From Pelatocladus maniniholoensis HA4357-MV3 (GTDB lineage Bacteria; Cyanobacteriota; Cyanobacteriia; Cyanobacteriales; Nostocaceae), in contig JAHHHW010000093.1 in NCBI GenBank assembly GCA_019359115.1, positions 1 through 56,913 of the forward strand: a DNA stretch of 56,913 bases, given 5' to 3'. Positions 1 to 56,913 of the stretch are shown one piece after another. Under the pieces are notes generated by a model. The model did not search any database. It was not told where the DNA came from and worked only from the letters and a program-made list of their open reading frames with translations. Numbering within the stretch: the first letter of the stretch is position 1; every line of letters begins with the position of its first letter. A program made the position numbers and the translations under genes.

Positions 1-293
1 CATCTTCGTCACACAGGTTTATTTCTAAATGCGGGTTTACTGAATATTTATGTGTATTATTATTTACTTCTACTCAGGAATCACCATGTAATCTCTTGCG
101 CTACATTTTGAAGTGCGGAATGTGGGTAAAAAGAGCATCCTATCTTTGGTTACAGGAGCTTATACCAATTCCCAAAATGATTGATACAGATAGATTGATA
201 GAAGTCGGGCGCAGACAGCAATTGTCAATCCAAAATCTAAAATGGTATTAGTGGTCATTCTGATATTGTAACCACAGTCATCAAACCTAAATT
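1..293. other. Intergenic / window edge, no gene seen
   Basis: AT-rich sequence with no convincing reading frame, tRNA or hairpin with a T-run. It probably holds the promoter of the DUF364 gene that starts at 294, but I cannot point to a clear -10/-35 pair. Confidence 0.5.
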
Positions 294-1046
294 ATGAGAG
301 TAGACCCACGGAAAATCTATAATCTGCTGCAAAAATCAAGTCAGACAAATGAATTAGTACGGGAGATTATCATCGGGTTAACCTGGACATTATGCCGAGC
401 GGATGGAATTGGACTGTGTATGAGTCCTGGTCAGCCAACGCGCACCTTACCCTGGTCAGGAACCTTGGTAAATACAGCTGTAGCAGATTTAGCACCTTGG
501 TTACAATCGTGGGATAGCTACCAAGCTACTGTTGCTATGGCAGCGGTTAATGCTGTGATTAACCCATCTTCGCCACTTGTTTTGAAAGCAAAACCGCTTT
601 CACCAAAAGGTTCGGCAAACTTGGCTGTTTTTGAGCATTTTTTACCGTTAATTAGAGGGAAACGAGTAGTCGTAATTGGGCGCTATCCGGGACTATTTGA
701 GTATGAACAAGAAATAGATCTAACGGTACTCGAACGTCAACCAAGTCCCCAAGATTTACCCGATACAGCTTGCGAGTATCTTCTACCCGAAGCAGATTGG
801 GTGTTTCTGACAGCAACTTCTATAGTAAATAAGACATTTCCGCGTTTGGTAGAGTTGTCGCAAAATGCAAAATTAGTATTGATGGGGCCTACTTTACCCT
901 GGTTGCCAGATTTAGCAGATATGGGAATTGATTATTTAGCAGGTGTTGCTGTCACCGATCCAGAAGCATTACGTCAGACAATAGCCGAAGGGGGAGGTAC
1001 CAGAATTTTTGACACTGGAGTACAGTATCGGGTTTTGGAGTTTTAG
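294..1046 (+). CDS. DUF4213/DUF364 Rossmann-like protein
   Basis: A 250-residue soluble protein. Residues about 15-100 look like the DUF4213 N-terminal domain (TWTLCRADGIGLCMSP). Residues about 105-248 look like DUF364, a Rossmann-like fold described as a putative heavy-metal chelation domain: KRVVVIGRYPG at 123-133 resembles a dinucleotide-binding strand and turn, and LMGPTLPW at 196-203 is typical of the family. No signal peptide or membrane segment. The biochemical role is unknown; relatives often sit near metal or cofactor genes, and here the convergent neighbour is chlD, but that link is only inferred. ATG start without an obvious Shine-Dalgarno sequence. Confidence 0.75.
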   Translation: MRVDPRKIYNLLQKSSQTNELVREIIIGLTWTLCRADGIGLCMSPGQPTRTLPWSGTLVNTAVADLAPWLQSWDSYQATVAMAAVNAVINPSSPLVLKAKPLSPKGSANLAVFEHFLPLIRGKRVVVIGRYPGLFEYEQEIDLTVLERQPSPQDLPDTACEYLLPEADWVFLTATSIVNKTFPRLVELSQNAKLVLMGPTLPWLPDLADMGIDYLAGVAVTDPEALRQTIAEGGGTRIFDTGVQYRVLEF

Positions 1047-1078
1047 ATTGTATCATTGCTGTACACAGTTCATGGCGA

Positions 1079-3112
1079 CTACTTTCTAATATCCGCGATC
1101 GCTCCTTTAGTCATCGCAGCGATCGCTTTATCACTAGCTTTAGGCAAATGATAATACTTACCTCCTGCTGTTTTGGCTATTTCTTTGGCAAAGCCAGTGG
1201 AAACAAATTTACTTTCAGTATCAATCACCAATAATTGCATTCCTAATGCCCGGATTCTCGCAGCAATATCTAACAGTTCGGCTTTGATATCTGGCTTTTC
1301 TCCTGGTTCTTGTGGTTCGCCCAAAGAACGCGACAGGGGAATATTACCCCGACCATCGGTGATCGCGACCAGTACAACTTGACCAATATCTCCACTCATT
1401 TGAGCATTCAATCCCACCCGCACAGCTTGGGTCAAACCGTGTGCTAGCGGTGAACCACCACCACAAGGTAATCTCTCCAAACGGTTTCGTGCTAAAGCTA
1501 TTGAACGTGTCGGTGGTAACAAAACCTCAGCTTGTTCTCCTCGGAAGGGAATCAAAGCTACTTGATCACGATTTTGGTATGCTTCCGTCAACAGTTGCAT
1601 CACCGCACCTTTGGCAGACTGCATCCGATTCAACGCCATCGAGCCAGAAGCATCGACAATAAATACTACCAACGCCCCAGCTTTACGTGCTAGCCGCTTC
1701 GAGCGAATATCGCCTTGTTCGATAAATACCCGCTTTTGTGCATCTCCTTGATGACGAGCGCGTCGTGCTTTTTGATACGGCGCTGCGGCTCGCATGGTGG
1801 CATCTACAGCAATTCGCCGGACTTTACCCTTGGGCAACATTGGCTTGACATAACGTCCTCGGTCTTCTGAAAAAATTATACTACGACTGCCAGATTTACC
1901 GTGTCGCTGTGCCATCTGAGCAAAATAAAGCACACTTTGATCCAGCACAACTCCTTCGGGGTCAAAGATAAATTCTTCCGGTATATTAGGCGGTTCTTGT
2001 TGTTCTTCGTTATCTTCCTCTTCCTCCTGTTCTTGTTCTTCGTCTTCAGGTTCTTGTTGATCTTGGGGAGGAGGAGGTGGTGGTGGGGGTTGTTGTTGGT
2101 CAGGCGGGGGTGTCTGAATTTGAGTTGCTCGTGGTACGATGACTAATTCCACCGCCCGACGCAAATCATCAGCGTTGACTTGAGTACGTCCATCCAACGC
2201 CGCCGAAGCTTTCGCCACCCGCACAGCAAATAACTCAGCCCGATGTCCTTGGACACCACCGCGAATTGCTTCTTCTACTAAGTAGGTAATTTGGTCATGA
2301 GTAATGCAGACATCCTTCAACCATTCCCGCGCAAAGATAATTTGAGTTTTGAGGGCGTCGATATCTTCGCTGTATTGCTGGAGAAATTCTTGAGGAGATT
2401 GAGAGTAGGCGATCGCAACTTCAACTGCTTGCACTCTTTGGTCTAAACCTAAAACACCATCCGCAGAAAGCACAATAGCGATTCTATCGAGTAAATGCTC
2501 CCGCAAAGCACCTTCTTCTGGGTTATACGTCGCGATAAATAGGGGTTTACAAGGATGCTGAAAACTTATACCTTCCCGCTCAATTTGGTTACGCCCCTCA
2601 GATAATACTGATAAAAGTTGGTTGCTAATTTGGTCATCTAATAAATTGATTTCATCGACGTAGAGAACGCCCCGGTTTGCAGCTGCGAGTAATCCTGGTT
2701 GAAAAATAGTTTGTCCTTGTTTCACCGACTGTTCTACATCTACAGAACCGATGAGTCGGTCTTCTGTTACTCCTAGAGGAATTTGGATGAAGGGTGCAGG
2801 AATAACCTCGGTTGGCACATTTTCTGTAGAGACGTTACATGTAACGTCTCCATACAATTTATCATCCCATTCTTCTGGGTGGTTGGGGTCGCAGTTGCTG
2901 AGTGAACCTTTGACAACTTCAATCGGTGGTAGTAGAGCGTGAATCGCCCGCGCCATTACAGATTTTGCCGTACCACGACGACCTGCGATCGCTACTCCCC
3001 CCAACCCCGGATCAACTGCTGCTAAAAGTAAGGCTAGTTTGATTGCTTCTTGACCGACGACAGCAGCCAAGGGAAAGCTTGTAGTTGTAGCAGTTATAGT
3101 AGGCGCAGGCAT
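1079..3112 (-). CDS. chlD: Magnesium chelatase subunit D
   Basis: ChlD, with ChlI and ChlH, inserts Mg2+ into protoporphyrin IX at the start of the chlorophyll branch. The 677 residues show the standard three-part layout. An AAA+ domain covers about 1-320, with Walker-A-like GRRGTAKS at 44-51 and VDEINLLDD near 150. A proline tract followed by an acidic Glu/Gln/Asp linker covers about 333-375. A C-terminal von Willebrand A domain has the MIDAS motif DASGS at 487-491. Length is normal for cyanobacterial ChlD. It converges on the DUF364 gene, only 32 bp away. The partner ATPase chlI lies about 34 kb further on, so the two subunits are not in one operon. Confidence 0.96.
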
Positions 3113-3319
3113 GGTTTTTATAATAGCTTGTCTAGGTTTTTAGCTTACCAAATCTGGGACATCTTTGGAAAAAGACGAGATTAGCCTCAAACACTGGTAA
3201 CGCATTTCACCAGAGTTGCAGCAGCTTGTATAGATGCATTGTTAGTGCGAATCACAAGTAACAGCAAGATAATTATGGATTCACTTAAGTTTATTTCCCT
3301 AACATATAGTAATGTCAAG

Positions 3320-3651
3320 GCAGAAGTTGCCACAGGCTGCGCGAAACACGCAAACGTGAAAGCGGATGTTACTGCAAGGAAAGCAGAAGTTGCTACAGGC
3401 TGCGCGAAACACGCAAACGTGAAAGCGGATGTTACTGCAAGGAAAGCAGAAGTTGCTACAGGCTGCGCGAAACACGCAAACGTGAAAGCGGATGTTACTG
3501 CAAGGAAAGCAGAAGTTGCTACAGGCTGCGCGAAACACGCAAACGTGAAAGCGGATGTTACTGCAAGGAAAGCGGAAGTTGCTACAGGCTGCGCGAAACA
3601 CGCAAACGTGAAAGCGGATGTTGCTGCAAGGAAAGCGGAAGCTGCTACAGG
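3320..3651. repeat. 63-bp minisatellite, five full copies plus a partial sixth
   Basis: Five consecutive near-identical 63-bp units start at 3320, 3383, 3446, 3509 and 3572, followed by a 17-bp partial copy at 3635-3651. Each unit is itself three related 21-bp blocks beginning GCAGAAGTT, GCGAAACAC and GCGGATGTT. As the unit is a multiple of three, several frames stay open on both strands. The + frame that opens at 3239 would read heptapeptides such as AEVATGC, AKHANVK and ADVTARK. None has a convincing start or known domain, so I annotate DNA repeats, not a gene. Confidence 0.9.
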
Positions 3652-3686
3652 GAAGGCAGATGGCAATGCAATGACAGGCTTTCTGA

Positions 3687-4073
3687 TACAGTTTACAAAA
3701 TGATTTAGGTTTGCAAGAGCAAGATATCCGCAACCTGTATCGGTTTATTGATTGGGTTATGATATTGCCAAAGGCGTTGGAAACACAGTTTTGGGAACAG
3801 TTCAAACAATTTGAGCAGGAGCGTACTATGAGATACGTTACTACAGGTGAGCGCATTGGCTACGAGCGCGGTAAGCAAGAAGGTAAACAGGAACAGACAC
3901 AGGCTCTGATTCTACGACTATTACAAAGACGGGTGGGAGAATTATCACCAGAAGTACAAGAGCGTATTCAATCTCTAACTCTTTCTCAGTTAGAAGCACT
4001 TGGTGAAGCTTTGTTAGATTTCACTGCTAGCTCAGATTTGCTGGATTGGTTGCAAGCAAATCAAAGCGAGTAG
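3687..4073 (+). pseudogene. C-terminal remnant of an Rpn-type recombination-promoting nuclease / putative transposase
   Basis: The frame reads NDLGLQEQDIRNLYRFIDW, then an Arg/Glu/Gln-rich helix, then QLEALGEALLDF. This matches the C-terminal part (DUF4351-like region) of Rpn/PD-(D/E)XK proteins that are abundant in cyanobacteria and are normally about 250-300 residues. The catalytic N-terminal domain is missing: reading upstream in frame meets a stop at 3684-3686 and then the minisatellite. An apparent TTG start at 3711 lies inside the conserved core, which argues for a truncated gene, not a short intact one. Family assignment is from memory of the motif. Confidence 0.7.
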
Positions 4074-4133
4074 CGAGTTTAAGTACGGCAAATTAAGGGT
4101 TATACTATATTCCAACCAACGAGGTTAGTGGTA

Positions 4134-4370
4134 ATGTTGAAGTCAGTTGAAGGAGTTTACAAATACGGTACGATTGAGTTGTCTGAAATTCCATCTGACG
4201 TGGTAGAAAGCCGCGTCATTGTTACTTTTTTAGAAGCAAAGCCAGTTAAGTTCACTCCACAAATGATGTACTTTGGTATGTTGGCTACTTCAAATCAACA
4301 CTCAACCGAAGAAGATTTCAAAATAGCAGAATTTCATGGTGATTTTGATGACGGATTGGACTGGTCTTAG
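4134..4370 (+). CDS. Putative VapB-like antitoxin
   Basis: A 78-residue acidic protein placed 6 bp before a PIN-domain toxin gene, the usual antitoxin-first order. The N-terminus (LKSVEGVYKYGTIELSEIP) resembles the short beta-strand opening of cyanobacterial antitoxins that precede PIN toxins, and the C-terminus is acidic (EDFKIAEFHGDFDDGLDW), as in toxin-neutralising tails. I chose ATG 4134 because GAGG at 4121-4124 lies 9 nt upstream; a GTG at 4128 is possible but too close to that site. It would bind VapC and repress its own operon; this is inferred from context. Confidence 0.6.
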   Translation: MLKSVEGVYKYGTIELSEIPSDVVESRVIVTFLEAKPVKFTPQMMYFGMLATSNQHSTEEDFKIAEFHGDFDDGLDWS

Positions 4371-4376
4371 GTAAAA

Positions 4377-4775
4377 GTGAAATATGTTATCGATACCCAT
4401 GCTTTCATTTGGTTCCTAGAAGGTAATCTCCGCTTGGGAAGTAATGCGAAAACTATTCTTTCAAACCCTGAGAGCCAATTAGTCATACCTGCTACAGCTT
4501 TAGCTGAGGCTGTTTGGATTGTAGAACGTGGACGAACATCGATTTCTTCTGCAACTGCTTTGCTTTCAGCAGTAAATGCAGACAGTCGTGTCATGGTACA
4601 TCCACTAGACATAAACGTTATTCAACAAACTATTGGTTTATCTGCGATCGCAGAAATGCATGATCGACAAATTGTTGCAACTGCTATTTTTTTAGCAAAT
4701 CAAGGGGAGACAGTTGTCTTGTTAACCTGCGACCAAAATATTACCGCTTCAGGATTGGTAACAATTGCTTGGTAA
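4377..4775 (+). CDS. PIN-domain toxin, VapC family
   Basis: A 132-residue PIN-domain ribonuclease of the type II toxin-antitoxin class. The acidic active-site residues are visible: Asp6 in YVIDTHAF, Glu44 in ALAEAVW, Asp96 in MHDRQIVATA and Asp119 near the C-terminus (LTCDQNI). VapC proteins cut specific RNAs (often tRNA or rRNA) and are blocked by the partner antitoxin encoded just upstream. GTG start. The pair sits next to the minisatellite and the Rpn remnant, an accessory patch that probably arrived by transfer. All catalytic residues are present, so the toxin looks intact. Confidence 0.82.
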   Translation: MKYVIDTHAFIWFLEGNLRLGSNAKTILSNPESQLVIPATALAEAVWIVERGRTSISSATALLSAVNADSRVMVHPLDINVIQQTIGLSAIAEMHDRQIVATAIFLANQGETVVLLTCDQNITASGLVTIAW

Positions 4776-5074
4776 GTAAGTCGATGGAAATAACGTAAAT
4801 ACATCGTTAGTGCGATCGCAATGCGTCTCTATGAGAATCTTGAAGCGGGGACAGCAAAAATATTTTAGTGAAGCTACCAAATTTATCTGCTATTGCTTAG
4901 TTACGCCCTTATACTCCAAGACTTTGGCAGGGCTGGTAATCACAAAGTTACTGGTGGAAATAGCAATACTGGTTAATTGAGTTAAAATATTCCATGAAAA
5001 TGAACAGCATCAATTGATACAAGTTATCCTGGTTTGTCACAGGTTAGTTAGTTTGCTAAATCCTTGGAGCGCAA
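4776..5074. other. Intergenic, nothing clear
   Basis: About 300 bp between the VapC-like gene and the dehydrogenase. It contains one GCGATCGC octamer near 4813 and no credible open frame. GGAG near 5067 is the probable ribosome-binding site of the next gene. Confidence 0.5.
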
Positions 5075-5788
5075 ATGAACTCAGAAAAGCAAATACCAAG
5101 TATAGCGATCGCCACTGGTGCAAATCGAGGTATCGGACTGGAAGTTGCACGTCAACTTGCTCGTCAAAACATTACTGTAATTTTAGGGGCGCGTGACCTA
5201 GAAAAGGGAAAAGCCGCAGCAGAAACATTAGCAAAAGAAGGACTTGAGGTTTTACCGCGTTGGCTGGATGTGACTAATCAAGAAAGTATCGATCGCTTAG
5301 TAACTCAAGTCAAAGAAGAATTTGGGCGATTAGATATCCTGATTAATAATGCTGGTATTCTTTACGACACTTGGCAGCAAGCAATCAATGCTAATTTTGA
5401 CACAGTATACGAAGCACTAGAAACGAACACCTTTGGCCCTTGGCGCATGTGTCAGGCGTTTATTCCCTTGTTGCGTCAAAGCAAACATGGACGAATCGTT
5501 AATGTTTCCAGTGGAGCCGGATCGTTGACTAGCATGAGTGGTGGTACACCAGCGTATAGTGTATCGAAAGTAGCACTTAATGCACTGACTCGAATGCTAG
5601 CTGAAGAATTAAGAGGAACTGGTATTTTAGTTAACTCAGTTTGTCCAGGTTGGGTTGCGACTGAGATGGGTGGCGCAGGAGGACGACCAGTTGAAGATGG
5701 TGCAGCAGGGGTTGTGTGGGCAGCAATGTTACCCGATGATGGGCCTACAGGTGGATTTTTCCGCGATGGTAAGCCTCTGGCTTGGTAA
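5075..5788 (+). CDS. Short-chain dehydrogenase/reductase
   Basis: A 237-residue classical SDR that uses NAD(P)(H). The cofactor motif TGANRGIG is at 14-21, the structural NNAG at 91-94, a catalytic Ser in VNVSSGAG at about 146-147 and YSVSK (Tyr161, Lys165) at 161-165. An Arg at 18 (TGANRGIG) and the GARDLEKG segment near 38-45 favour NADP. The closest textbook relatives are carbonyl reductase-like SDRs, but the substrate cannot be deduced. It stands alone between the toxin-antitoxin pair and the convergent plsY. The ATG is preceded by GGAG. Confidence 0.88.
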   Translation: MNSEKQIPSIAIATGANRGIGLEVARQLARQNITVILGARDLEKGKAAAETLAKEGLEVLPRWLDVTNQESIDRLVTQVKEEFGRLDILINNAGILYDTWQQAINANFDTVYEALETNTFGPWRMCQAFIPLLRQSKHGRIVNVSSGAGSLTSMSGGTPAYSVSKVALNALTRMLAEELRGTGILVNSVCPGWVATEMGGAGGRPVEDGAAGVVWAAMLPDDGPTGGFFRDGKPLAW

Positions 5789-5833
5789 AAAAGGGAACGG
5801 GGAACAGAAAAACAAAGTTTCCCCGCGTCTTCT

Positions 5834-6511
5834 TCAAGCTTCAGATGTTTCTGTTTGTAATTTTTGTCCTAGCTTTGGTTCAGTACCTGCGATGATGCGC
5901 TCAATATTACTACGATGGCGCAAAATTACGTATAAACCAGCAGCAACACCAAACAAAATATAGGGTAAGGGTTGATGCAGAAGTGTCATGAAAATGGAAA
6001 CTGCGATCGCACCCGAAATTGAACTTAAAGACACAATCCTTGATATTGCCACAACAACGGCAAATACTCCTGCTGTTGCTAAAGCAACTTGCCAATTCAT
6101 CGCCAGCAAAACTCCTAAACTGGTAGCAACAGATTTACCGCCAGTAAATCCCAAAAAAATAGATTTGCTGTGTCCAAGTACTACTGAAAATCCAGCTAAA
6201 GTCACCATCCATGCTTCCCAGATTTCAGGATTGACTGTTAAGGGAATGATATTTTGAGTTTGAGCAAAATGGAATAACCAGTAAACAAGAAAGATGGCTA
6301 AAACTCCCTTAAGGCAATCAATTAACAACACAAATGCTCCAGGCCCTTTACCCAATGTTCTTAACACATTCGTTGCGCCAGTAGAACCAGAACCAACTTC
6401 GCGAATATCAATACCTTTTAATACCTTCACTAGTGTGTAGCCAGTGGGGAGAGAACCCAACACATAAGCTACAAATAAAATTGCCCCACACAAACTTAAC
6501 CAAGTAGACAT
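5834..6511 (-). CDS. plsY: Glycerol-3-phosphate acyltransferase PlsY
   Basis: PlsY transfers the acyl group from acyl-phosphate to glycerol-3-phosphate at the membrane, the first step of phospholipid and glycolipid synthesis. The 225 residues form about five membrane segments and show the three family loops: GSLPTGY near 19-25, GSGSTGATNVLR near 40-52 and GHSKSIFLGFTGGKSVAT near 112-130. Length is typical. It is the last gene of a leftward run with DUF3086, DUF3119 and an MlaE permease, an arrangement I recognise from other cyanobacteria, which suggests a shared role in membrane lipid supply. Confidence 0.95.
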   Translation of the reverse strand: MSTWLSLCGAILFVAYVLGSLPTGYTLVKVLKGIDIREVGSGSTGATNVLRTLGKGPGAFVLLIDCLKGVLAIFLVYWLFHFAQTQNIIPLTVNPEIWEAWMVTLAGFSVVLGHSKSIFLGFTGGKSVATSLGVLLAMNWQVALATAGVFAVVVAISRIVSLSSISGAIAVSIFMTLLHQPLPYILFGVAAGLYVILRHRSNIERIIAGTEPKLGQKLQTETSEA

Positions 6512-6619
6512 AATTTTGAATTATTGGTTTTTGATTGATTGTTGATAGTAGAGACGCGAGTTTTTGCGTCTCTACATTCTTTTTCAGCAGATGTCTAATG
6601 ACCATTGACAAATGACTAA

Positions 6620-7870
6620 TTAAAAATCATCTTCGTAACTTCTCATCATTTTGGGGTCAGGGGCGAAGGCTAACCACAAGGGAAATTGCAACAGTGCCAA
6701 GCTAATTACTTCTTCAGAATCATCAATAATAATTAAAGGCAGTTGTTTGGATTTTTCTAAGCGTTCGGCTTTTTGTGCGACTGCTTCTGGAGATTCAAAT
6801 AATACAACACCCCGATCCGGGCCAAAATCTGGACGACCAATTCCTAAGCAATCTTGTAAACCGCGTCGCCATTCACCCAAGCGTTCCGGTGTATTAGCTA
6901 AAACTAAACTACGGATGCGATCGCCATAAAGTTTGTGCAATATCGAAATCACTGCGGAGGCTACCAGTATATTTTGCAACCTGCTACCCATTGTCCGTAA
7001 AGCACCCCGTCCACCTTGATTGAAAAACCAGCTAGAAACTCTTTCGGCGTGGACTGGTTCAAAAGTACGACGCAACTGCCATGCTGGACCATAGTAATCT
7101 GGTTTGGTGCGGTATTGGTCGATGAGGCGACGAATTTGCTTGTTGGTATCTTGAAATTGCTGTTGGGTAAATTGTGGTGTTCCTAGTTCAGTTTCAGCCG
7201 CTCTAACTTCTTTGATCAAAACTTTTTCTGGTTCTGGCTTTGATGCAGGAACCAATTGTAATTGTTCTGCGGCTATTGCTAAATCCTGTAAGCTACCAGC
7301 AAGATAGTCTTTAAAACCCTGTACCCGGATTGCTAATTCTTGAGAAGCACCTGCAAAGGTGGTTCGCATCTCGTTGCGGATGCGTTCTTGACGCCGTTCT
7401 AGTTGTTCTACAGAAATTTGCAGCGCATTTTTACGTTGTTCTAAACCAAAAAGCGTCTCTTGTACAAAATTCCCCATTGCAATTTGCGTTTGATTCATTT
7501 GCGCTTGCAGGGTTTTATATGAAGCTTGTAAGTTAGCAATTTCTGCTTTTAAGGCTTGTTTTTGTTCTTGTAATTCAGCCAGTTGTTGCTGTTTGGCTTG
7601 AATTTCTGGTTGATTTTCTGATCCGAAAGTGGTGATTTTTTCTTGTCGCTGCACTGCAAACTCATCATTAGAGTTATTTGCTTGTGAGTTTGCTGTTAAA
7701 TGGTTTTGATTTTGTTCTGTATCCTCTGTGGAGTTTTGCATTGTTGCTTCTGAGACTGCTTCAACAGCTAAGTTTTCATTTTCTCCATTTGTAAGTATGG
7801 GGCTTTTTTCGTCTATGGATTGCAAAGATTCATCTGTGGGTTGTTGATTTTGATATTCCTCTGGATACAT
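6620..7870 (-). CDS. DUF3086-family cyanobacterial protein with coiled coil
   Basis: A 416-residue protein. Residues 1-85 are polar and low in complexity (Gln/Asn/Glu-rich). Residues about 85-170 form a long predicted coiled coil (QQQLAELQEQKQALKAEI). The rest is a conserved globular domain with YYGPAWQLRRTFEPVHAERV and GGRGALRTMGSRLQ. I assign DUF3086 from the C-terminal signature and its position beside DUF3119 and plsY; this is recognition, not a search result. Function is unknown; the coiled coil suggests a scaffold or membrane-associated organiser. No signal peptide. Confidence 0.72.
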   Translation of the reverse strand: MYPEEYQNQQPTDESLQSIDEKSPILTNGENENLAVEAVSEATMQNSTEDTEQNQNHLTANSQANNSNDEFAVQRQEKITTFGSENQPEIQAKQQQLAELQEQKQALKAEIANLQASYKTLQAQMNQTQIAMGNFVQETLFGLEQRKNALQISVEQLERRQERIRNEMRTTFAGASQELAIRVQGFKDYLAGSLQDLAIAAEQLQLVPASKPEPEKVLIKEVRAAETELGTPQFTQQQFQDTNKQIRRLIDQYRTKPDYYGPAWQLRRTFEPVHAERVSSWFFNQGGRGALRTMGSRLQNILVASAVISILHKLYGDRIRSLVLANTPERLGEWRRGLQDCLGIGRPDFGPDRGVVLFESPEAVAQKAERLEKSKQLPLIIIDDSEEVISLALLQFPLWLAFAPDPKMMRSYEDDF

Positions 7871-7925
7871 AAAAATTAGTGTAATTCCTACGACGCAATT
7901 TAAAGAACTTTTAGCAAATATACAA

Positions 7926-7998
7926 ATCAGTTAACAGTGATCAGTTATCAGTTATCAGCTACTAATTGATCACTGATCACTGATCACTAATCACTGAT
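7926..7998. repeat. Short direct/inverted repeats of the TGATCAC / CAGTTATCAG type
   Basis: The gap between DUF3119 and DUF3086 is filled with reiterated TGATCAC units (7966-7998) facing CAGTTATCAG units (7926-7957), so the RNA could fold. This is one of several families of short reiterated words between genes in this window. Confidence 0.7.
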
Positions 7999-8001
7999 TT
8001 C

Positions 8002-8418
8002 CTAGATACGTGGACAGCGTTGTGCCAAACAAGTTTTTAGAGTTTTGGGATCAAATAAAATTGGTAGAAAATGAATGCTTTTAACTTCTTTAAAGTAAAA
8101 CAGGATGGGAACACGATCCCAGAATATCCGCCAATTTTGCCATTCTTGGTAAGGAAAGCGCCTAATTAATTTTTCTCCTCTATATACATCTAAGTCAGTA
8201 GCAGTAAATTGTAGGCGCAATGTTACTGTCTGAAACATGAGAAATAATCCAAATAGTGCGATCGCACCTCCTATCCAAGGTTGCACCAACAGCAGTGGAA
8301 TAGCCGCCATCACTAACACTACAGGGATGTTGTAACTAGGCTTAAGTTCCACAGTTGAAGTTGATAATGGTGTGCTTGTTGTAGTCACAGTCTCAAATCC
8401 TGTTTTGTTAGTAGACAT
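8002..8418 (-). CDS. DUF3119-family membrane protein
   Basis: A 138-residue protein with two close hydrophobic segments (residues about 29-63, IPVVLVMAAIPLLLVQPW then GGAIALFGLFLMFQ) followed by a PH-like soluble part with the sequence RGEKLIRRFPYQEWQNWRIFW. This matches the cyanobacterial DUF3119 family. Its position directly after the MlaE permease suggests an accessory role in lipid transport, which is inference. It starts 50 bp from the MlaE stop, so co-transcription is likely. Confidence 0.75.
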   Translation of the reverse strand: MSTNKTGFETVTTTSTPLSTSTVELKPSYNIPVVLVMAAIPLLLVQPWIGGAIALFGLFLMFQTVTLRLQFTATDLDVYRGEKLIRRFPYQEWQNWRIFWDRVPILFYFKEVKSIHFLPILFDPKTLKTCLAQRCPRI

Positions 8419-8468
8419 TATTCCTATTTTAGGAGTTAGTGGTTAGTCGAACCGTGTTTGACCATTGA

Positions 8469-9266
8469 CTAAAATCCCTGCGTTAATGCGCTACCAGTTC
8501 CTTGAAACATTAACCAAGAAAGAAAGAAATTACTAGCAAATATGACCAACAAGGCAGTAACGACAGCAGTTGTCGTTGATTGTCCCACACCTTTGGCTCC
8601 TCCCGTTGTGGTCAAACCCCAGTTGCAACCAATAATAGCTATCAACACTCCAAAGCAACACGCCTTGATCATGGCGCTGACAATATCCCAAGTGTCCAGA
8701 AAATTACGGGCTGAGTCCAGAAACTGCGTGTCAGACAGGTTGTAAACATTTGTCGCAATGATCAAGCCTCCCAGCATTCCCGTTACCAACGACAGCAAGG
8801 TTAATATTGGCATCATCAATAAGCAAGCAAGTAAACGGGGAATAACTAGATAATCAATTGGATCAGTTTTGAGCATTAATAAAGCATCTATTTGTTCAGT
8901 TACCCGCATTGTCCCAATCTCGGCTGCAAACGCCGAACCAACACGTCCTGCTATAACTACAGCTGTTAGGACGGGCGATAGTTCTCGTGTTAACGCCACT
9001 GCTAATACTCCACCAACCAGGTTTCCTGCACCAAAGTTGATAAACTCCCGCGCTACCTGAATAGTAAATACTGCACCTACAAAAACAGCCGTTAATAAGG
9101 CAATAAATAGCGAATCTGGCCCTACTACAGCCAATTGTTCTACAGTATTTCGACGATGGATTTTGCCTCTAAGCAAATGGACTATAACTTGTCCACATAA
9201 GAAAACCGCCGTCAGCAATCGCTGACTCCATTTTCCCAAACTAGATCTAGATGTAGTCTCGCTCAA
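8469..9266 (-). CDS. MlaE-family ABC transporter permease
   Basis: A 265-residue inner-membrane permease of the MlaE/TGD1 family, which moves lipids between envelope or thylakoid-associated membranes together with an ATPase (MlaF) and an MCE-domain protein (MlaD). Signature segments are GPDSLFIALLTAVFVGAVFTIQ near 49-71, AGRVGSAFAAEIGTM near 105-120 with the conserved Glu, and about five membrane spans. The ATPase and MCE partners are not in the window. It is the first gene of the leftward set with DUF3119, DUF3086 and plsY. Confidence 0.9.
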   Translation of the reverse strand: MSETTSRSSLGKWSQRLLTAVFLCGQVIVHLLRGKIHRRNTVEQLAVVGPDSLFIALLTAVFVGAVFTIQVAREFINFGAGNLVGGVLAVALTRELSPVLTAVVIAGRVGSAFAAEIGTMRVTEQIDALLMLKTDPIDYLVIPRLLACLLMMPILTLLSLVTGMLGGLIIATNVYNLSDTQFLDSARNFLDTWDIVSAMIKACCFGVLIAIIGCNWGLTTTGGAKGVGQSTTTAVVTALLVIFASNFFLSWLMFQGTGSALTQGF

Positions 9267-9768
9267 TGTTCACCAGCTAACTCAGTAACTGCAATAAGAA
9301 TAGCAATTTAGTCAATGGGGATAGGGGATTAGGGATCGGGGAAAAATTATTAATTTTGTAGACGCGTAAGCGGCTACTTACAGAAGTCGCTTACGCGCCT
9401 ACCGCAGGTATTTTGTAGGCGCAAGCTTTCCCGTAGGGTATTTTGAATTGATTTGTCTTCCTTGTCCCCTACCTCGCCACTCTTGGTTAACTAACTTTAA
9501 ATCTCATCTCAGAAATTAACATTTAAATCAGTAGGAGTTTGTCTCTAAGTATGCTTATAAAGAGTCCTGTTAGGCTAGATTTTTTGAGATTATCTAGATT
9601 GGATGCCTTGTTCGGGTTAAAAGCACATCTGAAAATTTGTGTGTAGGTATTTTAATGAAAACTTAAGATTTTTGAACTCTCGTCCATTGTATGGCGATCG
9701 CACTTATTGTAGAAAGTGACTACTCAGATAAACGGCTATTGCCTTTTTAATTCAGGGAGCCAGTCTTC
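9267..9768. other. Intergenic between divergent genes, with an extragenic hairpin
   Basis: About 500 bp separating mlaE (leftward) from a small membrane protein gene (rightward). It holds a (GGGGATT)-type short repeat near 9317-9342, the 18-bp inverted repeat listed separately at 9358-9402, and AT-rich sequence likely to contain both promoters. No coding frame is credible. Confidence 0.5.
9358..9402. repeat. Inverted repeat (extragenic palindrome)
   Basis: GTAGACGCGTAAGCGGCT at 9358-9375 pairs with AGTCGCTTACGCGCCTAC at 9385-9402, 16 of 18 positions, with a 9-nt loop. A related arm (GTAGGCGCAAGC) follows at about 9414-9425, so the element may be larger. It lacks a T-run and looks like a repetitive extragenic palindrome more than a terminator. 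Confidence 0.75.
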
Positions 9769-10056
9769 ATGACGATTTGGATTAACTTTCTTCGCTCGCT
9801 ACTGCTGACGATCATCTTTAGTTTTGTCGCACCTCTGTTCCTTGTCGGCAGCATACTATTAACTGTGTCACTAATGGGTCATATCCCTATCTTGCAAGCT
9901 GTAAACGAAGCGATCGCTAACCCAATTATGCAGTTTCTCGCGATTTTTGGTAGTGGCAATGCTATCGAAGGGTTATTTACTATTAGTTTGACCTGTAGTT
10001 TTGTTGGGGGATTGTTTGACACTTATGCTTATTACAGATGTCAAATTTTACGCTAA
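9769..10056 (+). CDS. Small membrane protein, unknown function
   Basis: A 95-residue protein with a first long hydrophobic stretch (residues about 8-37) and a second, weaker one (about 50-85). It ends in a basic tail (YYRCQILR). GGGAG about 11 nt before the ATG gives a plausible ribosome-binding site. I do not recognise a family. It stands alone between mlaE and sppA. Confidence 0.6.
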   Translation: MTIWINFLRSLLLTIIFSFVAPLFLVGSILLTVSLMGHIPILQAVNEAIANPIMQFLAIFGSGNAIEGLFTISLTCSFVGGLFDTYAYYRCQILR

Positions 10057-10502
10057 CCTTTGTAGCACAGCAGCGTTATTCCAGCCGATTTTATATTAGA
10101 CGTCAAGATGCACTCAGTAAAAGAAGATAGCTATGCTGTATGTGGGCGTAGAATCTTAGCGTTTTTCTCTATGCCAGAGGCATTTCCCTAGATGCCTTCC
10201 CCTACTTTTGCCCCTTCAGTGTAAAGTATATTAAGCAGAAATAAGCAAAAATAACAATAAGCTTGTATCGTTAAGTTTTAAGTTTTATTTATAAAAATAA
10301 ACTTCATAAAGAAAAACTATCCTATAATAATCTTTTTTGTGGCGTAAACTAAATAGTCAACAATTAAAGCAAAACTTTTATAGATTAAAGCAAAACAAGC
10401 AGCCTATTTTCAAGAATAAATACGCAAAAGATAAAAATTCCATTAAAATTCGGATTAGCACTTTTGCATCCTATTGACATTTAGAAGTATTTTTGACTGC
10501 AC
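10057..10502. other. Intergenic, AT-rich, nothing clear
   Basis: About 450 bp before sppA. A 27-codon frame at 10108 has no support. The last 250 bp are very AT-rich and probably carry the sppA promoter, but no element stands out. Confidence 0.5.
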
Positions 10503-11312
10503 ATGGTTTGGCCTTTTAAGCCTAGATTTCGTAAACAAATAGCTCGAATTGAAATTACTGGTGCGATCGCTAGCAATACTCGTAAACGGGTACTAGAAGC
10601 CCTAGAAACCGTAGAAGAGAAGAAATTCCCAGCTTTACTGCTACGTATTGATAGCCCTGGGGGTACGGTAGGTGATTCGCAAGAAATTTATAGCGCCCTC
10701 AAACGCTTACGTGAAAAAGTAAAAATCGTAGCTAGTTTTGGTAACATCTCCGCATCTGGTGGCGTCTACATTGGGATGGGCGCTGAACACATCATGGCTA
10801 ACCCAGGGACAATTACGGGTAGTATTGGTGTCATTTTACGCGGCAACAACTTAGAACGCTTGCTCGAAAAAGTCGGTGTGTCCTTCAAGGTCATTAAGTC
10901 CGGTCCTTACAAAGACATTTTGGCATTTGACCGAGAACTGACTGAACCAGAACAGAATATTTTGCAAGAATTGATTGATACTAGTTATCAACAGTTTGTG
11001 CAAACAGTCGCCGAAGGAAGAAATTTAGCCGTAGAAACTGTGAGAACTTTTGCTGACGGCCGGATTTTTACTGGTCAGCAAGCCGTAGAATTGGGTATTG
11101 TAGACAGGTTAGGCACAGAAGAAGATGCCCGTCGCTGGGCAGCAGAACTAGTTGATCTTGATCCAGAAAAAACACCCGTCTTTACCCTAGAAGAACGCAA
11201 ACCTTTGTTGAGTCGCTTACTACCAGGGAACCGCCAGGCTGCGTCTGGAATTAGCTGGCTAGAATTTGAAGTGTCTACAAGTGGTCTACCTTTGTGGTTG
11301 TATAGACCATAA
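10503..11312 (+). CDS. sppA: Signal peptide peptidase SppA, short form
   Basis: An S49-family serine protease that degrades cleaved signal peptides. The 269 residues correspond to the short single-domain form. The nucleophile is Ser85 in ISASGGVYIG, and the general-base Lys is Lys137 in SGPYKD; RIDSPGGTVGDS at 48-59 forms the conserved substrate groove. There is little hydrophobic N-terminus (MVWPFKPRFRKQIARIE), so membrane attachment, if any, is peripheral. In cyanobacteria SppA relatives have been linked to thylakoid protein turnover. It is followed by a repeat-rich gap and then aroH. Confidence 0.9.
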   Translation: MVWPFKPRFRKQIARIEITGAIASNTRKRVLEALETVEEKKFPALLLRIDSPGGTVGDSQEIYSALKRLREKVKIVASFGNISASGGVYIGMGAEHIMANPGTITGSIGVILRGNNLERLLEKVGVSFKVIKSGPYKDILAFDRELTEPEQNILQELIDTSYQQFVQTVAEGRNLAVETVRTFADGRIFTGQQAVELGIVDRLGTEEDARRWAAELVDLDPEKTPVFTLEERKPLLSRLLPGNRQAASGISWLEFEVSTSGLPLWLYRP

Positions 11313-11316
11313 AAAC

Positions 11317-11456
11317 GTCAATTGTCATTGGTCATTTGTCCTTTGTGATTGGTTAATTGTAATGACTTTTAACCAATCAGCAATGATCTGTTGTTTAATC
11401 ACTTTTTCTCAAATCACCAATGACTAATGACAAATAACAAATGACTAATGACTAAT
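11317..11456. repeat. Reiterated ATTTGTCATTGGT / AATGACTAATGAC words
   Basis: The gap between sppA and aroH is built from variants of TCATTGGTCATTTG, and, after the middle, its complement (TGACTAATGACAAATAACAA). The two halves are roughly inverted, so the transcript could fold. Similar words recur at 23302-23331, 34573-34604 and 42921-42944. Confidence 0.7.
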
Positions 11457-11469
11457 TTAAGGAGGATAA

Positions 11470-11859
11470 ATGGTGGAGTGGCGAATGCGTGCAATTCGCG
11501 GCGCAACAACCGTTTCAGGAAATACGGTTGAGGCAATGCGAGAATCAGTAATGGAACTATTAGATGAACTGGAAAAGCGTAATCAACTGCATCCGTCGGA
11601 TATTATTAGCATTACTTTTACAGTCACACAAGATTTGGATGCAACTTTTCCGGCTGCGATCGCACGCCAACGCCCCCACTGGGATACTGTCGCTATGCTA
11701 GATGTACAACAAATGTATGTTGAACGCAGCTTAGAATATTGCATTCGCTTTTTAGTTCATGTCTATTTGCCTGTATCTGCTCCAGTGTCTCATATCTATT
11801 TACGTCAGGCTCAAAAATTGCGTCCTGATTGGTGTTTACCGTTAGCGCATCGGGACTAA
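11470..11859 (+). CDS. aroH: Chorismate mutase, AroH class
   Basis: A monofunctional AroH-fold chorismate mutase (chorismate to prephenate, for Phe and Tyr synthesis), 129 residues, the usual length. The family opening MRAIRGATTV holds the substrate-binding Arg, DLDATFPAAIAR is the central signature, and HVYLPVSAPVSHIYLRQA carries the distal residues. A strong Shine-Dalgarno sequence, AAGGAGG at 11459-11465, fixes the start at 11470 instead of the internal ATG at 11485. The 3' end overlaps the convergent PstS-like gene by 18 bp. Confidence 0.93.
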   Translation: MVEWRMRAIRGATTVSGNTVEAMRESVMELLDELEKRNQLHPSDIISITFTVTQDLDATFPAAIARQRPHWDTVAMLDVQQMYVERSLEYCIRFLVHVYLPVSAPVSHIYLRQAQKLRPDWCLPLAHRD

Positions 11860-12921
11860 ACCAGCCTCCTCTATTAGCTGTTGTCCTTGATCAGTCAACA
11901 AAAGATTTGTATAAGCTTCTCCTGCTTGCTGCTGTTGACTGTTGTTTTGCTTGGTAATCACATATAACTTAGTAATTATTGGATAACTACCGTCATTGAT
12001 AGCCTGTGTATTAACTTGATTGCGTTTTTGGGGACACTGATTTTTTGATACTGGAGGTTCAATGTAGGGTGAAACTAATTTTGTCGAATCCAAACCCACA
12101 GCTAAAAGTTTAACTGTACATTGAGGTACTATTGTGCGAGCAGCAGCGTAATAAATACCACCAGGAGTCTGATTCACTCGGCGCACTGCTTCTGTTGGAG
12201 AATAAACAAACTGGATGTTAGAACCAAAAGTTTGTGGGTTTAAAATTTGTTTGTCATCAAAGATGGCTGTATCTGCACTTTCTGGGCGTTGAGAGAAGGG
12301 AGTAATTGCTAGATCTGGCCCGCCTAGTTGTTTCCAATTAGTGATTTTTCCTAAATAAATCTGCTGTAATTGTTCGACAGTTAAACCTGAAATTTGCAGC
12401 GATGGGTTAACTGCGATCGCAATACCATCAACAGCAACCTGACGTGATGCAAGTTTGAAACCTCGTTGACTAGCGATTTCCTGTTCTGCTGTGCTGGGGG
12501 GACGAGAAGATTCCACAAAATCCAATTCCCCGTCAAGTAACATCTCAATTCCCGATCCAGAACCCGGACTACTACTAGTGGGATCTACATAACGTAGCTG
12601 TAGTTCTGGGCGAACATTGTGGATTTGAGCATCTACTAATGGTCTAATTGATGCCCAAGCTGTACTTCCACCGTGTTTAAATGAGCCAATGGGAACATTA
12701 GTAATCGTCTGGAAATTTGAATCACTACGACCAGAGGTAGTACTTGTACCTTGACTAATAGGTCTGGAAAAAGTACCGTTATCAATTTGCAAGCGCGGTC
12801 TGAGCCATAACCACAGTCCACCAATAATTATGATTGTGATCAGTTCGCCGACAACTAGGCCTCTGACTATTTGTACAGCGTCTCTGCTCAGTGGTACGCC
12901 TCTTCTGCGTTCATTAGTCAT
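11842..12921 (-). CDS. PstS-like phosphate ABC transporter substrate-binding protein
   Basis: A 359-residue periplasmic binding protein-like protein. One membrane anchor lies at about 16-40 (VQIVRGLVVGELITIIIIGG), with no lipobox, followed by a Ser/Thr-rich linker and a PBP type II domain. Typical PstS-family segments are EIASQRGFKLASRQVAVDGIA, then LTVEQLQQIYLGKITNWKQLGG, which is the best signature. The transporter genes pstC, pstA and pstB are not present, so it may be a stand-alone sensor or binding protein. Phosphate specificity is inferred from the family. Its end overlaps aroH tail to tail by 18 bp. Confidence 0.8.
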   Translation of the reverse strand: MTNERRRGVPLSRDAVQIVRGLVVGELITIIIIGGLWLWLRPRLQIDNGTFSRPISQGTSTTSGRSDSNFQTITNVPIGSFKHGGSTAWASIRPLVDAQIHNVRPELQLRYVDPTSSSPGSGSGIEMLLDGELDFVESSRPPSTAEQEIASQRGFKLASRQVAVDGIAIAVNPSLQISGLTVEQLQQIYLGKITNWKQLGGPDLAITPFSQRPESADTAIFDDKQILNPQTFGSNIQFVYSPTEAVRRVNQTPGGIYYAAARTIVPQCTVKLLAVGLDSTKLVSPYIEPPVSKNQCPQKRNQVNTQAINDGSYPIITKLYVITKQNNSQQQQAGEAYTNLLLTDQGQQLIEEAGLVPMR

Positions 12922-13164
12922 CTTTTTTTACTGGCGTTTACTGGATTATACCAATTCGGAATTTAAAATAAAAAATTTAAAATTCCGAATTTCTTACTAT
13001 TTTTTAATGCACTCTTAATAACTCTTGATAAGATTGAAATATTACTTTTGGTGGTTATAGGTATATATATTTTAGTAGAAACTGTATATTAAATTTATAA
13101 GTAAATTATAAGTAAATTTTGTTAAGTAAACTTACTTAATATAGCCGTAAAACACACCACTATA

Positions 13165-14436
13165 ATGTTAAGTCAGTTACTAGGAGAGCGATACCAGATT
13201 GTTCAAGTTTTAAGTCAAGGTATATTTTGTCAAACATACATAGCCCAGGACATTTACTCTCGTGACCCTCATATCTGTGTAGTCAAGCATTTTTTACCAA
13301 GTAACAAATGTCCTATACCAATAGAAATACGTAGGCGTTTATTTATTCGAGAAACAGAAGCCCTGAAAAAGCTGGACAATTATGACCTAGTTCCCAGTCT
13401 TCTGACTCATTTTGAAGATAACCTTGAGTTTTACTTGGTACAGGAATTCATTGATGGACATCCCCTCAGTGTAGAACTTCCTGTTGGTAAGCGTTGGTCA
13501 GAAACGGAAGTCTTTCAATTACTGGTAGAAGTTTTAGAAATCCTGAATTTTATTCATACTCACGGGTTGATTCATCGCGACGTTAAGCCAAGCAACATTC
13601 TCAGACGTAAGCGAGATGATCGCTTAATCTTGATTGATTTTGGTGCTGTCAAACCCATCTGGAATCAATTGGTCAAAGATTTTATTACCCACGATCAAAA
13701 TACTACCATTGCGATCGGTACACCCGGATACATGCCTCATGAACAAGAAAGAGGTAAACCCCGTCCTAATAGTGATATTTATGCTCTAGGTATGATAGGT
13801 ATCCAAGCACTAACGGGAGTTCATCCGACACATCTACCAGAAGATCATCATACAGGTGAAATAATTTGGCAAAACCTAGCCTCAGTAAGTATTGAGTTAG
13901 CCTTAGTACTCAATAAAATGGTGCATTATCATTTTAAAGACCGATATCAATCAGCACAAGAAGTACTATCAGCATTGCTACCTTTGGCTAGTATTTACAC
14001 ATCCACACAAGCAGCAAATTCTACATTACTATTCAATTTTTCACCTCAAACCCTACCACCAAAAGAAGATACTTATCTAATTTCTGGAGATCACAAAACC
14101 TTAGTACCACAGTTTAACGACCAAACAAGCAAATTCACAGTTCCAGAGACATTACTTTCACCAACCAATATCTACAAATCAACCCAAGATCATGAAAAAT
14201 TGGAACTGCAAAATGTCCCATCTGGAGAGAGTAATAACCAAGCTTTTGATAACGATAGTCATGCAAGAAATTCCACTATGACAATTTTTATCAAAAGACC
14301 AGCTTTGTTGATTGGGCTAGTGCTAGGTACGATCTCTGGTTTAATTTTAATGATTGTCAGTTATTGGTCTGTGCAGATAGTTACTCCTGCTCCTAAAATG
14401 CAAGACTTGCAATTGCACAAAAATGTCTCCCCTTAA
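13165..14436 (+). CDS. Serine/threonine protein kinase with C-terminal membrane anchor
   Basis: A 423-residue Hanks-type kinase. Lys41 (VVKHF) should bind ATP, HRDVKPSN at 137-144 is the catalytic loop, and DFG is at 158-160; GTPGYMPHEQ marks the activation segment. The glycine loop is degenerate (LSQGIFCQTYIAQD instead of GxGxxG), keeping only one Gly, so activity may be reduced. Residues about 270-365 form a polar linker and 370-395 one membrane span (LLIGLVLGTISGLILMIV), leaving a short tail. Partner and signal are unknown. An AT-rich 240-bp region upstream is probably the shared promoter with the divergent PstS-like gene. Confidence 0.88.
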   Translation: MLSQLLGERYQIVQVLSQGIFCQTYIAQDIYSRDPHICVVKHFLPSNKCPIPIEIRRRLFIRETEALKKLDNYDLVPSLLTHFEDNLEFYLVQEFIDGHPLSVELPVGKRWSETEVFQLLVEVLEILNFIHTHGLIHRDVKPSNILRRKRDDRLILIDFGAVKPIWNQLVKDFITHDQNTTIAIGTPGYMPHEQERGKPRPNSDIYALGMIGIQALTGVHPTHLPEDHHTGEIIWQNLASVSIELALVLNKMVHYHFKDRYQSAQEVLSALLPLASIYTSTQAANSTLLFNFSPQTLPPKEDTYLISGDHKTLVPQFNDQTSKFTVPETLLSPTNIYKSTQDHEKLELQNVPSGESNNQAFDNDSHARNSTMTIFIKRPALLIGLVLGTISGLILMIVSYWSVQIVTPAPKMQDLQLHKNVSP

Positions 14437-14582
14437 GTTTCGCTTATTACTAACCTATGTTCGCCAAGTGACCGATTCTGGTTCGGTTGGACACTATCTC
14501 TATAAATTAAAAACGCTACAATTCCAACAACAACAAAGTTAGTAATTAGCAGTCCAATAGTACTCCACATCCACATTTTCAT
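14433..14582 (-). CDS. Unannotated 49-residue single-span membrane protein
   Basis: Antisense to the kinase 3' end, a frame begins ATG at 14582 and stops with TAA at 14435-14433, sharing 4 bp with the kinase stop. It would read MKMWMWSTIGLLITNFVVVG, a hydrophobic span to about residue 27, then YRDSVQPNQNRS and a charged tail. One Trp-rich N-terminus, one span and a short polar C-terminus is the plan of small thylakoid complex subunits (as in photosystem II, cytochrome b6f or NDH-1), but I cannot match it to a named subunit. The ribosome-binding site is weak (GGTG). It could be a real small gene too short for normal calling, or chance. Confidence 0.5.
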   Translation of the reverse strand: MKMWMWSTIGLLITNFVVVGIVAFLIYRDSVQPNQNRSLGEHRLVISET

Positions 14583-15082
14583 CTTGATCACCAGTGCTGA
14601 CTTTAGCTAGTGTTTTGCGTACTATTCCTCACGAATAGCTATTGCATAGAATTTGTAATTACTAGGAAATAGCATTGAGATTTTACGCAGATCTACTATC
14701 TACAGTGTAATGTTATCGCCTAGTATGGCTGTCGGATTTTAAGCTTTATATCCATACTTAACCTATTTAAATAACACTCAAAGCTTGTATTTTAACAGGA
14801 ATTTTCCTTATATTGACGAACAAGGAAAAATTAGTTAAATATCAAATTTTAATTAATGTATCTTTATTTATATTAATTTATAGATTGAAATTTAAACCTT
14901 GTATAGACCTACAATGCCAAAATTATGACAAAAAATCCTTAAACGAACTTTATTGCAAGAACCCGGACTTCTTCAAGAAGTCCGGGTTCTGGATATCCTA
15001 ACTATTAACTACTGTACGGACGAAGAATTTGTACAAAAAGTTATTTGTTCACACACTACGCCCCTAGAAAATGTAAACGATT
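14583..15082. other. Intergenic, AT-rich, one palindrome
   Basis: About 500 bp between the small membrane protein start and the crtR 3' end. A 62-codon TTG-start frame at 14813 is poor and probably spurious. The only structured feature is the palindrome at 14958-14990. Confidence 0.5.
14958..14990. terminator. Perfect 16-bp palindrome downstream of crtR
   Basis: AGAACCCGGACTTCTT at 14958-14973 is perfectly complementary to 14975-14990 around one central base. It lies 93 bp past the crtR stop and could end crtR transcription, though neither side has a T-run. Palindromes of this AACCCGGACTTCTT type recur in Nostocales, so it may equally be a repetitive extragenic element. Confidence 0.55.
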
Positions 15083-15979
15083 TTACTCCACTGCTTTTTT
15101 TCGATGAAAACGGATTCCTAAAACAATGTCGTAAAGGAAATCAAAAAAATCTTTTTTCTGGAGTAATCCTAAAGATAGATGACAACCTTTTTGATCTAAC
15201 AGAGGTTTCATAAGATGGTATGTGGGCTGATAATTGTACCAAGGGATAGAAGGCCACAAATGATGAATTAAGTGGTAATTCTGTCCGAGAATCAGAATGT
15301 TGAGAATTGGGTTAGCGTAAACACGAGCATTTTTCCAGCGATCGCGTTCCGCAAAAGGACGATGGGGCAAATAATCAAAAAACAATCCCAAAGCTAGCCC
15401 TACGATACCAGAAGGTACAAACCAAAAATTGAGAATGTAACCCAAAAAATGATAATGGACTGCGGTAAAGACAATTGTCACCACAAATAAGCGACTGAGA
15501 AACCATTCTAGAAGTTCATACTTCCGCCAGAGACGTCTTTTAAAGAAAAATATTTCGTGATAGAAAAAACGCACTGCGATTAACCACAGTGGACCACCTG
15601 TAGAGACAAAATGATCTGGATCGTTTTTTGGATCGTTGACATGAGCATGATGCTGCAAATGTACCCGTGTAAACACCGGAAAAGCAAAAACTAGCATCAA
15701 AGCGCTACCATGCCCTAACATCGCATTAATAATCTTATTGCGATGAGCAGATTGGTGACAGGCATCGTGAATTACCGTACCGGAAATATGTAAGGCAAGG
15801 ATATTCATTACAAATGATACCCAGTGCGGCCAGTGCCAAACCCAGTAACCAAGGCAAGATAACACAACGATCGCTACAGCTGCAAAAAACATTAGCAGCG
15901 TCGGATTGAAGCCACCAGGAGGCGCTAACAATTCTTTGGGGGGGACTGTCAGTGGCTTCTGTACCTCCGACGTCAGCAT
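15083..15979 (-). CDS. crtR: Beta-carotene hydroxylase CrtR
   Basis: A membrane di-iron hydroxylase of the fatty-acid desaturase superfamily that hydroxylates beta-ionone rings (to zeaxanthin and, in some species, myxoxanthophyll). The His clusters are visible: HDACHQSAHRN, HLQHHAHVND and HLIHHLWPSIPW, with four or so membrane spans. I place the start at 15979 (MLTSEVQKPL, 298 residues). The upstream in-frame ATG at 15994 is followed by AAGGAG at 15991-15986, a Shine-Dalgarno sequence 6 nt before the second ATG; the site overlaps the first ATG, which therefore is unlikely to start translation. Confidence 0.93.
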   Translation of the reverse strand: MLTSEVQKPLTVPPKELLAPPGGFNPTLLMFFAAVAIVVLSCLGYWVWHWPHWVSFVMNILALHISGTVIHDACHQSAHRNKIINAMLGHGSALMLVFAFPVFTRVHLQHHAHVNDPKNDPDHFVSTGGPLWLIAVRFFYHEIFFFKRRLWRKYELLEWFLSRLFVVTIVFTAVHYHFLGYILNFWFVPSGIVGLALGLFFDYLPHRPFAERDRWKNARVYANPILNILILGQNYHLIHHLWPSIPWYNYQPTYHLMKPLLDQKGCHLSLGLLQKKDFFDFLYDIVLGIRFHRKKAVE

Positions 15980-16451
15980 CGTGAACTCCTTCATTAATCA
16001 AATTTTGATAGTTGTTAACTAAGGGGTAAGAGTAAAGCTAAAAGGGTCAAGTAAAAAACATTTCCTTTCAGTTTTCCCTAGAGGAAAAGTGATAGCACTC
16101 AATCCGCTCTGAAAAATAATAAAGTTTTAAAGTTTTGTGTAGCAAGATTTATCGATAATCTTCGCATATCATGGGCAAAATAACGGTATGATTCGAGTCG
16201 AAGCTTTTAGCTTTGATCTTTAACCTCCTATAAGTTACCGCCATTAAATCAGCCAACAGTAAACAGTAAACAGTCATCAGTGAACATTTATCAACCTGAA
16301 AACTGAACAACTGACAACTGATAACTGAATTTAGGGTGTAAGGGTGTAAGGATGTGATGGTAAGGGTTTTAATTTTCCTACACCCATACACCTCATAAAC
16401 CCTTGGTGAAGCTAATTCCCTGAGTAGCTCCCTAGATTCGATTCATCTTTT
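15980..16451. other. Intergenic between crtR and pyk with short repeats
   Basis: About 470 bp of divergent promoter region. It holds reiterated CAGTAAACAGT / CTGATAACTG words (16255-16330) and a GGGTGTAAGG repeat (16333-16348). The pyk ATG has no Shine-Dalgarno sequence. No gene seen. Confidence 0.5.
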
Positions 16452-18221
16452 ATGCAACTGAAAGACTCTTTACGCCGTACCAAAATTGTTGCCACCATTG
16501 GCCCTGCCACTAGCAGTCCAGAAATGCTCAAAGCTATTATCGAAGCTGGTGCAACGACACTCCGATTGAACTTTTCTCATGGTTCTCATGCTGACCATCA
16601 GCGTAATATTCGCTTAATTAGGCAAACAGCCTTTGAACTAAATCAACCGGTGGGAATTCTCCAAGACTTGCAAGGGCCAAAAATTCGCTTGGGCAAGTTT
16701 GATCATGGGTCGATAGTGCTAGCAAAAGGCGATCGCTTCACTTTGACCAATCGTCCAGTAGTTGGTACACAAGAAATTAGCTGCGTTACCTACGATTATT
16801 TAGCAGACGAAGTACCTGTAAGAGCGAGAATTCTCCTTGATGATGGACGAGTCGAAATGGTCGTTGAGGAAATCGACAAGGAAAAAGGCGATCTTCACTG
16901 TCGTGTTACCGTCCCTGGCCCTCTTTCCAATAACAAAGGCGTAAACTTCCCTGGAGTTTACCTTTCCGTTAAAGCCATGACCGACAAAGACCGTGAGGAT
17001 TTGATGTTCGGTCTGGATCAAGGTGTTGACTGGGTAGCACTTTCCTTTGTTCGCAACCCCCAGGATGTGATGGAAATTAAGGAACTAATTTCCAGTGCTG
17101 GTAAAAATGTACCAGTGATTGCCAAAATTGAAAAGCACGAAGCCATCGAACAAATGGAAGCAATTTTGGCTTTGTGTGATGGTGTGATGGTTGCTAGAGG
17201 CGATTTAGGTGTAGAACTACCAGCTGAAGACGTTCCCATGCTGCAAAAGCGATTAATTGCTACTGCTAATCGCTTGGGAATTCCGATCATCACCGCCACC
17301 CAGATGTTAGACAGCATGGTGAGCAATCCCCGTCCGACACGTGCGGAAGTATCGGATGTGGCAAATGCGATTCTCGATGGTACGGATGCGGTGATGCTCT
17401 CCAATGAAACTGCTGTTGGTAAGTTCCCAGTTGAAGCTGTGGCGACCATGGCGCGGATTGCGGAAAAAATCGAGCAAGAAAACATCCAAAACAATAACGC
17501 TAGCCAAGTCAGAGATCGAAAGCGTTCTATTCCGAACGCAATTAGCCAAGCAGTAGGACAAATCGCCCAACAATTGGGAGCCGCAGCTATTATGAGCTTG
17601 ACTCAAACAGGTTCCACGGCTCGTAACGTTTCCAAATTCCGTCCTTGGACACCAATTTTAGCAATTACCCCCCATGTAAATGTCGCCAGACAACTGCAAC
17701 TGGTATGGGGAGTCAAACCCTTATTGGTATTAGAATTACCATCAGCTGGTCAGACGTTCCAAGCAGCCTTAAACGTAGCCTTAGAAAATAATCTCGTTTT
17801 TGAGGGAGATTTGGTGGTGATGACCGCCGGTACACTGCAAGGCGTTTCTGGCTCCACGGATTTAGTTAAAGTAGAAGTTGTAACAGCGATACTAGGGCGG
17901 GGAATTGGACTTGGACAAGGCTCGGTCAGTGGTCGCGCGAGAGTAGGACACACCAGTATGGATGTAAGTGACTTTAATCCTGGTGATATTTTGGTTGCAC
18001 CTCGCACCAGTGCCGATTTTGTGGAAGTAATTCGGAAATCCGCGGGTATTATTACTGAGGAAGAAAGTCTCACTTGTCACGCAGCAGTCATTGGTTTACG
18101 TCTCGGCGTTCCTGTTATAGTTGGCGTCAAGAAAGCAACACAAGTAATTCGAGATGGCTCGATTCTCACAATGGATATGCAACGGGGTTTAGTTTACTCT
18201 GGAGCAGTAGGAACTCCTTAA
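16452..18221 (+). CDS. pyk: Pyruvate kinase with C-terminal PEP-utilising domain
   Basis: Converts phosphoenolpyruvate and ADP to pyruvate and ATP. The 589 residues exceed the usual 470 because a PEP-utiliser mobile (phosphohistidine-like) domain is fused at about 495-585, with SADFVEVIRKSAGIITEEES then the TCHAAVIG signature; this long form is common in cyanobacteria and Bacillus. In the kinase core, TKIVATIGPAT opens the barrel, IAKIEKHEAIEQM carries the active-site Lys, MVARGDLGVE binds Mg2+ and ITATQMLDSM is the PROSITE-type signature. The His in TCHA is kept, so the extra domain may be functional. Confidence 0.95.
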   Translation: MQLKDSLRRTKIVATIGPATSSPEMLKAIIEAGATTLRLNFSHGSHADHQRNIRLIRQTAFELNQPVGILQDLQGPKIRLGKFDHGSIVLAKGDRFTLTNRPVVGTQEISCVTYDYLADEVPVRARILLDDGRVEMVVEEIDKEKGDLHCRVTVPGPLSNNKGVNFPGVYLSVKAMTDKDREDLMFGLDQGVDWVALSFVRNPQDVMEIKELISSAGKNVPVIAKIEKHEAIEQMEAILALCDGVMVARGDLGVELPAEDVPMLQKRLIATANRLGIPIITATQMLDSMVSNPRPTRAEVSDVANAILDGTDAVMLSNETAVGKFPVEAVATMARIAEKIEQENIQNNNASQVRDRKRSIPNAISQAVGQIAQQLGAAAIMSLTQTGSTARNVSKFRPWTPILAITPHVNVARQLQLVWGVKPLLVLELPSAGQTFQAALNVALENNLVFEGDLVVMTAGTLQGVSGSTDLVKVEVVTAILGRGIGLGQGSVSGRARVGHTSMDVSDFNPGDILVAPRTSADFVEVIRKSAGIITEEESLTCHAAVIGLRLGVPVIVGVKKATQVIRDGSILTMDMQRGLVYSGAVGTP

Positions 18222-18237
18222 AAATAAAAATTAAAGT

Positions 18238-18318
18238 GTTTGTAGTAAGCAATGCGCGTGCTTGAATATTTGAGGACTGTACGCGCAGCGTTCCCGCAGG
18301 GTAGTCCTCACTACAAAC
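18238..18318. terminator. Nested inverted repeats after pyk
   Basis: GTTTGTAGT at 18238-18246 pairs with ACTACAAAC at 18310-18318. Inside, GAGGACT (18272-18278) pairs with AGTCCTC (18303-18309). The structure lies between the convergent pyk and glycosyltransferase genes, so it may stop transcription from both sides. There is no T-run, and the inner part (CGCGCAGCGTTCCCGCAGGG) resembles a dispersed Nostoc extragenic repeat. Confidence 0.6.
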
Positions 18319-18326
18319 CCACGAGT

Positions 18327-19436
18327 TCACATCAAGTTTTTCAGGACTTCTGCTGTTGCTAGTCCGGTTTTTTCCCAACTAAATAGATTTGCTCTGTTGA
18401 TACTAGCGACAGATAGGCGATCGCGCAGTTGTGTATCAGTCGCAATTTTATCCATTGCTTCTGTAATTTCTCTGATATCATAGGGATTGATGAGAATCGC
18501 AGCATCACCAGCAACTTCTGGGAGAGAGGAAATATTAGAAGTAATCACAGGAGTACCACAACCCATTGCTTCTAGAACCGGGAAACCAAAACCCTCCCAG
18601 AGACTAGGAAAAACGAGTGCGATCGCCCCACTGATAATTTTTGGCAATTCGCTGTAGGGAACATAATCTAAAAATTTGACTTGCTTACTGATACCCAATT
18701 CCTCAACTTGCGCTTGCAATAAGGGAGTATAACGCTTATCCTCTGGCCCTGCTAACCACAATTGGTAATCATGATGATTTGGTAAGCTTGCAAAAGCAGC
18801 AATCAGTCTGTTGAGGTTTTTATAAGGATCATGTCTACCAATGTAGAGAAAATAGGGATAGGAAAAAGCTAAATTCCCCGTTTCTTCCTTGTACCCTTGT
18901 CCCTGCTCTATAAACGGTCGAAAATGATTCACATCATGCGCTAAGGGAATTGGGGTAATTTTCCTTGCAGGAATCTGGTAAAAATTAGTAATATCTTTAG
19001 CGGTAGCTTGGGAATTACAAATAATGTGTTGCGCTTGCTGAAGAACTTGGGGAATATAGTGGCGAAAGTAGGGTGTCAGAGGTGAAAAGCGTTTAGGAAA
19101 ACGCAATGGAATTAAGTCGTGAAACATCACGACAAAACGAGAATTAGAATAGAGTGGCGCTTCTGGAATCGGGGAAAAAATTAGTTGAGATTTTAGCTTT
19201 TTAGATATTTTTGGTAATTTAAACTGTGTCCATATCAAGCGATTAAGATGACCTGTTGTTCCATCCGCAGGTGTCATATTACCTGGAATTGAATAACATT
19301 TAAATTCTGGATAATTTAGGGTAGTTAATAAAGTAGGATTAAGAGATTTTAAATAAGGAAAAAGATTTTTGGCATAGTTACTTATACCTGTAGGCTGAGA
19401 AAATACAACTGATAAATTAATTAATAAATCGCTCAT
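18327..19436 (-). CDS. Glycosyltransferase family 4 (GT-B fold)
   Basis: A 369-residue GT-B glycosyltransferase that moves a sugar from a nucleotide-sugar donor, probably to surface or exopolysaccharide. The donor-site block WEGFGFPVLEAMGCGTPVIT near residues 281-300 carries the EX7E motif, and YFLYIGRHDPYKNLNRLI near 193-210 is the standard RxxxxKN entry to the C-terminal lobe. Length is normal. It starts directly after the Uma2 stop (TAA then ATG), indicating translational coupling. Downstream of dTDP-rhamnose genes, a rhamnosyl donor is possible but unproven. Confidence 0.88.
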   Translation of the reverse strand: MSDLLINLSVVFSQPTGISNYAKNLFPYLKSLNPTLLTTLNYPEFKCYSIPGNMTPADGTTGHLNRLIWTQFKLPKISKKLKSQLIFSPIPEAPLYSNSRFVVMFHDLIPLRFPKRFSPLTPYFRHYIPQVLQQAQHIICNSQATAKDITNFYQIPARKITPIPLAHDVNHFRPFIEQGQGYKEETGNLAFSYPYFLYIGRHDPYKNLNRLIAAFASLPNHHDYQLWLAGPEDKRYTPLLQAQVEELGISKQVKFLDYVPYSELPKIISGAIALVFPSLWEGFGFPVLEAMGCGTPVITSNISSLPEVAGDAAILINPYDIREITEAMDKIATDTQLRDRLSVASINRANLFSWEKTGLATAEVLKNLM

Positions 19437-20012
19437 TTATTCAAACTTAACCCGCTCATAAATTTGATCATATGGTATTTTACAATTGACTGAAAATAGA
19501 GTTAAAATTCCATCTTGAGCATCAGATTCTCTAAATAACCAATTTCCATCTGAGGTTTTACTAAATTGCTCAATATGAATTGCATACTGATCAATTAAAA
19601 TATATTCTTGAAATTCAGAGATAGAACGGTAATAAGTAAATTTATCACCGCGATCGCGACTGCTGGTAGATTTTGAGAGAACCTCGAAAATTATACAAGG
19701 GTTAAGCACTGTATCACTACGTCCTTCTTCAAAAATAGGTTCATCTTTAATAATTAAGATATCTGGATAAGTGTATTGACGATAGCGAGGAATCCACAAG
19801 CGTAAATCATTGGCATAAATGCTGTAACCTTGTTCTTTAAGCGCAAGAGTCAGAGCAATAATCAAATTAACAATGATTTGATTATGATTAATCGAACCTC
19901 CTGTCATTGGAACAATTTCTCCATCACAATATTCGCTACGGTAATCAGCAGTTTTTTCATGCGCCAAGTACTCTGCTGTTGAGTAGTAACGGGGTAGAGT
20001 TTGCACAATCAT
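19437..20012 (-). CDS. Uma2-family (DUF820) putative restriction-like endonuclease
   Basis: A 191-residue member of the very common cyanobacterial Uma2 family with a PD-(D/E)XK-like fold. The motif series is visible: YRSEYCDGEIVPMTGGS, then RQYTYPDILIIKDEP (the Asp of the core) and PCIIFEVLSKSTSSRDRGDK (Glu and the following Lys). Cellular role is unknown despite the annotation. I use ATG 20012 (MIVQTLPRYYS), since family members start a few residues before the domain; GTG 20039 is an alternative. Placed between polysaccharide genes without obvious functional link; it abuts the glycosyltransferase gene. Confidence 0.85.
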   Translation of the reverse strand: MIVQTLPRYYSTAEYLAHEKTADYRSEYCDGEIVPMTGGSINHNQIIVNLIIALTLALKEQGYSIYANDLRLWIPRYRQYTYPDILIIKDEPIFEEGRSDTVLNPCIIFEVLSKSTSSRDRGDKFTYYRSISEFQEYILIDQYAIHIEQFSKTSDGNWLFRESDAQDGILTLFSVNCKIPYDQIYERVKFE

Positions 20013-20106
20013 AAGACTAGTCTGTAGTTTAAAACTCACTAAGATAACCTTAGCCTAACATTTAAATTATTCAGTTATAGCGATGATAAATGAGTTGTGA
20101 GAGTCA

Positions 20107-20220
20107 GATCCCCAACTTCTTTGAGAAGGGGAGCATTCCAATGTTCAAAAAAGCCGCCTGCGATTGAAATCACAGTCTCATTTGCATTGTCCCCAAAAAA
20201 CCTTTGAGAAGTCGGGGATC
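20107..20220. repeat. Interrupted GATCCCCgACTTCT palindrome
   Basis: GATCCCCAACTTCT at 20107-20120 is the inverted partner (one mismatch) of AGAAGTCGGGGATC at 20207-20220. In Nostocales these halves usually sit together as one short palindrome; here 86 bp lie between them. The interior holds a module shared with 32494-32540 (reported as a finding). Confidence 0.65.
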
Positions 20221-20227
20221 TTGTTGT

Positions 20228-21076
20228 TTACTCATTACGTTCTTTCCACCAATAAAGAAAAACTCCATAAATTTTACCCAAACCTATCTGAGGTTTGATA
20301 AACATCAAGACTAACGCATAAAAAATCAGCCTGGTTAATCTCAAGCTGAAAACTAGTTTATTTGTATATCTATCTAAACTTAATAAATAACCATAGGTGC
20401 TATTTGTGATTTTCCTGAATACGTATTTATTTGTAATAGAAGAAGGCTGATGTATGACTCCAAATCTTTGAGTAACCGCTATTAAATGTCCTTGTTGGGC
20501 GTAGCGTTGACAAAAATCAAAGTCTTCATAATAAAGAAAATAAGCCGGATCAAATAAAGGACATTCACCAAATTTACAAAAATTAATTATGAAACTACAA
20601 CCTGTTACCCAATCACATTTCACAAAATCTGGGTTTTCCTCTGTAAATAAATTGCGAGTCGAAATATCGCCTGTTTTGGCATTAAAATAACCACCCGCAA
20701 ACCAAACTTCATTAGCAGGAGTATGAATAACTGTACCAAGAATAGAAATTTTGGGGTGAGATTTCAAAAATAATTGCAGTTTCTCTAAATTAATTTCTTG
20801 GAAATATGCATCTGGATTAATTATCCAAACAATAGCTTGGGAGTCTTCAGCATATATAAATTTCAAACCCAAGTTACAAGCATTGCCAAAACCCAAATTA
20901 TTTGCAGCATTTAAAATAATGACATAATCATCTTTAAGATTGTCGATTGAATCATCATCAGGAGAGTTGTTGATGATAATTACCTTGAAATCTAAATTTT
21001 TCTGATTGGGTAAAGAAGCGATTAATTTGGCAATCAGATGCGTGGAATAATAGTTGACTGTTAAAAAGTAGATCAC
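20228..21076 (-). CDS. Glycosyltransferase family 2 (rhamnosyltransferase-like)
   Basis: A 282-residue GT-A glycosyltransferase. YFLTVNYYS opens the nucleotide-binding strand, INNSPDDDSIDNL follows, and IINPDAYF supplies the DXD-like metal site near residue 84. FDPAYFLYYEDFDFCQR near 172-190 is typical of the WbbL/rhamnosyltransferase-like branch. A hydrophobic stretch near 250-270 suggests membrane association. GTG start overlaps the rfbA stop (GTGA), so the two genes are translationally coupled. Transfer of rhamnose made by the neighbouring enzymes is a reasonable inference. Confidence 0.86.
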   Translation of the reverse strand: MIYFLTVNYYSTHLIAKLIASLPNQKNLDFKVIIINNSPDDDSIDNLKDDYVIILNAANNLGFGNACNLGLKFIYAEDSQAIVWIINPDAYFQEINLEKLQLFLKSHPKISILGTVIHTPANEVWFAGGYFNAKTGDISTRNLFTEENPDFVKCDWVTGCSFIINFCKFGECPLFDPAYFLYYEDFDFCQRYAQQGHLIAVTQRFGVIHQPSSITNKYVFRKITNSTYGYLLSLDRYTNKLVFSLRLTRLIFYALVLMFIKPQIGLGKIYGVFLYWWKERNE

Positions 21077-22149
21077 GTTAATTCGATTTGACAGTCATCA
21101 CCAATCATAAATCGCAAGGCTTTAGGACGTCGTAGAGCATTGGTTAATTGCGCTCTTTGTCCAATCACACTGTCAATAATGCGTTGATGAATTCCTGCTA
21201 TTTTAGCACCTTCTAAAACTACACTATGTTCTATGTCACTTTCAATTAGTTTAGTATTATCGGCAATGCTGGTGTAAGGGCCGATAAAACAGTTTTCTAA
21301 ATAACAATTGTTACCTATGATTACAGGACCACGAATAGTGGTGTTAATTATTTTAGAATTAGCACCAATCTGAACTCGCCCAATGACATTACTTTCAGCA
21401 TCAATTTCACCTAAAATTTTTGTGTTTAAGTAGGTATCAAGAATCAGGCGATTTGCTTCCAGTAAGTCATCTTTTTTACCAGTATCTAGCCACCAGCCTT
21501 CCAATTGACAAGCCAGGATTTGCTTTTGCTGATCTATAAGGTATTGAATTGCATCAGTAATTTCCAGTTCACCTCGTGCAGAAGGTTGGATACAGGCGAT
21601 CGCATCATGAATAATGCGAGAAAAAAAGTAAACCCCCACTAATGCAAAATTAGAGGGGGGTACTTTGGGTTTTTCGACTAGCTGCAAAACTCGTCCTGTT
21701 TCATCAACTTTAGCTACACCAAAGGCGCTAGGATTATTGACTTGACGCAAGAGAATAATCGCATCTTGCTGTTTAGTAGTAAATTTTTGCAAAAAGTAGC
21801 TTAAATCACCTTGTTGAATTAAGTTATCGCCTAAGTACATAACAAAAGGCGAATCTCTCAAAAAAGGATAAGCAACTTTCACTGCGTGGGCAAGTCCTGC
21901 TGGTTGATCTTGTAAGATATAAGTAATTTTTGCCCCAAAGCGATCGCCATTTCCGGTTTTAGCTTGTACTTCTGTTCCAGTTTCTGGACTGATGATGATG
22001 CCAATATCAGTTATGCCAGCCGCAACCATCTCTTCAATGCCATACCATAAAATTGGCTTATTTGCAACGGGAACAAGTTGTTTTGCCCCTGTATAAGTTA
22101 GAGGACGTAAACGAGTACCTTTACCGCCAGCAAGAATTAATGCTTTCAT
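21073..22149 (-). CDS. rfbA: Glucose-1-phosphate thymidylyltransferase, long form
   Basis: Makes dTDP-glucose from dTTP and glucose-1-phosphate. The nucleotidyltransferase motif LAGGKGTRLRPLT is at 6-18, and MYLGDNLI gives the metal-binding Asp. At 358 residues it is the long RmlA form, with an extra C-terminal left-handed beta-helix (repeats such as IGRVQIGANSKI and GPVIIGNNCYLENCFIGPYTSI). Long forms occur in Actinobacteria and cyanobacteria and act in dTDP-sugar supply. It lies between rfbD upstream and a glycosyltransferase overlapped by 4 bp downstream. Confidence 0.92.
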   Translation of the reverse strand: MKALILAGGKGTRLRPLTYTGAKQLVPVANKPILWYGIEEMVAAGITDIGIIISPETGTEVQAKTGNGDRFGAKITYILQDQPAGLAHAVKVAYPFLRDSPFVMYLGDNLIQQGDLSYFLQKFTTKQQDAIILLRQVNNPSAFGVAKVDETGRVLQLVEKPKVPPSNFALVGVYFFSRIIHDAIACIQPSARGELEITDAIQYLIDQQKQILACQLEGWWLDTGKKDDLLEANRLILDTYLNTKILGEIDAESNVIGRVQIGANSKIINTTIRGPVIIGNNCYLENCFIGPYTSIADNTKLIESDIEHSVVLEGAKIAGIHQRIIDSVIGQRAQLTNALRRPKALRFMIGDDCQIELT

Positions 22150-22200
22150 AAGTATTGGTTAGTAGATAGTGAATGTTGGTTAGTCGTAGAAAAACAGCTA

Positions 22201-23085
22201 CTAACAACTAACAACTAACTCTTTCAACATCTTCCTTAATCTTTGTCGCCAATGGGGCGCATGATTTTCCAAAATCTTTGCTATTTTGGCACATGCTAAG
22301 ACTGAGTAGCTTGGGCGATGAGCAGGTGTGGGATATTCGGGAGTAGTAATCGGGACAACTCGTTGTATTTTCAGTGGGAAGCCTAATTGTTGGGCTTCTT
22401 CAAAAATCGCAACAGCAAAGTCATACCAGCTAGCAACGCCACTGTTGGTATAGTGGTAAGTCCCAGCAATGTCTGAATTCAATAAGGGTATTAATTTAGC
22501 TATAGTTTCTGCTATGTCTCTAGTCCAGGTAGGACTACCGATTTGATCTGCGACAACGCGAATTTTTTCTCTTTCTCTTCCTAGTCGTAGCATCGTTTTG
22601 ACAAAATTGCTTTTGCCAAAAGTTCCATAAACCCAGGCAGTACGTAGAATGAGATGATGATTGTAAGTATCACGAATAGCTTGTTCTCCTGCTAGTTTAG
22701 TTTGACCATAGATACTTAAGGGGTTAGTTTGGTCTTCTTCTTGATAAGGACGACAATTGTTGCCATCGAAAACATAATCAGTTGATATGTGAATTAGAAA
22801 AGCTTGTTGTTTTTTGGCTTCCTGTGCCAGAATTTGTGGGGCTGTTGCATTAATAAGTTTTGCTAATTCTGGTTCGCTTTCAGCTTTATCAACCGCAGTA
22901 TAAGCAGCAGCATTGATGATTATTTGTGGTTGCTTTTCTCTAATTAAACTGCATATAGTATCTGGTTGAGCAAGGTCTAAAGTAGGACGCGCGACTGAAA
23001 TTACATTTGTGTAGGTTGATAAAATTTGTTGCAGTTCTTGACCTACTTGACCGTTACTACCGATTAGTAGAATTAATTTACTCAT
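22201..23085 (-). CDS. rfbD: dTDP-4-dehydrorhamnose reductase
   Basis: Last step of dTDP-L-rhamnose synthesis: NAD(P)H reduction of dTDP-4-keto-L-rhamnose. 294 residues, normal for the family. The cofactor motif is GSNGQVGQEL at 8-17, INAAAYTAVDKAE near 58-70 is a strong RmlD signature, and the catalytic Tyr and Lys are in YGQTKLAGEQ near 130-139. Separated from rfbA by 51 bp, so probably one transcript. A gene-poor 770-bp stretch separates it from rfbC. Confidence 0.94.
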   Translation of the reverse strand: MSKLILLIGSNGQVGQELQQILSTYTNVISVARPTLDLAQPDTICSLIREKQPQIIINAAAYTAVDKAESEPELAKLINATAPQILAQEAKKQQAFLIHISTDYVFDGNNCRPYQEEDQTNPLSIYGQTKLAGEQAIRDTYNHHLILRTAWVYGTFGKSNFVKTMLRLGREREKIRVVADQIGSPTWTRDIAETIAKLIPLLNSDIAGTYHYTNSGVASWYDFAVAIFEEAQQLGFPLKIQRVVPITTPEYPTPAHRPSYSVLACAKIAKILENHAPHWRQRLRKMLKELVVSC

Positions 23086-23619
23086 AAATTGATACTTGGA
23101 AATACTGATTTTAAAGCATTTTTTTGTGTTTTTAAGATTTTTTTAATGTCAAGTTAGCGGATATCATTATGTGAATAATGAACAAAGATATAAGCATGTA
23201 GCGATCGCCTTTTTCATGGTTTAGTACAAAAAAGTAGCACTACAGGAGGTAAAAGGCAAAAGCTTAAAGTAGGTCGGTACACTAAAACTACTGGCTATGA
23301 TTGTCATTTGTCATTTGTTATTTGTCATTGGTAAGGGTCTCAATGGTGATTACGTTTTGTTGCTCGCGTTCTGTTTATTCACACCGACTTACTAAATTAC
23401 TTTTTCATTCTTCATACTTCATTCTTCACAGGCTTTTTAACCTTTTGAACTAAATAGTGATTGCCTGTAAGCTGCATTAGTAATACTGCAACCTTGTGTT
23501 TTATTTCTTTTATTTCTTTACATCATGTTACACATTTAGTTGTGTTTTTTTGATATAATGAATTCTGTGTGTTCCCATTTTATAGTTCGCTAAATCTCAA
23601 CCATAAAAATTGGTGCGTT
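23086..23619. other. Intergenic with a miniature inverted-repeat element
   Basis: Within the rhamnose cluster this stretch holds no credible gene. Its main content is the 126-bp element at 23268-23393. The remainder is AT-rich; the 150 bp next to rfbD may hold its promoter. Confidence 0.5.
23268..23393. mobile_element. Miniature inverted-repeat element, copy A
   Basis: Begins AGTAGGTCGGTAC and ends with an imperfect inverse (ACACCGACTTACT). The interior contains TTGTCATTTGTCATTT and CATTGGTAAGGGTCTCAATGG. A homologous 127-bp copy with matching ends and middle lies at 42877-43003. No coding capacity. Size, ends and copy number fit a MITE moved in trans by a transposase elsewhere. Confidence 0.65.
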
Positions 23620-23829
23620 TTATGGTTTGGTTTGCTGATATTGAGTTCCAACACTGTAGGACTGGTTTGCCATCATTGCAGTGAAATAGCCAGTTAATTT
23701 AGTGTTGTTTAGCTTCATACTCGAAATGTGCCACTTCGCGATTTTTTTGCCATGCCAGTTTAAGTGATTTATTTGTAAGCGATCGCCCTCAAAATCCAGT
23801 TTTAGTTCGTTCTGCAAAAATGCTGCCAT
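23620..23829 (-). CDS. Small hypothetical protein, doubtful
   Basis: A 69-residue frame 24 bp after the rfbC stop on the same strand. It reads a mixed hydrophilic sequence (KLDFEGDRLQINHLNWHGKKIAKWH) that looks more protein-like than chance, but I recognise no family and see no strong ribosome-binding site. It could be a fragment of a decayed gene that once filled this part of the cluster. Confidence 0.3.
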   Translation of the reverse strand: MAAFLQNELKLDFEGDRLQINHLNWHGKKIAKWHISSMKLNNTKLTGYFTAMMANQSYSVGTQYQQTKP

Positions 23830-23853
23830 AGTTTACGCTACAACCACAATCAT

Positions 23854-24426
23854 CTACTTCATCGCTAAAATAGGGGATTGGGTGAAAACTTCGGACTCTT
23901 TAAAAGGTTTACCTGCTTTGTCTTTAGCAGATAGGATTGGCAGCGATGCGGTTAGACGCCAGTCTATTCCCAAATCGGGATCATTCCAAAGGATGCATCG
24001 TTCATACTGGGGTGCATAATAGTTTGTGGTTTTATAAAGGACTTCGGCAAATTCTGAAAGTACAACAAAACCGTGAGCAAAGCCTGGTGGTATCCAGAGT
24101 TGGCGTTTGTTCTCGGCGTTGATTTCACAACCTATCCATCTACCAAAAGTCGAGGAGCTTTTTCTGATATCTACAGCAACGTCAAATATACTACCATTAA
24201 CTACTCTGACCAACTTTCCCTGTGGTTGTCGAACTTGGTAGTGTAAACCACGCAAAACATTTTGTTTGGAGTAAGAATGGTTGTCTTGGACAAAGTTAAA
24301 TAAATTACTAGTAGCTTCAGCAAATTTTTTGAAATTAAAGCTTTCAAAGAAAAAGCCACGATCATCTTGGAATAGTTCAGGTTCAAGTATGAGAATATCA
24401 GGAATTTCAGTACAAACAATCTTCAT
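23854..24426 (-). CDS. rfbC: dTDP-4-dehydrorhamnose 3,5-epimerase
   Basis: Cupin-fold epimerase that converts dTDP-4-keto-6-deoxyglucose to dTDP-4-keto-L-rhamnose. 190 residues, normal length. DDRGFFFESF binds substrate, LRGLHYQ near 60-66 contains the catalytic His, and WIPPGFAHGFVVLSE near 116-131 is the signature. The start is ATG 24426, giving MKIVCTEIPDILIL. First gene of the leftward dTDP-rhamnose set; rfbB (the 4,6-dehydratase) is missing here and must be elsewhere. Confidence 0.94.
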   Translation of the reverse strand: MKIVCTEIPDILILEPELFQDDRGFFFESFNFKKFAEATSNLFNFVQDNHSYSKQNVLRGLHYQVRQPQGKLVRVVNGSIFDVAVDIRKSSSTFGRWIGCEINAENKRQLWIPPGFAHGFVVLSEFAEVLYKTTNYYAPQYERCILWNDPDLGIDWRLTASLPILSAKDKAGKPFKESEVFTQSPILAMK

Positions 24427-24560
24427 TGTCTTAGCAATTTTACTGAGTGCAAATGTATTTCAATTTATAGTAAATTGAATAAGCGAAATATAGCAAAAAC
24501 AAACTCGAAATTAACTTTCAATTATCTCCTAAATTACTACCGATTGAGCTAGTCAAATTT

Positions 24561-24794
24561 ATGACACAACCTTGGTATTGGCGATCGCTTCCTTTAAACA
24601 ATCGCACTGATTCCGATATTTTCGCTGCTTTATTTGGTTATAAACAGACATATTGTGCTTTGCAGCAAATTAATCCTTCTTCTTTTGCTTGCTATTTTCA
24701 AACATCTTGGGGAAAAATATTGATCAATAATTCCTCCCAGGGTACAGAGCAAGCGGATGATCTAATTGGGGTCAGTCCAAAATCGTTTGACTGA
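24561..24794 (+). pseudogene. 5' remnant of an anthranilate / aminodeoxychorismate synthase component I gene
   Basis: The first 27 residues (MTQPWYWRSLPLNNRTDSDI, then FAALFGY) look like the conserved N-terminus of cyanobacterial TrpE/PabB proteins of about 450-700 residues. After that similarity fades and the frame stops at residue 77. No chorismate-binding domain follows in the next 500 bp in any frame. The likely explanation is a gene 5' end left after a deletion or rearrangement. The assignment rests on my memory of the family opening. Confidence 0.45.
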
Positions 24795-25282
24795 GCGTCT
24801 CGCACTGAGCTTGTCGAAGTGTCACGACGAAGTCTAAAATCCAAAATTGTTAGGCTGTTTGCGAATTTGTATAACAAAAAGACGGCAATTATGGCAGCAT
24901 TGGTAGAGGGGAAACAAACAGAGGATGAGAGTAAAACAGGAGGGAATGGGCAAATTTTCCTTTCATGTCTCTACCTCCCCAAGCCCTCTGAACGCTTTAC
25001 CCCAGATGCTAGTGCCATTTAGTTACGACAGCAATATGCCTTAGCTACGCATTATCTACAGTTTGGGTAAAAGTTAGAGGGTAAAGGCATTACTATTAAT
25101 TTGGAAAAAGGTTAGATGCCAAAGGCTTTTAAGTCCATTTTCCCCTTAGCCCCTCCAGGAGGTTTCACCTTTTGTTTTAGCCCTAGCCCTGACTTTTGCA
25201 AATAAAACCGTCAGCCTCACCAATCTTGGCATTCAACTGCAAAAACATACTATCTATACTATTCTTACCTTCAAGTATTTAA
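24795..25282. other. Intergenic, degenerate sequence
   Basis: About 490 bp between the gene remnant and pipX. A GAGCTTGTCGAAGTG word at 24807-24821 is a dispersed Nostoc-type motif. Short frames here have no family features. The last 80 bp should carry the pipX promoter; no clear NtcA box (GTA-N8-TAC) was seen. Confidence 0.45.
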
Positions 25283-25561
25283 ATGAACCCAGAAAGCTCA
25301 GAAACTTACATCAATCATCCAACTTGGGGTTTGCTCTATAGGATCTGTATGGTGGATGAAAACCAAGAGTTATTCACTACACTGTATGCTCAACGCCTAT
25401 TTTTTTTAGTAATAACTGATGCTAAAGGTGTCAAATTTCAGCCTATAGGACGTACTGAAGCCAGAATGTTGCTAGAAAATCGCTTGCGTAACCTTCGTCG
25501 TGCAGGACAAGCTCAGGAGTACGATCAGTTGCAGAGTATTTTCAAACGCACCTTCCAATGA
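25283..25561 (+). CDS. pipX: PipX, PII/NtcA-interacting coactivator
   Basis: PipX links nitrogen status to transcription: it swaps between the signal protein PII and the regulator NtcA. The 92 residues are the normal length and carry the Tudor-like N-terminal domain (YINHPTWGLLYRICMV, then LFTTLYAQRLFFLV) and the C-terminal two-helix part (EARMLLENRLRNLRRAGQ). Confined to cyanobacteria. The stop overlaps the pipY start (ATGA), the conserved pipX-pipY operon arrangement. Confidence 0.96.
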   Translation: MNPESSETYINHPTWGLLYRICMVDENQELFTTLYAQRLFFLVITDAKGVKFQPIGRTEARMLLENRLRNLRRAGQAQEYDQLQSIFKRTFQ

Positions 25562-26229
25562 GTAGCCCGATTAGCGAACGTATTAATACTGTGCGTGCAG
25601 AACTACCACCTTCAGTTCGGTTGATTGCAGTTAGCAAGCAAGTACCAACTGATGTCATTCGTACTGCTTATACTGCGGGAATTCGAGATTTTGCCGAAAA
25701 TCGCATTCAAGAAGCGATCGCAAAACAAGCAGAATTACAAGACTTATCTGATATAACTTGGCATTTTATTGGAAACTTGCAAAGCAATAAAGCCAAAAAA
25801 GCCTTAGAAAATTTTCAGTGGATTCATTCTGTAGATAATTTGAAGCTAGCACAGCGCTTGAACGAGTTGGCGCAGCAAATAGGTGTCAGTCCCTATGTGT
25901 GTCTGCAAGTCAAAATTCTTCTTGATCCCAATAAGTCGGGTTGGAGTGTACCTCAACTTTTAGCTGACTTACCAACACTGAATCAATGCAAAAATTTACA
26001 AATTCAAGGTTTGATGACAATTCCACCTCTGGGATTAACTGAGCAGGAAATTATGACAGTGTTTAATCGCACACGTGAACTAGCTCAAGAAATCCGCGAA
26101 CAAAACTGGCCTCATATTCAAATGCTGCATCTTTCGATGGGAATGTCAGGTGATTACAAACTAGCCATACAAGCAGGTGCAACAATAGTGCGCTTGGGAA
26201 CAATCTTGTTTGGAGAGCGTGGTGCTTGA
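25558..26229 (+). CDS. pipY: PipY / YggS-family PLP-binding protein
   Basis: A 223-residue PLP-homeostasis protein with a single alanine-racemase-like barrel and no second domain. Lys27 in RLIAVSKQVP should form the Schiff base; FAENRIQEA, WHFIGNLQSNKAKKA and LHLSMGMSGDYKLAI are family signatures, the last binding the PLP phosphate. It keeps free PLP and amino/keto-acid pools balanced. Overlaps pipX by 4 bp, implying tight co-translation. Downstream sepF and proC are in conserved order, though a 660-bp gap with its own promoter candidate intervenes. Confidence 0.95.
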   Translation: MSSPISERINTVRAELPPSVRLIAVSKQVPTDVIRTAYTAGIRDFAENRIQEAIAKQAELQDLSDITWHFIGNLQSNKAKKALENFQWIHSVDNLKLAQRLNELAQQIGVSPYVCLQVKILLDPNKSGWSVPQLLADLPTLNQCKNLQIQGLMTIPPLGLTEQEIMTVFNRTRELAQEIREQNWPHIQMLHLSMGMSGDYKLAIQAGATIVRLGTILFGERGA

Positions 26230-26674
26230 ATTGGGGATCGGGGATTGGGATTGGGGATTCTCCAGAGGAGACGCACTCGCGTTCGGGGATTGAGGATGAA
26301 TCAGTTAACAGTGAACTCTTATCAAATTAAACTGATCACTGTTAAGTGATTAGTTGTCTCCCTTGTCCTTTCTTCACAATTTTGATGATCTGTTGATTAT
26401 TCTGTCTTCAAAAAATATTTTATTACATTGTTAAAACTGTAGAGATAGCTTTTAAAATCTACCTCTACGGTTTTTTGCTTTCTCGCTTTCATCTTAATTT
26501 GGTAATAAATGAAACATTGAACCTTGTTTTCTTAAATTTTGAGTGAGCAGATGCTAACGCTTGCTTTATTAAGGATTATTGCAAAGAAATTCTCAAAGAT
26601 GTTGGTGTAGCAAATAACTGAGTATATAGTATAAACAAAAGCAAACACATAAAAACTTTGGGGTTAAAGCAACT

Positions 26675-26702
26675 TTGCATTCAAAAATAGTTAGGCTATA
26701 AT
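26675..26702 (+). promoter_or_regulatory. Candidate sepF promoter
   Basis: TTGCAT at 26675-26680 and TATAAT at 26697-26702 are separated by 16 bp, close to the bacterial housekeeping consensus. It would give a leader of about 185 nt before sepF. Confidence 0.45.
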
Positions 26703-26835
26703 CTTGACTCATTATTGCGTGCAAGCTAGATACAAACGTTCTAGGGGGGCGTTCGTTCAAAACTTGGCGCTGTAGTACATGTTACAAACAACTTATAGAA
26801 TTGCAAAAACGTCCGCTCTGTATAGCGGCACAGGT

Positions 26836-26856
26836 TGACAACATTAATTGTTGTCA
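26836..26856. promoter_or_regulatory. Perfect 8-bp dyad upstream of sepF
   Basis: TGACAACA, five bases, then TGTTGTCA. It sits 40 bp before the sepF ATG, in the transcribed leader if the promoter above is right. It could be a protein-binding operator or an RNA hairpin; no T-run follows. Confidence 0.45.
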
Positions 26857-26895
26857 GATCCTTTGAAGGTGATTTGCACCAGGAGCGTAACAATT

Positions 26896-27495
26896 ATGAA
26901 CAATATTTTCTCTAAACTGAGAGACTTTGTTGGTTTAAATGAGCCAGTAGAATACGAGTATTATGAAGAAGAACCTGAAGCAGAAACCTATCAGAATCTG
27001 TATCAGGAGCAAAATCAACAACCTGTACCCCAAGAAGCTACCTCAGCAAATCGACGTTGGCGTGAACCCATGCCTACAATGAATGCAAATCCAGATGTAG
27101 CAACTGCTTCTGCAAAAACAATGAGTAATGTTATTGGTATGCCCGGTGCTATTAATGGTATTTCAGAAGTTTTAGTACTAGAACCACGTACTTTTGAAGA
27201 AATGCCACAGGCAATTCAAGCCTTACGAGAGCGAAAGTCAGTGGTATTAAACTTGACAATTATGGACCCTGATCAAGCACAACGAGCAGTTGATTTTGTT
27301 GCAGGTGGCACTTACGCATTGGATGGACATCAAGAACGTATTGGCGAAAGCATCTTTTTGTTTACACCCAGTTGTGTCCAAGTTAGTACCCAAGGCGGAG
27401 TTCTTCACGAAGTACCTCAACCACCAGTGCGTACCCCACGTCCCGCACCTGGCAATCAAACTTGGGGAAGTGAACCCAATCGCATGGTACAGTAA
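26896..27495 (+). CDS. sepF: Cell division protein SepF
   Basis: SepF (Cdv2 in cyanobacteria) anchors and aligns FtsZ polymers at the septum. 199 residues: an N-terminal membrane-targeting helix ([14 protein letters not shown]), an acidic disordered linker (about 15-70) and the SepF domain at about 90-175 with [19 protein letters not shown] and [20 protein letters not shown] start at ATG 26896 because AGGAGC at 26881 is well placed and the amphipathic helix then begins at Met1; an upstream in-frame ATG at 26848 lies inside the palindrome and adds unconserved residues. proC follows 83 bp later. Confidence 0.94.
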
Positions 27496-27578
27496 ACTAA
27501 AATTAGTCAAAAGTCAATAGTCCACAGTCCAGAGTTTTGACTATTGACTCTTGATTATTGACTCTTGACTACTAACTA

Positions 27579-28391
27579 ATGACTCATAAATTTGGATTAA
27601 TTGGCGGCGGGGTAATGGGAGAAGCTTTATTATCCCGCCTTATTGCTCGCTCGATTTATCATCCATCAGAAGTGATGGTTAGTGAACCACAGCCCACACG
27701 CCAAACTTTTTTAGCGCATCAGTACAATGTGGCTGTAACAGGTGATAACCGCTTGGTTTTTAGCCAAACAACAGATGTGATATTTTTAGCTGTTAAGCCA
27801 CAGGTTTTCAGCGCGATCGCTCAAGAATTAGCGGATGTTCTTAATCAAGGGCATTCACCGCTAGTAGTTTCTATATTGGCGGGTGTAACTTTATCCAATT
27901 TAGAAGCAGCTTTTGGGCAATTACCAGTGATTCGAGCAATGCCAAATACGCCAGCAACCGTAGGTGCAGGGATTACTGCTATTACTCCTGGTGCTTATAC
28001 CCACATCAAACATTTGGAAATAGCACGTAAGCTATTTTCAGCAGTCGGGGAAGTAGTAGAAGTACCCGAATCACAAATGGATGCAGTAACTGGTTTATCA
28101 GGTAGTGGACCAGCTTACGTGGCAATAATGGTAGAAGCACTTGCAGATGGAGGAGTCGCCGCAGGTTTACCCAGAGCGATCGCCAATCAACTGGCTTTAC
28201 AAACAGTGTTGGGAACTGCTCAGTTATTACACGAAACTAAATTCCACCCCGCAGAACTCAAAGATCGTGTTACCAGTCCCGGCGGAACTACAATTACTGG
28301 TATTGCCCAACTAGAACGTTCAGCATTTCGCTCTGCTCTGATTGAAGCAGTGAAAGCTGCTACCATCCGTTCTCAGGAATTGGGAAAGTGA
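27579..28391 (+). CDS. proC: Pyrroline-5-carboxylate reductase
   Basis: Last step of proline synthesis: NAD(P)H reduction of pyrroline-5-carboxylate. 270 residues. The Rossmann motif LIGGGVMGEALLSRL is at the N-terminus, AVKPQVF and RAMPNTPATVGAG follow, and TGLSGSGPAYVAIMVEALADG is the dimerisation and substrate signature; DRVTSPGGTTITGI lies near the C-terminus. Length normal. Together with pipX, pipY and sepF this is a conserved cyanobacterial neighbourhood. Confidence 0.96.
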   Translation: MTHKFGLIGGGVMGEALLSRLIARSIYHPSEVMVSEPQPTRQTFLAHQYNVAVTGDNRLVFSQTTDVIFLAVKPQVFSAIAQELADVLNQGHSPLVVSILAGVTLSNLEAAFGQLPVIRAMPNTPATVGAGITAITPGAYTHIKHLEIARKLFSAVGEVVEVPESQMDAVTGLSGSGPAYVAIMVEALADGGVAAGLPRAIANQLALQTVLGTAQLLHETKFHPAELKDRVTSPGGTTITGIAQLERSAFRSALIEAVKAATIRSQELGK

Positions 28392-28541
28392 AGGAGATTG
28401 AAGATCACGAAAAGGGGACAAGGGGGACAAGGGAGAATTATTTAACAAGTCTGTTCCCAATCCCCAATCCCCAATCCCTAATGCCCTACTTGCTAAGGCC
28501 TCATATAATATAGTAAAAAGTCTGGTTGCAATTTTTATTGA

Positions 28542-31217
28542 GTGAATTATTCTGCACTGTCTTCAGAAGTAGACCCCAGTTCTGTATTTCCTTTTGAACT
28601 GGATGCGTTCCAGCTAGATGCGATCGCTTCTCTAAATGCTGGACGTTCTGTGGTGGTTTGTGCGCCAACAGGTTCAGGTAAAACCTTAGTTGGAGAGTAT
28701 GGTATTTATCGTGCCTTGGTGCGAGGAAAACGGGTATTTTACACTACCCCCCTGAAGGCACTTTCTAACCAAAAATTACGTGACTTTCGTGAACAATTCG
28801 GCTTTGACGCAGTTGGGTTGTTAACAGGAGATGCTTCCATTAATCGGGATGCGCCAATTGTAGTTATGACTACAGAAATTTTCCGCAACATGCTTTACGG
28901 CACACCCATTGGGCAAGTTGGTATCTCCTTAACAGACGTAGAAGCAGTGGTATTAGATGAATGCCACTACATGAATGACCGCCAACGGGGAACAGTCTGG
29001 GAAGAATCAATAATTTATTGTCCCCACGAAATTCAACTGATTGCTCTATCAGCAACAGTCGCCAATAGTGAACAACTCACCGACTGGCTGAATCAAGTCC
29101 ACGGCCCAACTGATCTGATCTACTCAGATTTTCGTCCCGTTCCTTTGGAATTTCATTTTGGAAATCTCAAAGGGGTATTTCCACTGCTCAATGACAATAA
29201 AACTCAAATTAACGGGCGTCTGCTCAAACGAAACAGAAAAAAAGAATTAGAAAAAGGCAAAGGCAATCGCAGACCAGAAGCACCTAGTATAAATTTTATT
29301 CTTAGCCATCTCCAGCAACGAGATATGCTGCCAGCAATCTACTTTATCTTCAGCCGTCGCGGCTGTGATAAAGCAGTGGCAGAAGTCGGTGATATGTGGC
29401 TGGTTAATGAGCAAGAAGCGCAGCAGTTACGGCGACAAATTGACGACTTTTTCAGCCGGAACCCAGATGCGGGGCGAGCCGGACATATTGCCCCCCTCTA
29501 CCGTGGTATCGCTGCACACCACGCCGGAATTTTACCAGCGTGGAAAGTGCTAGTAGAAGAACTATTTCAGCAAGGACTAATTAAAGTAGTATTTGCCACA
29601 GAAACACTGGCAGCAGGAATTAATATGCCTGCTCGAACAACAGTTATTTCTAGCATATCTAAGCGTACTGATACTGGACACCGGATGTTGACAGCTTCTG
29701 AATTTCTGCAAATGGCAGGAAGAGCAGGGCGTCGGGGTATGGATGAAGTCGGTCATGTGGTGACATTACAAACTCCCTTTGAGGGAGCAGAACACGCCGC
29801 AGCTTTGGCAATCAAAAAACCAGATCCGTTGGTCAGCCATTTTACACCTAGTTACGGCATGGTGTTGAACTTACTGCAAATCCATACTCTTGATGAAGCT
29901 AGAGAACTCATTGAGCGGAGCTTTGGTCAGTATCTAGCAAATGTACATCTCCAACCAAGGCAGCAATATATTGCCGAGTTGCAAGGAGAATTAGACGAAA
30001 TTAATACACAAATTGCTGCGGTAGAAGAAAGCGAAATCGCTAGCTATGAAAAACTGCGACAACGCCTGAAAGTAGAACAAAAATTATTAAACACACTGCA
30101 AGAGCAAGCAGACGAAGGGCAACAAGAAGAATTAACAATGATGCTCAACTTTGCTGTATCAGGGACATTACTTAGTCTTAAAGGTAAATACTTAACAATG
30201 TCTCTGCCAGTAACCGCAGTGCTAGTAGGCAAAACTCAAGGTGTTAGCCAAACACCTTATTTAGTGTGTTTAGGGAGAGATAACCGTTGGTATGTAGCAA
30301 CTACAGCAGATGTAGTCAACTTATATGCAGAATTACCGAGAATTGATGTACCTCCTGACTTGCTACCACCTGCACAGATGAATTTAAAGCCAGGACAGTC
30401 CTGTCGTGGTGAAGAAGAAAGTAGAGCGATCGCTCTACAAATTCCCGAACCAGAAGAGTTTCTACACACAGCGCCCGAAGTAATAGAACAACTTCATGTA
30501 GTTGCGAGTTTACGAGAGCAAATAGAAGCTCACCCACTGCATAAAACTGGCAATGTTGGTACTATTTTCAAACGTAAGGTACGGGCTGCCGAATTAGAAG
30601 AAGAAATTCAAGAATTGCAAACACAGATAGAGCAACAGTCCCAACGACATTGGGAAGAGTTTCTTAACCTGATTGAAATTTTGCAGTATTTTGAAGCCTT
30701 AGATAACTTATTACCTACACAATTAGGACAAATTGCCGCAGCAATTCGAGGTGAAAATGAACTGTGGCTTGGTTTAGTCCTCGTTAGTGGAGAACTAGAT
30801 AACCTTGATCCCCACTATTTAGCAGCAGCAGCAGCAGCATTAGTGACAGAAACTCCACGTCCAGATAGTAGAGTGCGCTTTGAACTTAGTGATGAAGTTG
30901 CAGAAGCCTTAGCGAAATTACGTGGAATTCGCCGCAAGATGTTCCAACTACAACGCCGCTATAATGTTGCTTTACCTATCTGGTTGGAGTTTGAACTAAT
31001 CGCCTTAGTTGAACAGTGGGCATTAGGGATGGATTGGGTTGAACTGTGCGACCATACCACTTTAGATGAAGGTGATGTCGTGCGAATTTTAAGGCGGACA
31101 CTGGATTTATTATCCCAAATTCCCCATGTACCTTACATGTCAGACTCCTTACGACGTAATGCTTTACGTGCTATCCAGTTAATTGATCGGTTCCCAGTCA
31201 ATGAAGTTGTGGAATAG
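28542..31217 (+). CDS. Ski2/Mtr4-like DEVH-box RNA helicase
   Basis: An 891-residue superfamily 2 helicase. Walker A is APTGSGKT at 41-48, Walker B DECH at 139-142, SAT follows near 170, and QMAGRAGRRGMDE is motif VI. The C-terminal 170 residues match the DSHCT domain seen in exosome helicases (ending near RNALRAIQLIDRFPV). An inserted coiled-coil part lies around 470-530 and 680-710. Cyanobacterial and plastid homologues (ISE2-like) are tied to RNA processing and group-II intron or rRNA maturation. GTG start; no operon partner. Confidence 0.92.
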   Translation: MNYSALSSEVDPSSVFPFELDAFQLDAIASLNAGRSVVVCAPTGSGKTLVGEYGIYRALVRGKRVFYTTPLKALSNQKLRDFREQFGFDAVGLLTGDASINRDAPIVVMTTEIFRNMLYGTPIGQVGISLTDVEAVVLDECHYMNDRQRGTVWEESIIYCPHEIQLIALSATVANSEQLTDWLNQVHGPTDLIYSDFRPVPLEFHFGNLKGVFPLLNDNKTQINGRLLKRNRKKELEKGKGNRRPEAPSINFILSHLQQRDMLPAIYFIFSRRGCDKAVAEVGDMWLVNEQEAQQLRRQIDDFFSRNPDAGRAGHIAPLYRGIAAHHAGILPAWKVLVEELFQQGLIKVVFATETLAAGINMPARTTVISSISKRTDTGHRMLTASEFLQMAGRAGRRGMDEVGHVVTLQTPFEGAEHAAALAIKKPDPLVSHFTPSYGMVLNLLQIHTLDEARELIERSFGQYLANVHLQPRQQYIAELQGELDEINTQIAAVEESEIASYEKLRQRLKVEQKLLNTLQEQADEGQQEELTMMLNFAVSGTLLSLKGKYLTMSLPVTAVLVGKTQGVSQTPYLVCLGRDNRWYVATTADVVNLYAELPRIDVPPDLLPPAQMNLKPGQSCRGEEESRAIALQIPEPEEFLHTAPEVIEQLHVVASLREQIEAHPLHKTGNVGTIFKRKVRAAELEEEIQELQTQIEQQSQRHWEEFLNLIEILQYFEALDNLLPTQLGQIAAAIRGENELWLGLVLVSGELDNLDPHYLAAAAAALVTETPRPDSRVRFELSDEVAEALAKLRGIRRKMFQLQRRYNVALPIWLEFELIALVEQWALGMDWVELCDHTTLDEGDVVRILRRTLDLLSQIPHVPYMSDSLRRNALRAIQLIDRFPVNEVVE

Positions 31218-31340
31218 TCAAGAAAAAGGGGTGTAAGGGGGTAAGGCTATAGGGGTGGGTGTCAATCGCAGTTTTTCAACAATCCACAAGACAACGCAAA
31301 AACCCCACGAGTGTTTCACCCCTTGTCTTTCTTGTCCTAC

Positions 31341-31377
31341 TTCCCGATCCCCGATCCCCAATCCCCAACCCCTCCTT
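31341..31377. repeat. (CCCCGAT/CCCCAAT) heptanucleotide repeat
   Basis: Tandem CCCGATCCCCGATCCCCAAT-type units between the convergent helicase and YgfZ genes. Related runs, in either orientation, occur at 9317-9342, 26234-26291, 28448-28474 and 48640-48662. Such heptamer repeats are a known trait of heterocystous cyanobacteria. Confidence 0.8.
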
Positions 31378-32361
31378 TCAATCTGGGTATTGGTGAGAAA
31401 CGAACGGAACTTCTACTATTTCACCTGGGACTTCTCCAACTTTAACTTGCAAACCGACACCACCAGCTTTAGTACGGATATAGCCTAAACCACGATAACC
31501 ATCGACAGTTTCAATACAACTGGTCAATTTACCGACTTTTTCATCCCCTACTGTAATTGCTGTTCCTGGTTCGACAGCAGCACTCAATTTTAGACCCCAA
31601 AGGTATTGTTTTACACCTTTATAAGTATTTAAACGGGCAATAGTTTCTTGACCAATATAACAACCTTTGTTAAAAGAAACTGTCTGCCATAAACCCACTT
31701 CCAAAGGATTGTAATCATCAGTCAGTTCTTGCTCTGGAAGGGGGCGACCTTGTGTAATTCGTAACGCTTCCCAAGCGCGATCGCTCATTGCTACTGCGCC
31801 TAACTCAACAATTTGATTCCAAACGGTTTCTTTAATAGAAGCTGGCAAAATCAGAGTGTAGCCAGGAGAAGCCAAACCACTACCAACAGCAATATCTATA
31901 CCATTAAATACTTGGTGATTCCCGTAGGGTTGACCAATAATGGCGCTAGCGCCTAGCTTTTCAATTACGGTGTCACTAGCTGGCCCGATTAGACTCAAAG
32001 TTGCAGTTTCATCAGTGACATCAATAAGTTGTACCTTGTCTGCAAAAAAGATATAACGATCCAGCCACTGCAACAGATACTCACGACGGTTAGGCGAAAC
32101 CAAAAGTAGCACTGCATCTGCCATTACATAGCCTGTTACTAAGTCAATGGTACGAGCAGTGGATGTCACAAAAACTGTATCACAGCCTTGTCCTGGTTGC
32201 AGTGTTTGAAAATCATTTGTGCTTTGATTATGCAAAAAGCGCAGACGCTCATCGTCAGATACTTTAATTCGTCCCCAGTGTGAGCGATCGCATATTGCAA
32301 CTGTAGTTTTTGCCGCTTCGATAGCTGCTGTGTCTTGAGTGTCAATAGCAAATGTAGACAT
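31378..32361 (-). CDS. ygfZ: YgfZ/GcvT-domain folate-binding protein
   Basis: A 327-residue tetrahydrofolate-binding protein of the COG0354 family, involved in Fe-S cluster repair or assembly. The diagnostic motif KGCYIGQE (Cys retained) is visible near residue 226, followed by the GcvT-like C-terminal barrel. I start at ATG 32361 (MSTFAIDTQDTAAIEAAK), which suits the family; the frame stays open to 32424 but adds an unconserved hydrophobic leader. Convergent with the helicase gene. Confidence 0.9.
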   Translation of the reverse strand: MSTFAIDTQDTAAIEAAKTTVAICDRSHWGRIKVSDDERLRFLHNQSTNDFQTLQPGQGCDTVFVTSTARTIDLVTGYVMADAVLLLVSPNRREYLLQWLDRYIFFADKVQLIDVTDETATLSLIGPASDTVIEKLGASAIIGQPYGNHQVFNGIDIAVGSGLASPGYTLILPASIKETVWNQIVELGAVAMSDRAWEALRITQGRPLPEQELTDDYNPLEVGLWQTVSFNKGCYIGQETIARLNTYKGVKQYLWGLKLSAAVEPGTAITVGDEKVGKLTSCIETVDGYRGLGYIRTKAGGVGLQVKVGEVPGEIVEVPFVSHQYPD

Positions 32362-32595
32362 AGTAATGTGAATTGAAACTACGACAAAATCTATGTTTTG
32401 AAAATACAACCATCGAGAGAGCATCTCAATTTTTTCAATATATCGCGCTTGGGTTTAAATTTTTAGCGGTATATTGAAAAGGGATATTCCCATGCTATGA
32501 GACTGCTATTGAAATCGCAGGCGGTTTTTTATTTTTCTCGGCTACCCCTGTTTATTGAACCGATACAAAAAATTGATTCTTTAACTTTTAGAAAT

Positions 32596-33696
32596 CTATT
32601 TTTTCTGCGTCTCAGCAGGGAACGGCGTATACTTGCCTCCCAATGCTTCTACAATAGACCGTGTATTTGCTGCCATCATTTTGCTGTAAGTATCACCCTC
32701 ACTTTCAGCAGCACCTATGGAATCAGAATAGAGTTGACGCGGTGCTAACTTCACTCCTGCTTCTTGTGCAACTGTTTGAATTAAATTCGGGTTAATTGTC
32801 GTTTCCGCAAAAATTGCTGATACACCAATTTTTTTGATTGATTCTACTAATTGCTTAACAGTTTGAGCGCTTGGCTGTTCTTCAGTGCTAATACCGATCA
32901 GCGTACCTGCAATGGGTATTCGATAAGCACGTCCATAATACTGAAATGCATCGTGAGTGGTTACAAGTTTGCGTTTATTTGGGGGGATAGTTTGAATTTG
33001 TTGGGTAATCCAGCTATCTAACTGTTGTAATTCTGTAGTTAATTGCTGTGCATTCTGAGTAAATTCGGCTTTGTCTTCGGGTGATAACTTAATTAAACCA
33101 TCTCGAATTGCATTCACCATCGCGATCGCATTTTTCACGTCACCCCAAACATGCGGATCTGGTACTACTTCACCCTTACCTTTGTCTAGCTGTAACGGTT
33201 TTGCTACTTCCCCCACCGCTAACTTCCGCGCCTTTGTTCCAGCAGCATTCATTAACTTAATCAGTCCAGGCTCTAAATTATACCCGTTATACAAAATCAA
33301 ATCTGCTTCTTCTAAGAATCTACTATCTTGTGGTCTAGGTTCGTATACATGGGGATCTGTACCCGGTTGGAGAATTCCTGTTAGTTGAATTTCATCTCCT
33401 CCAACCTCCTCAGCCAAATCAGCAATAATCGTGCTAGTTGCGACAACTTGTGGCTTGTCATCCGCCCTTGAGTTAGAAGAATTCGATCCTGTACAAGCAA
33501 ATAAAGCAATCGGTAAAAGTATTACTAAACAAGCATTTTGGCAGATATATCTCCAGCGTAAAGAAGCACAGACTAGGAAAACTAAAGGATAAAAATAGCT
33601 TCCTTGTCGCTCGTGTTCTCCTACTGCTTCCAGTCCTCTGTCTTGAGTATTAGTTTTACTTATATTCAACATTATCCCAGCTATAGATGTTCTCAT
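32596..33696 (-). CDS. Zinc/manganese ABC transporter substrate-binding lipoprotein
   Basis: A cluster A-I metal-binding protein, 366 residues if the first ATG is used. A hydrophobic signal ends in the lipobox LFAC with Cys68, so the true start may lie downstream (ATG at about 33669). Metal ligands by alignment to the family: His116 (DPHVYEP), His182 (PHVWGD), His248 (TTHDAF) and Asp325 (YSDSIG). Mn-specific PsaA/MntC proteins have Glu at the third position; His here is as in ZnuA and TroA, so zinc or mixed specificity is likely. The His-rich loop of ZnuA is absent. Divergent from its ATPase and permease genes across 51 bp. Confidence 0.88.
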   Translation of the reverse strand: MRTSIAGIMLNISKTNTQDRGLEAVGEHERQGSYFYPLVFLVCASLRWRYICQNACLVILLPIALFACTGSNSSNSRADDKPQVVATSTIIADLAEEVGGDEIQLTGILQPGTDPHVYEPRPQDSRFLEEADLILYNGYNLEPGLIKLMNAAGTKARKLAVGEVAKPLQLDKGKGEVVPDPHVWGDVKNAIAMVNAIRDGLIKLSPEDKAEFTQNAQQLTTELQQLDSWITQQIQTIPPNKRKLVTTHDAFQYYGRAYRIPIAGTLIGISTEEQPSAQTVKQLVESIKKIGVSAIFAETTINPNLIQTVAQEAGVKLAPRQLYSDSIGAAESEGDTYSKMMAANTRSIVEALGGKYTPFPAETQKK

Positions 33697-33747
33697 ATTC
33701 TTTTCATTTTTATAGTAAGCTGAAGCAAGAACTATAAAAAAACAATT
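33697..33747. promoter_or_regulatory. Short divergent control region of the metal transporter
   Basis: 51 bp (about 75 if the binding protein starts at its second Met) separate the divergent transcripts. The region is AT-rich, with TATAGT near 33711 and TATAAA near 33732. A shared operator for a Fur/Zur-type regulator would be expected here, but I see no clear palindrome. Confidence 0.35.
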
Positions 33748-34569
33748 ATGGAAATGCTATTTTTACACCCAACCCAACCCCAAAAGAAAACAGTAGAAAT
33801 GCTTAGTGCAGAGATCAAAACTATTGAAAATAATCCTAGTAATGCCATTAGCATTGCTCATTTAAGCGTGTATTATCGAGCAGTAGAAGCCCTCAGAGAT
33901 ATAAATTGCACTATCAAACCGGGACAACTCACAGGTATTTTTGGTCCGAATGGTGCTGGTAAAAGTACGCTGATGAAGGCGATGTTGGGGTTAGTTCCTA
34001 GTAGTAGCGGACAAATACTGTATAAAGGTAAACCCTTAATGCAGCAACTAGATCAAGTCGCCTACGTACCTCAACGCAGTCAAATCGATTGGACTTATCC
34101 CGCTACTGTTTGGGATGTAGTGATGATGGGAAGAGTAAAAAAAACAGGCTGGTTACGTGGTTTTAGTACGGTGAGTCGGCACGTAGCAAAAGCTGCTCTA
34201 GAACGAGTAGGGATGGGTGAATACCGTAATCGCCCAATCGGACAGCTTTCTGGTGGACAACAACAACGAGTATTTTTAGCACGCGCTCTAACACAGGAAG
34301 CAGATATTTTTTGCTTTGATGAACCTTTTGTAGGAATCGATCAAAAAACTCAGTCAGTGATTTTTGAAGTCTTCGGCGAACTCACCCAGGCTGGAAAAAT
34401 AGTTCTTGTTGTCAATCATGACTTGGGTGAGTCTATCTCTCATTTTGATGAATTGATTTTATTAAATCGTGAATTAGTCGCCACAGGTTCTCGACAACAG
34501 GTATTAACAGAAGAAAACTTGTCCCGCGCCTACAGTGGTAATGTAATGTTTTGGAAAGAGGCAGCTTAA
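33748..34569 (+). CDS. Zn/Mn ABC transporter ATP-binding protein
   Basis: A 273-residue ATPase. Walker A is GPNGAGKST near 68-76, the ABC signature LSGGQQQRV near 165-173, Walker B DIFCFDEP near 185-192 and the switch His in VVNHDLGES. N-terminal 30 residues are not part of the fold, so an internal start (ATG 33799, MLSAEIK) is possible. It energises uptake together with the permease encoded 63 bp downstream and the divergent binding lipoprotein. Confidence 0.92.
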   Translation: MEMLFLHPTQPQKKTVEMLSAEIKTIENNPSNAISIAHLSVYYRAVEALRDINCTIKPGQLTGIFGPNGAGKSTLMKAMLGLVPSSSGQILYKGKPLMQQLDQVAYVPQRSQIDWTYPATVWDVVMMGRVKKTGWLRGFSTVSRHVAKAALERVGMGEYRNRPIGQLSGGQQQRVFLARALTQEADIFCFDEPFVGIDQKTQSVIFEVFGELTQAGKIVLVVNHDLGESISHFDELILLNRELVATGSRQQVLTEENLSRAYSGNVMFWKEAA

Positions 34570-34632
34570 TTAATCATTGGTCATTGGTTATTAGTCATTG
34601 GTCACTGGTATGACAAAGAACAAAAAATAAGT

Positions 34633-35481
34633 ATGTTAGAAGCGTTGATTGAGCCTTTACAATATGGCTTTATGCAGCGATCGCTTGTGATCGCCATTTT
34701 GGTAGGGATGTTATGTGCAGTTGTCGGTAGCTACTTAATGGTGCAACGATTAGCTTTGCTAGGTGATGCGATCAGTCACTCGGTTTTACCTGGACTAGCG
34801 ATCGCTTTTTTGGTAGGTAGTAATATTTTTATTGGAGCATTCATTGCTGGTGTTTTGAGTACAATGTGCATCGCTTTGATCAGGACGCGATCGCCAATCA
34901 AAGAAGACGCCGCAATGGGGATAGTATTTTCGGCATTTTTTGCTCTTGGTGTAACTTTAATTACTGTTATCCAGAAAGAAAATAAAATTGATCTCAATCA
35001 TTTTCTTTTTGGTAATATTCTGGGTGTGACTACACAGGATGTCAGAGATACAGCGATCATTGCCGCTATAGTATTTATAGTCGTTTTTTTACTCTATAAA
35101 GAACTGCTATTTTATACTTTTGATCCTTTAGGCGCACAAGCCGCAGGTTTACCAGTCAATCGTCTCAACTTTGGACTAATGCTGTTGATTGCGTTAACAA
35201 TAGTCGCCAGTATGAAAGCTGTTGGTGTCATCTTAGTTTTATCATTATTAATTACACCAGGTGCTACTGCCTATTTATTAGTTCAACGCCTGCACGAAGT
35301 CATGATTTTAGGTGCAGTAATTGGGGTAATTTCTAGTATCAGTGGTATGTATTTAAGTTACTTTTATAATTTGCCTTCTGGGCCTGCGATCGTTTTAGTA
35401 GTATCAGGATTATTTGTGTTGGCGTTGCTATTGAGTCCTAATCATGGTGTTTTTAATCACAGACAAAAGTTGAAAAATTAA
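34633..35481 (+). CDS. Zn/Mn ABC transporter permease
   Basis: A 282-residue ABC-3 family permease with about eight membrane spans. SYLMVQRLALLGDAISHSVL near 37-56 and KAVGVILVLSLLITPGATAY near 194-213 are the family signatures. It follows the ATPase gene; the gap carries TCATTGGTTATTAGTCATTGG repeat words. Specificity follows the binding protein: zinc and/or manganese. Confidence 0.92.
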   Translation: MLEALIEPLQYGFMQRSLVIAILVGMLCAVVGSYLMVQRLALLGDAISHSVLPGLAIAFLVGSNIFIGAFIAGVLSTMCIALIRTRSPIKEDAAMGIVFSAFFALGVTLITVIQKENKIDLNHFLFGNILGVTTQDVRDTAIIAAIVFIVVFLLYKELLFYTFDPLGAQAAGLPVNRLNFGLMLLIALTIVASMKAVGVILVLSLLITPGATAYLLVQRLHEVMILGAVIGVISSISGMYLSYFYNLPSGPAIVLVVSGLFVLALLLSPNHGVFNHRQKLKN

Positions 35482-35519
35482 CACTGAGAATTCACAATTC
35501 AGTCTCATGTCAGAAAAAA

Positions 35520-35609
35520 CCCACGCTTAAAAGCGTGGGATTGAAAAGCTTTGTTATTTTAGTACATTTGTACTGGTTAACACTCCACGACTAAAAGAGT
35601 GTAGGAGTG
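35520..35609. terminator. Two consecutive hairpins between convergent genes
   Basis: CCCACGCTT at 35520-35528 pairs with AAGCGTGGG at 35531-35539, and CACTCC at 35581-35586 pairs with GGAGTG at 35604-35609. They lie between the permease (rightward) and the RRM gene (leftward). Terminator function is plausible. The loop style (CTTAAAAGCG then GGGATTGAAAA) also resembles subterminal hairpins of IS200/IS605 elements, but no such element is present. Confidence 0.5.
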
Positions 35610-35631
35610 TCAACTTCTACCCTATTTAGGA

Positions 35632-35928
35632 TTAATAGCGGTTACGGAAGTTGTTTCCTCTGTTACCACCATACGAACCCCTGTTTTCTTTAGGTTTGGC
35701 TTTATTCACTTTGAGGTCGCGTCCCATCCACTCAGCACCATCAAGAGCTTCAATGGCTGCGGATTCTTCAGCTTCTGTACCCATTTCTACAAAACCAAAA
35801 CCACGCAAGCGGCCTGTCTCACGGTCAGTAGGTAGCTGAACCCGCTTTACAGTACCATATTCTGCAAAAACAGCATTGAGACTATCTTCTGTAACATCGT
35901 AAGAAAGATTGCCTACATAAATTGACAT
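35632..35928 (-). CDS. RRM RNA-binding protein (Rbp type)
   Basis: A 98-residue cyanobacterial RNA-binding protein with one RRM. RNP2 is IYVGNL at 3-8 and RNP1 is LRGFGFVEM near 43-51, and a Gly/Asn/Arg-rich tail (YGGNRGNNFRNRY) ends the protein. Members with such tails (RbpA family) are often cold-induced and influence mRNA stability and location. A good ribosome-binding site, GGAGAG, lies 6 nt before the ATG. Confidence 0.93.
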   Translation of the reverse strand: MSIYVGNLSYDVTEDSLNAVFAEYGTVKRVQLPTDRETGRLRGFGFVEMGTEAEESAAIEALDGAEWMGRDLKVNKAKPKENRGSYGGNRGNNFRNRY

Positions 35929-36195
35929 AGATTCTCTCCAAAATCATTAAGTGTGTAGAGATGAGCGACTTCGGAGAAAAGTCTGTCAATACCAAAAGGA
36001 AAAAACCCATCAATACTAAGAACAAACACGGTCGCCGAATGAACTCTCACCCTACCAGCATGACATAGCAACCAAAATATTGGGAGCTAAGTTTGAAAAA
36101 CTGTTATAAAAAGTTATGTTAGCAATTAATAACTAAGTATAAGTTTAATTTTTATTAGTAAATAAATTAAACTGAGGATAACATACCATTATAGT
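35929..36195. other. Leader and promoter region of the RRM gene
   Basis: About 270 bp with no frame. Long leaders are usual for cold-responsive rbp genes; no specific element is identifiable by eye. Confidence 0.4.
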
Positions 36196-36495
36196 TCACA
36201 AAATCTTAATTAAGTCAGCAAAGCCATAAAAACTAACAATTAATAATAGTAATGCTGTGAATTGGGTAACTCGTGTCTGAGGAGAGGGAGCGATCGCTTC
36301 TCGGACTAAAATAGAAATTGAAGCACCGACCACAAAACTTAAACCCAGTACCATATAAGGTATTTCTCTTGGTACAACACTAGAAATAGCCAACATGGTA
36401 ATTGCTAGCGTCAACATTAACAGTTCCACAAACCGAGGTGGGTTGTATTGGCTAGATAAAATTAGAGTGTTTAACCAAAAACGCCAGCTTCTCAT
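36196..36495 (-). CDS. Small membrane protein, unknown function
   Basis: 99 residues from ATG 36495 (MRSWRFWLNTLIL); a longer frame to 36564 only adds a polar stretch translated from repeat-like sequence. Three hydrophobic segments are visible (about 26-45, 48-66 and 76-98). No family recognised. It lies 83 bp after the chlI stop on the same strand and may be co-transcribed with it. Confidence 0.55.
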   Translation of the reverse strand: MRSWRFWLNTLILSSQYNPPRFVELLMLTLAITMLAISSVVPREIPYMVLGLSFVVGASISILVREAIAPSPQTRVTQFTALLLLIVSFYGFADLIKIL

Positions 36496-36578
36496 CACAA
36501 ATCGACCATCTTTGACATTTTTGTCATTTGTTGCTAGTTGTTTGTTGTTGGTTGTCACAAACAACTAGCAACAATAAA

Positions 36579-37688
36579 TTAACGAACACCTGTTTTCAAT
36601 TGACCAGTACCATTTGTTTGTGCGGTGTCTTGTGATAGTTCTACACCAAAGACACGTGCAAAGGCTTTTTCCACTTTGTAACCAGAGTCAATTGATTCTA
36701 GAGGATCTTTTCTCAGTCTGTGACGTAAAGATAGTACAATCACACGACGGATATCATCAACAGTCACTTCGTTACGCCCTTCAAAAGCTGTTAAAGCTTT
36801 GGCGGCGCGGTTGGTGACAATATCGCCTCGTAAACCATCGACATCAAGTTCAGAACAGACTTCTGAAATTTTCACCCGCAGGTCATAATCAAGATTAACT
36901 GAGGGCAAAAGTTCTTGAGCATTGATAATGCGTTGTTGTAGTTCCTGTTGCTGGGATTGGTACTTTTCGACAAAAACAGGTGGATTTTGGTCAAATTCGG
37001 CCCGTTGCTCCACAATTTGCACACGCAATGTTGGTTCTTTGACAGTGTGAATTTCGGCGTGCATTCCGAAGCGATCGAGTAACTGGGGACGTAGTTCACC
37101 TTCTTCTGGATTCCCAGAACCAACCAGAACAAAACGAGCTGGGTGGCGGATAGAAATACCTTCCCGTTCTACTGTGTTCCAACCACTAGCAGCAGAGTCT
37201 AGCAGTACATCTACCAGGTGATCGTCCAGCAAGTTTACCTCATCCACATAGAGAATACCCCGGTTGGCTTTTGCTAAAAGTCCTGGTTCAAAGGCTTTTA
37301 CACCTTCTGACAGGGCTTTTTCAATATCGATAGTGCCGCAAACACGATCTTCTGTAGCGCCCAGTGGCAAATCAACCATTTGGACTTTCTTATGATCAAC
37401 GGGAATATCATCGCCAGTTTCGAGTTTTTGGCGGATTTCATCGCTCATCAAATCAGGATCGCTGGGGTGACTGTTGAAGAGATCATTCGCAACTACGGGA
37501 ATTTCTGGCAGTAAGTCAGCCAGCGCCCGAATAGTTGTGGATTTGCCTGTACCGCGATCGCCCATAATCATCACACCACCAATTTTTGGGTCAATCACGT
37601 TCAATATCAGAGCCAGTTTCATTTCTTCCTGGCCTACAATTGCCGTAAACGGAAATACCACACGACGCGCAACAGCTGTTGGACTCAC
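36579..37688 (-). CDS. chlI: Magnesium chelatase ATPase subunit I
   Basis: The AAA+ motor subunit that forms rings with ChlD and drives Mg2+ insertion by ChlH. 369 residues, normal. Walker A is GDRGTGKST at 43-51, Walker [12 protein letters not shown], followed by the insertion loop [13 protein letters not shown] and the arginine-finger region [16 protein letters not shown] start. It shares its AAA+ core with ChlD, encoded 34 kb away. Confidence 0.97.
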
Positions 37689-37870
37689 TAAACTACCTTT
37701 ATCAATATTTTTATTTATTACCGTTTTTTATTGTGCCATAGATAGGGAGTGTAAGGGATGGCATTGGGTATTGGGCATTGGGCATTGACCACCAACAACC
37801 AACAACCAACAATCAACTACTTAGTTTGATGTTAGGATCTTTTAGTTACTGCTGTGAATCCTCGCGGTTG

Positions 37871-38335
37871 ATGAATAAATTACTGGATGAAGCGCTGTCT
37901 ATTGATATTGCTGCTCGCATCAAAAGCAAGGCTAATAAACCGTTTGATAATGCTTACAAAGCGGCCTTAGCGATTGAGGGATCTGTTTATGTGCAAGGAT
38001 TTTTAGCTACCAAGGGTAAGCCTTATCAACCAATGGAATATGCTTGGATTGAGTTGAGCGATCGCATTATTGATCCTACCTTACCCCATCTCCATAAAAA
38101 TGTAGAAGAAATTTGGTATTTTCCAGCACAATTATTAACCGTAAAAAAACTGAAAGCAATTATCGAAGAATCTCAAGAAGATTACCCAGAAGACGATCCA
38201 TTACCAGTGTATGGCGACGCACCATATGACTATTACGGCGACGTGATGTTGGGTGGTAAAGAATACTTACAAGCCTTTCAAGCCGCAGAAGCGAAATGTA
38301 GAGAACTAAATAAGTCAATTGTTGAGAATAACTAA
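37871..38335 (+). CDS. Hypothetical protein, unknown
   Basis: 154 residues from ATG 37871 (MNKLLDEALSIDIAARIKSK); the frame is open to 37778, but that part translates repeat-like sequence. Soluble, mixed alpha/beta, with an acidic Pro-rich stretch (EDYPEDDPLPVYGDAPYDYYG). AALAIEGSVYVQGFLATKG followed by MEYAWIEL suggests a small enzyme-like or phage-like fold, but I cannot name a family. Confidence 0.6.
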   Translation: MNKLLDEALSIDIAARIKSKANKPFDNAYKAALAIEGSVYVQGFLATKGKPYQPMEYAWIELSDRIIDPTLPHLHKNVEEIWYFPAQLLTVKKLKAIIEESQEDYPEDDPLPVYGDAPYDYYGDVMLGGKEYLQAFQAAEAKCRELNKSIVENN

Positions 38336-38351
38336 ACTTATAACTGATAAC

Positions 38352-38750
38352 TTAATTTGACTTACCATCACTACCAAAATACTCCCGGTAGCTGCAAATT
38401 TTGTCGCCACGTATATCAAAGGAAACAGCTACCCGATTTTTGTATGGTTCTCCCAATAACATCCCCTGATCTCGAAATTCAAATACAACTGTTGTTTCAT
38501 TGCTAGTAACGCGGTCTAATGAAGTTAGTTTCAGTCCCGGATTGAAAGCTTGTGTAACGTATTGAAAAAACTCTTGCGCTCTTTGTTTACCAATATTCAA
38601 CCCGTGAAATTTTCCCATCGGAAACCAAAAAGTAAAGTCTTCCGTGAGCATATCTAAAAACTGGTTCCAATCACCAGTTTCTAAACCATGTTGAAAGTAT
38701 GCAAATGCTTGATGACCAACTTTTAAAGTATTTTCTGAATCTTGTGTCAT
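38352..38750 (-). CDS. NTF2-like / SnoaL-like fold protein
   Basis: 132 residues of the NTF2-like superfamily (cone-shaped alpha+beta barrel): FAYFQHGLETGDWNQFLDML then EDFTFWFPMGKFHG, and the closing strands VVFEFRDQGM and NRVAVSFDIRGDKICSYREYF. Start at ATG 38750 (MTQDSEN), with GGAG 9 nt upstream. Substrate unknown; many such proteins are small isomerases, hydrolases or binding proteins. Confidence 0.78.
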   Translation of the reverse strand: MTQDSENTLKVGHQAFAYFQHGLETGDWNQFLDMLTEDFTFWFPMGKFHGLNIGKQRAQEFFQYVTQAFNPGLKLTSLDRVTSNETTVVFEFRDQGMLLGEPYKNRVAVSFDIRGDKICSYREYFGSDGKSN

Positions 38751-39072
38751 ACTTAGCTTCTCCATAAAAACCGTGGAAAAGTGCCTGTAAAACAAGCATA
38801 TCTTGCGATACGCCATACGGCACACTACGTGAACGCTTCGTATATAAAAGCTCTAGAATTCAGAAATTGCAAAACTTTTCGGAGAGTGACACAAGAGGGC
38901 TAATAGAGTTCGGTAAACCTCATTACCAATAGCTCATCAAGAGTAGCCAAAGTTAATCTATCTACAGAAAAAGGCTGTACACTTATTGGTACGGCAACCT
39001 GCAATACTCAGTTTAAATTGGCGATCGCTAAAATTGAAGCGAAGCAAGAAAGCGAATGGAGGAGCCACCAGG

Positions 39073-39447
39073 ATGCACACAACATACAATTCTGATAAGC
39101 GTAAATTGCTATCATCTCTGTGTCATGGGGCAATTTTTTTTAGTACAGCATTATTTTCGATTGGGGTTCCCATTGTAATTAACTTAATATCCGATGACCC
39201 AGTTGTGAAAAGCAACGCCAAAGAATCAATTAATTTTCACTTCAATGTTTGGTTCTGGGCAACAGTAATTGGAGTACCTATTGGGATTCTATCTTTTTTG
39301 ACCTTTGGGATTGGCGGAATTTTGTTTTTCCCCGTTGTTGCTTTTGGTTTTCTACTGCACTGGGGACTGACTATTTGGGCTTTGTTAAAGTGTTTCAGCA
39401 ATCCTGATGAACCTGTGCGTTATCCATTTATTTTCCGACTGTTCTAG
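39073..39447 (+). CDS. DUF4870-family membrane protein
   Basis: 124 residues from ATG 39073, where GGAGGAG precedes by about 8 nt. The start chosen removes a 29-residue basic extension. DUF4870 proteins have a conserved RKLLSSLCHGAIFFS opening, then an AKESINFHFNVWFW helix and two further spans. Integral membrane, function unknown. Confidence 0.78.
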   Translation: MHTTYNSDKRKLLSSLCHGAIFFSTALFSIGVPIVINLISDDPVVKSNAKESINFHFNVWFWATVIGVPIGILSFLTFGIGGILFFPVVAFGFLLHWGLTIWALLKCFSNPDEPVRYPFIFRLF

Positions 39448-39576
39448 TACTGATCAATTTTTAGAACATTGGTTGCGTCAAAAGCCATATATTAAAAGCG
39501 ATCGCTTGCTTGGATAGGATTTATCTGTTGAGTTGGGCGATCGCTTTATGTTTACCTTGATATTCTTCACTTGGCG

Positions 39577-40749
39577 CTAGCAAATACCTGCTTGAGTGAG
39601 ATGCATATAAATCAAGTTTTTGAATAATTGTATCACTTCGATAAATATTATATTTTCTTTCGTACATATCCCAACAGACTCTTGTGTTCTAACTTCAGAA
39701 TCTGTGGTATAATTATTAACAGAGTGATATTCATTTTGGCTAATAATTTTCCCATATTTGAATAAAGGTTCCATTACCAAAGCAAGATGTTTACTAAAAA
39801 GTTGTAGCTGCTTGAGATCGTCATTCGTGAATTTGCGGGAACCAAAAATACCAACATGAAGGACACCGTTTACTTGGTTTTTAAGTACCAGTGGAACACC
39901 AAGTATTGAGCGGATTCCCTTGTGACGCAGAATTGGACTCACTACTTCTATTTTTGACAAGTCGTCCACAATCATAGATTCGCCCCTCGCAGCGATTTTA
40001 CCTGCAAAACCAAAACCGAGGGGAATTCGGATACCTTCTAAAATTTCCTCCTCTAGACCAATGGTGGCATAAACAGCTAATTGCTGACTATTTTCTGTTG
40101 GTAATAGAACTGTAATCGTGTCTAAACTCATGAATGTGCGTATGTTCTCAAGCAAGGCCCGCAGAAGGTTTTCAAGAACCAAATCAGTAGGTACAGTCTC
40201 GTTGATGCTGAGGTGCTGAAAATTCATCCCAGGAGTCTTATTAATCGTGCTAAGTTCTGCATTGGGTTGAATGAAAAGATCATTGCGATCTTTGTAAATG
40301 TATTTTTGATTTGGTTCCCTACTATTGTGACTTTTGACGATCACATCAAATAAACGCAACCCATGATTACCAATAATCCTCAGTTTTCTGACTTGAGTCT
40401 GGTTGTTGTCAGTCTGAACTATAGCGCGGAACAAACAGCTAGTATTTTCTCCAACGTAGTCAGCAAACTTCTGGAGTTCCTCTTGACTCATTTCAAGTAC
40501 AATGCAATTTGATGCGTTCTTAGAGATTTTCTCCGGATTGCGAGCCTCCAAAATTGTTGTTAGGTGAGCGTGCAGACACTTAGACTCATCATGGTTGAGG
40601 GTAATACAGTTAAGTCTATGAATCAAGCGGCTTGCTTCAGAAAGTTCAGAAACCGGAGTTGATGATTTGACATAGTGATCTTGGCGCGGATTCCCTTTTT
40701 GAAACCAGATTAGCAAACGGGTTAAGCCCAGAAGAAATTCATGAATCAT
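39577..40749 (-). CDS. GAF-domain sensor-like protein
   Basis: 390 residues. A GAF domain covers about 200-335 (LRALLENIRTFMSLDTITVL, GFGFAGKIAARGESMIVDDL and GIRSILGVPLV). No chromophore Cys is evident at the usual bilin site. The first 190 residues are unfamiliar, with an amphipathic start and a beta-rich segment resembling a small ligand-binding domain. No output domain (kinase, cyclase, HTH) is present. It lies downstream of the GMC oxidoreductase gene on the same strand, separated by about 300 bp. Confidence 0.75.
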   Translation of the reverse strand: MIHEFLLGLTRLLIWFQKGNPRQDHYVKSSTPVSELSEASRLIHRLNCITLNHDESKCLHAHLTTILEARNPEKISKNASNCIVLEMSQEELQKFADYVGENTSCLFRAIVQTDNNQTQVRKLRIIGNHGLRLFDVIVKSHNSREPNQKYIYKDRNDLFIQPNAELSTINKTPGMNFQHLSINETVPTDLVLENLLRALLENIRTFMSLDTITVLLPTENSQQLAVYATIGLEEEILEGIRIPLGFGFAGKIAARGESMIVDDLSKIEVVSPILRHKGIRSILGVPLVLKNQVNGVLHVGIFGSRKFTNDDLKQLQLFSKHLALVMEPLFKYGKIISQNEYHSVNNYTTDSEVRTQESVGICTKENIIFIEVIQLFKNLIYMHLTQAGIC

Positions 40750-41050
40750 AATTTCAAATCCATTTGAATCTGTTTCAAATTTCTATATTCTTCTAGAGAA
40801 TATAAAGGAATTACGATAATAGTATTTACTATAGCAATCCGAAATCATTAAGTGAGATACTCAGAAATAATTGGGCGAATAAAATTTATTACCCAATAAA
40901 TAAAGCCCACTTACGTGGACTTTATTAAAATAACCAATTGAAGCAGATTTTGTCTATTTAGCTGCTATTACTAATTGCCATCAAAGAATAAAAGTTTACT
41001 TTTCGATAAGATTTTATTCCTAAGTAATCTTTCGCGAATTAACTCGATGG
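40750..41050. other. Intergenic with a hairpin after the oxidoreductase gene
   Basis: AATAAAGCCCAC at 40899-40910 pairs with GTGGACTTTATT at 40915-40926 (one mismatch). The stem is flanked by AT-rich tracts, so it can serve as a terminator for the GMC gene. Otherwise AT-rich; the GAF gene promoter is likely at 40750-40850. Confidence 0.55.
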
Positions 41051-42757
41051 CTATAGGATTTTTGCATTCATGTTATTTTCAAGTTTGGCTGTGAAATTCT
41101 CTGACTTAACAGCAAAGCGAGTCTTGACATGATCTGCCAATCGGATTGCCAAAGCGATAATAGTCAACGTGGGATTGGCGTAGCCTCCTGTTGGGAAAAT
41201 AGAACTACCTGCGATAAATAAATTCGAGATACCGTGAACCTGACAATTTGCATCTACAACACCCTGTTTGGGATCAACATGCATCCGCGTTGTTCCCATA
41301 TTATGGTGCGTACTAAAAGCCAGAACTACCGGAAGTTCTCCATCACGTTCAATCTGCAATTCACCCAAGCCTGCACAAGCAATCTCTTCTGCTAGAATTG
41401 CTTGCGATCGCTTGATGCTGCAAATGTCTATTTCACTCCATCGAAAAGTTAACTGTGCTTGAGGACAACCAAGCCTGTCAACTTTATTACTAAGTGTTAC
41501 CCGATTATCAGGATTTGGGACTTGTTCAGTTTGGCTCAAGACTTCAAACTTTACATATCTGTTTTCGTTACCTTCATGATCTGACCATCCGCCATAACTC
41601 AAATCAGGGAACAAATATTCCCGTTTAATATGATATTTATACCAATCACTCACAAGGTGATCAATATGGGTGATCACATTACCTAAATGTTGAACAGCAT
41701 TTTTGGGAATCTGTCCACGTCGAATTGAAGACAACAAAGTTTTTGCAGAAGCTTTGGCTGGCGATTTATATTTCTCGTCTCTGGGAAACAGGATAAAACT
41801 CATATTAAGTAATTGCTCACGCTGCATCACTTGTTCACTCAAGTGAAGTTTTCCCATGACTGGTACATTATTAACTCGGCGTAAATCATATAAAGCTGTG
41901 GAATTGAAGATTTTTCGACTAGAAGGATAAAGCATACCAGAGCGAAGAATCGGATGATCCATAAAAAATCTGCCGACAACATCGTTTTGATTGGCTAATC
42001 CAGTCTTTTGAATTTTGTTGGATAGCAGTAACAAACGTGCATTTTCGATACCACCTGTAGCTAAGATAAATATTTTGGCAACTATCCAAAATTGATTACC
42101 GTCGAGACAAGCTAGGCGTATACGAGTTACATTCTTAGCTGTTTCGTCAGTCTCAATTTCTACAACGTTTGAATTTAAATAAGTAGTAATATTAGGAGAC
42201 TCGTTAATTTGTTTGCGATATTCATTGGTGAAAATATCGCGAGGTCCAAATTGAAACATGCTGGTAGTTACGCGATCGCCAATGAAGGGTAACTGAGGAG
42301 ATTGAGCATTTTCCCAACTCAGAGCATCATAAGTAAAAGGACCGAGTTTGCAGACTTCATGAGCGCGTTCGTAGTAAGGATTCAGGTGATATTTATTAAA
42401 AGGCCAGCCACTATATGGCACACAATCACGTTTTTCAAAGTCTATCTCGTCCAAGGTCATATGCCTCAGACCAAGTTGATTTTGATTAATTTCAACATTC
42501 CAGACATTAGCATGTCCACCAAACTGACGATGACGCATATCTTGTAAGTTTGGAAAAGGATCACCAACAGTTTCACCCTCACTTAGAGATTGCGTCTGTT
42601 GATTAAATTCTAGATCGCCACTTTCTACTAAACATACTCGAAAGTCTTGCCCAATCAATTCCCGTGCTAGTGTAATCCCCGCAGGTCCAGCGCCAACAAT
42701 ACAAACTTCTGTTTGAATAACTTCATTTTCTGATAACTTCCGGCTATCAATAAACAT
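41051..42757 (-). CDS. GMC-family FAD-dependent oxidoreductase
   Basis: 568 residues from ATG 42757 (MFIDSRKLSEN), set by AGAGGAGA just upstream; a longer frame to 42811 lacks such a site. FAD-binding GAGPAG is at 22-27 with Glu46 in VESGD. C-terminal motifs are HHNMGTTRM (catalytic His region) and FIAGSSIFPTGGYANPTLT. Related to choline- or cellobiose-dehydrogenase-like oxidoreductases and pyranose oxidases; the substrate is probably an alcohol or sugar, not identified. No signal peptide. Confidence 0.88.
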   Translation of the reverse strand: MFIDSRKLSENEVIQTEVCIVGAGPAGITLARELIGQDFRVCLVESGDLEFNQQTQSLSEGETVGDPFPNLQDMRHRQFGGHANVWNVEINQNQLGLRHMTLDEIDFEKRDCVPYSGWPFNKYHLNPYYERAHEVCKLGPFTYDALSWENAQSPQLPFIGDRVTTSMFQFGPRDIFTNEYRKQINESPNITTYLNSNVVEIETDETAKNVTRIRLACLDGNQFWIVAKIFILATGGIENARLLLLSNKIQKTGLANQNDVVGRFFMDHPILRSGMLYPSSRKIFNSTALYDLRRVNNVPVMGKLHLSEQVMQREQLLNMSFILFPRDEKYKSPAKASAKTLLSSIRRGQIPKNAVQHLGNVITHIDHLVSDWYKYHIKREYLFPDLSYGGWSDHEGNENRYVKFEVLSQTEQVPNPDNRVTLSNKVDRLGCPQAQLTFRWSEIDICSIKRSQAILAEEIACAGLGELQIERDGELPVVLAFSTHHNMGTTRMHVDPKQGVVDANCQVHGISNLFIAGSSIFPTGGYANPTLTIIALAIRLADHVKTRFAVKSENFTAKLENNMNAKIL

Positions 42758-42876
42758 CAATTTAATCTCCTCTTGTATTTTCTGGATACCTATAGCAATA
42801 TCCCCATACATGGCAATATTTTTTGGTAGCTCACTAGCGTTTTCTAATCAAGAATATTTATGACGCTCAGTCATAA

Positions 42877-43003
42877 GTAGGTCGGCACAAATAAAGCTAA
42901 CTCGTGAGAGTTGTTATTCGTCATTTGTCATTTTTCATTGGTATAAGGTTTTCAACGGTTTTATCTTTCTTGACATAGTGATTTTTATTTCCGCCTACTT
43001 ACT
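42877..43003. mobile_element. Miniature inverted-repeat element, copy B
   Basis: 127 bp beginning AGTAGGTCGGCACAAATA and ending with the imperfect inverse ATTTCCGCCTACTTACT. Homologous along its length with copy A at 23268-23393 (same ends; shared GTCATTTGTCATTT and CATTGGTA cores). TA dinucleotides at both edges (42874-42875 and 43004-43005) would fit a TA target duplication. Confidence 0.68.
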
Positions 43004-43535
43004 TAGTTCTTAAGATTAATCAGATTTAAAAATCTTTGCCAAAATAGACATTTTATCCTGACATACAAAAATCTCGTAAATTTTAAAGACATACGAATGT
43101 AACAGTATTTTTCACCATGAGATACTGCCACACTCTTATGGTGTGATAAATTAACTATTTCCCAATTACATAAAATATTTTTCGTAACAAGTTAGATATT
43201 TATGAATTTAGCTCATTTGTATGAAGACTAATTGATATTAAGCTTATAAGTTAATTTTCTGATGCTGTATTTAGAAATCAAAAAAATAGCCTCATCTTTG
43301 TAAAGATATGACAAAGTTTCATCTCTCTAGAGTATGAGCTTGTCTCCAGTACGGTTCAGTTAAGTGAAAAGTCAGGGATAAGTAGTCGCACAAAATTAAA
43401 TTCATTCGTGGAGATCAGGGAACTCTTAACAGGTTAAAGAATGTGTAATTAATTCTGTTTAAGTACTTATCAAGAAGACAAGATCTCCGACTTCGCATGA
43501 ATTGTCGGGGATCTGGGCTTTGCGATTCTTCCCCT

Positions 43536-43700
43536 CCCCGCGTGCCTACGGTGTACACAGAAGTCTTATAAAGTTGCCTAGTAGCGTTTTGATCCCCCCT
43601 AACCCCCCTTAAAAAAGGGGGAACTAGAATCAAAGTCCCCCTTAAAAAGGGGGATTTAGGGGGATCAGAGGATTTATGTGTACACCGTAGCCCCGCGTGC
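43536..43700. mobile_element. 145-bp MITE with perfect ends and 10-bp target duplication
   Basis: The element is 43546-43690. Its ends CTACGGTGTACACA (43546-43559) and TGTGTACACCGTAG (43677-43690) are perfect 14-bp inverted repeats. It is flanked by identical 10-bp direct repeats CCCCGCGTGC at 43536-43545 and 43691-43700, the footprint of transposition. Inside is a second inverted repeat of GATCCCCC/GGGGGATC runs (43591-43667). It encodes nothing. Confidence 0.85.
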
Positions 43701-43860
43701 GGGGAGGAGATTAAGGGGTGGGGTGCGTATTGGACACAACCGAGAACTGCAATAGGATTGCTATATAAACTTTGTATATTCTACTTTTAAAGTAGAAATT
43801 AAACTCGATACTGATGTCTCAACCCACTCAAAAGAATTTAAGTCGAATCGCAGTGATTTT

Positions 43861-46002
43861 TCAAAATTTCGCTGCCATTTCCATCAGTATATTTTGGGTA
43901 TGGCGTTCTGGTTCATCCTTGCCAGGATGGCGCTGAGTATAGGAACCATCTGATTTTAATTCCCAAGCTTGGCGATTGTCTGCCAGCATAATTTCGAGAA
44001 TATTTTGCAAATTTTGTAAAATATTTGGATCTTCCACTGGGGTCACGGCTTCCACACGTCGATCTAGATTACGAGGCATCCAATCAGCACTACCGATGTA
44101 TATTTCATCGCGTCCATTGTTGTGGAAATGAAAAATCCGTGAGTGTTCTAAAAAGCGACCGATAATACTAATTACCCGGATATTTTCGCTCACATCGAGA
44201 ATTCCGGGACGCAAGCAGCATATACCCCGAATAATCAAGTCTATTTCTACACCAGCTTGCGATGCTTCGTACAAGGTAGCAATGATTTTTGGGTCTACCA
44301 ATGAGTTCATTTTGGCGATGATTCGACCCTTTTGACCGTTTTGGCTGTGTTCGATTTCTCGACGAATTAGGGCAATCATGCGATCGCGCATAGTTACGGG
44401 CGATACTAGCAGCTTACGGTAGTAATTCTGACAAGAATAGCCAGTTAGGTAATTGAATAAATCTGTTAAATCTGCACCTAATTCTTCTCGGCAACTCAGC
44501 ACTCCTAAATCAGTGTACAACTTGGCTGTCTTGGGATTGTAGTTACCAGTACCGATGTGGACGTAGCGACAAATCTTTTCGGCTTCCTGACGTACCACCA
44601 ATACAATTTTTGTGTGCGTCTTCAATCCTACCAATCCATAAACGACATGTACACCTGATTTTTCTAATTTCTGCGCCCAAGTAATATTATTTTCTTCATC
44701 AAAACGGGCTTTTAATTCTACCAAGGCAGCAACTTGTTTACCACTTTCTGCCGCAGTAATTAGAGAACTAACAATTTCAGAATCCCCAGAAGTCCGATAC
44801 AGTGTCATCTTGATCGCCAAAACTTGAGGATCGCGGGCTGCTTGGGCAATAAATTGTTCTACTGAAGCGCTAAAGGATTCATAGGGATGATGTACTAGCA
44901 AATCATTTTGCTGAATTACAGAGAAAATATTCTCTGCTTCGTCTAATTGAGCAACATTACTTGGTTGATGAAAATGACGCAGACGTGCGGGAATTACAGG
45001 TGTCCAAGGTTGATCTTTGAGTTCCGGCAATGGTAAAGCCATGAAGGACATTAAATCCTTTAAATTGATTAAACCATCTATTTCATAGACATCACTTTCA
45101 GATATTTGCATTTCTTGGACTAGCATCTTTCGCACAGATTTTGGCATTGATGGTTCAATTTCCAATCGCACCACAGAACCACGAAAGTGTCGCCCACGTA
45201 ATTCTTGTTGAATTGCTAGTAGTAAGTCATCTGCTTCTTCTTCAACTACTGATAGATCAGCTTTGCGAGTCAGTCGAAACAGATGATATTCTTTAATAAT
45301 CATGCCTGGAAACAAGGCATCTAAATTGTGAGCAACTACCTGTTCAATGGGTACACCAGTCCAATGATTTAATTTGCCATTTTGTGGTTCTAATTCTTTG
45401 GGTAAGGCAATAAATCGAGGCAAAATATTCGGAACTTTGACTCTAGCAAACTTTTCTTCTCCTGTGACTGGATCTTTGACAACTACCGCCCAGTTGAGGC
45501 TGAGATTTGCCATTAAGGGGAAGGGATGACTAGGATCTACTGCTAGAGGTGTGAGAACTGGGAAAATTCGTTGTTTAAATAAATCTTCTAAGTAGGAACG
45601 TTGTTCTCCACTGATGTTTGTGTAATTGAGAAGATGGATACCGTGAGATGCCATTTCTTTTCGCAGTACCTTCTCAAACAGGTTATGTTGTTCTATGACC
45701 ATCGGACGCAAAAGTTGAGCGATCGCTTCTAATTGTTCCTGTGGTGTACGTCCATCTGGAGTTCGTTTGCTTAAGAGTGCTTGCACTTGATCTTTAATTA
45801 TTGCCACACGAACCATGAAAAATTCATCTAAATTAGAGCTGAAGATAGCAGCAAATTTAAGTCTTTCGAGTAACGGTGTACGGGTATCTGACGCCTCATG
45901 CAAAACTCGACGATTGAATTCTAACCAACTTAATTCGCGATTCAAGTAATATTGTGAGTCGCTGAGATTGATTGTTTTGGCTATTTCTTTGGATTTGGTC
46001 AT
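43861..46002 (-). CDS. ppk1: Polyphosphate kinase 1
   Basis: Synthesises polyphosphate from ATP. 713 residues, normal. The N-terminal domain has YYLNRELSWLEFN then FSSNLDEFFMVRVA; the phosphorylated His is His463 in GLKTHTKIVLV; EIYIGSADWMPRNLDRRVE closes the catalytic site. The enzyme is membrane-associated. Neighbours give no operon. The upstream 450 bp is AT-rich; no PhoB box was recognisable by eye. Confidence 0.97.
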   Translation of the reverse strand: MTKSKEIAKTINLSDSQYYLNRELSWLEFNRRVLHEASDTRTPLLERLKFAAIFSSNLDEFFMVRVAIIKDQVQALLSKRTPDGRTPQEQLEAIAQLLRPMVIEQHNLFEKVLRKEMASHGIHLLNYTNISGEQRSYLEDLFKQRIFPVLTPLAVDPSHPFPLMANLSLNWAVVVKDPVTGEEKFARVKVPNILPRFIALPKELEPQNGKLNHWTGVPIEQVVAHNLDALFPGMIIKEYHLFRLTRKADLSVVEEEADDLLLAIQQELRGRHFRGSVVRLEIEPSMPKSVRKMLVQEMQISESDVYEIDGLINLKDLMSFMALPLPELKDQPWTPVIPARLRHFHQPSNVAQLDEAENIFSVIQQNDLLVHHPYESFSASVEQFIAQAARDPQVLAIKMTLYRTSGDSEIVSSLITAAESGKQVAALVELKARFDEENNITWAQKLEKSGVHVVYGLVGLKTHTKIVLVVRQEAEKICRYVHIGTGNYNPKTAKLYTDLGVLSCREELGADLTDLFNYLTGYSCQNYYRKLLVSPVTMRDRMIALIRREIEHSQNGQKGRIIAKMNSLVDPKIIATLYEASQAGVEIDLIIRGICCLRPGILDVSENIRVISIIGRFLEHSRIFHFHNNGRDEIYIGSADWMPRNLDRRVEAVTPVEDPNILQNLQNILEIMLADNRQAWELKSDGSYTQRHPGKDEPERHTQNILMEMAAKF

Positions 46003-46474
46003 TCTATTTTGGATTTTAGATTTTAGATTTTGGACTTCGGATAGACTCGAATGCGTGGAATCTGCTTGCTCTGTACAATCAAATAATTATTAGTCGTGTT
46101 AGTGTTTATTTTTTACGAATACTCAACATTTTTGGACTAAAACTAGAAATTTTAATACACTAATATCCATTAATAGTTAATTTAATTTGTTATCTCAGGT
46201 ATTGCACTATCTTTTATTTAATTTTTTGGCGTAACTATATCAGTCTCTTAATTTTAGATTAATGAAAATTAAATATAAGGTTAACTAAATTTTAAATATA
46301 AATTAAGTATCAATTAATTAAACTTGCGATCGCCTTGTCTGATTAATACTTATCATTAAGAATGATGCAAGGACAAGGAAAAGGGGACAAGGGTGATAAG
46401 GAGGACAATAGAGAATAATCTGTGTCCATCAGTATTCGTTTGAACAAAAATCCATCTAGTTGAGCAAAATACTT
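46003..46474. other. Intergenic between divergent ppk1 and dehydrogenase genes
   Basis: About 470 bp, very AT-rich with runs of TTAATT, and a GGACAAGG repeat at 46371-46407. No gene or hairpin stands out. Confidence 0.5.
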
Positions 46475-47491
46475 ATGAAAGTATATGAACTCCAAAGTAA
46501 TGCAGGTATTGACGCCCTGAAATTAGTGGAACGCCCAGAACCAAAACCTCAAGCAGATCAAGTCCTCATCCGCGTCTACGCTACATCTCTCAATTACCGT
46601 GACTTGATAGTAGCCGCAGGAAATTATAATCCTACGCAGAAATATCCACTCATTCCCATGTCTGATGGTGCAGGTGAAGTGGTGGGTGTAGGTGAAGGTG
46701 TAACGCGAGTTAAAGCAGGCGATCGCGTCGCTGGTATTTTCTTTCAAGACTGGATTTATGGTCAACTTACCCGCCAGAAGATGAAATCTGATTTGGGGAG
46801 TGGTATTGATGGTATGTTGGCAGAGTATGTTGTTTTACACCAAGATGGGGTGGTAATATTACCTGATTATCTATCCTATGAAGAAGGTGCAACCTTACCC
46901 TGTGCAGCTGTGACAGCATGGCACGCATTGGTAACTAAAGGCAATATCAGCGCCAGTGACACTATATTATTACTTGGTACAGGTGGAGTATCTATATTTG
47001 CTCTCCAGTTTGCCAAAATCTATGGTGCGAGAGTGATTATTACCTCTAGCAGCGAGGAGAAACTAGCACGCGCCAGAGAATTAGGTGCTGACGAGACGGT
47101 TAACTACAAGATAATACCGGACTGGGAAAAACAAGTTTATGAATTGAGCGATCGCACTGGTGTAGATCATGTGATCGAAGTAGGTGGTACTGGCACTTTA
47201 CCAAAATCTCTACAAGCTGTCCGAATTGGCGGACGCGTAAGCTCGATTGGAGTTCTATCGGGTAGGGGAGAGGAAGTAGATCCTTTACCAATACTTTTTA
47301 AAAGTCTGACAGTGCAGGGAATTTACGTAGGTAGCAGAGAAATGTTTGAATCAATGAATCAAACCATTGCTCAACATCAAGTTAAACCCATCATAGATAA
47401 AGTATTTCCGTTTAATCAAGCACAAGAGGCTTATCGTTACTTGCAAAGCGCAGCTCACTTTGGAAAAGTAGTGATTAAACTGACACAGTGA
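46475..47491 (+). CDS. Zinc-independent alcohol dehydrogenase-like (MDR) oxidoreductase
   Basis: 338 residues of the medium-chain dehydrogenase/reductase superfamily. The Rossmann motif LLGTGGVSIFALQFAK near 169-184 binds NAD(P), and LNYRDLIVAAGNY near 45-57 replaces the Cys/GHE zinc ligands; the four-Cys structural zinc loop is also missing. It therefore resembles quinone-reductase or enoyl-reductase types. I use ATG 46475 (MKVYELQ); a TTG at 46460 adds five residues. Substrate unknown; no operon partner. Confidence 0.87.
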   Translation: MKVYELQSNAGIDALKLVERPEPKPQADQVLIRVYATSLNYRDLIVAAGNYNPTQKYPLIPMSDGAGEVVGVGEGVTRVKAGDRVAGIFFQDWIYGQLTRQKMKSDLGSGIDGMLAEYVVLHQDGVVILPDYLSYEEGATLPCAAVTAWHALVTKGNISASDTILLLGTGGVSIFALQFAKIYGARVIITSSSEEKLARARELGADETVNYKIIPDWEKQVYELSDRTGVDHVIEVGGTGTLPKSLQAVRIGGRVSSIGVLSGRGEEVDPLPILFKSLTVQGIYVGSREMFESMNQTIAQHQVKPIIDKVFPFNQAQEAYRYLQSAAHFGKVVIKLTQ

Positions 47492-47550
47492 AGCGGGGAT
47501 GAGGTGAAGTGGAGATGTGGTGAAGTGAGGATGTGGAGAGATTTGAATGA

Positions 47551-47940
47551 TTAGTAATCAACTGGTTTACAGCCTAATTCTTCTAGCTTGACTTTCATCT
47601 CTTCGTAGTTTTTGAAGTAAAAATATTGCCGATTTTTTAAATCAACAACGTAGTAGCCATTTTGTCCTCCATATAGCTCTAACAGTACACTGAAGACTTC
47701 TTTTCTAGTTAATCCAAAGTGTTTTTCGATGGAATTATGTATAGATTTAGCCGCCTCAATTTCTGATTGTTTTAGAGCTTTTCCTAAAGTTAGGGTAGTT
47801 TTTTCAATTAAAAAATCATTATCTTTTCTCCAGTATGTCACTATGTGAAATGGTCTAGTATAGGATTTTCTAGTTGGTATTTTTTTCAACTCTTCAGATG
47901 AGTTGATAATTTGATACCTTTGAGTAAATTCTTTTTCCAT
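47551..47940 (-). CDS. Hypothetical 129-residue protein
   Basis: Soluble, charged protein: HIVTYWRKDNDFLIEKTTLT, then a helical stretch EIEAAKSIHNSIEKHFGLTR, and a C-terminal NGYYVVDLKNRQYFYF strand pair. GAGAGG is well placed before the ATG. Family not recognised. A small charged peptide gene lies upstream on the same strand, separated by a hairpin. Confidence 0.6.
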   Translation of the reverse strand: MEKEFTQRYQIINSSEELKKIPTRKSYTRPFHIVTYWRKDNDFLIEKTTLTLGKALKQSEIEAAKSIHNSIEKHFGLTRKEVFSVLLELYGGQNGYYVVDLKNRQYFYFKNYEEMKVKLEELGCKPVDY

Positions 47941-47966
47941 AATTGCCTCTCAAGCAGTGTCTGAGT

Positions 47967-48005
47967 TTATCCCCACAACACTTAAAATCAGGCGTGGGGA
48001 TAAAT
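47967..48005 (-). terminator. Hairpin between the peptide and 129-residue genes
   Basis: TTATCCCCAC and GTGGGGATAA form a 10-bp stem (arms about 47968-47977 and 47995-48004). Read leftward it follows the small peptide gene and precedes the next gene, so it could attenuate transcription or protect the peptide mRNA. A T-run is missing. Confidence 0.5.
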
Positions 48006-48022
48006 ATTGAATTAGTTAGGAT

Positions 48023-48202
48023 CTATTTGGGACGAGATCCATTACCTTTTTCATCTTTATCTTCTTTCACTATTTGTTCTCTCTCAACCGGATGACCTGA
48101 GCTTTCCTCCATATATTCTCCTCCTCCCAAAGGAGTAAATATCTCACCAATATTCTTTTCATGAGCTTTTCCGTTTCTTTCACTTTCTTTTCTACTGTTC
48201 AT
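48023..48202 (-). CDS. Small charged Gly/Glu/Lys-rich peptide
   Basis: A 59-residue frame (ATG 48202) reading RKESERNGKAHEKNIGEIF, then TPLGGGEYMEESSGHPVERE and a Lys/Asp/Glu/Gly tail. No hydrophobic segment, no Cys. It looks like a hydrophilin or disordered stress peptide; a RiPP precursor is possible but no modifying enzyme is near. Composition differs sharply from chance frames here. A 10-bp hairpin lies 37-61 nt upstream of its start. No clear ribosome-binding site. Confidence 0.5.
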   Translation of the reverse strand: MNSRKESERNGKAHEKNIGEIFTPLGGGEYMEESSGHPVEREQIVKEDKDEKGNGSRPK

Positions 48203-48764
48203 ATATAATTCCGCGCATTGCAATTGAAGAGCAAGAAAGTGGTAGTAAGTAAATTACTACCACGAACGTTTTTTTGCACAAAAACATGTGCTGAGTCTTA
48301 GCCAAACTCAGCAAATTGAGGTGAAGGCAAGCTTGTCAAGTCCTTTACCTTTGGCAATTTGATCTCGACCTACTTCCAGAAGCGATATGTTCAATATTCA
48401 CCCGCTTTTAAGTCCACTACTTCTGGAGTAACTGATGCTGTCGTTAATTGAAATAATATTATAGTCCAGCTCCTGTAAAATTACTGATAAAAAAATTCCT
48501 TTCCTATTGATTGCAAAACTGGGGACACTGCTTTACAGCGATCGCCTCAAGTTACCAGTCGCAAGCGATCGCTTGTTGCTTTTGTTTTGGTAATTGGTAA
48601 TTGATCTCTCCCTTGTCCCCGTACGCGTAGCGTCTCCTCTGGAGAATCCCCGATCCCCGTCCCCTATTTTCAATTTCTCAAATTCAACAAAGCCACCTTA
48701 ACCACTCTAGTATTAAAATGCTGTGGGATAGTTGCTACAGAAACGGACGGAGGAAATGTAATCA
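48203..48764. other. Intergenic with a stem-loop and a G/C heptamer run
   Basis: Contains GTGGTAGTAA at 48239-48248 paired with TTACTACCAC at 48254-48263, followed on the + strand by GAACGTTTTTTT; this looks like a rho-independent terminator for a rightward RNA, or a leader hairpin for the leftward peptide. HIP1 octamers lie at 48540 and 48567, and CCCCGATCCCC repeats at 48645-48662. No gene seen. Confidence 0.5.
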
Positions 48765-49538
48765 GTGGAGATTTTAGATATATTTCGTAAAGTTGGGCCA
48801 GTGATTTGGCCATTGCTTTTGTTTTCAGTATTGTCGTTAAGTGTGATTTTAGAGCGTCTATGGTTCTGGTTACGAATTTTAAATCAAGAAAAGGAAATTG
48901 TTAATCGCGTTCTACAAGCTGCGCGTAACGATTGGGAAATCGCCAGGGATATGGCTCAACAAGCAACTGACCAGCCAATTGGTAGGTTTTTGTATGCTCC
49001 TTTAAGTCAGCCAATAAGCAATGCTGAACTGTTTCGACTAGCATTAGAGTCAACAGCAGAAACTGAATTAGCTCACATGCGACGAGGTGAAAAAGTTTTA
49101 GAACTTGTTATTGCTGTTTGTCCTTTGTTGGGATTGTTTGGTACAGTCTGGGGGTTAATTGGATCTTTAGAATCAATTCGGATTGGCGATTTGGGAACAG
49201 AAGCAACAGCAGGAGTGACTACAGGTATTGGAGAAGCTCTATATAGTACAGCTATAGGAATGGGAGTCGCTATTGTCAGCTTGATCTTCTATCGATTTTT
49301 TCAAGCTTTACTAGTCAATCAAGTCAAGATATTTCGTCAAGCAGGAAATGATTTGGAAATGCTTTATTTGCAATCATCGCCTGATTTGAGCAAAGGTAAA
49401 TCTAACTTCGACGAGCCTAAAGTTATTGTTCGGGATTCTACTGGTGGAAAATTCATCACCCCGCGCAAGCGAACTCAAAATCAATTTTCTGAACATCCAG
49501 AAATTTCAGATCCAGATCCATCTGATTCTGAACAGTAA
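48765..49538 (+). CDS. exbB: MotA/TolQ/ExbB-type proton channel protein
   Basis: 257 residues with three membrane spans: about 13-31, then the pair around 117-136 (ELVIAVCPLLGLFGTVWGLIG) and 150-180 (TGIGEALYSTAIGMGVAIVS), which form the ExbB/TolQ signature. Pairs with ExbD to use the proton gradient for TonB-dependent uptake or envelope work. GTG start after a GGAGG about 11 nt away. The C-terminal 50 residues are a polar extension. exbD follows 121 bp later. Confidence 0.9.
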   Translation: MEILDIFRKVGPVIWPLLLFSVLSLSVILERLWFWLRILNQEKEIVNRVLQAARNDWEIARDMAQQATDQPIGRFLYAPLSQPISNAELFRLALESTAETELAHMRRGEKVLELVIAVCPLLGLFGTVWGLIGSLESIRIGDLGTEATAGVTTGIGEALYSTAIGMGVAIVSLIFYRFFQALLVNQVKIFRQAGNDLEMLYLQSSPDLSKGKSNFDEPKVIVRDSTGGKFITPRKRTQNQFSEHPEISDPDPSDSEQ

Positions 49539-49659
49539 GTTATCTGTTGTTGGTTGTTTGTTGTTTGTTTTTGGAACAATCAACCATCAACTATCAACCA
49601 TTAATTAATCAGCATTAATCAGCAATTACTAATTACGGTCTTAACACCAAACAAGTAAT

Positions 49660-50301
49660 ATGAAAATTAATTTACATACTCCCATTGAAGATGCTCAAGT
49701 TCAGATAATTCCTTTAATTGATGTCATTTTTTGTATTTTGACGTTTTTTATCTTGGCATCTTTACAATTTACTCGTCAGCAAGCAATTAATGTTGACTTA
49801 CCTAAAGCCAGTTCCGCAACAGCAGGTAATATCAATACATCGCAAAGCCAAAACATTTTACCTGTAACTATTGATGCTGTTGGTCAAACCTATGTAGAAA
49901 AACAACCCATTCAACGCGAACAGCTAGCAGGGATTTTAAGAAATTATTTGCAGAAAAATCCCAATGGTACTTTAGTACTGAATGCTTCTCGTTCAGCAAC
50001 TTATAACGATGTCATAGAATTATTAGATTTGCTGCGACAAGTGGGAGGCGATCGCGTATCTTTAGGAATCATACCAGGCTCTTCAGACAAGCCAGCCAGT
50101 TCTTCACCTCTTAATCCTCCCTCTTTTCCAGTTAACCCTGGCGCAGCACCAGTTACTCCATTCAATCCCCAAGGTGAGCTTAACCTCAACTCTCCTGCTA
50201 TTCCTAATTCAGTTCCCTTTCCTGCTGCACCTGGTCAGTCTAACACTGGTAGTTCTCCTCAACAATCCACAGCACCAGGTAAAACTAATTCTGCTCCCTA
50301 A
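49660..50301 (+). CDS. exbD: ExbD/TolR biopolymer transport protein
   Basis: 213 residues. One N-terminal span contains the essential Asp (IIPLIDVIFCILTFFILA). The periplasmic domain follows to about residue 147, then a Pro/Ser/Asn-rich tail of about 65 residues that standard ExbD proteins (about 140) lack; it may reach through peptidoglycan. No tonB or tolA gene is nearby. Confidence 0.9.
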   Translation: MKINLHTPIEDAQVQIIPLIDVIFCILTFFILASLQFTRQQAINVDLPKASSATAGNINTSQSQNILPVTIDAVGQTYVEKQPIQREQLAGILRNYLQKNPNGTLVLNASRSATYNDVIELLDLLRQVGGDRVSLGIIPGSSDKPASSSPLNPPSFPVNPGAAPVTPFNPQGELNLNSPAIPNSVPFPAAPGQSNTGSSPQQSTAPGKTNSAP

Positions 50302-50308
50302 ATATGAA

Positions 50309-50345
50309 GTTAACAGACGGGCTTCGCTAACGCACGTCTGTTAAC
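50309..50345 (+). terminator. Hairpin after exbD
   Basis: GTTAACAGACG at 50309-50319 and CGTCTGTTAAC at 50335-50345 form a perfect 11-bp stem with a 15-nt loop, 8 bp after the exbD stop. Followed by TTTCT, a weak T-run. Probable terminator. Confidence 0.65.
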
Positions 50346-50507
50346 TTTCTAAACCTAAAGATATCTAAAATAAATTTTCGCTAGTTAAAGTTTTTCTGCT
50401 AACTTACAAATTAAAGCTTCATCTTCGGTTTGTTTCTCTACATCAACCGATTGAATTTTCTTGCCTTTTTTTGACCAATCGCCATTCAAGTGTTAGAGGT
50501 TGTGGCA

Positions 50508-50879
50508 ATGAATATTGTATCGCTTTTTCTTGCTTGGTTAGTAGTAGCTGCTAGCTTTTATATTATTAGTAAATTGCCTTTTATAGGAGTAGAAATTGAT
50601 ACTCCTCAAAAAACTTTGGTTTCTGCTGCTGTATTTGGAGTTGTGACAGCATTAGTTAAACCAATACTAGAGTATACATTTAAGCTACCAAATATTTTGA
50701 CATTTGGATGGCTTGATGGATTTTTCTCATTTTTAATTACTGTTATCTGCTTTGGGATAGCAGCATATTTAGTACAAGGATTTCGTCTGCGTTTTGGGAT
50801 TTGGAGTGCAATTTTAGGAGCGCTAACACTCTCGATAGTGATGAAGATAATTTATACTATTTTACCATTAAATAGTTAG
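50508..50879 (+). CDS. Phage-holin-like 4-TMS membrane protein
   Basis: 123 residues of the PF04020 superfamily (named phage holin IV, but common in bacterial chromosomes). Four spans are visible; LVSAAVFGVVTALVKPILEY and TFGWLDGFFSFLITVICFG are typical. ATG 50508 is chosen, preceded by AGAGG; the GTG at 50490 would add six residues. Function unknown; a lysis role is not implied. Confidence 0.8.
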   Translation: MNIVSLFLAWLVVAASFYIISKLPFIGVEIDTPQKTLVSAAVFGVVTALVKPILEYTFKLPNILTFGWLDGFFSFLITVICFGIAAYLVQGFRLRFGIWSAILGALTLSIVMKIIYTILPLNS

Positions 50880-51372
50880 TATAGGATTCCTATTTTATTT
50901 TTGAACAAAACTCAGTACACATCTAGCTTCCTTTTTTTCTTTCTTTCCCTATTGCCTATTGCCTATTGCCTATTGCCTGCCTCCACGAGTAAATTCATTA
51001 ATCAAATCGGATTGCTATAGCTATTCAGTTATCAGCTATCAGTAGAAATTGGTAACTAATTACTAACAAGGAACATCCCTCTCAATACTACTCGGATAAG
51101 ACAAATAGATTGACCAAGCCCCTTTGGGGCGGGTATAAGGGTGTAGGGGTAATATATAGCCCTACTAACAAATGTAGAGACGCGCCATCATAGCACGTCT
51201 TTACAACAATCAATAATCAATAACCCAATACGCTTGGTGTTAAGTATTTTTAGTACAAAAAAATTGATGTATACCAGACGCGAAATTACCCTGTGGGATC
51301 TTGCTACGCGTCTGGTACAAATGATTGTGAGCTTAACACCAACTGTATTGACCAATAACCAACAATCATTAT
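50880..51372. other. Intergenic with tandem heptamer and hairpin
   Basis: Contains four perfect ATTGCCT copies at 50951-50978 and a stem TACCAGACGCG (51273-51283) with CGCGTCTGGTA (51308-51318), probably a two-way terminator between the convergent holin-like gene and psb29. No gene seen. Confidence 0.6.
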
Positions 51373-52080
51373 TTATTCGCTAGCAGTTGGAGGTGTAACT
51401 GTAGCACTAGATTGTTGACCACGTTGCTCACGTTTTTTGCGATCAGCTGAGAGCATATCTGCCATTACTACCAATGCTTGAGTCATTTTATCTAAATTGG
51501 AAAGATAAAGTTCCAAATCTTTATTGAGTTTATCATCAGATAAATGTAAGCCAGCTGAAATGGATTTGAGTGCTTCAGTGCGTTGTTTTTCGTCTTTGAC
51601 TAGTTCTGGATCTGAGAGTTCTAACAAAGAGAATAAACCGATCCCAAACAAACGACTGTATTTAAATTTAGGATTGCTGGCGATCGCTTGCAGATGGGAT
51701 TGTAAGTCAGCATCTCGATTTAACTGAGTTTGTTGGCTTAAACCAGCAATTAAATCTTGAGGTGGTAGACTTTTTGCTATGTCTTGCAAACGTTGAGCAT
51801 CCTGTCTATAGATTTGCGGATCTGCTTCTATTGACCGCAGTAGGGCGTTAAATATCGATTCCTTGTCCGATTCAGGTTGATAACCTTGCATAAATCGGTC
51901 GAAGCAAGTAACGACGCCTAAAGCAAAAATTGGGTTATGGCTGAAATCAATATTTACTGCGAGCAGGTGCATTTCTACCATCAATTCCTCTACCACTCTC
52001 CGATAAATGGTATTAATCGGTCGGGTGTGGAGAGTGTGGAAAGTGCGCTTTGTATCTGATACCGTACGGACGTTATTCAC
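51373..52080 (-). CDS. thf1: Photosystem II biogenesis protein Psb29 / THF1
   Basis: A 235-residue Psp29/THF1 protein, linked to photosystem II repair through FtsH proteases and to thylakoid formation in plants. Signature: VSDTKRTFHTLHTRPINTIY, then VVEELMVEMHLL and FALGVVTCFDRFMQGY. A C-terminal coiled coil (near 180-215) is typical. GTG start at 52080. Confidence 0.95.
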   Translation of the reverse strand: MNNVRTVSDTKRTFHTLHTRPINTIYRRVVEELMVEMHLLAVNIDFSHNPIFALGVVTCFDRFMQGYQPESDKESIFNALLRSIEADPQIYRQDAQRLQDIAKSLPPQDLIAGLSQQTQLNRDADLQSHLQAIASNPKFKYSRLFGIGLFSLLELSDPELVKDEKQRTEALKSISAGLHLSDDKLNKDLELYLSNLDKMTQALVVMADMLSADRKKREQRGQQSSATVTPPTASE

Positions 52081-52249
52081 AAAAAAAATTTCAATATTTT
52101 AGGGCGACGTATGTTTATTTTCTCGCTTACAGGTCACTTTGCCAAGTTTGGGTTTTGAGGGGATTGGGGATTAAGTGCTAGTTCGGTTAAGCTAAAATCC
52201 ATAGACGCGATAGCGGCTTCTCAAAGAGTAATCTAAAATCTAAAATCCT

Positions 52250-52843
52250 ATGACCTCTTCACTAGAGTTAATAGCCCTAGCTCAATATCTAGCGGGTGAA
52301 TTTGACAATAGAGAACAAGCTTTGGCAGAACCTGCTTGGTACGTCCACCTACGTTTGTGGCAAATACCTATACCTCTATTTTCAGAAGACAGTATTACTC
52401 TATTTGCCGAACAAGCCAATATTGTTAAATTAGACCAACCCTACCGCCAAAGAATAATGCGGCTCACGTCAGGGTACGACCAAAATGTACCTCTAAAAGT
52501 ACAATATTATATGCCTAAAGACCCAGCAGCTTTACGGGGTGCTGGTCGTAACCCTTCGTTACTTAAAACCCTGACACCTGATAAACTAGATTTGTTACCT
52601 GGTTGCGTTCTTAACGTTAGTCAAGAAACAGTAGCTCCCAACCAATATAAATTTACTGCCAATCCACCTGCAAATACTCGTTGCTGCTTTAATTACGCAG
52701 GTAACACCATACAAGTTTCCTTGGGGTTTGAAGTTTCTCAACAAGAGTTGAAAACTTACGACAAAGGAATTGACCCTAACACTGGTAGCGCAACTTGGGG
52801 AGCGATTATGGGTCCTTATCGCTACACCAAGCGAGAACAGTAG
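52250..52843 (+). CDS. cpcT: CpcT/CpeT-family chromophore lyase
   Basis: CpcT/CpeT proteins attach phycocyanobilin to Cys-155 type sites of phycobiliprotein beta subunits. 197 residues; signature parts are LAGEFDNREQALAEPAWYVH, then LWQIPIPLF and YDKGIDPNTGSATWGAIMGPY at the C-terminus. Placed 169 bp from the divergent psb29. The exact substrate (phycocyanin or phycoerythrocyanin) cannot be told from sequence alone. Confidence 0.92.
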   Translation: MTSSLELIALAQYLAGEFDNREQALAEPAWYVHLRLWQIPIPLFSEDSITLFAEQANIVKLDQPYRQRIMRLTSGYDQNVPLKVQYYMPKDPAALRGAGRNPSLLKTLTPDKLDLLPGCVLNVSQETVAPNQYKFTANPPANTRCCFNYAGNTIQVSLGFEVSQQELKTYDKGIDPNTGSATWGAIMGPYRYTKREQ

Positions 52844-52897
52844 TGACTTAGTGGATAATTCCTCTTAGTTCAAGTCTATGACGCGAACAGTGAGATC

Positions 52898-52939
52898 TTA
52901 CTTTTTACTTTTTACTTTTTACTTTTTACTTTTTACTTT
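52898..52939. repeat. Six perfect TTACTTT heptamers next to tldD
   Basis: Six exact head-to-tail copies end 4 nt before the tldD ATG at 52944, so the usual Shine-Dalgarno window is entirely pyrimidine-rich repeat. Confidence 0.95.
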
Positions 52940-52943
52940 CTAA

Positions 52944-54386
52944 ATGTGGTCTGAATTAACACTAGCAATCGCTCACATCAATATTCCTGCTGATTGGCTC
53001 GGCATCAGAGTAGTCAAAGAAACATTGTTTCATCGTGCTGTTCGTGATGGCTTACCCCAACGCCACGGCAAATCTGCCACCACAGGAGCCATGCTAGAAG
53101 TCATGGTTAACGGCTGTATTGGCTATGCAGCAACTAATTCTCTCCAACTAACAAGTTTACAAAATGCTGCCAAAAAGGCGTATCAACAAGCACTCGCAGT
53201 TCAACAATGGTGGATACATCCGTTTAAAGCTGCTAGCGAACGTCCTAGAGTAGTTGGTGAATACGTTTCGCCATTTCTTGAGCCACTAGATGCTCTAGAT
53301 ACTAAGGAAATTAACGATTTGCTAGTCCGTATTTGCCAAACCCTCAAAGTTTCCGAGCAAATCGTCAAAACTACGGCTGGTGCAAATACAGGCGAACGAG
53401 AAACATGGTTTGTCAGCAGCAACGGCTCAGAAGTTTATCAAAAATTTCTGTTTCTCAGTACCCATTATGGAGCGATCGCCCAAGATGGAGCGATCGTCCA
53501 ACAACGCACCAACAACGGCTGGGAAGCCAATTATTTCCAAGGAGGTATGGAATTACTCGAACCAGACAATCTTTGGCAAAAAGTGCAGCAAATAGGAGAG
53601 GGCGCAGTAGAACTTTTAACAGCACAAGAATGTCCAACTACACGCACTAATTTAGTATTAGCCCCAGACCAAATGATGCTACAAATTCATGAAAGTGTGG
53701 GACATCCCCTAGAATTAGACAGAATTTTAGGTGATGAACGTAACTACGCTGGTGGTAGCTTTGTCCACAAAAATGATTTTGGGGTTTTGGTGTATGGTTC
53801 TCCCCTGATGAATATCACTTTTGACCCCACTGTACCTGGTGAATCAGCTAGTTATGGTTACGATGACACTGGTGCTGTCGCCACACGAGAATATTTAATC
53901 AAAGAAGGTTTGCTATTGCGGGGTTTAGGTAGTTTAGAAAGCCAAAAAAGAGCAGGTATCCCAGGAGTAGCTTGTGCGCGTGCTTGTTCTTGGAATCGAC
54001 CCGCAATTGATCGCATGGCAAACTTAAATTTAGAACCAGGTAAAGCTTCGTTTGAGGAAATTATTGCTGACATAGAACACGGCGTTTACATGGAAGCTAA
54101 TCGTTCTTGGTCAATAGACGATCGCCGCTATAAATTTCAATTTGGTTGCGAGTACGCTAAATTAGTTGAAAACGGAAAATTAACCAAAACCTTGCGTAAT
54201 CCTAACTATCGAGCTACGACTCCAGAATTTTGGCACAGCTTAACCAAAATTGGAAACTCCTCAACCTGGGAAATGTACGGTACTCCTTACTGTGGTAAAG
54301 GAGAACCAAATCAAGTTATTTGGGTAGGACATGGTTCACCCGTTTGTCTATTTACCAACGTCGAAGTATTCGGCGGCGATACGTAA
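52944..54386 (+). CDS. tldD: TldD-family metalloprotease subunit
   Basis: 480 residues of the TldD/PmbA (U62) family. The Zn motif HESVGH (HExxxH) is at 249-254, and VGHGSPVCLFTNVEV near the C-terminus carries the other conserved Cys. TldD works with a non-catalytic partner (TldE) on small peptides, including modified ones such as microcin B17 and antitoxin CcdA. The next gene encodes such a partner. The ATG at 52944 is preceded by a heptanucleotide repeat and no Shine-Dalgarno sequence; the next Met is 50 residues later, so the start is secure. Confidence 0.92.
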   Translation: MWSELTLAIAHINIPADWLGIRVVKETLFHRAVRDGLPQRHGKSATTGAMLEVMVNGCIGYAATNSLQLTSLQNAAKKAYQQALAVQQWWIHPFKAASERPRVVGEYVSPFLEPLDALDTKEINDLLVRICQTLKVSEQIVKTTAGANTGERETWFVSSNGSEVYQKFLFLSTHYGAIAQDGAIVQQRTNNGWEANYFQGGMELLEPDNLWQKVQQIGEGAVELLTAQECPTTRTNLVLAPDQMMLQIHESVGHPLELDRILGDERNYAGGSFVHKNDFGVLVYGSPLMNITFDPTVPGESASYGYDDTGAVATREYLIKEGLLLRGLGSLESQKRAGIPGVACARACSWNRPAIDRMANLNLEPGKASFEEIIADIEHGVYMEANRSWSIDDRRYKFQFGCEYAKLVENGKLTKTLRNPNYRATTPEFWHSLTKIGNSSTWEMYGTPYCGKGEPNQVIWVGHGSPVCLFTNVEVFGGDT

Positions 54387-54661
54387 AAATTATTAGGGGT
54401 GTAAGGGTATAAGAATGTAAGGGTGTAGGAATTTATGAAACGATGATTATATTCATCACTCATTGCTTTATAAAAAACCTACACTTGTTGCTCCTTGTCC
54501 TGTTTGTCCTCCTTGTCCCCACCACCTGCTACAACGCGGGGGACCCACGCAACGCAGTGGCTCCCCTTGTCTCCTCAATCCCCGTTACCCCTCATCCCCT
54601 CCAGTGGCCCCCACCTGCCCCTTATCCCCAGAGGGGACCCCTACCTTCCCCAATCCTCATT
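54387..54661. other. Spacer between tldD and its partner
   Basis: A C/T-rich stretch (CTTGTCCTCCTTGTCCCC-like) that keeps an upstream reading frame open by composition only. It holds GGGTGTAAGG words. No gene seen. Confidence 0.5.
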
Positions 54662-56008
54662 ATGAACAACCAGGAACTCACTGCTTTAGAAATCAGCTTT
54701 AACCAACTGATTGATACTTTATTGCTTAAAAAACTAGCAACTGAAGAATTTACTGTCAGATTAAATAGCGAACGCAGTCAATTTACTCGCTTTAATCATG
54801 CCAAAGTTAGACAAACTGGTTTAGTGGCTGATGGCTGGATTGACCTAAGTTTAATACAAGGCCAGCGCAGTAGTTTTAGACAAATTCCTTTTACTGGAAA
54901 TTGGGAAATCGATTGGGAAGTCACATATCAAGCTTTGCAAGAATTACGCGCAGAACTTCCTTTTGTACTTTTAGATCCTTATTTAGTATTGCCATCAGGA
55001 ACTAATACTAGTCGAGAAGTATATTCTGGTAATTTATTGACTGAAGAAGCAGTAGTATCAAATATTTTAGAATCAGTCCCAGAATTAGATTTTACAGGTT
55101 TGTATGCTGGCGGAGTTGTAGTTAATGCTTATGCTGATTCTCTAGGACAAAAACACTGGTTTGCTACTGATTCTTTTACCCTAGATTATTCTATATTTAA
55201 CAGCGAAAGACAAGCTGTTAAAGGTATATTTGCAGGTAGCGATTGGCATCAACAAGCTTATATCAATAAAATTCAAGAAGCAAAAAAACAACTAAAATTA
55301 CTGGCTCGTCCAGTTAAGCAGTTACCACGGGGACAATATAGAACTTATTTTGCCCCAGAAGCGGTTGACAACTTATTAATGATGCTTTCTTGGGGTGCTA
55401 CCAGTGAAGCTGATTTACAACAAGGAAATAGTGCTTTAGCTGCTCTTTCGCGTCAAGAAAAACAGCTTTCTTCTAAGTTTAATCTCAAAGAAAACTTTCA
55501 ACGAGGAACAGTACCACGTTTTAATGAATGGGGAGAAATGACAGCCCTGGAATTACCAATAATTACTCAAGGAAGATTAGTCAATACCTTGATAAATTCT
55601 CGTACCGCCAAAGAATATCAAAAAACTCCTAACGGTGCTAATAGTCATGAATCTTTGCGATCGCCAGAAGTAAATCCGGGGAGTTTAGAATTTGATCAAA
55701 TTCTGCCAAATTTGGATACAGGATTATATGTATCAAACTTACATTATTTAAATTGGAGCGATCGCCCCACGGGTAGAATTACAGGTATGACGCGTTATGC
55801 CTGTTTTTGGGTAGAAAATGGCGAAATCATCGCACCCATAGAGAATTTGCGGTTTGACGATAGTCTTTATCGTTTTTGGGGTGAAAATTTACTCGATTTC
55901 ACCAATTTTCAAGAATTTATCCCCGAAGTCGGAACTTATGAAGGTCGGCAACTGGGAGGTAGTATGGTTCCTGGGATGTTGGTGGAAGATTTTACTTATA
56001 CATTGTAA
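54662..56008 (+). CDS. TldE/PmbA-like partner protein
   Basis: 448 residues from ATG 54662 (MNNQELTALEISFNQLIDTL). The frame is open to 54443, but the added part is low-complexity Pro/Leu sequence from the repeat-like spacer. The TldD fold is seen (RFNHAKVRQTGLVADGWIDL near 43-62, EMTALELPIITQGRLVNTL near 300-318), but the HExxxH motif is absent, as expected for TldE, the non-catalytic half. Length is close to E. coli PmbA (450). Downstream of tldD by 275 bp, likely one unit. Confidence 0.85.
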   Translation: MNNQELTALEISFNQLIDTLLLKKLATEEFTVRLNSERSQFTRFNHAKVRQTGLVADGWIDLSLIQGQRSSFRQIPFTGNWEIDWEVTYQALQELRAELPFVLLDPYLVLPSGTNTSREVYSGNLLTEEAVVSNILESVPELDFTGLYAGGVVVNAYADSLGQKHWFATDSFTLDYSIFNSERQAVKGIFAGSDWHQQAYINKIQEAKKQLKLLARPVKQLPRGQYRTYFAPEAVDNLLMMLSWGATSEADLQQGNSALAALSRQEKQLSSKFNLKENFQRGTVPRFNEWGEMTALELPIITQGRLVNTLINSRTAKEYQKTPNGANSHESLRSPEVNPGSLEFDQILPNLDTGLYVSNLHYLNWSDRPTGRITGMTRYACFWVENGEIIAPIENLRFDDSLYRFWGENLLDFTNFQEFIPEVGTYEGRQLGGSMVPGMLVEDFTYTL

Positions 56009-56335
56009 GGTAATGATCTGTATCAACTATTTCACAAAAATTATCCTTTCATGTAAAGATTAAAATAAATGTTGAGTTTCTGTGATGGTGCAGACCTGTA
56101 GGTGTTTTACATGGAGACTCAATTTTTATGCCTGAAAGCCTTACCTGTTCTGGGTTTGAAGCATTTACATAAAAATAGAGGTTCGCGCAATGTCTAAAAC
56201 TCTTCCCAGTAAAGCATTTGAGCCAATTTTTTATTATGCACTCTTGACAGTGCGATCTCTCAAACGCTATATTTACTCCAGGTCTGCACCACTGAACCTT
56301 GAAAACCAAATACAGCAAGGCTACTGGATTGAGCA
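56009..56335 (+). promoter_or_regulatory. CRISPR leader region
   Basis: AT-rich sequence directly before the first repeat. Repeats end in ATTGAAAC, the usual 5' handle of processed crRNAs, so transcription is rightward and this side is the leader. It contains GAGGTTCGCGCAATG near 56181-56195 and CTGAACCTTGAAAAC near 56292-56306, segments I associate with cyanobacterial leaders, and a 13-bp inverted repeat (56086-56098 and 56279-56291). Frames on the minus strand are shadows. Confidence 0.65.
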
Positions 56336-56789
56336 GTTGCAACTAACATTAATCCCTATTAGGGATTGAAACTTACCCTTCAATTGAAAGGCCTTATGAC
56401 AGAACGGGTTGCAACTAACATTAATCCCTATTAGGGATTGAAACATGAAACTGACGGCATTACTAACTTGCGCGATCGCGTTGCAACTAACATTAATCCC
56501 TATTAGGGATTGAAACTCTTTTTCTAAGAGATAATCAACAACCTCTTGGTTAGTCATTGTTGCAACTAACATTAATCCCTATTAGGGATTGAAACATAAA
56601 ATCTTTCAGCAAATACATCCACAAATTTTAATGTTGCAACTAACATTAATCCCTATTAGGGATTGAAACTATTAAATAATAAGACGTGACTTTATTCTCA
56701 AACTCAAGTTGCAACTAACATTAATCCCTATTAGGGATTGAAACCATATCTTTGAATGTACTCTTCACAAGAAAACCATGTTGCAACTA
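56336..56789 (+). CRISPR. CRISPR array, six full repeats and a broken seventh
   Basis: 37-bp repeats start at 56336, 56408, 56480, 56559, 56633 and 56708. They are identical: GTTGCAACTAACATTAATCC at the start, an AATCCC/GGGATT stem in the middle and GATTGAAAC at the end. Spacers are 35, 35, 42, 37, 38 and 35 bp. A seventh repeat begins at 56780 but keeps only GTTGCAACTA before IS630-like sequence begins. The repeat style fits type I or III systems of cyanobacteria; no cas gene is in the window. Confidence 0.98.
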
Positions 56790-56913
56790 TAGCGTTTACC
56801 GGTCTAATGAAGTACATTTATTAAGATAAAGCTGTGCATCTCCTCAAGGAGAAAAATGAAACCATATTCCCTCGACTTTCGTCAAAAAATACTTGATACA
56901 TATTTAGAAGGTG
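56790..56913 (+). mobile_element. IS630-family element, left end, cut by the window edge
   Basis: Begins immediately after the TA at 56788-56789 of the seventh CRISPR repeat. IS630/Tc1-mariner elements insert at TA, which matches. 66 bp of terminal sequence (starting TAGCGTTTACCGGTC) precede the transposase start. The right end lies outside the window. Confidence 0.8.
56856..56913 (+). CDS. IS630-family transposase, N-terminal fragment
   Basis: ATG 56856 with AAGGAG 4 nt upstream. The 19 visible residues MKPYSLDFRQKILDTYLEG match the opening of IS630 transposases, the first helix of the DNA-binding helix-turn-helix. The gene continues past the window, so whether it is intact is unknown. Confidence 0.82.
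   Translation, partial: MKPYSLDFRQKILDTYLEG

Follow-up and report, generated by a model that had tools for sequence, protein, structure and literature searches.

A CRISPR array split by an IS630-type element, and a probable exchange of array flanks, in Pelatocladus maniniholoensis

Where is the other half of a CRISPR array that runs, within its seventh repeat, into an insertion element and then off the end of a contig? The window (the whole stretch of 56,913 nucleotides analysed here) is the entire contig C93 of a draft genome of 6.70 Mb in 167 contigs, and it terminates 124 bp into an IS630-type element. We consider it very likely that a type I-D satellite array, now divided between contigs C93 and C95, received this element and also took part in an inversion of ~88 kb, by recombination with another array of the same repeat type. 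The features of the window on which this reading draws are as follows:

52944..54386, + strand: TldD/PmbA-type metallopeptidase gene in the leader-side flank, block T (Pfam PmbA_TldD domains 1–3)
54443..56008, + strand: second TldD/PmbA-like gene, beside the leader (Pfam PmbA_TldD_3rd, E 1.2e-25)
56083..56335, + strand: CRISPR leader of A/Z type, homologous to the 11 other leaders compared
56244..56273, + strand: sigma-70-like promoter in the leader, TTGACA-18-TATATT, predicted from 11 of 12 consensus positions
56336..56744, + strand: six intact, identical 37-nt repeats (GTTGCAACTAACATTAATCCCTATTAGGGATTGAAAC) with spacers 1–5, from repeat comparison
56745..56779, + strand: spacer 6, the last before the element
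56780..56789, + strand: first 10 nt of repeat 7, GTTGCAACTA, ending in the target TA; the rest is on the minus strand of C95
56790..56913, + strand: left end of the IS630-type element, beginning TAGCGTTTACCGG and cut by the contig end; 100% identical over 121–124 bp to five other contig ends
56790..56816, + strand: left terminal inverted repeat; 21 of its 27 positions agree with those of the right end (by eye)
56856..56913, + strand: start of the transposase reading frame, MKPYSLDFRQKILDTYLEG, resembling by eye the transposase start MKPYSLDFRKKIFDTYLSGG of locus L090

Regular identical repeats, unique spacers (35–42 nt in length) and a leader in front mark the window sequence as a CRISPR array. 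Repeat 7 begins on schedule: its first base, 56780, lies 72 nt after the start of repeat 6. An earlier note, made from the letters of the window, had read this repeat as matching the others for exactly GTTGCAACTA (56780–56789) before giving way to unrelated sequence, with an IS630 transposase start 66 bp on; the sequence confirms the first statement, and a transposase-like ATG at 56856 the second. The same note allowed each repeat two more TA steps besides the one at the break, which is one too few: there are four, at positions 9, 15, 22 and 25, so three more. Also present is an 83-aa open frame on the minus strand (56321–56572), in which FQSLIGINVSCN is repeated; it runs through the repeats and is probably a spurious frame made by the array itself.

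When the 12 leaders are aligned, that of the window groups with G109_A, G109_Z and G057_Z (support 0.993), G109 and G057 being, with G004, the three congeneric genomes compared. A promoter scan of 56000–56913 returned one site against a shuffle mean of 3.3, so that the scan alone is no evidence for a promoter; support for the predicted one comes from the near-identity of this stretch, judged by eye, in 10 of the 12 aligned leaders. An inverted pair, TGGTGCAGACC (56086–56101) and GGTCTGCACCA (56276–56291), also lies in the leader, whose sequence from the second arm onwards, in the direction of the array, varies little among the 12; possibly the two arms are binding sites for a regulator or for the adaptation machinery. 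The −10 region of the leader contains AAACGCTATA (56262–56274), with the same ten bases as the element's right end plus the target TA (compare 56785–56797), and this match is probably a coincidence.

Both ends of the element are found elsewhere in the genome, always at contig ends. Its left end (the first 121–124 bp) occurs at six places, with 100% identity, and its full right end at four, a count that leaves out five 33-bp matches of 88% that we took for other elements. Because both ends occur only at contig ends, and in several copies, the end of C93 is best explained as a failure of assembly at a multicopy element. Six left ends to four right ends is an uneven balance, short of two right ends. 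That several copies have identical ends suggests that the element may have spread recently.

One contig end supplies what the window lacks. Read on its minus strand, the end of C95 presents, in this order, the element's right end, TA, ACATTAATCCCTATTAGGGATTGAAAC, a 33-nt spacer, a repeat, a 34-nt spacer and a repeat; a LuxR-type response regulator gene is next after the last repeat. When one TA is removed, the C93 half and the C95 half together make exactly one perfect repeat. TA precedes all six left ends and follows all four full right ends, and with TA at all ten ends and a repeat that is restored by the loss of one TA, the proposal of an IS630-type insertion at the repeat's TA, with duplication of that TA, is upheld. 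It had further been predicted that the distal half would resume beyond the element as TA followed by ACATTAATCC, and this is found on C95, with two further spacers; a right end, a TA duplication, the remainder of the repeat and more spacers were to be sought beyond 56913, and the C95 end has them all, so that neither of the outcomes by which the note was to be refuted came about. We infer that C93 and C95 adjoin through one element, which is spanned by no read or single contig and whose interior, in this genome's own copy, was not recovered. The array as it stood before the insertion thus comprised nine repeats and eight spacers, six of these spacers now lying on the leader side of the element and two beyond it.

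Since the assembly does not span the element, one might suppose instead that C93 and C95 are not neighbours and that two arrays were each hit by an insertion of their own. This we regard as very improbable: the same repeat TA would have to be struck twice, each time leaving only the complementary half, and no other IS-bounded half-repeats were found. Among the unpaired right-side repeat halves in the genome, only that on C95 abuts the element; the other unpaired halves, on C90, C167, C23 and C108, are terminal, degenerate or variant repeats.

The element itself has the features of the IS630 family, namely TA at every full end and terminal inverted repeats in this genome and, in a close relative rather than in the genome's own copy, HTH and DDE domains in two overlapping frames: in L090, from Nostoc edaphicum, these frames match HTH_Tnp_IS630 and DDE_3. 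The element is 1031 bp long in L089 and 1030 bp in L090, and its ends match, at 86%, those of elements annotated as IS630 family transposase on two plasmids of Nostoc. The genome under study offers 124 bp of each end; the transposase piece in the window is too short for a homology search, and the piece at the right end, of 36 residues, gave no domain match. We see no distinctive difference from the family, and only the insertion site is unusual. The left end has at least a partial match in 63 of 192 family genomes, this one included, many of them only over the terminal 27 bp, and none in the three congeners included in that search. The matches to these 27 bp only, 93% identical in many family genomes, are perhaps related IS630 elements or MITEs.

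A further result emerges when the flanks of the two halves are followed into the congeners. We label the tldD/pmbA genes as block T, the histidine kinase and LuxR-type regulator of C95 as R, hisB/fabI as X and the aspartate-kinase-like gene lysC as Y. In G109, T–leader A–17 repeats–X lies at 3287–3306k and R–19 repeats–leader B–Y at 3360–3387k, so arranged that arrays A and B are convergent, ~88 kb apart. Here, C93 carries T–leader A, C95 carries R, and C21 carries Y–leader B–20 uninterrupted repeats–X; the last 4 kb of C93 correspond to G109 3287–3291k, the last 17 kb of C95 to 3360–3380k, and C21 to 3306–3293k plus 3381–3387k. Relative to G109, then, T-A-X and Y-B-R have become T-A-R and Y-B-X: the trailer-side flanks have been exchanged reciprocally, and each breakpoint falls at an array. 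The Y-B-X join lies within one contig, and the T-A-R join follows from the presumed adjacency of C93 and C95. Each leader has kept the genes upstream of it: the leader on C21 falls outside the A/Z group, with the B/C-type leaders. The two halves of the array appear from these comparisons to belong to loci that are separate in related genomes, a point that the earlier note had missed.

Which arrangement is the older one can be judged best for R and Y. These are neighbours in all three congeners: in G109 and G057 an array separates them, in G004 a stretch of 4.4 kb that contains no array. A tree of one gene, lysC, pairs the genome studied here (G000) with G004 (0.983) and G109 with G057 (0.991), so that G000 is not at the base. 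Because R and Y are joined in all three congeners, and in view of the lysC tree placement, the genome studied here is, as far as gene order and this tree indicate, the derived (rearranged) one for R-Y. Outside the genus, a response regulator of 67% identity lies near lysC in one of 20 genomes (G005), and the other 19 have no match of >50% identity in the 11–12 kb compared; with one match in 20, R-Y is mainly a feature of the genus, and its polarity therefore rests on the three congeners and the one-gene tree.

The other blocks tell of further re-pairing. The parental T-A-X arrangement is seen in G109 only, T being without an array in G057 and G004. Were G057 taken as the reference instead of G109, at least two exchanges are needed. 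Within an array the crossover is bounded only between the leader and the trailer flank, because the relatives have no spacers in common with it, and the draft does not carry the inverted segment in one piece. A block that we call W flanks array C on the trailer side in both G109 and G057; here it is on C90, where two lone repeats, one intact except for its last base and one partial, flank ~0.6 kb beside it (C90:15166–15866; L018:5167–5867). This site looks like the remnant of an array that took up other sequence.

The sequence of events that we favour would begin with two arrays of one repeat type in inverted orientation. Recombination with the second of these would have inverted ~88 kb, before (or possibly after) the insertion, an order that we infer; exchange would have occurred between repeats, and an inversion is the expected product because the arrays are convergent. 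The leader-side half would then derive from the tldD/pmbA locus and the far side from a two-component-system locus that is linked to lysC in congeners. A copy of the IS630/Tc1-mariner-type element, ~1.03 kb in relatives, would have entered the TA at positions 9–10 of repeat 7, duplicating it. Spacers 1–6 would remain behind the leader, and spacers 7–8 would lose it, unless read-through from the transposase serves them.

Could the element itself have driven the inversion? Multicopy IS elements can mediate inversions. ISLjo2 provides an example in the available part of one report (PMC3080392). Copies in both arrays, in opposite orientation, could have recombined with each other and inverted the segment between them, and an IS copy does sit exactly at one of the two junctions. 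We nevertheless hold this to be unlikely, bearing in mind that the reciprocal junction on C21, between array B and X, consists of 20 uninterrupted repeats without the element, and that only one IS-bounded left and one IS-bounded right half-repeat were found in the genome. The second copy would have to have been lost later, as recombination between neighbouring repeats could achieve; a single insertion into one array is simpler than IS–IS recombination.

The inversion between arrays must also be set against the general mobility of these chromosomes. Synteny blocks in the genus are 2–35 kb long (flank sums use same-orientation matches at >80% and 200 bp, and block comparisons matches at >80% and 400 bp, with blocks of >1.5 kb). 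Between G109 and G004, one of five block edges in the stretch compared lies at an array (array A), in a count that omits one block edge coinciding with the start of that stretch, and array B is crossed without a break. From 52919 C93 is collinear with G109, G057 and G004; synteny with the stretches of these genomes that were compared stops at ~52919, away from any array, and C93 has a second rearrangement edge there. An enrichment of breaks at arrays is therefore unproven, because synteny also breaks away from arrays and the sample, at five edges, is small.

It could accordingly be argued that the element simply entered an array that was already there, that the differing positions in relatives reflect unrelated rearrangements and that CRISPR repeats had no role: rearrangement is common in the genus, and four of the five G109–G004 block edges are off arrays. 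We find this improbable. Compared with G109 the exchange is reciprocal, and both of its breakpoints fall between a leader and a trailer-side flank. Moreover, the array that precedes X is a different one in each of three genomes (A in G109, Z in G057 and B in the present genome), and W, which follows array C in two genomes, follows T in the third, G004, with one decayed relic repeat at the join. It is on this reciprocity and repeated re-pairing that the case for a role of the arrays rests.

The repeats themselves bear on such a role. Arrays A, B and C all carry one and the same repeat in this genome; in G109, B and C share another variant, and in G057 the repeats of B and C differ by one base. 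A lone relic repeat on C23 is the variant of G109 A and G057 Z. The pattern looks like concerted evolution among the arrays of a genome, and the likeness of repeats within a genome suggests that exchange between arrays may be ongoing; co-adaptation to one Cas6 could contribute to it. Whether the dispersed type I-D arrays of the genus are recurrent recombination hubs, at which leaders keep their upstream genes and trailer segments are re-paired, we judge to be an even question. The shuffling of flanks matters more than the IS insertion: it suggests that a genome with several arrays of identical repeat pays for them in chromosome stability, and it could account for array loss, merging and homogenisation. 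Taken alone, the insertion is a commonplace event at an uncommon site, of use as an experiment of nature on whether distal spacers persist once they are parted from the leader.

The suggestion that arrays with this repeat might be hot targets for the element gained no support. A junction of repeat start and IS end was found in one of 217 family genomes, this one, using a pattern (exact repeat start GTTGCAAC, up to 8 bases, TA, exact IS end) that is blind to other repeat variants and to most other insertion points. The proposed search of relatives for the element within CRISPR repeats came out negative, with an array beside it at none of 26 loci that carry the element or its end (24 genomic and 2 plasmid), some of which, such as L040, L042 and L050, start where a contig starts or ends, with next to no flanking sequence on one side; the same scan recovers the array in both split halves in this genome (L025 and L029). 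The sole weak array signal among the relatives' loci, at L059, is a 14-bp tandem repeat. In this genome, one of the element's six left ends sits in an array. Under uniform insertion, the chance that at least one of six copies would fall in 3.4 kb of arrays is ~0.3%, a figure for a single event recognised only after the fact. At 0.093 TA per base, the array is only slightly richer in this dinucleotide than the window (0.073). The 18-base junction has seven matches across a collection of genome contigs, with about seven estimated by chance at equal base frequencies, and none of the seven has a cyanobacterial title, one being named only 'bacterium'.

How does this locus compare with those described by others? 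DeBoy et al. in 2006 reportedly treated large-scale inversions and CRISPR together in Thermotogales, to judge by their title. That study is cited for a suggested role of CRISPR in chromosomal rearrangement in the accessible part of PMC1896005, and that of PMC5576922 speaks of CRISPRs at one locus as possibly having recombined. Our hybrid array is a further example of the CRISPR-linked inversions that this title reports in Thermotogales; it comes from a different phylum, and here trailer-side flanks were exchanged, each leader keeping its upstream genes. Insertions of IS elements and prophages into CRISPR loci are mentioned in the available text of PMC10359306, in which the word 'IS630' is absent. 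The likeness is that a mobile element interrupts a CRISPR-Cas locus; the difference is that an IS630-type element here occupies the TA of one repeat in a cyanobacterial satellite array. Among the titles and opening abstract lines of the literature matches listed, there was no report of an IS630 element inside a cyanobacterial repeat, nor of flank shuffling at cyanobacterial arrays.

The assignment to type I-D comes from a second array in the genome. Upstream of the array on C167 are genes matching Cas10d (a 1102-aa frame), Cas7d, Cas5d, Cas6d, Cas4 and Cas1, and the window repeat is identical to 18 of the 19 repeat copies there. No cas genes were recognised in the parts of the flanks of the window array that were examined, and this array looks, from its repeats, like a type I-D satellite. 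It resembles cyanobacterial DR5 (type I-D) arrays in that its repeat ends in AATCCCTATTAGGGATTGAAAC, as do repeats listed alongside the array of phage N-1, which the accessible part of PMC4916379 calls DR5 (type I-D); it differs from DR5 satellite arrays in being split by an IS.

On the far side, the half-repeat on C95 still folds into a stem and retains its 3' tag, and the transposase gene has the orientation of the array. Because gene and array are codirectional and the half-repeat keeps stem and tag, distal crRNA could arise by read-through from the transposase gene; the detachment of distal spacers, which the earlier note proposed, is unproven. No promoter-like site was reported at the junction with the element's right end, though by eye a TATAAC is formed there.

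No spacer is common to this genome and the arrays of its relatives when all spacers are compared. What the comparison did return was a single match of 13 bp linking this genome to a relative, a single match of 12 bp linking two G109 arrays, and two longer matches, each between neighbouring spacers inside one array (G109_C8 and G057_C176). Searches against phages returned nine records for each of the two array stretches, with no protospacer identified among the matches; some lie under features annotated as 56 bp repeat units, and the matches look as if they fall on repeats. The matching records (H10–H27) include the Nostoc phages YongM and N1 and several Microcystis phages; a published CRISPR array is carried by phage N-1, according to the part of PMC4916379 at hand.
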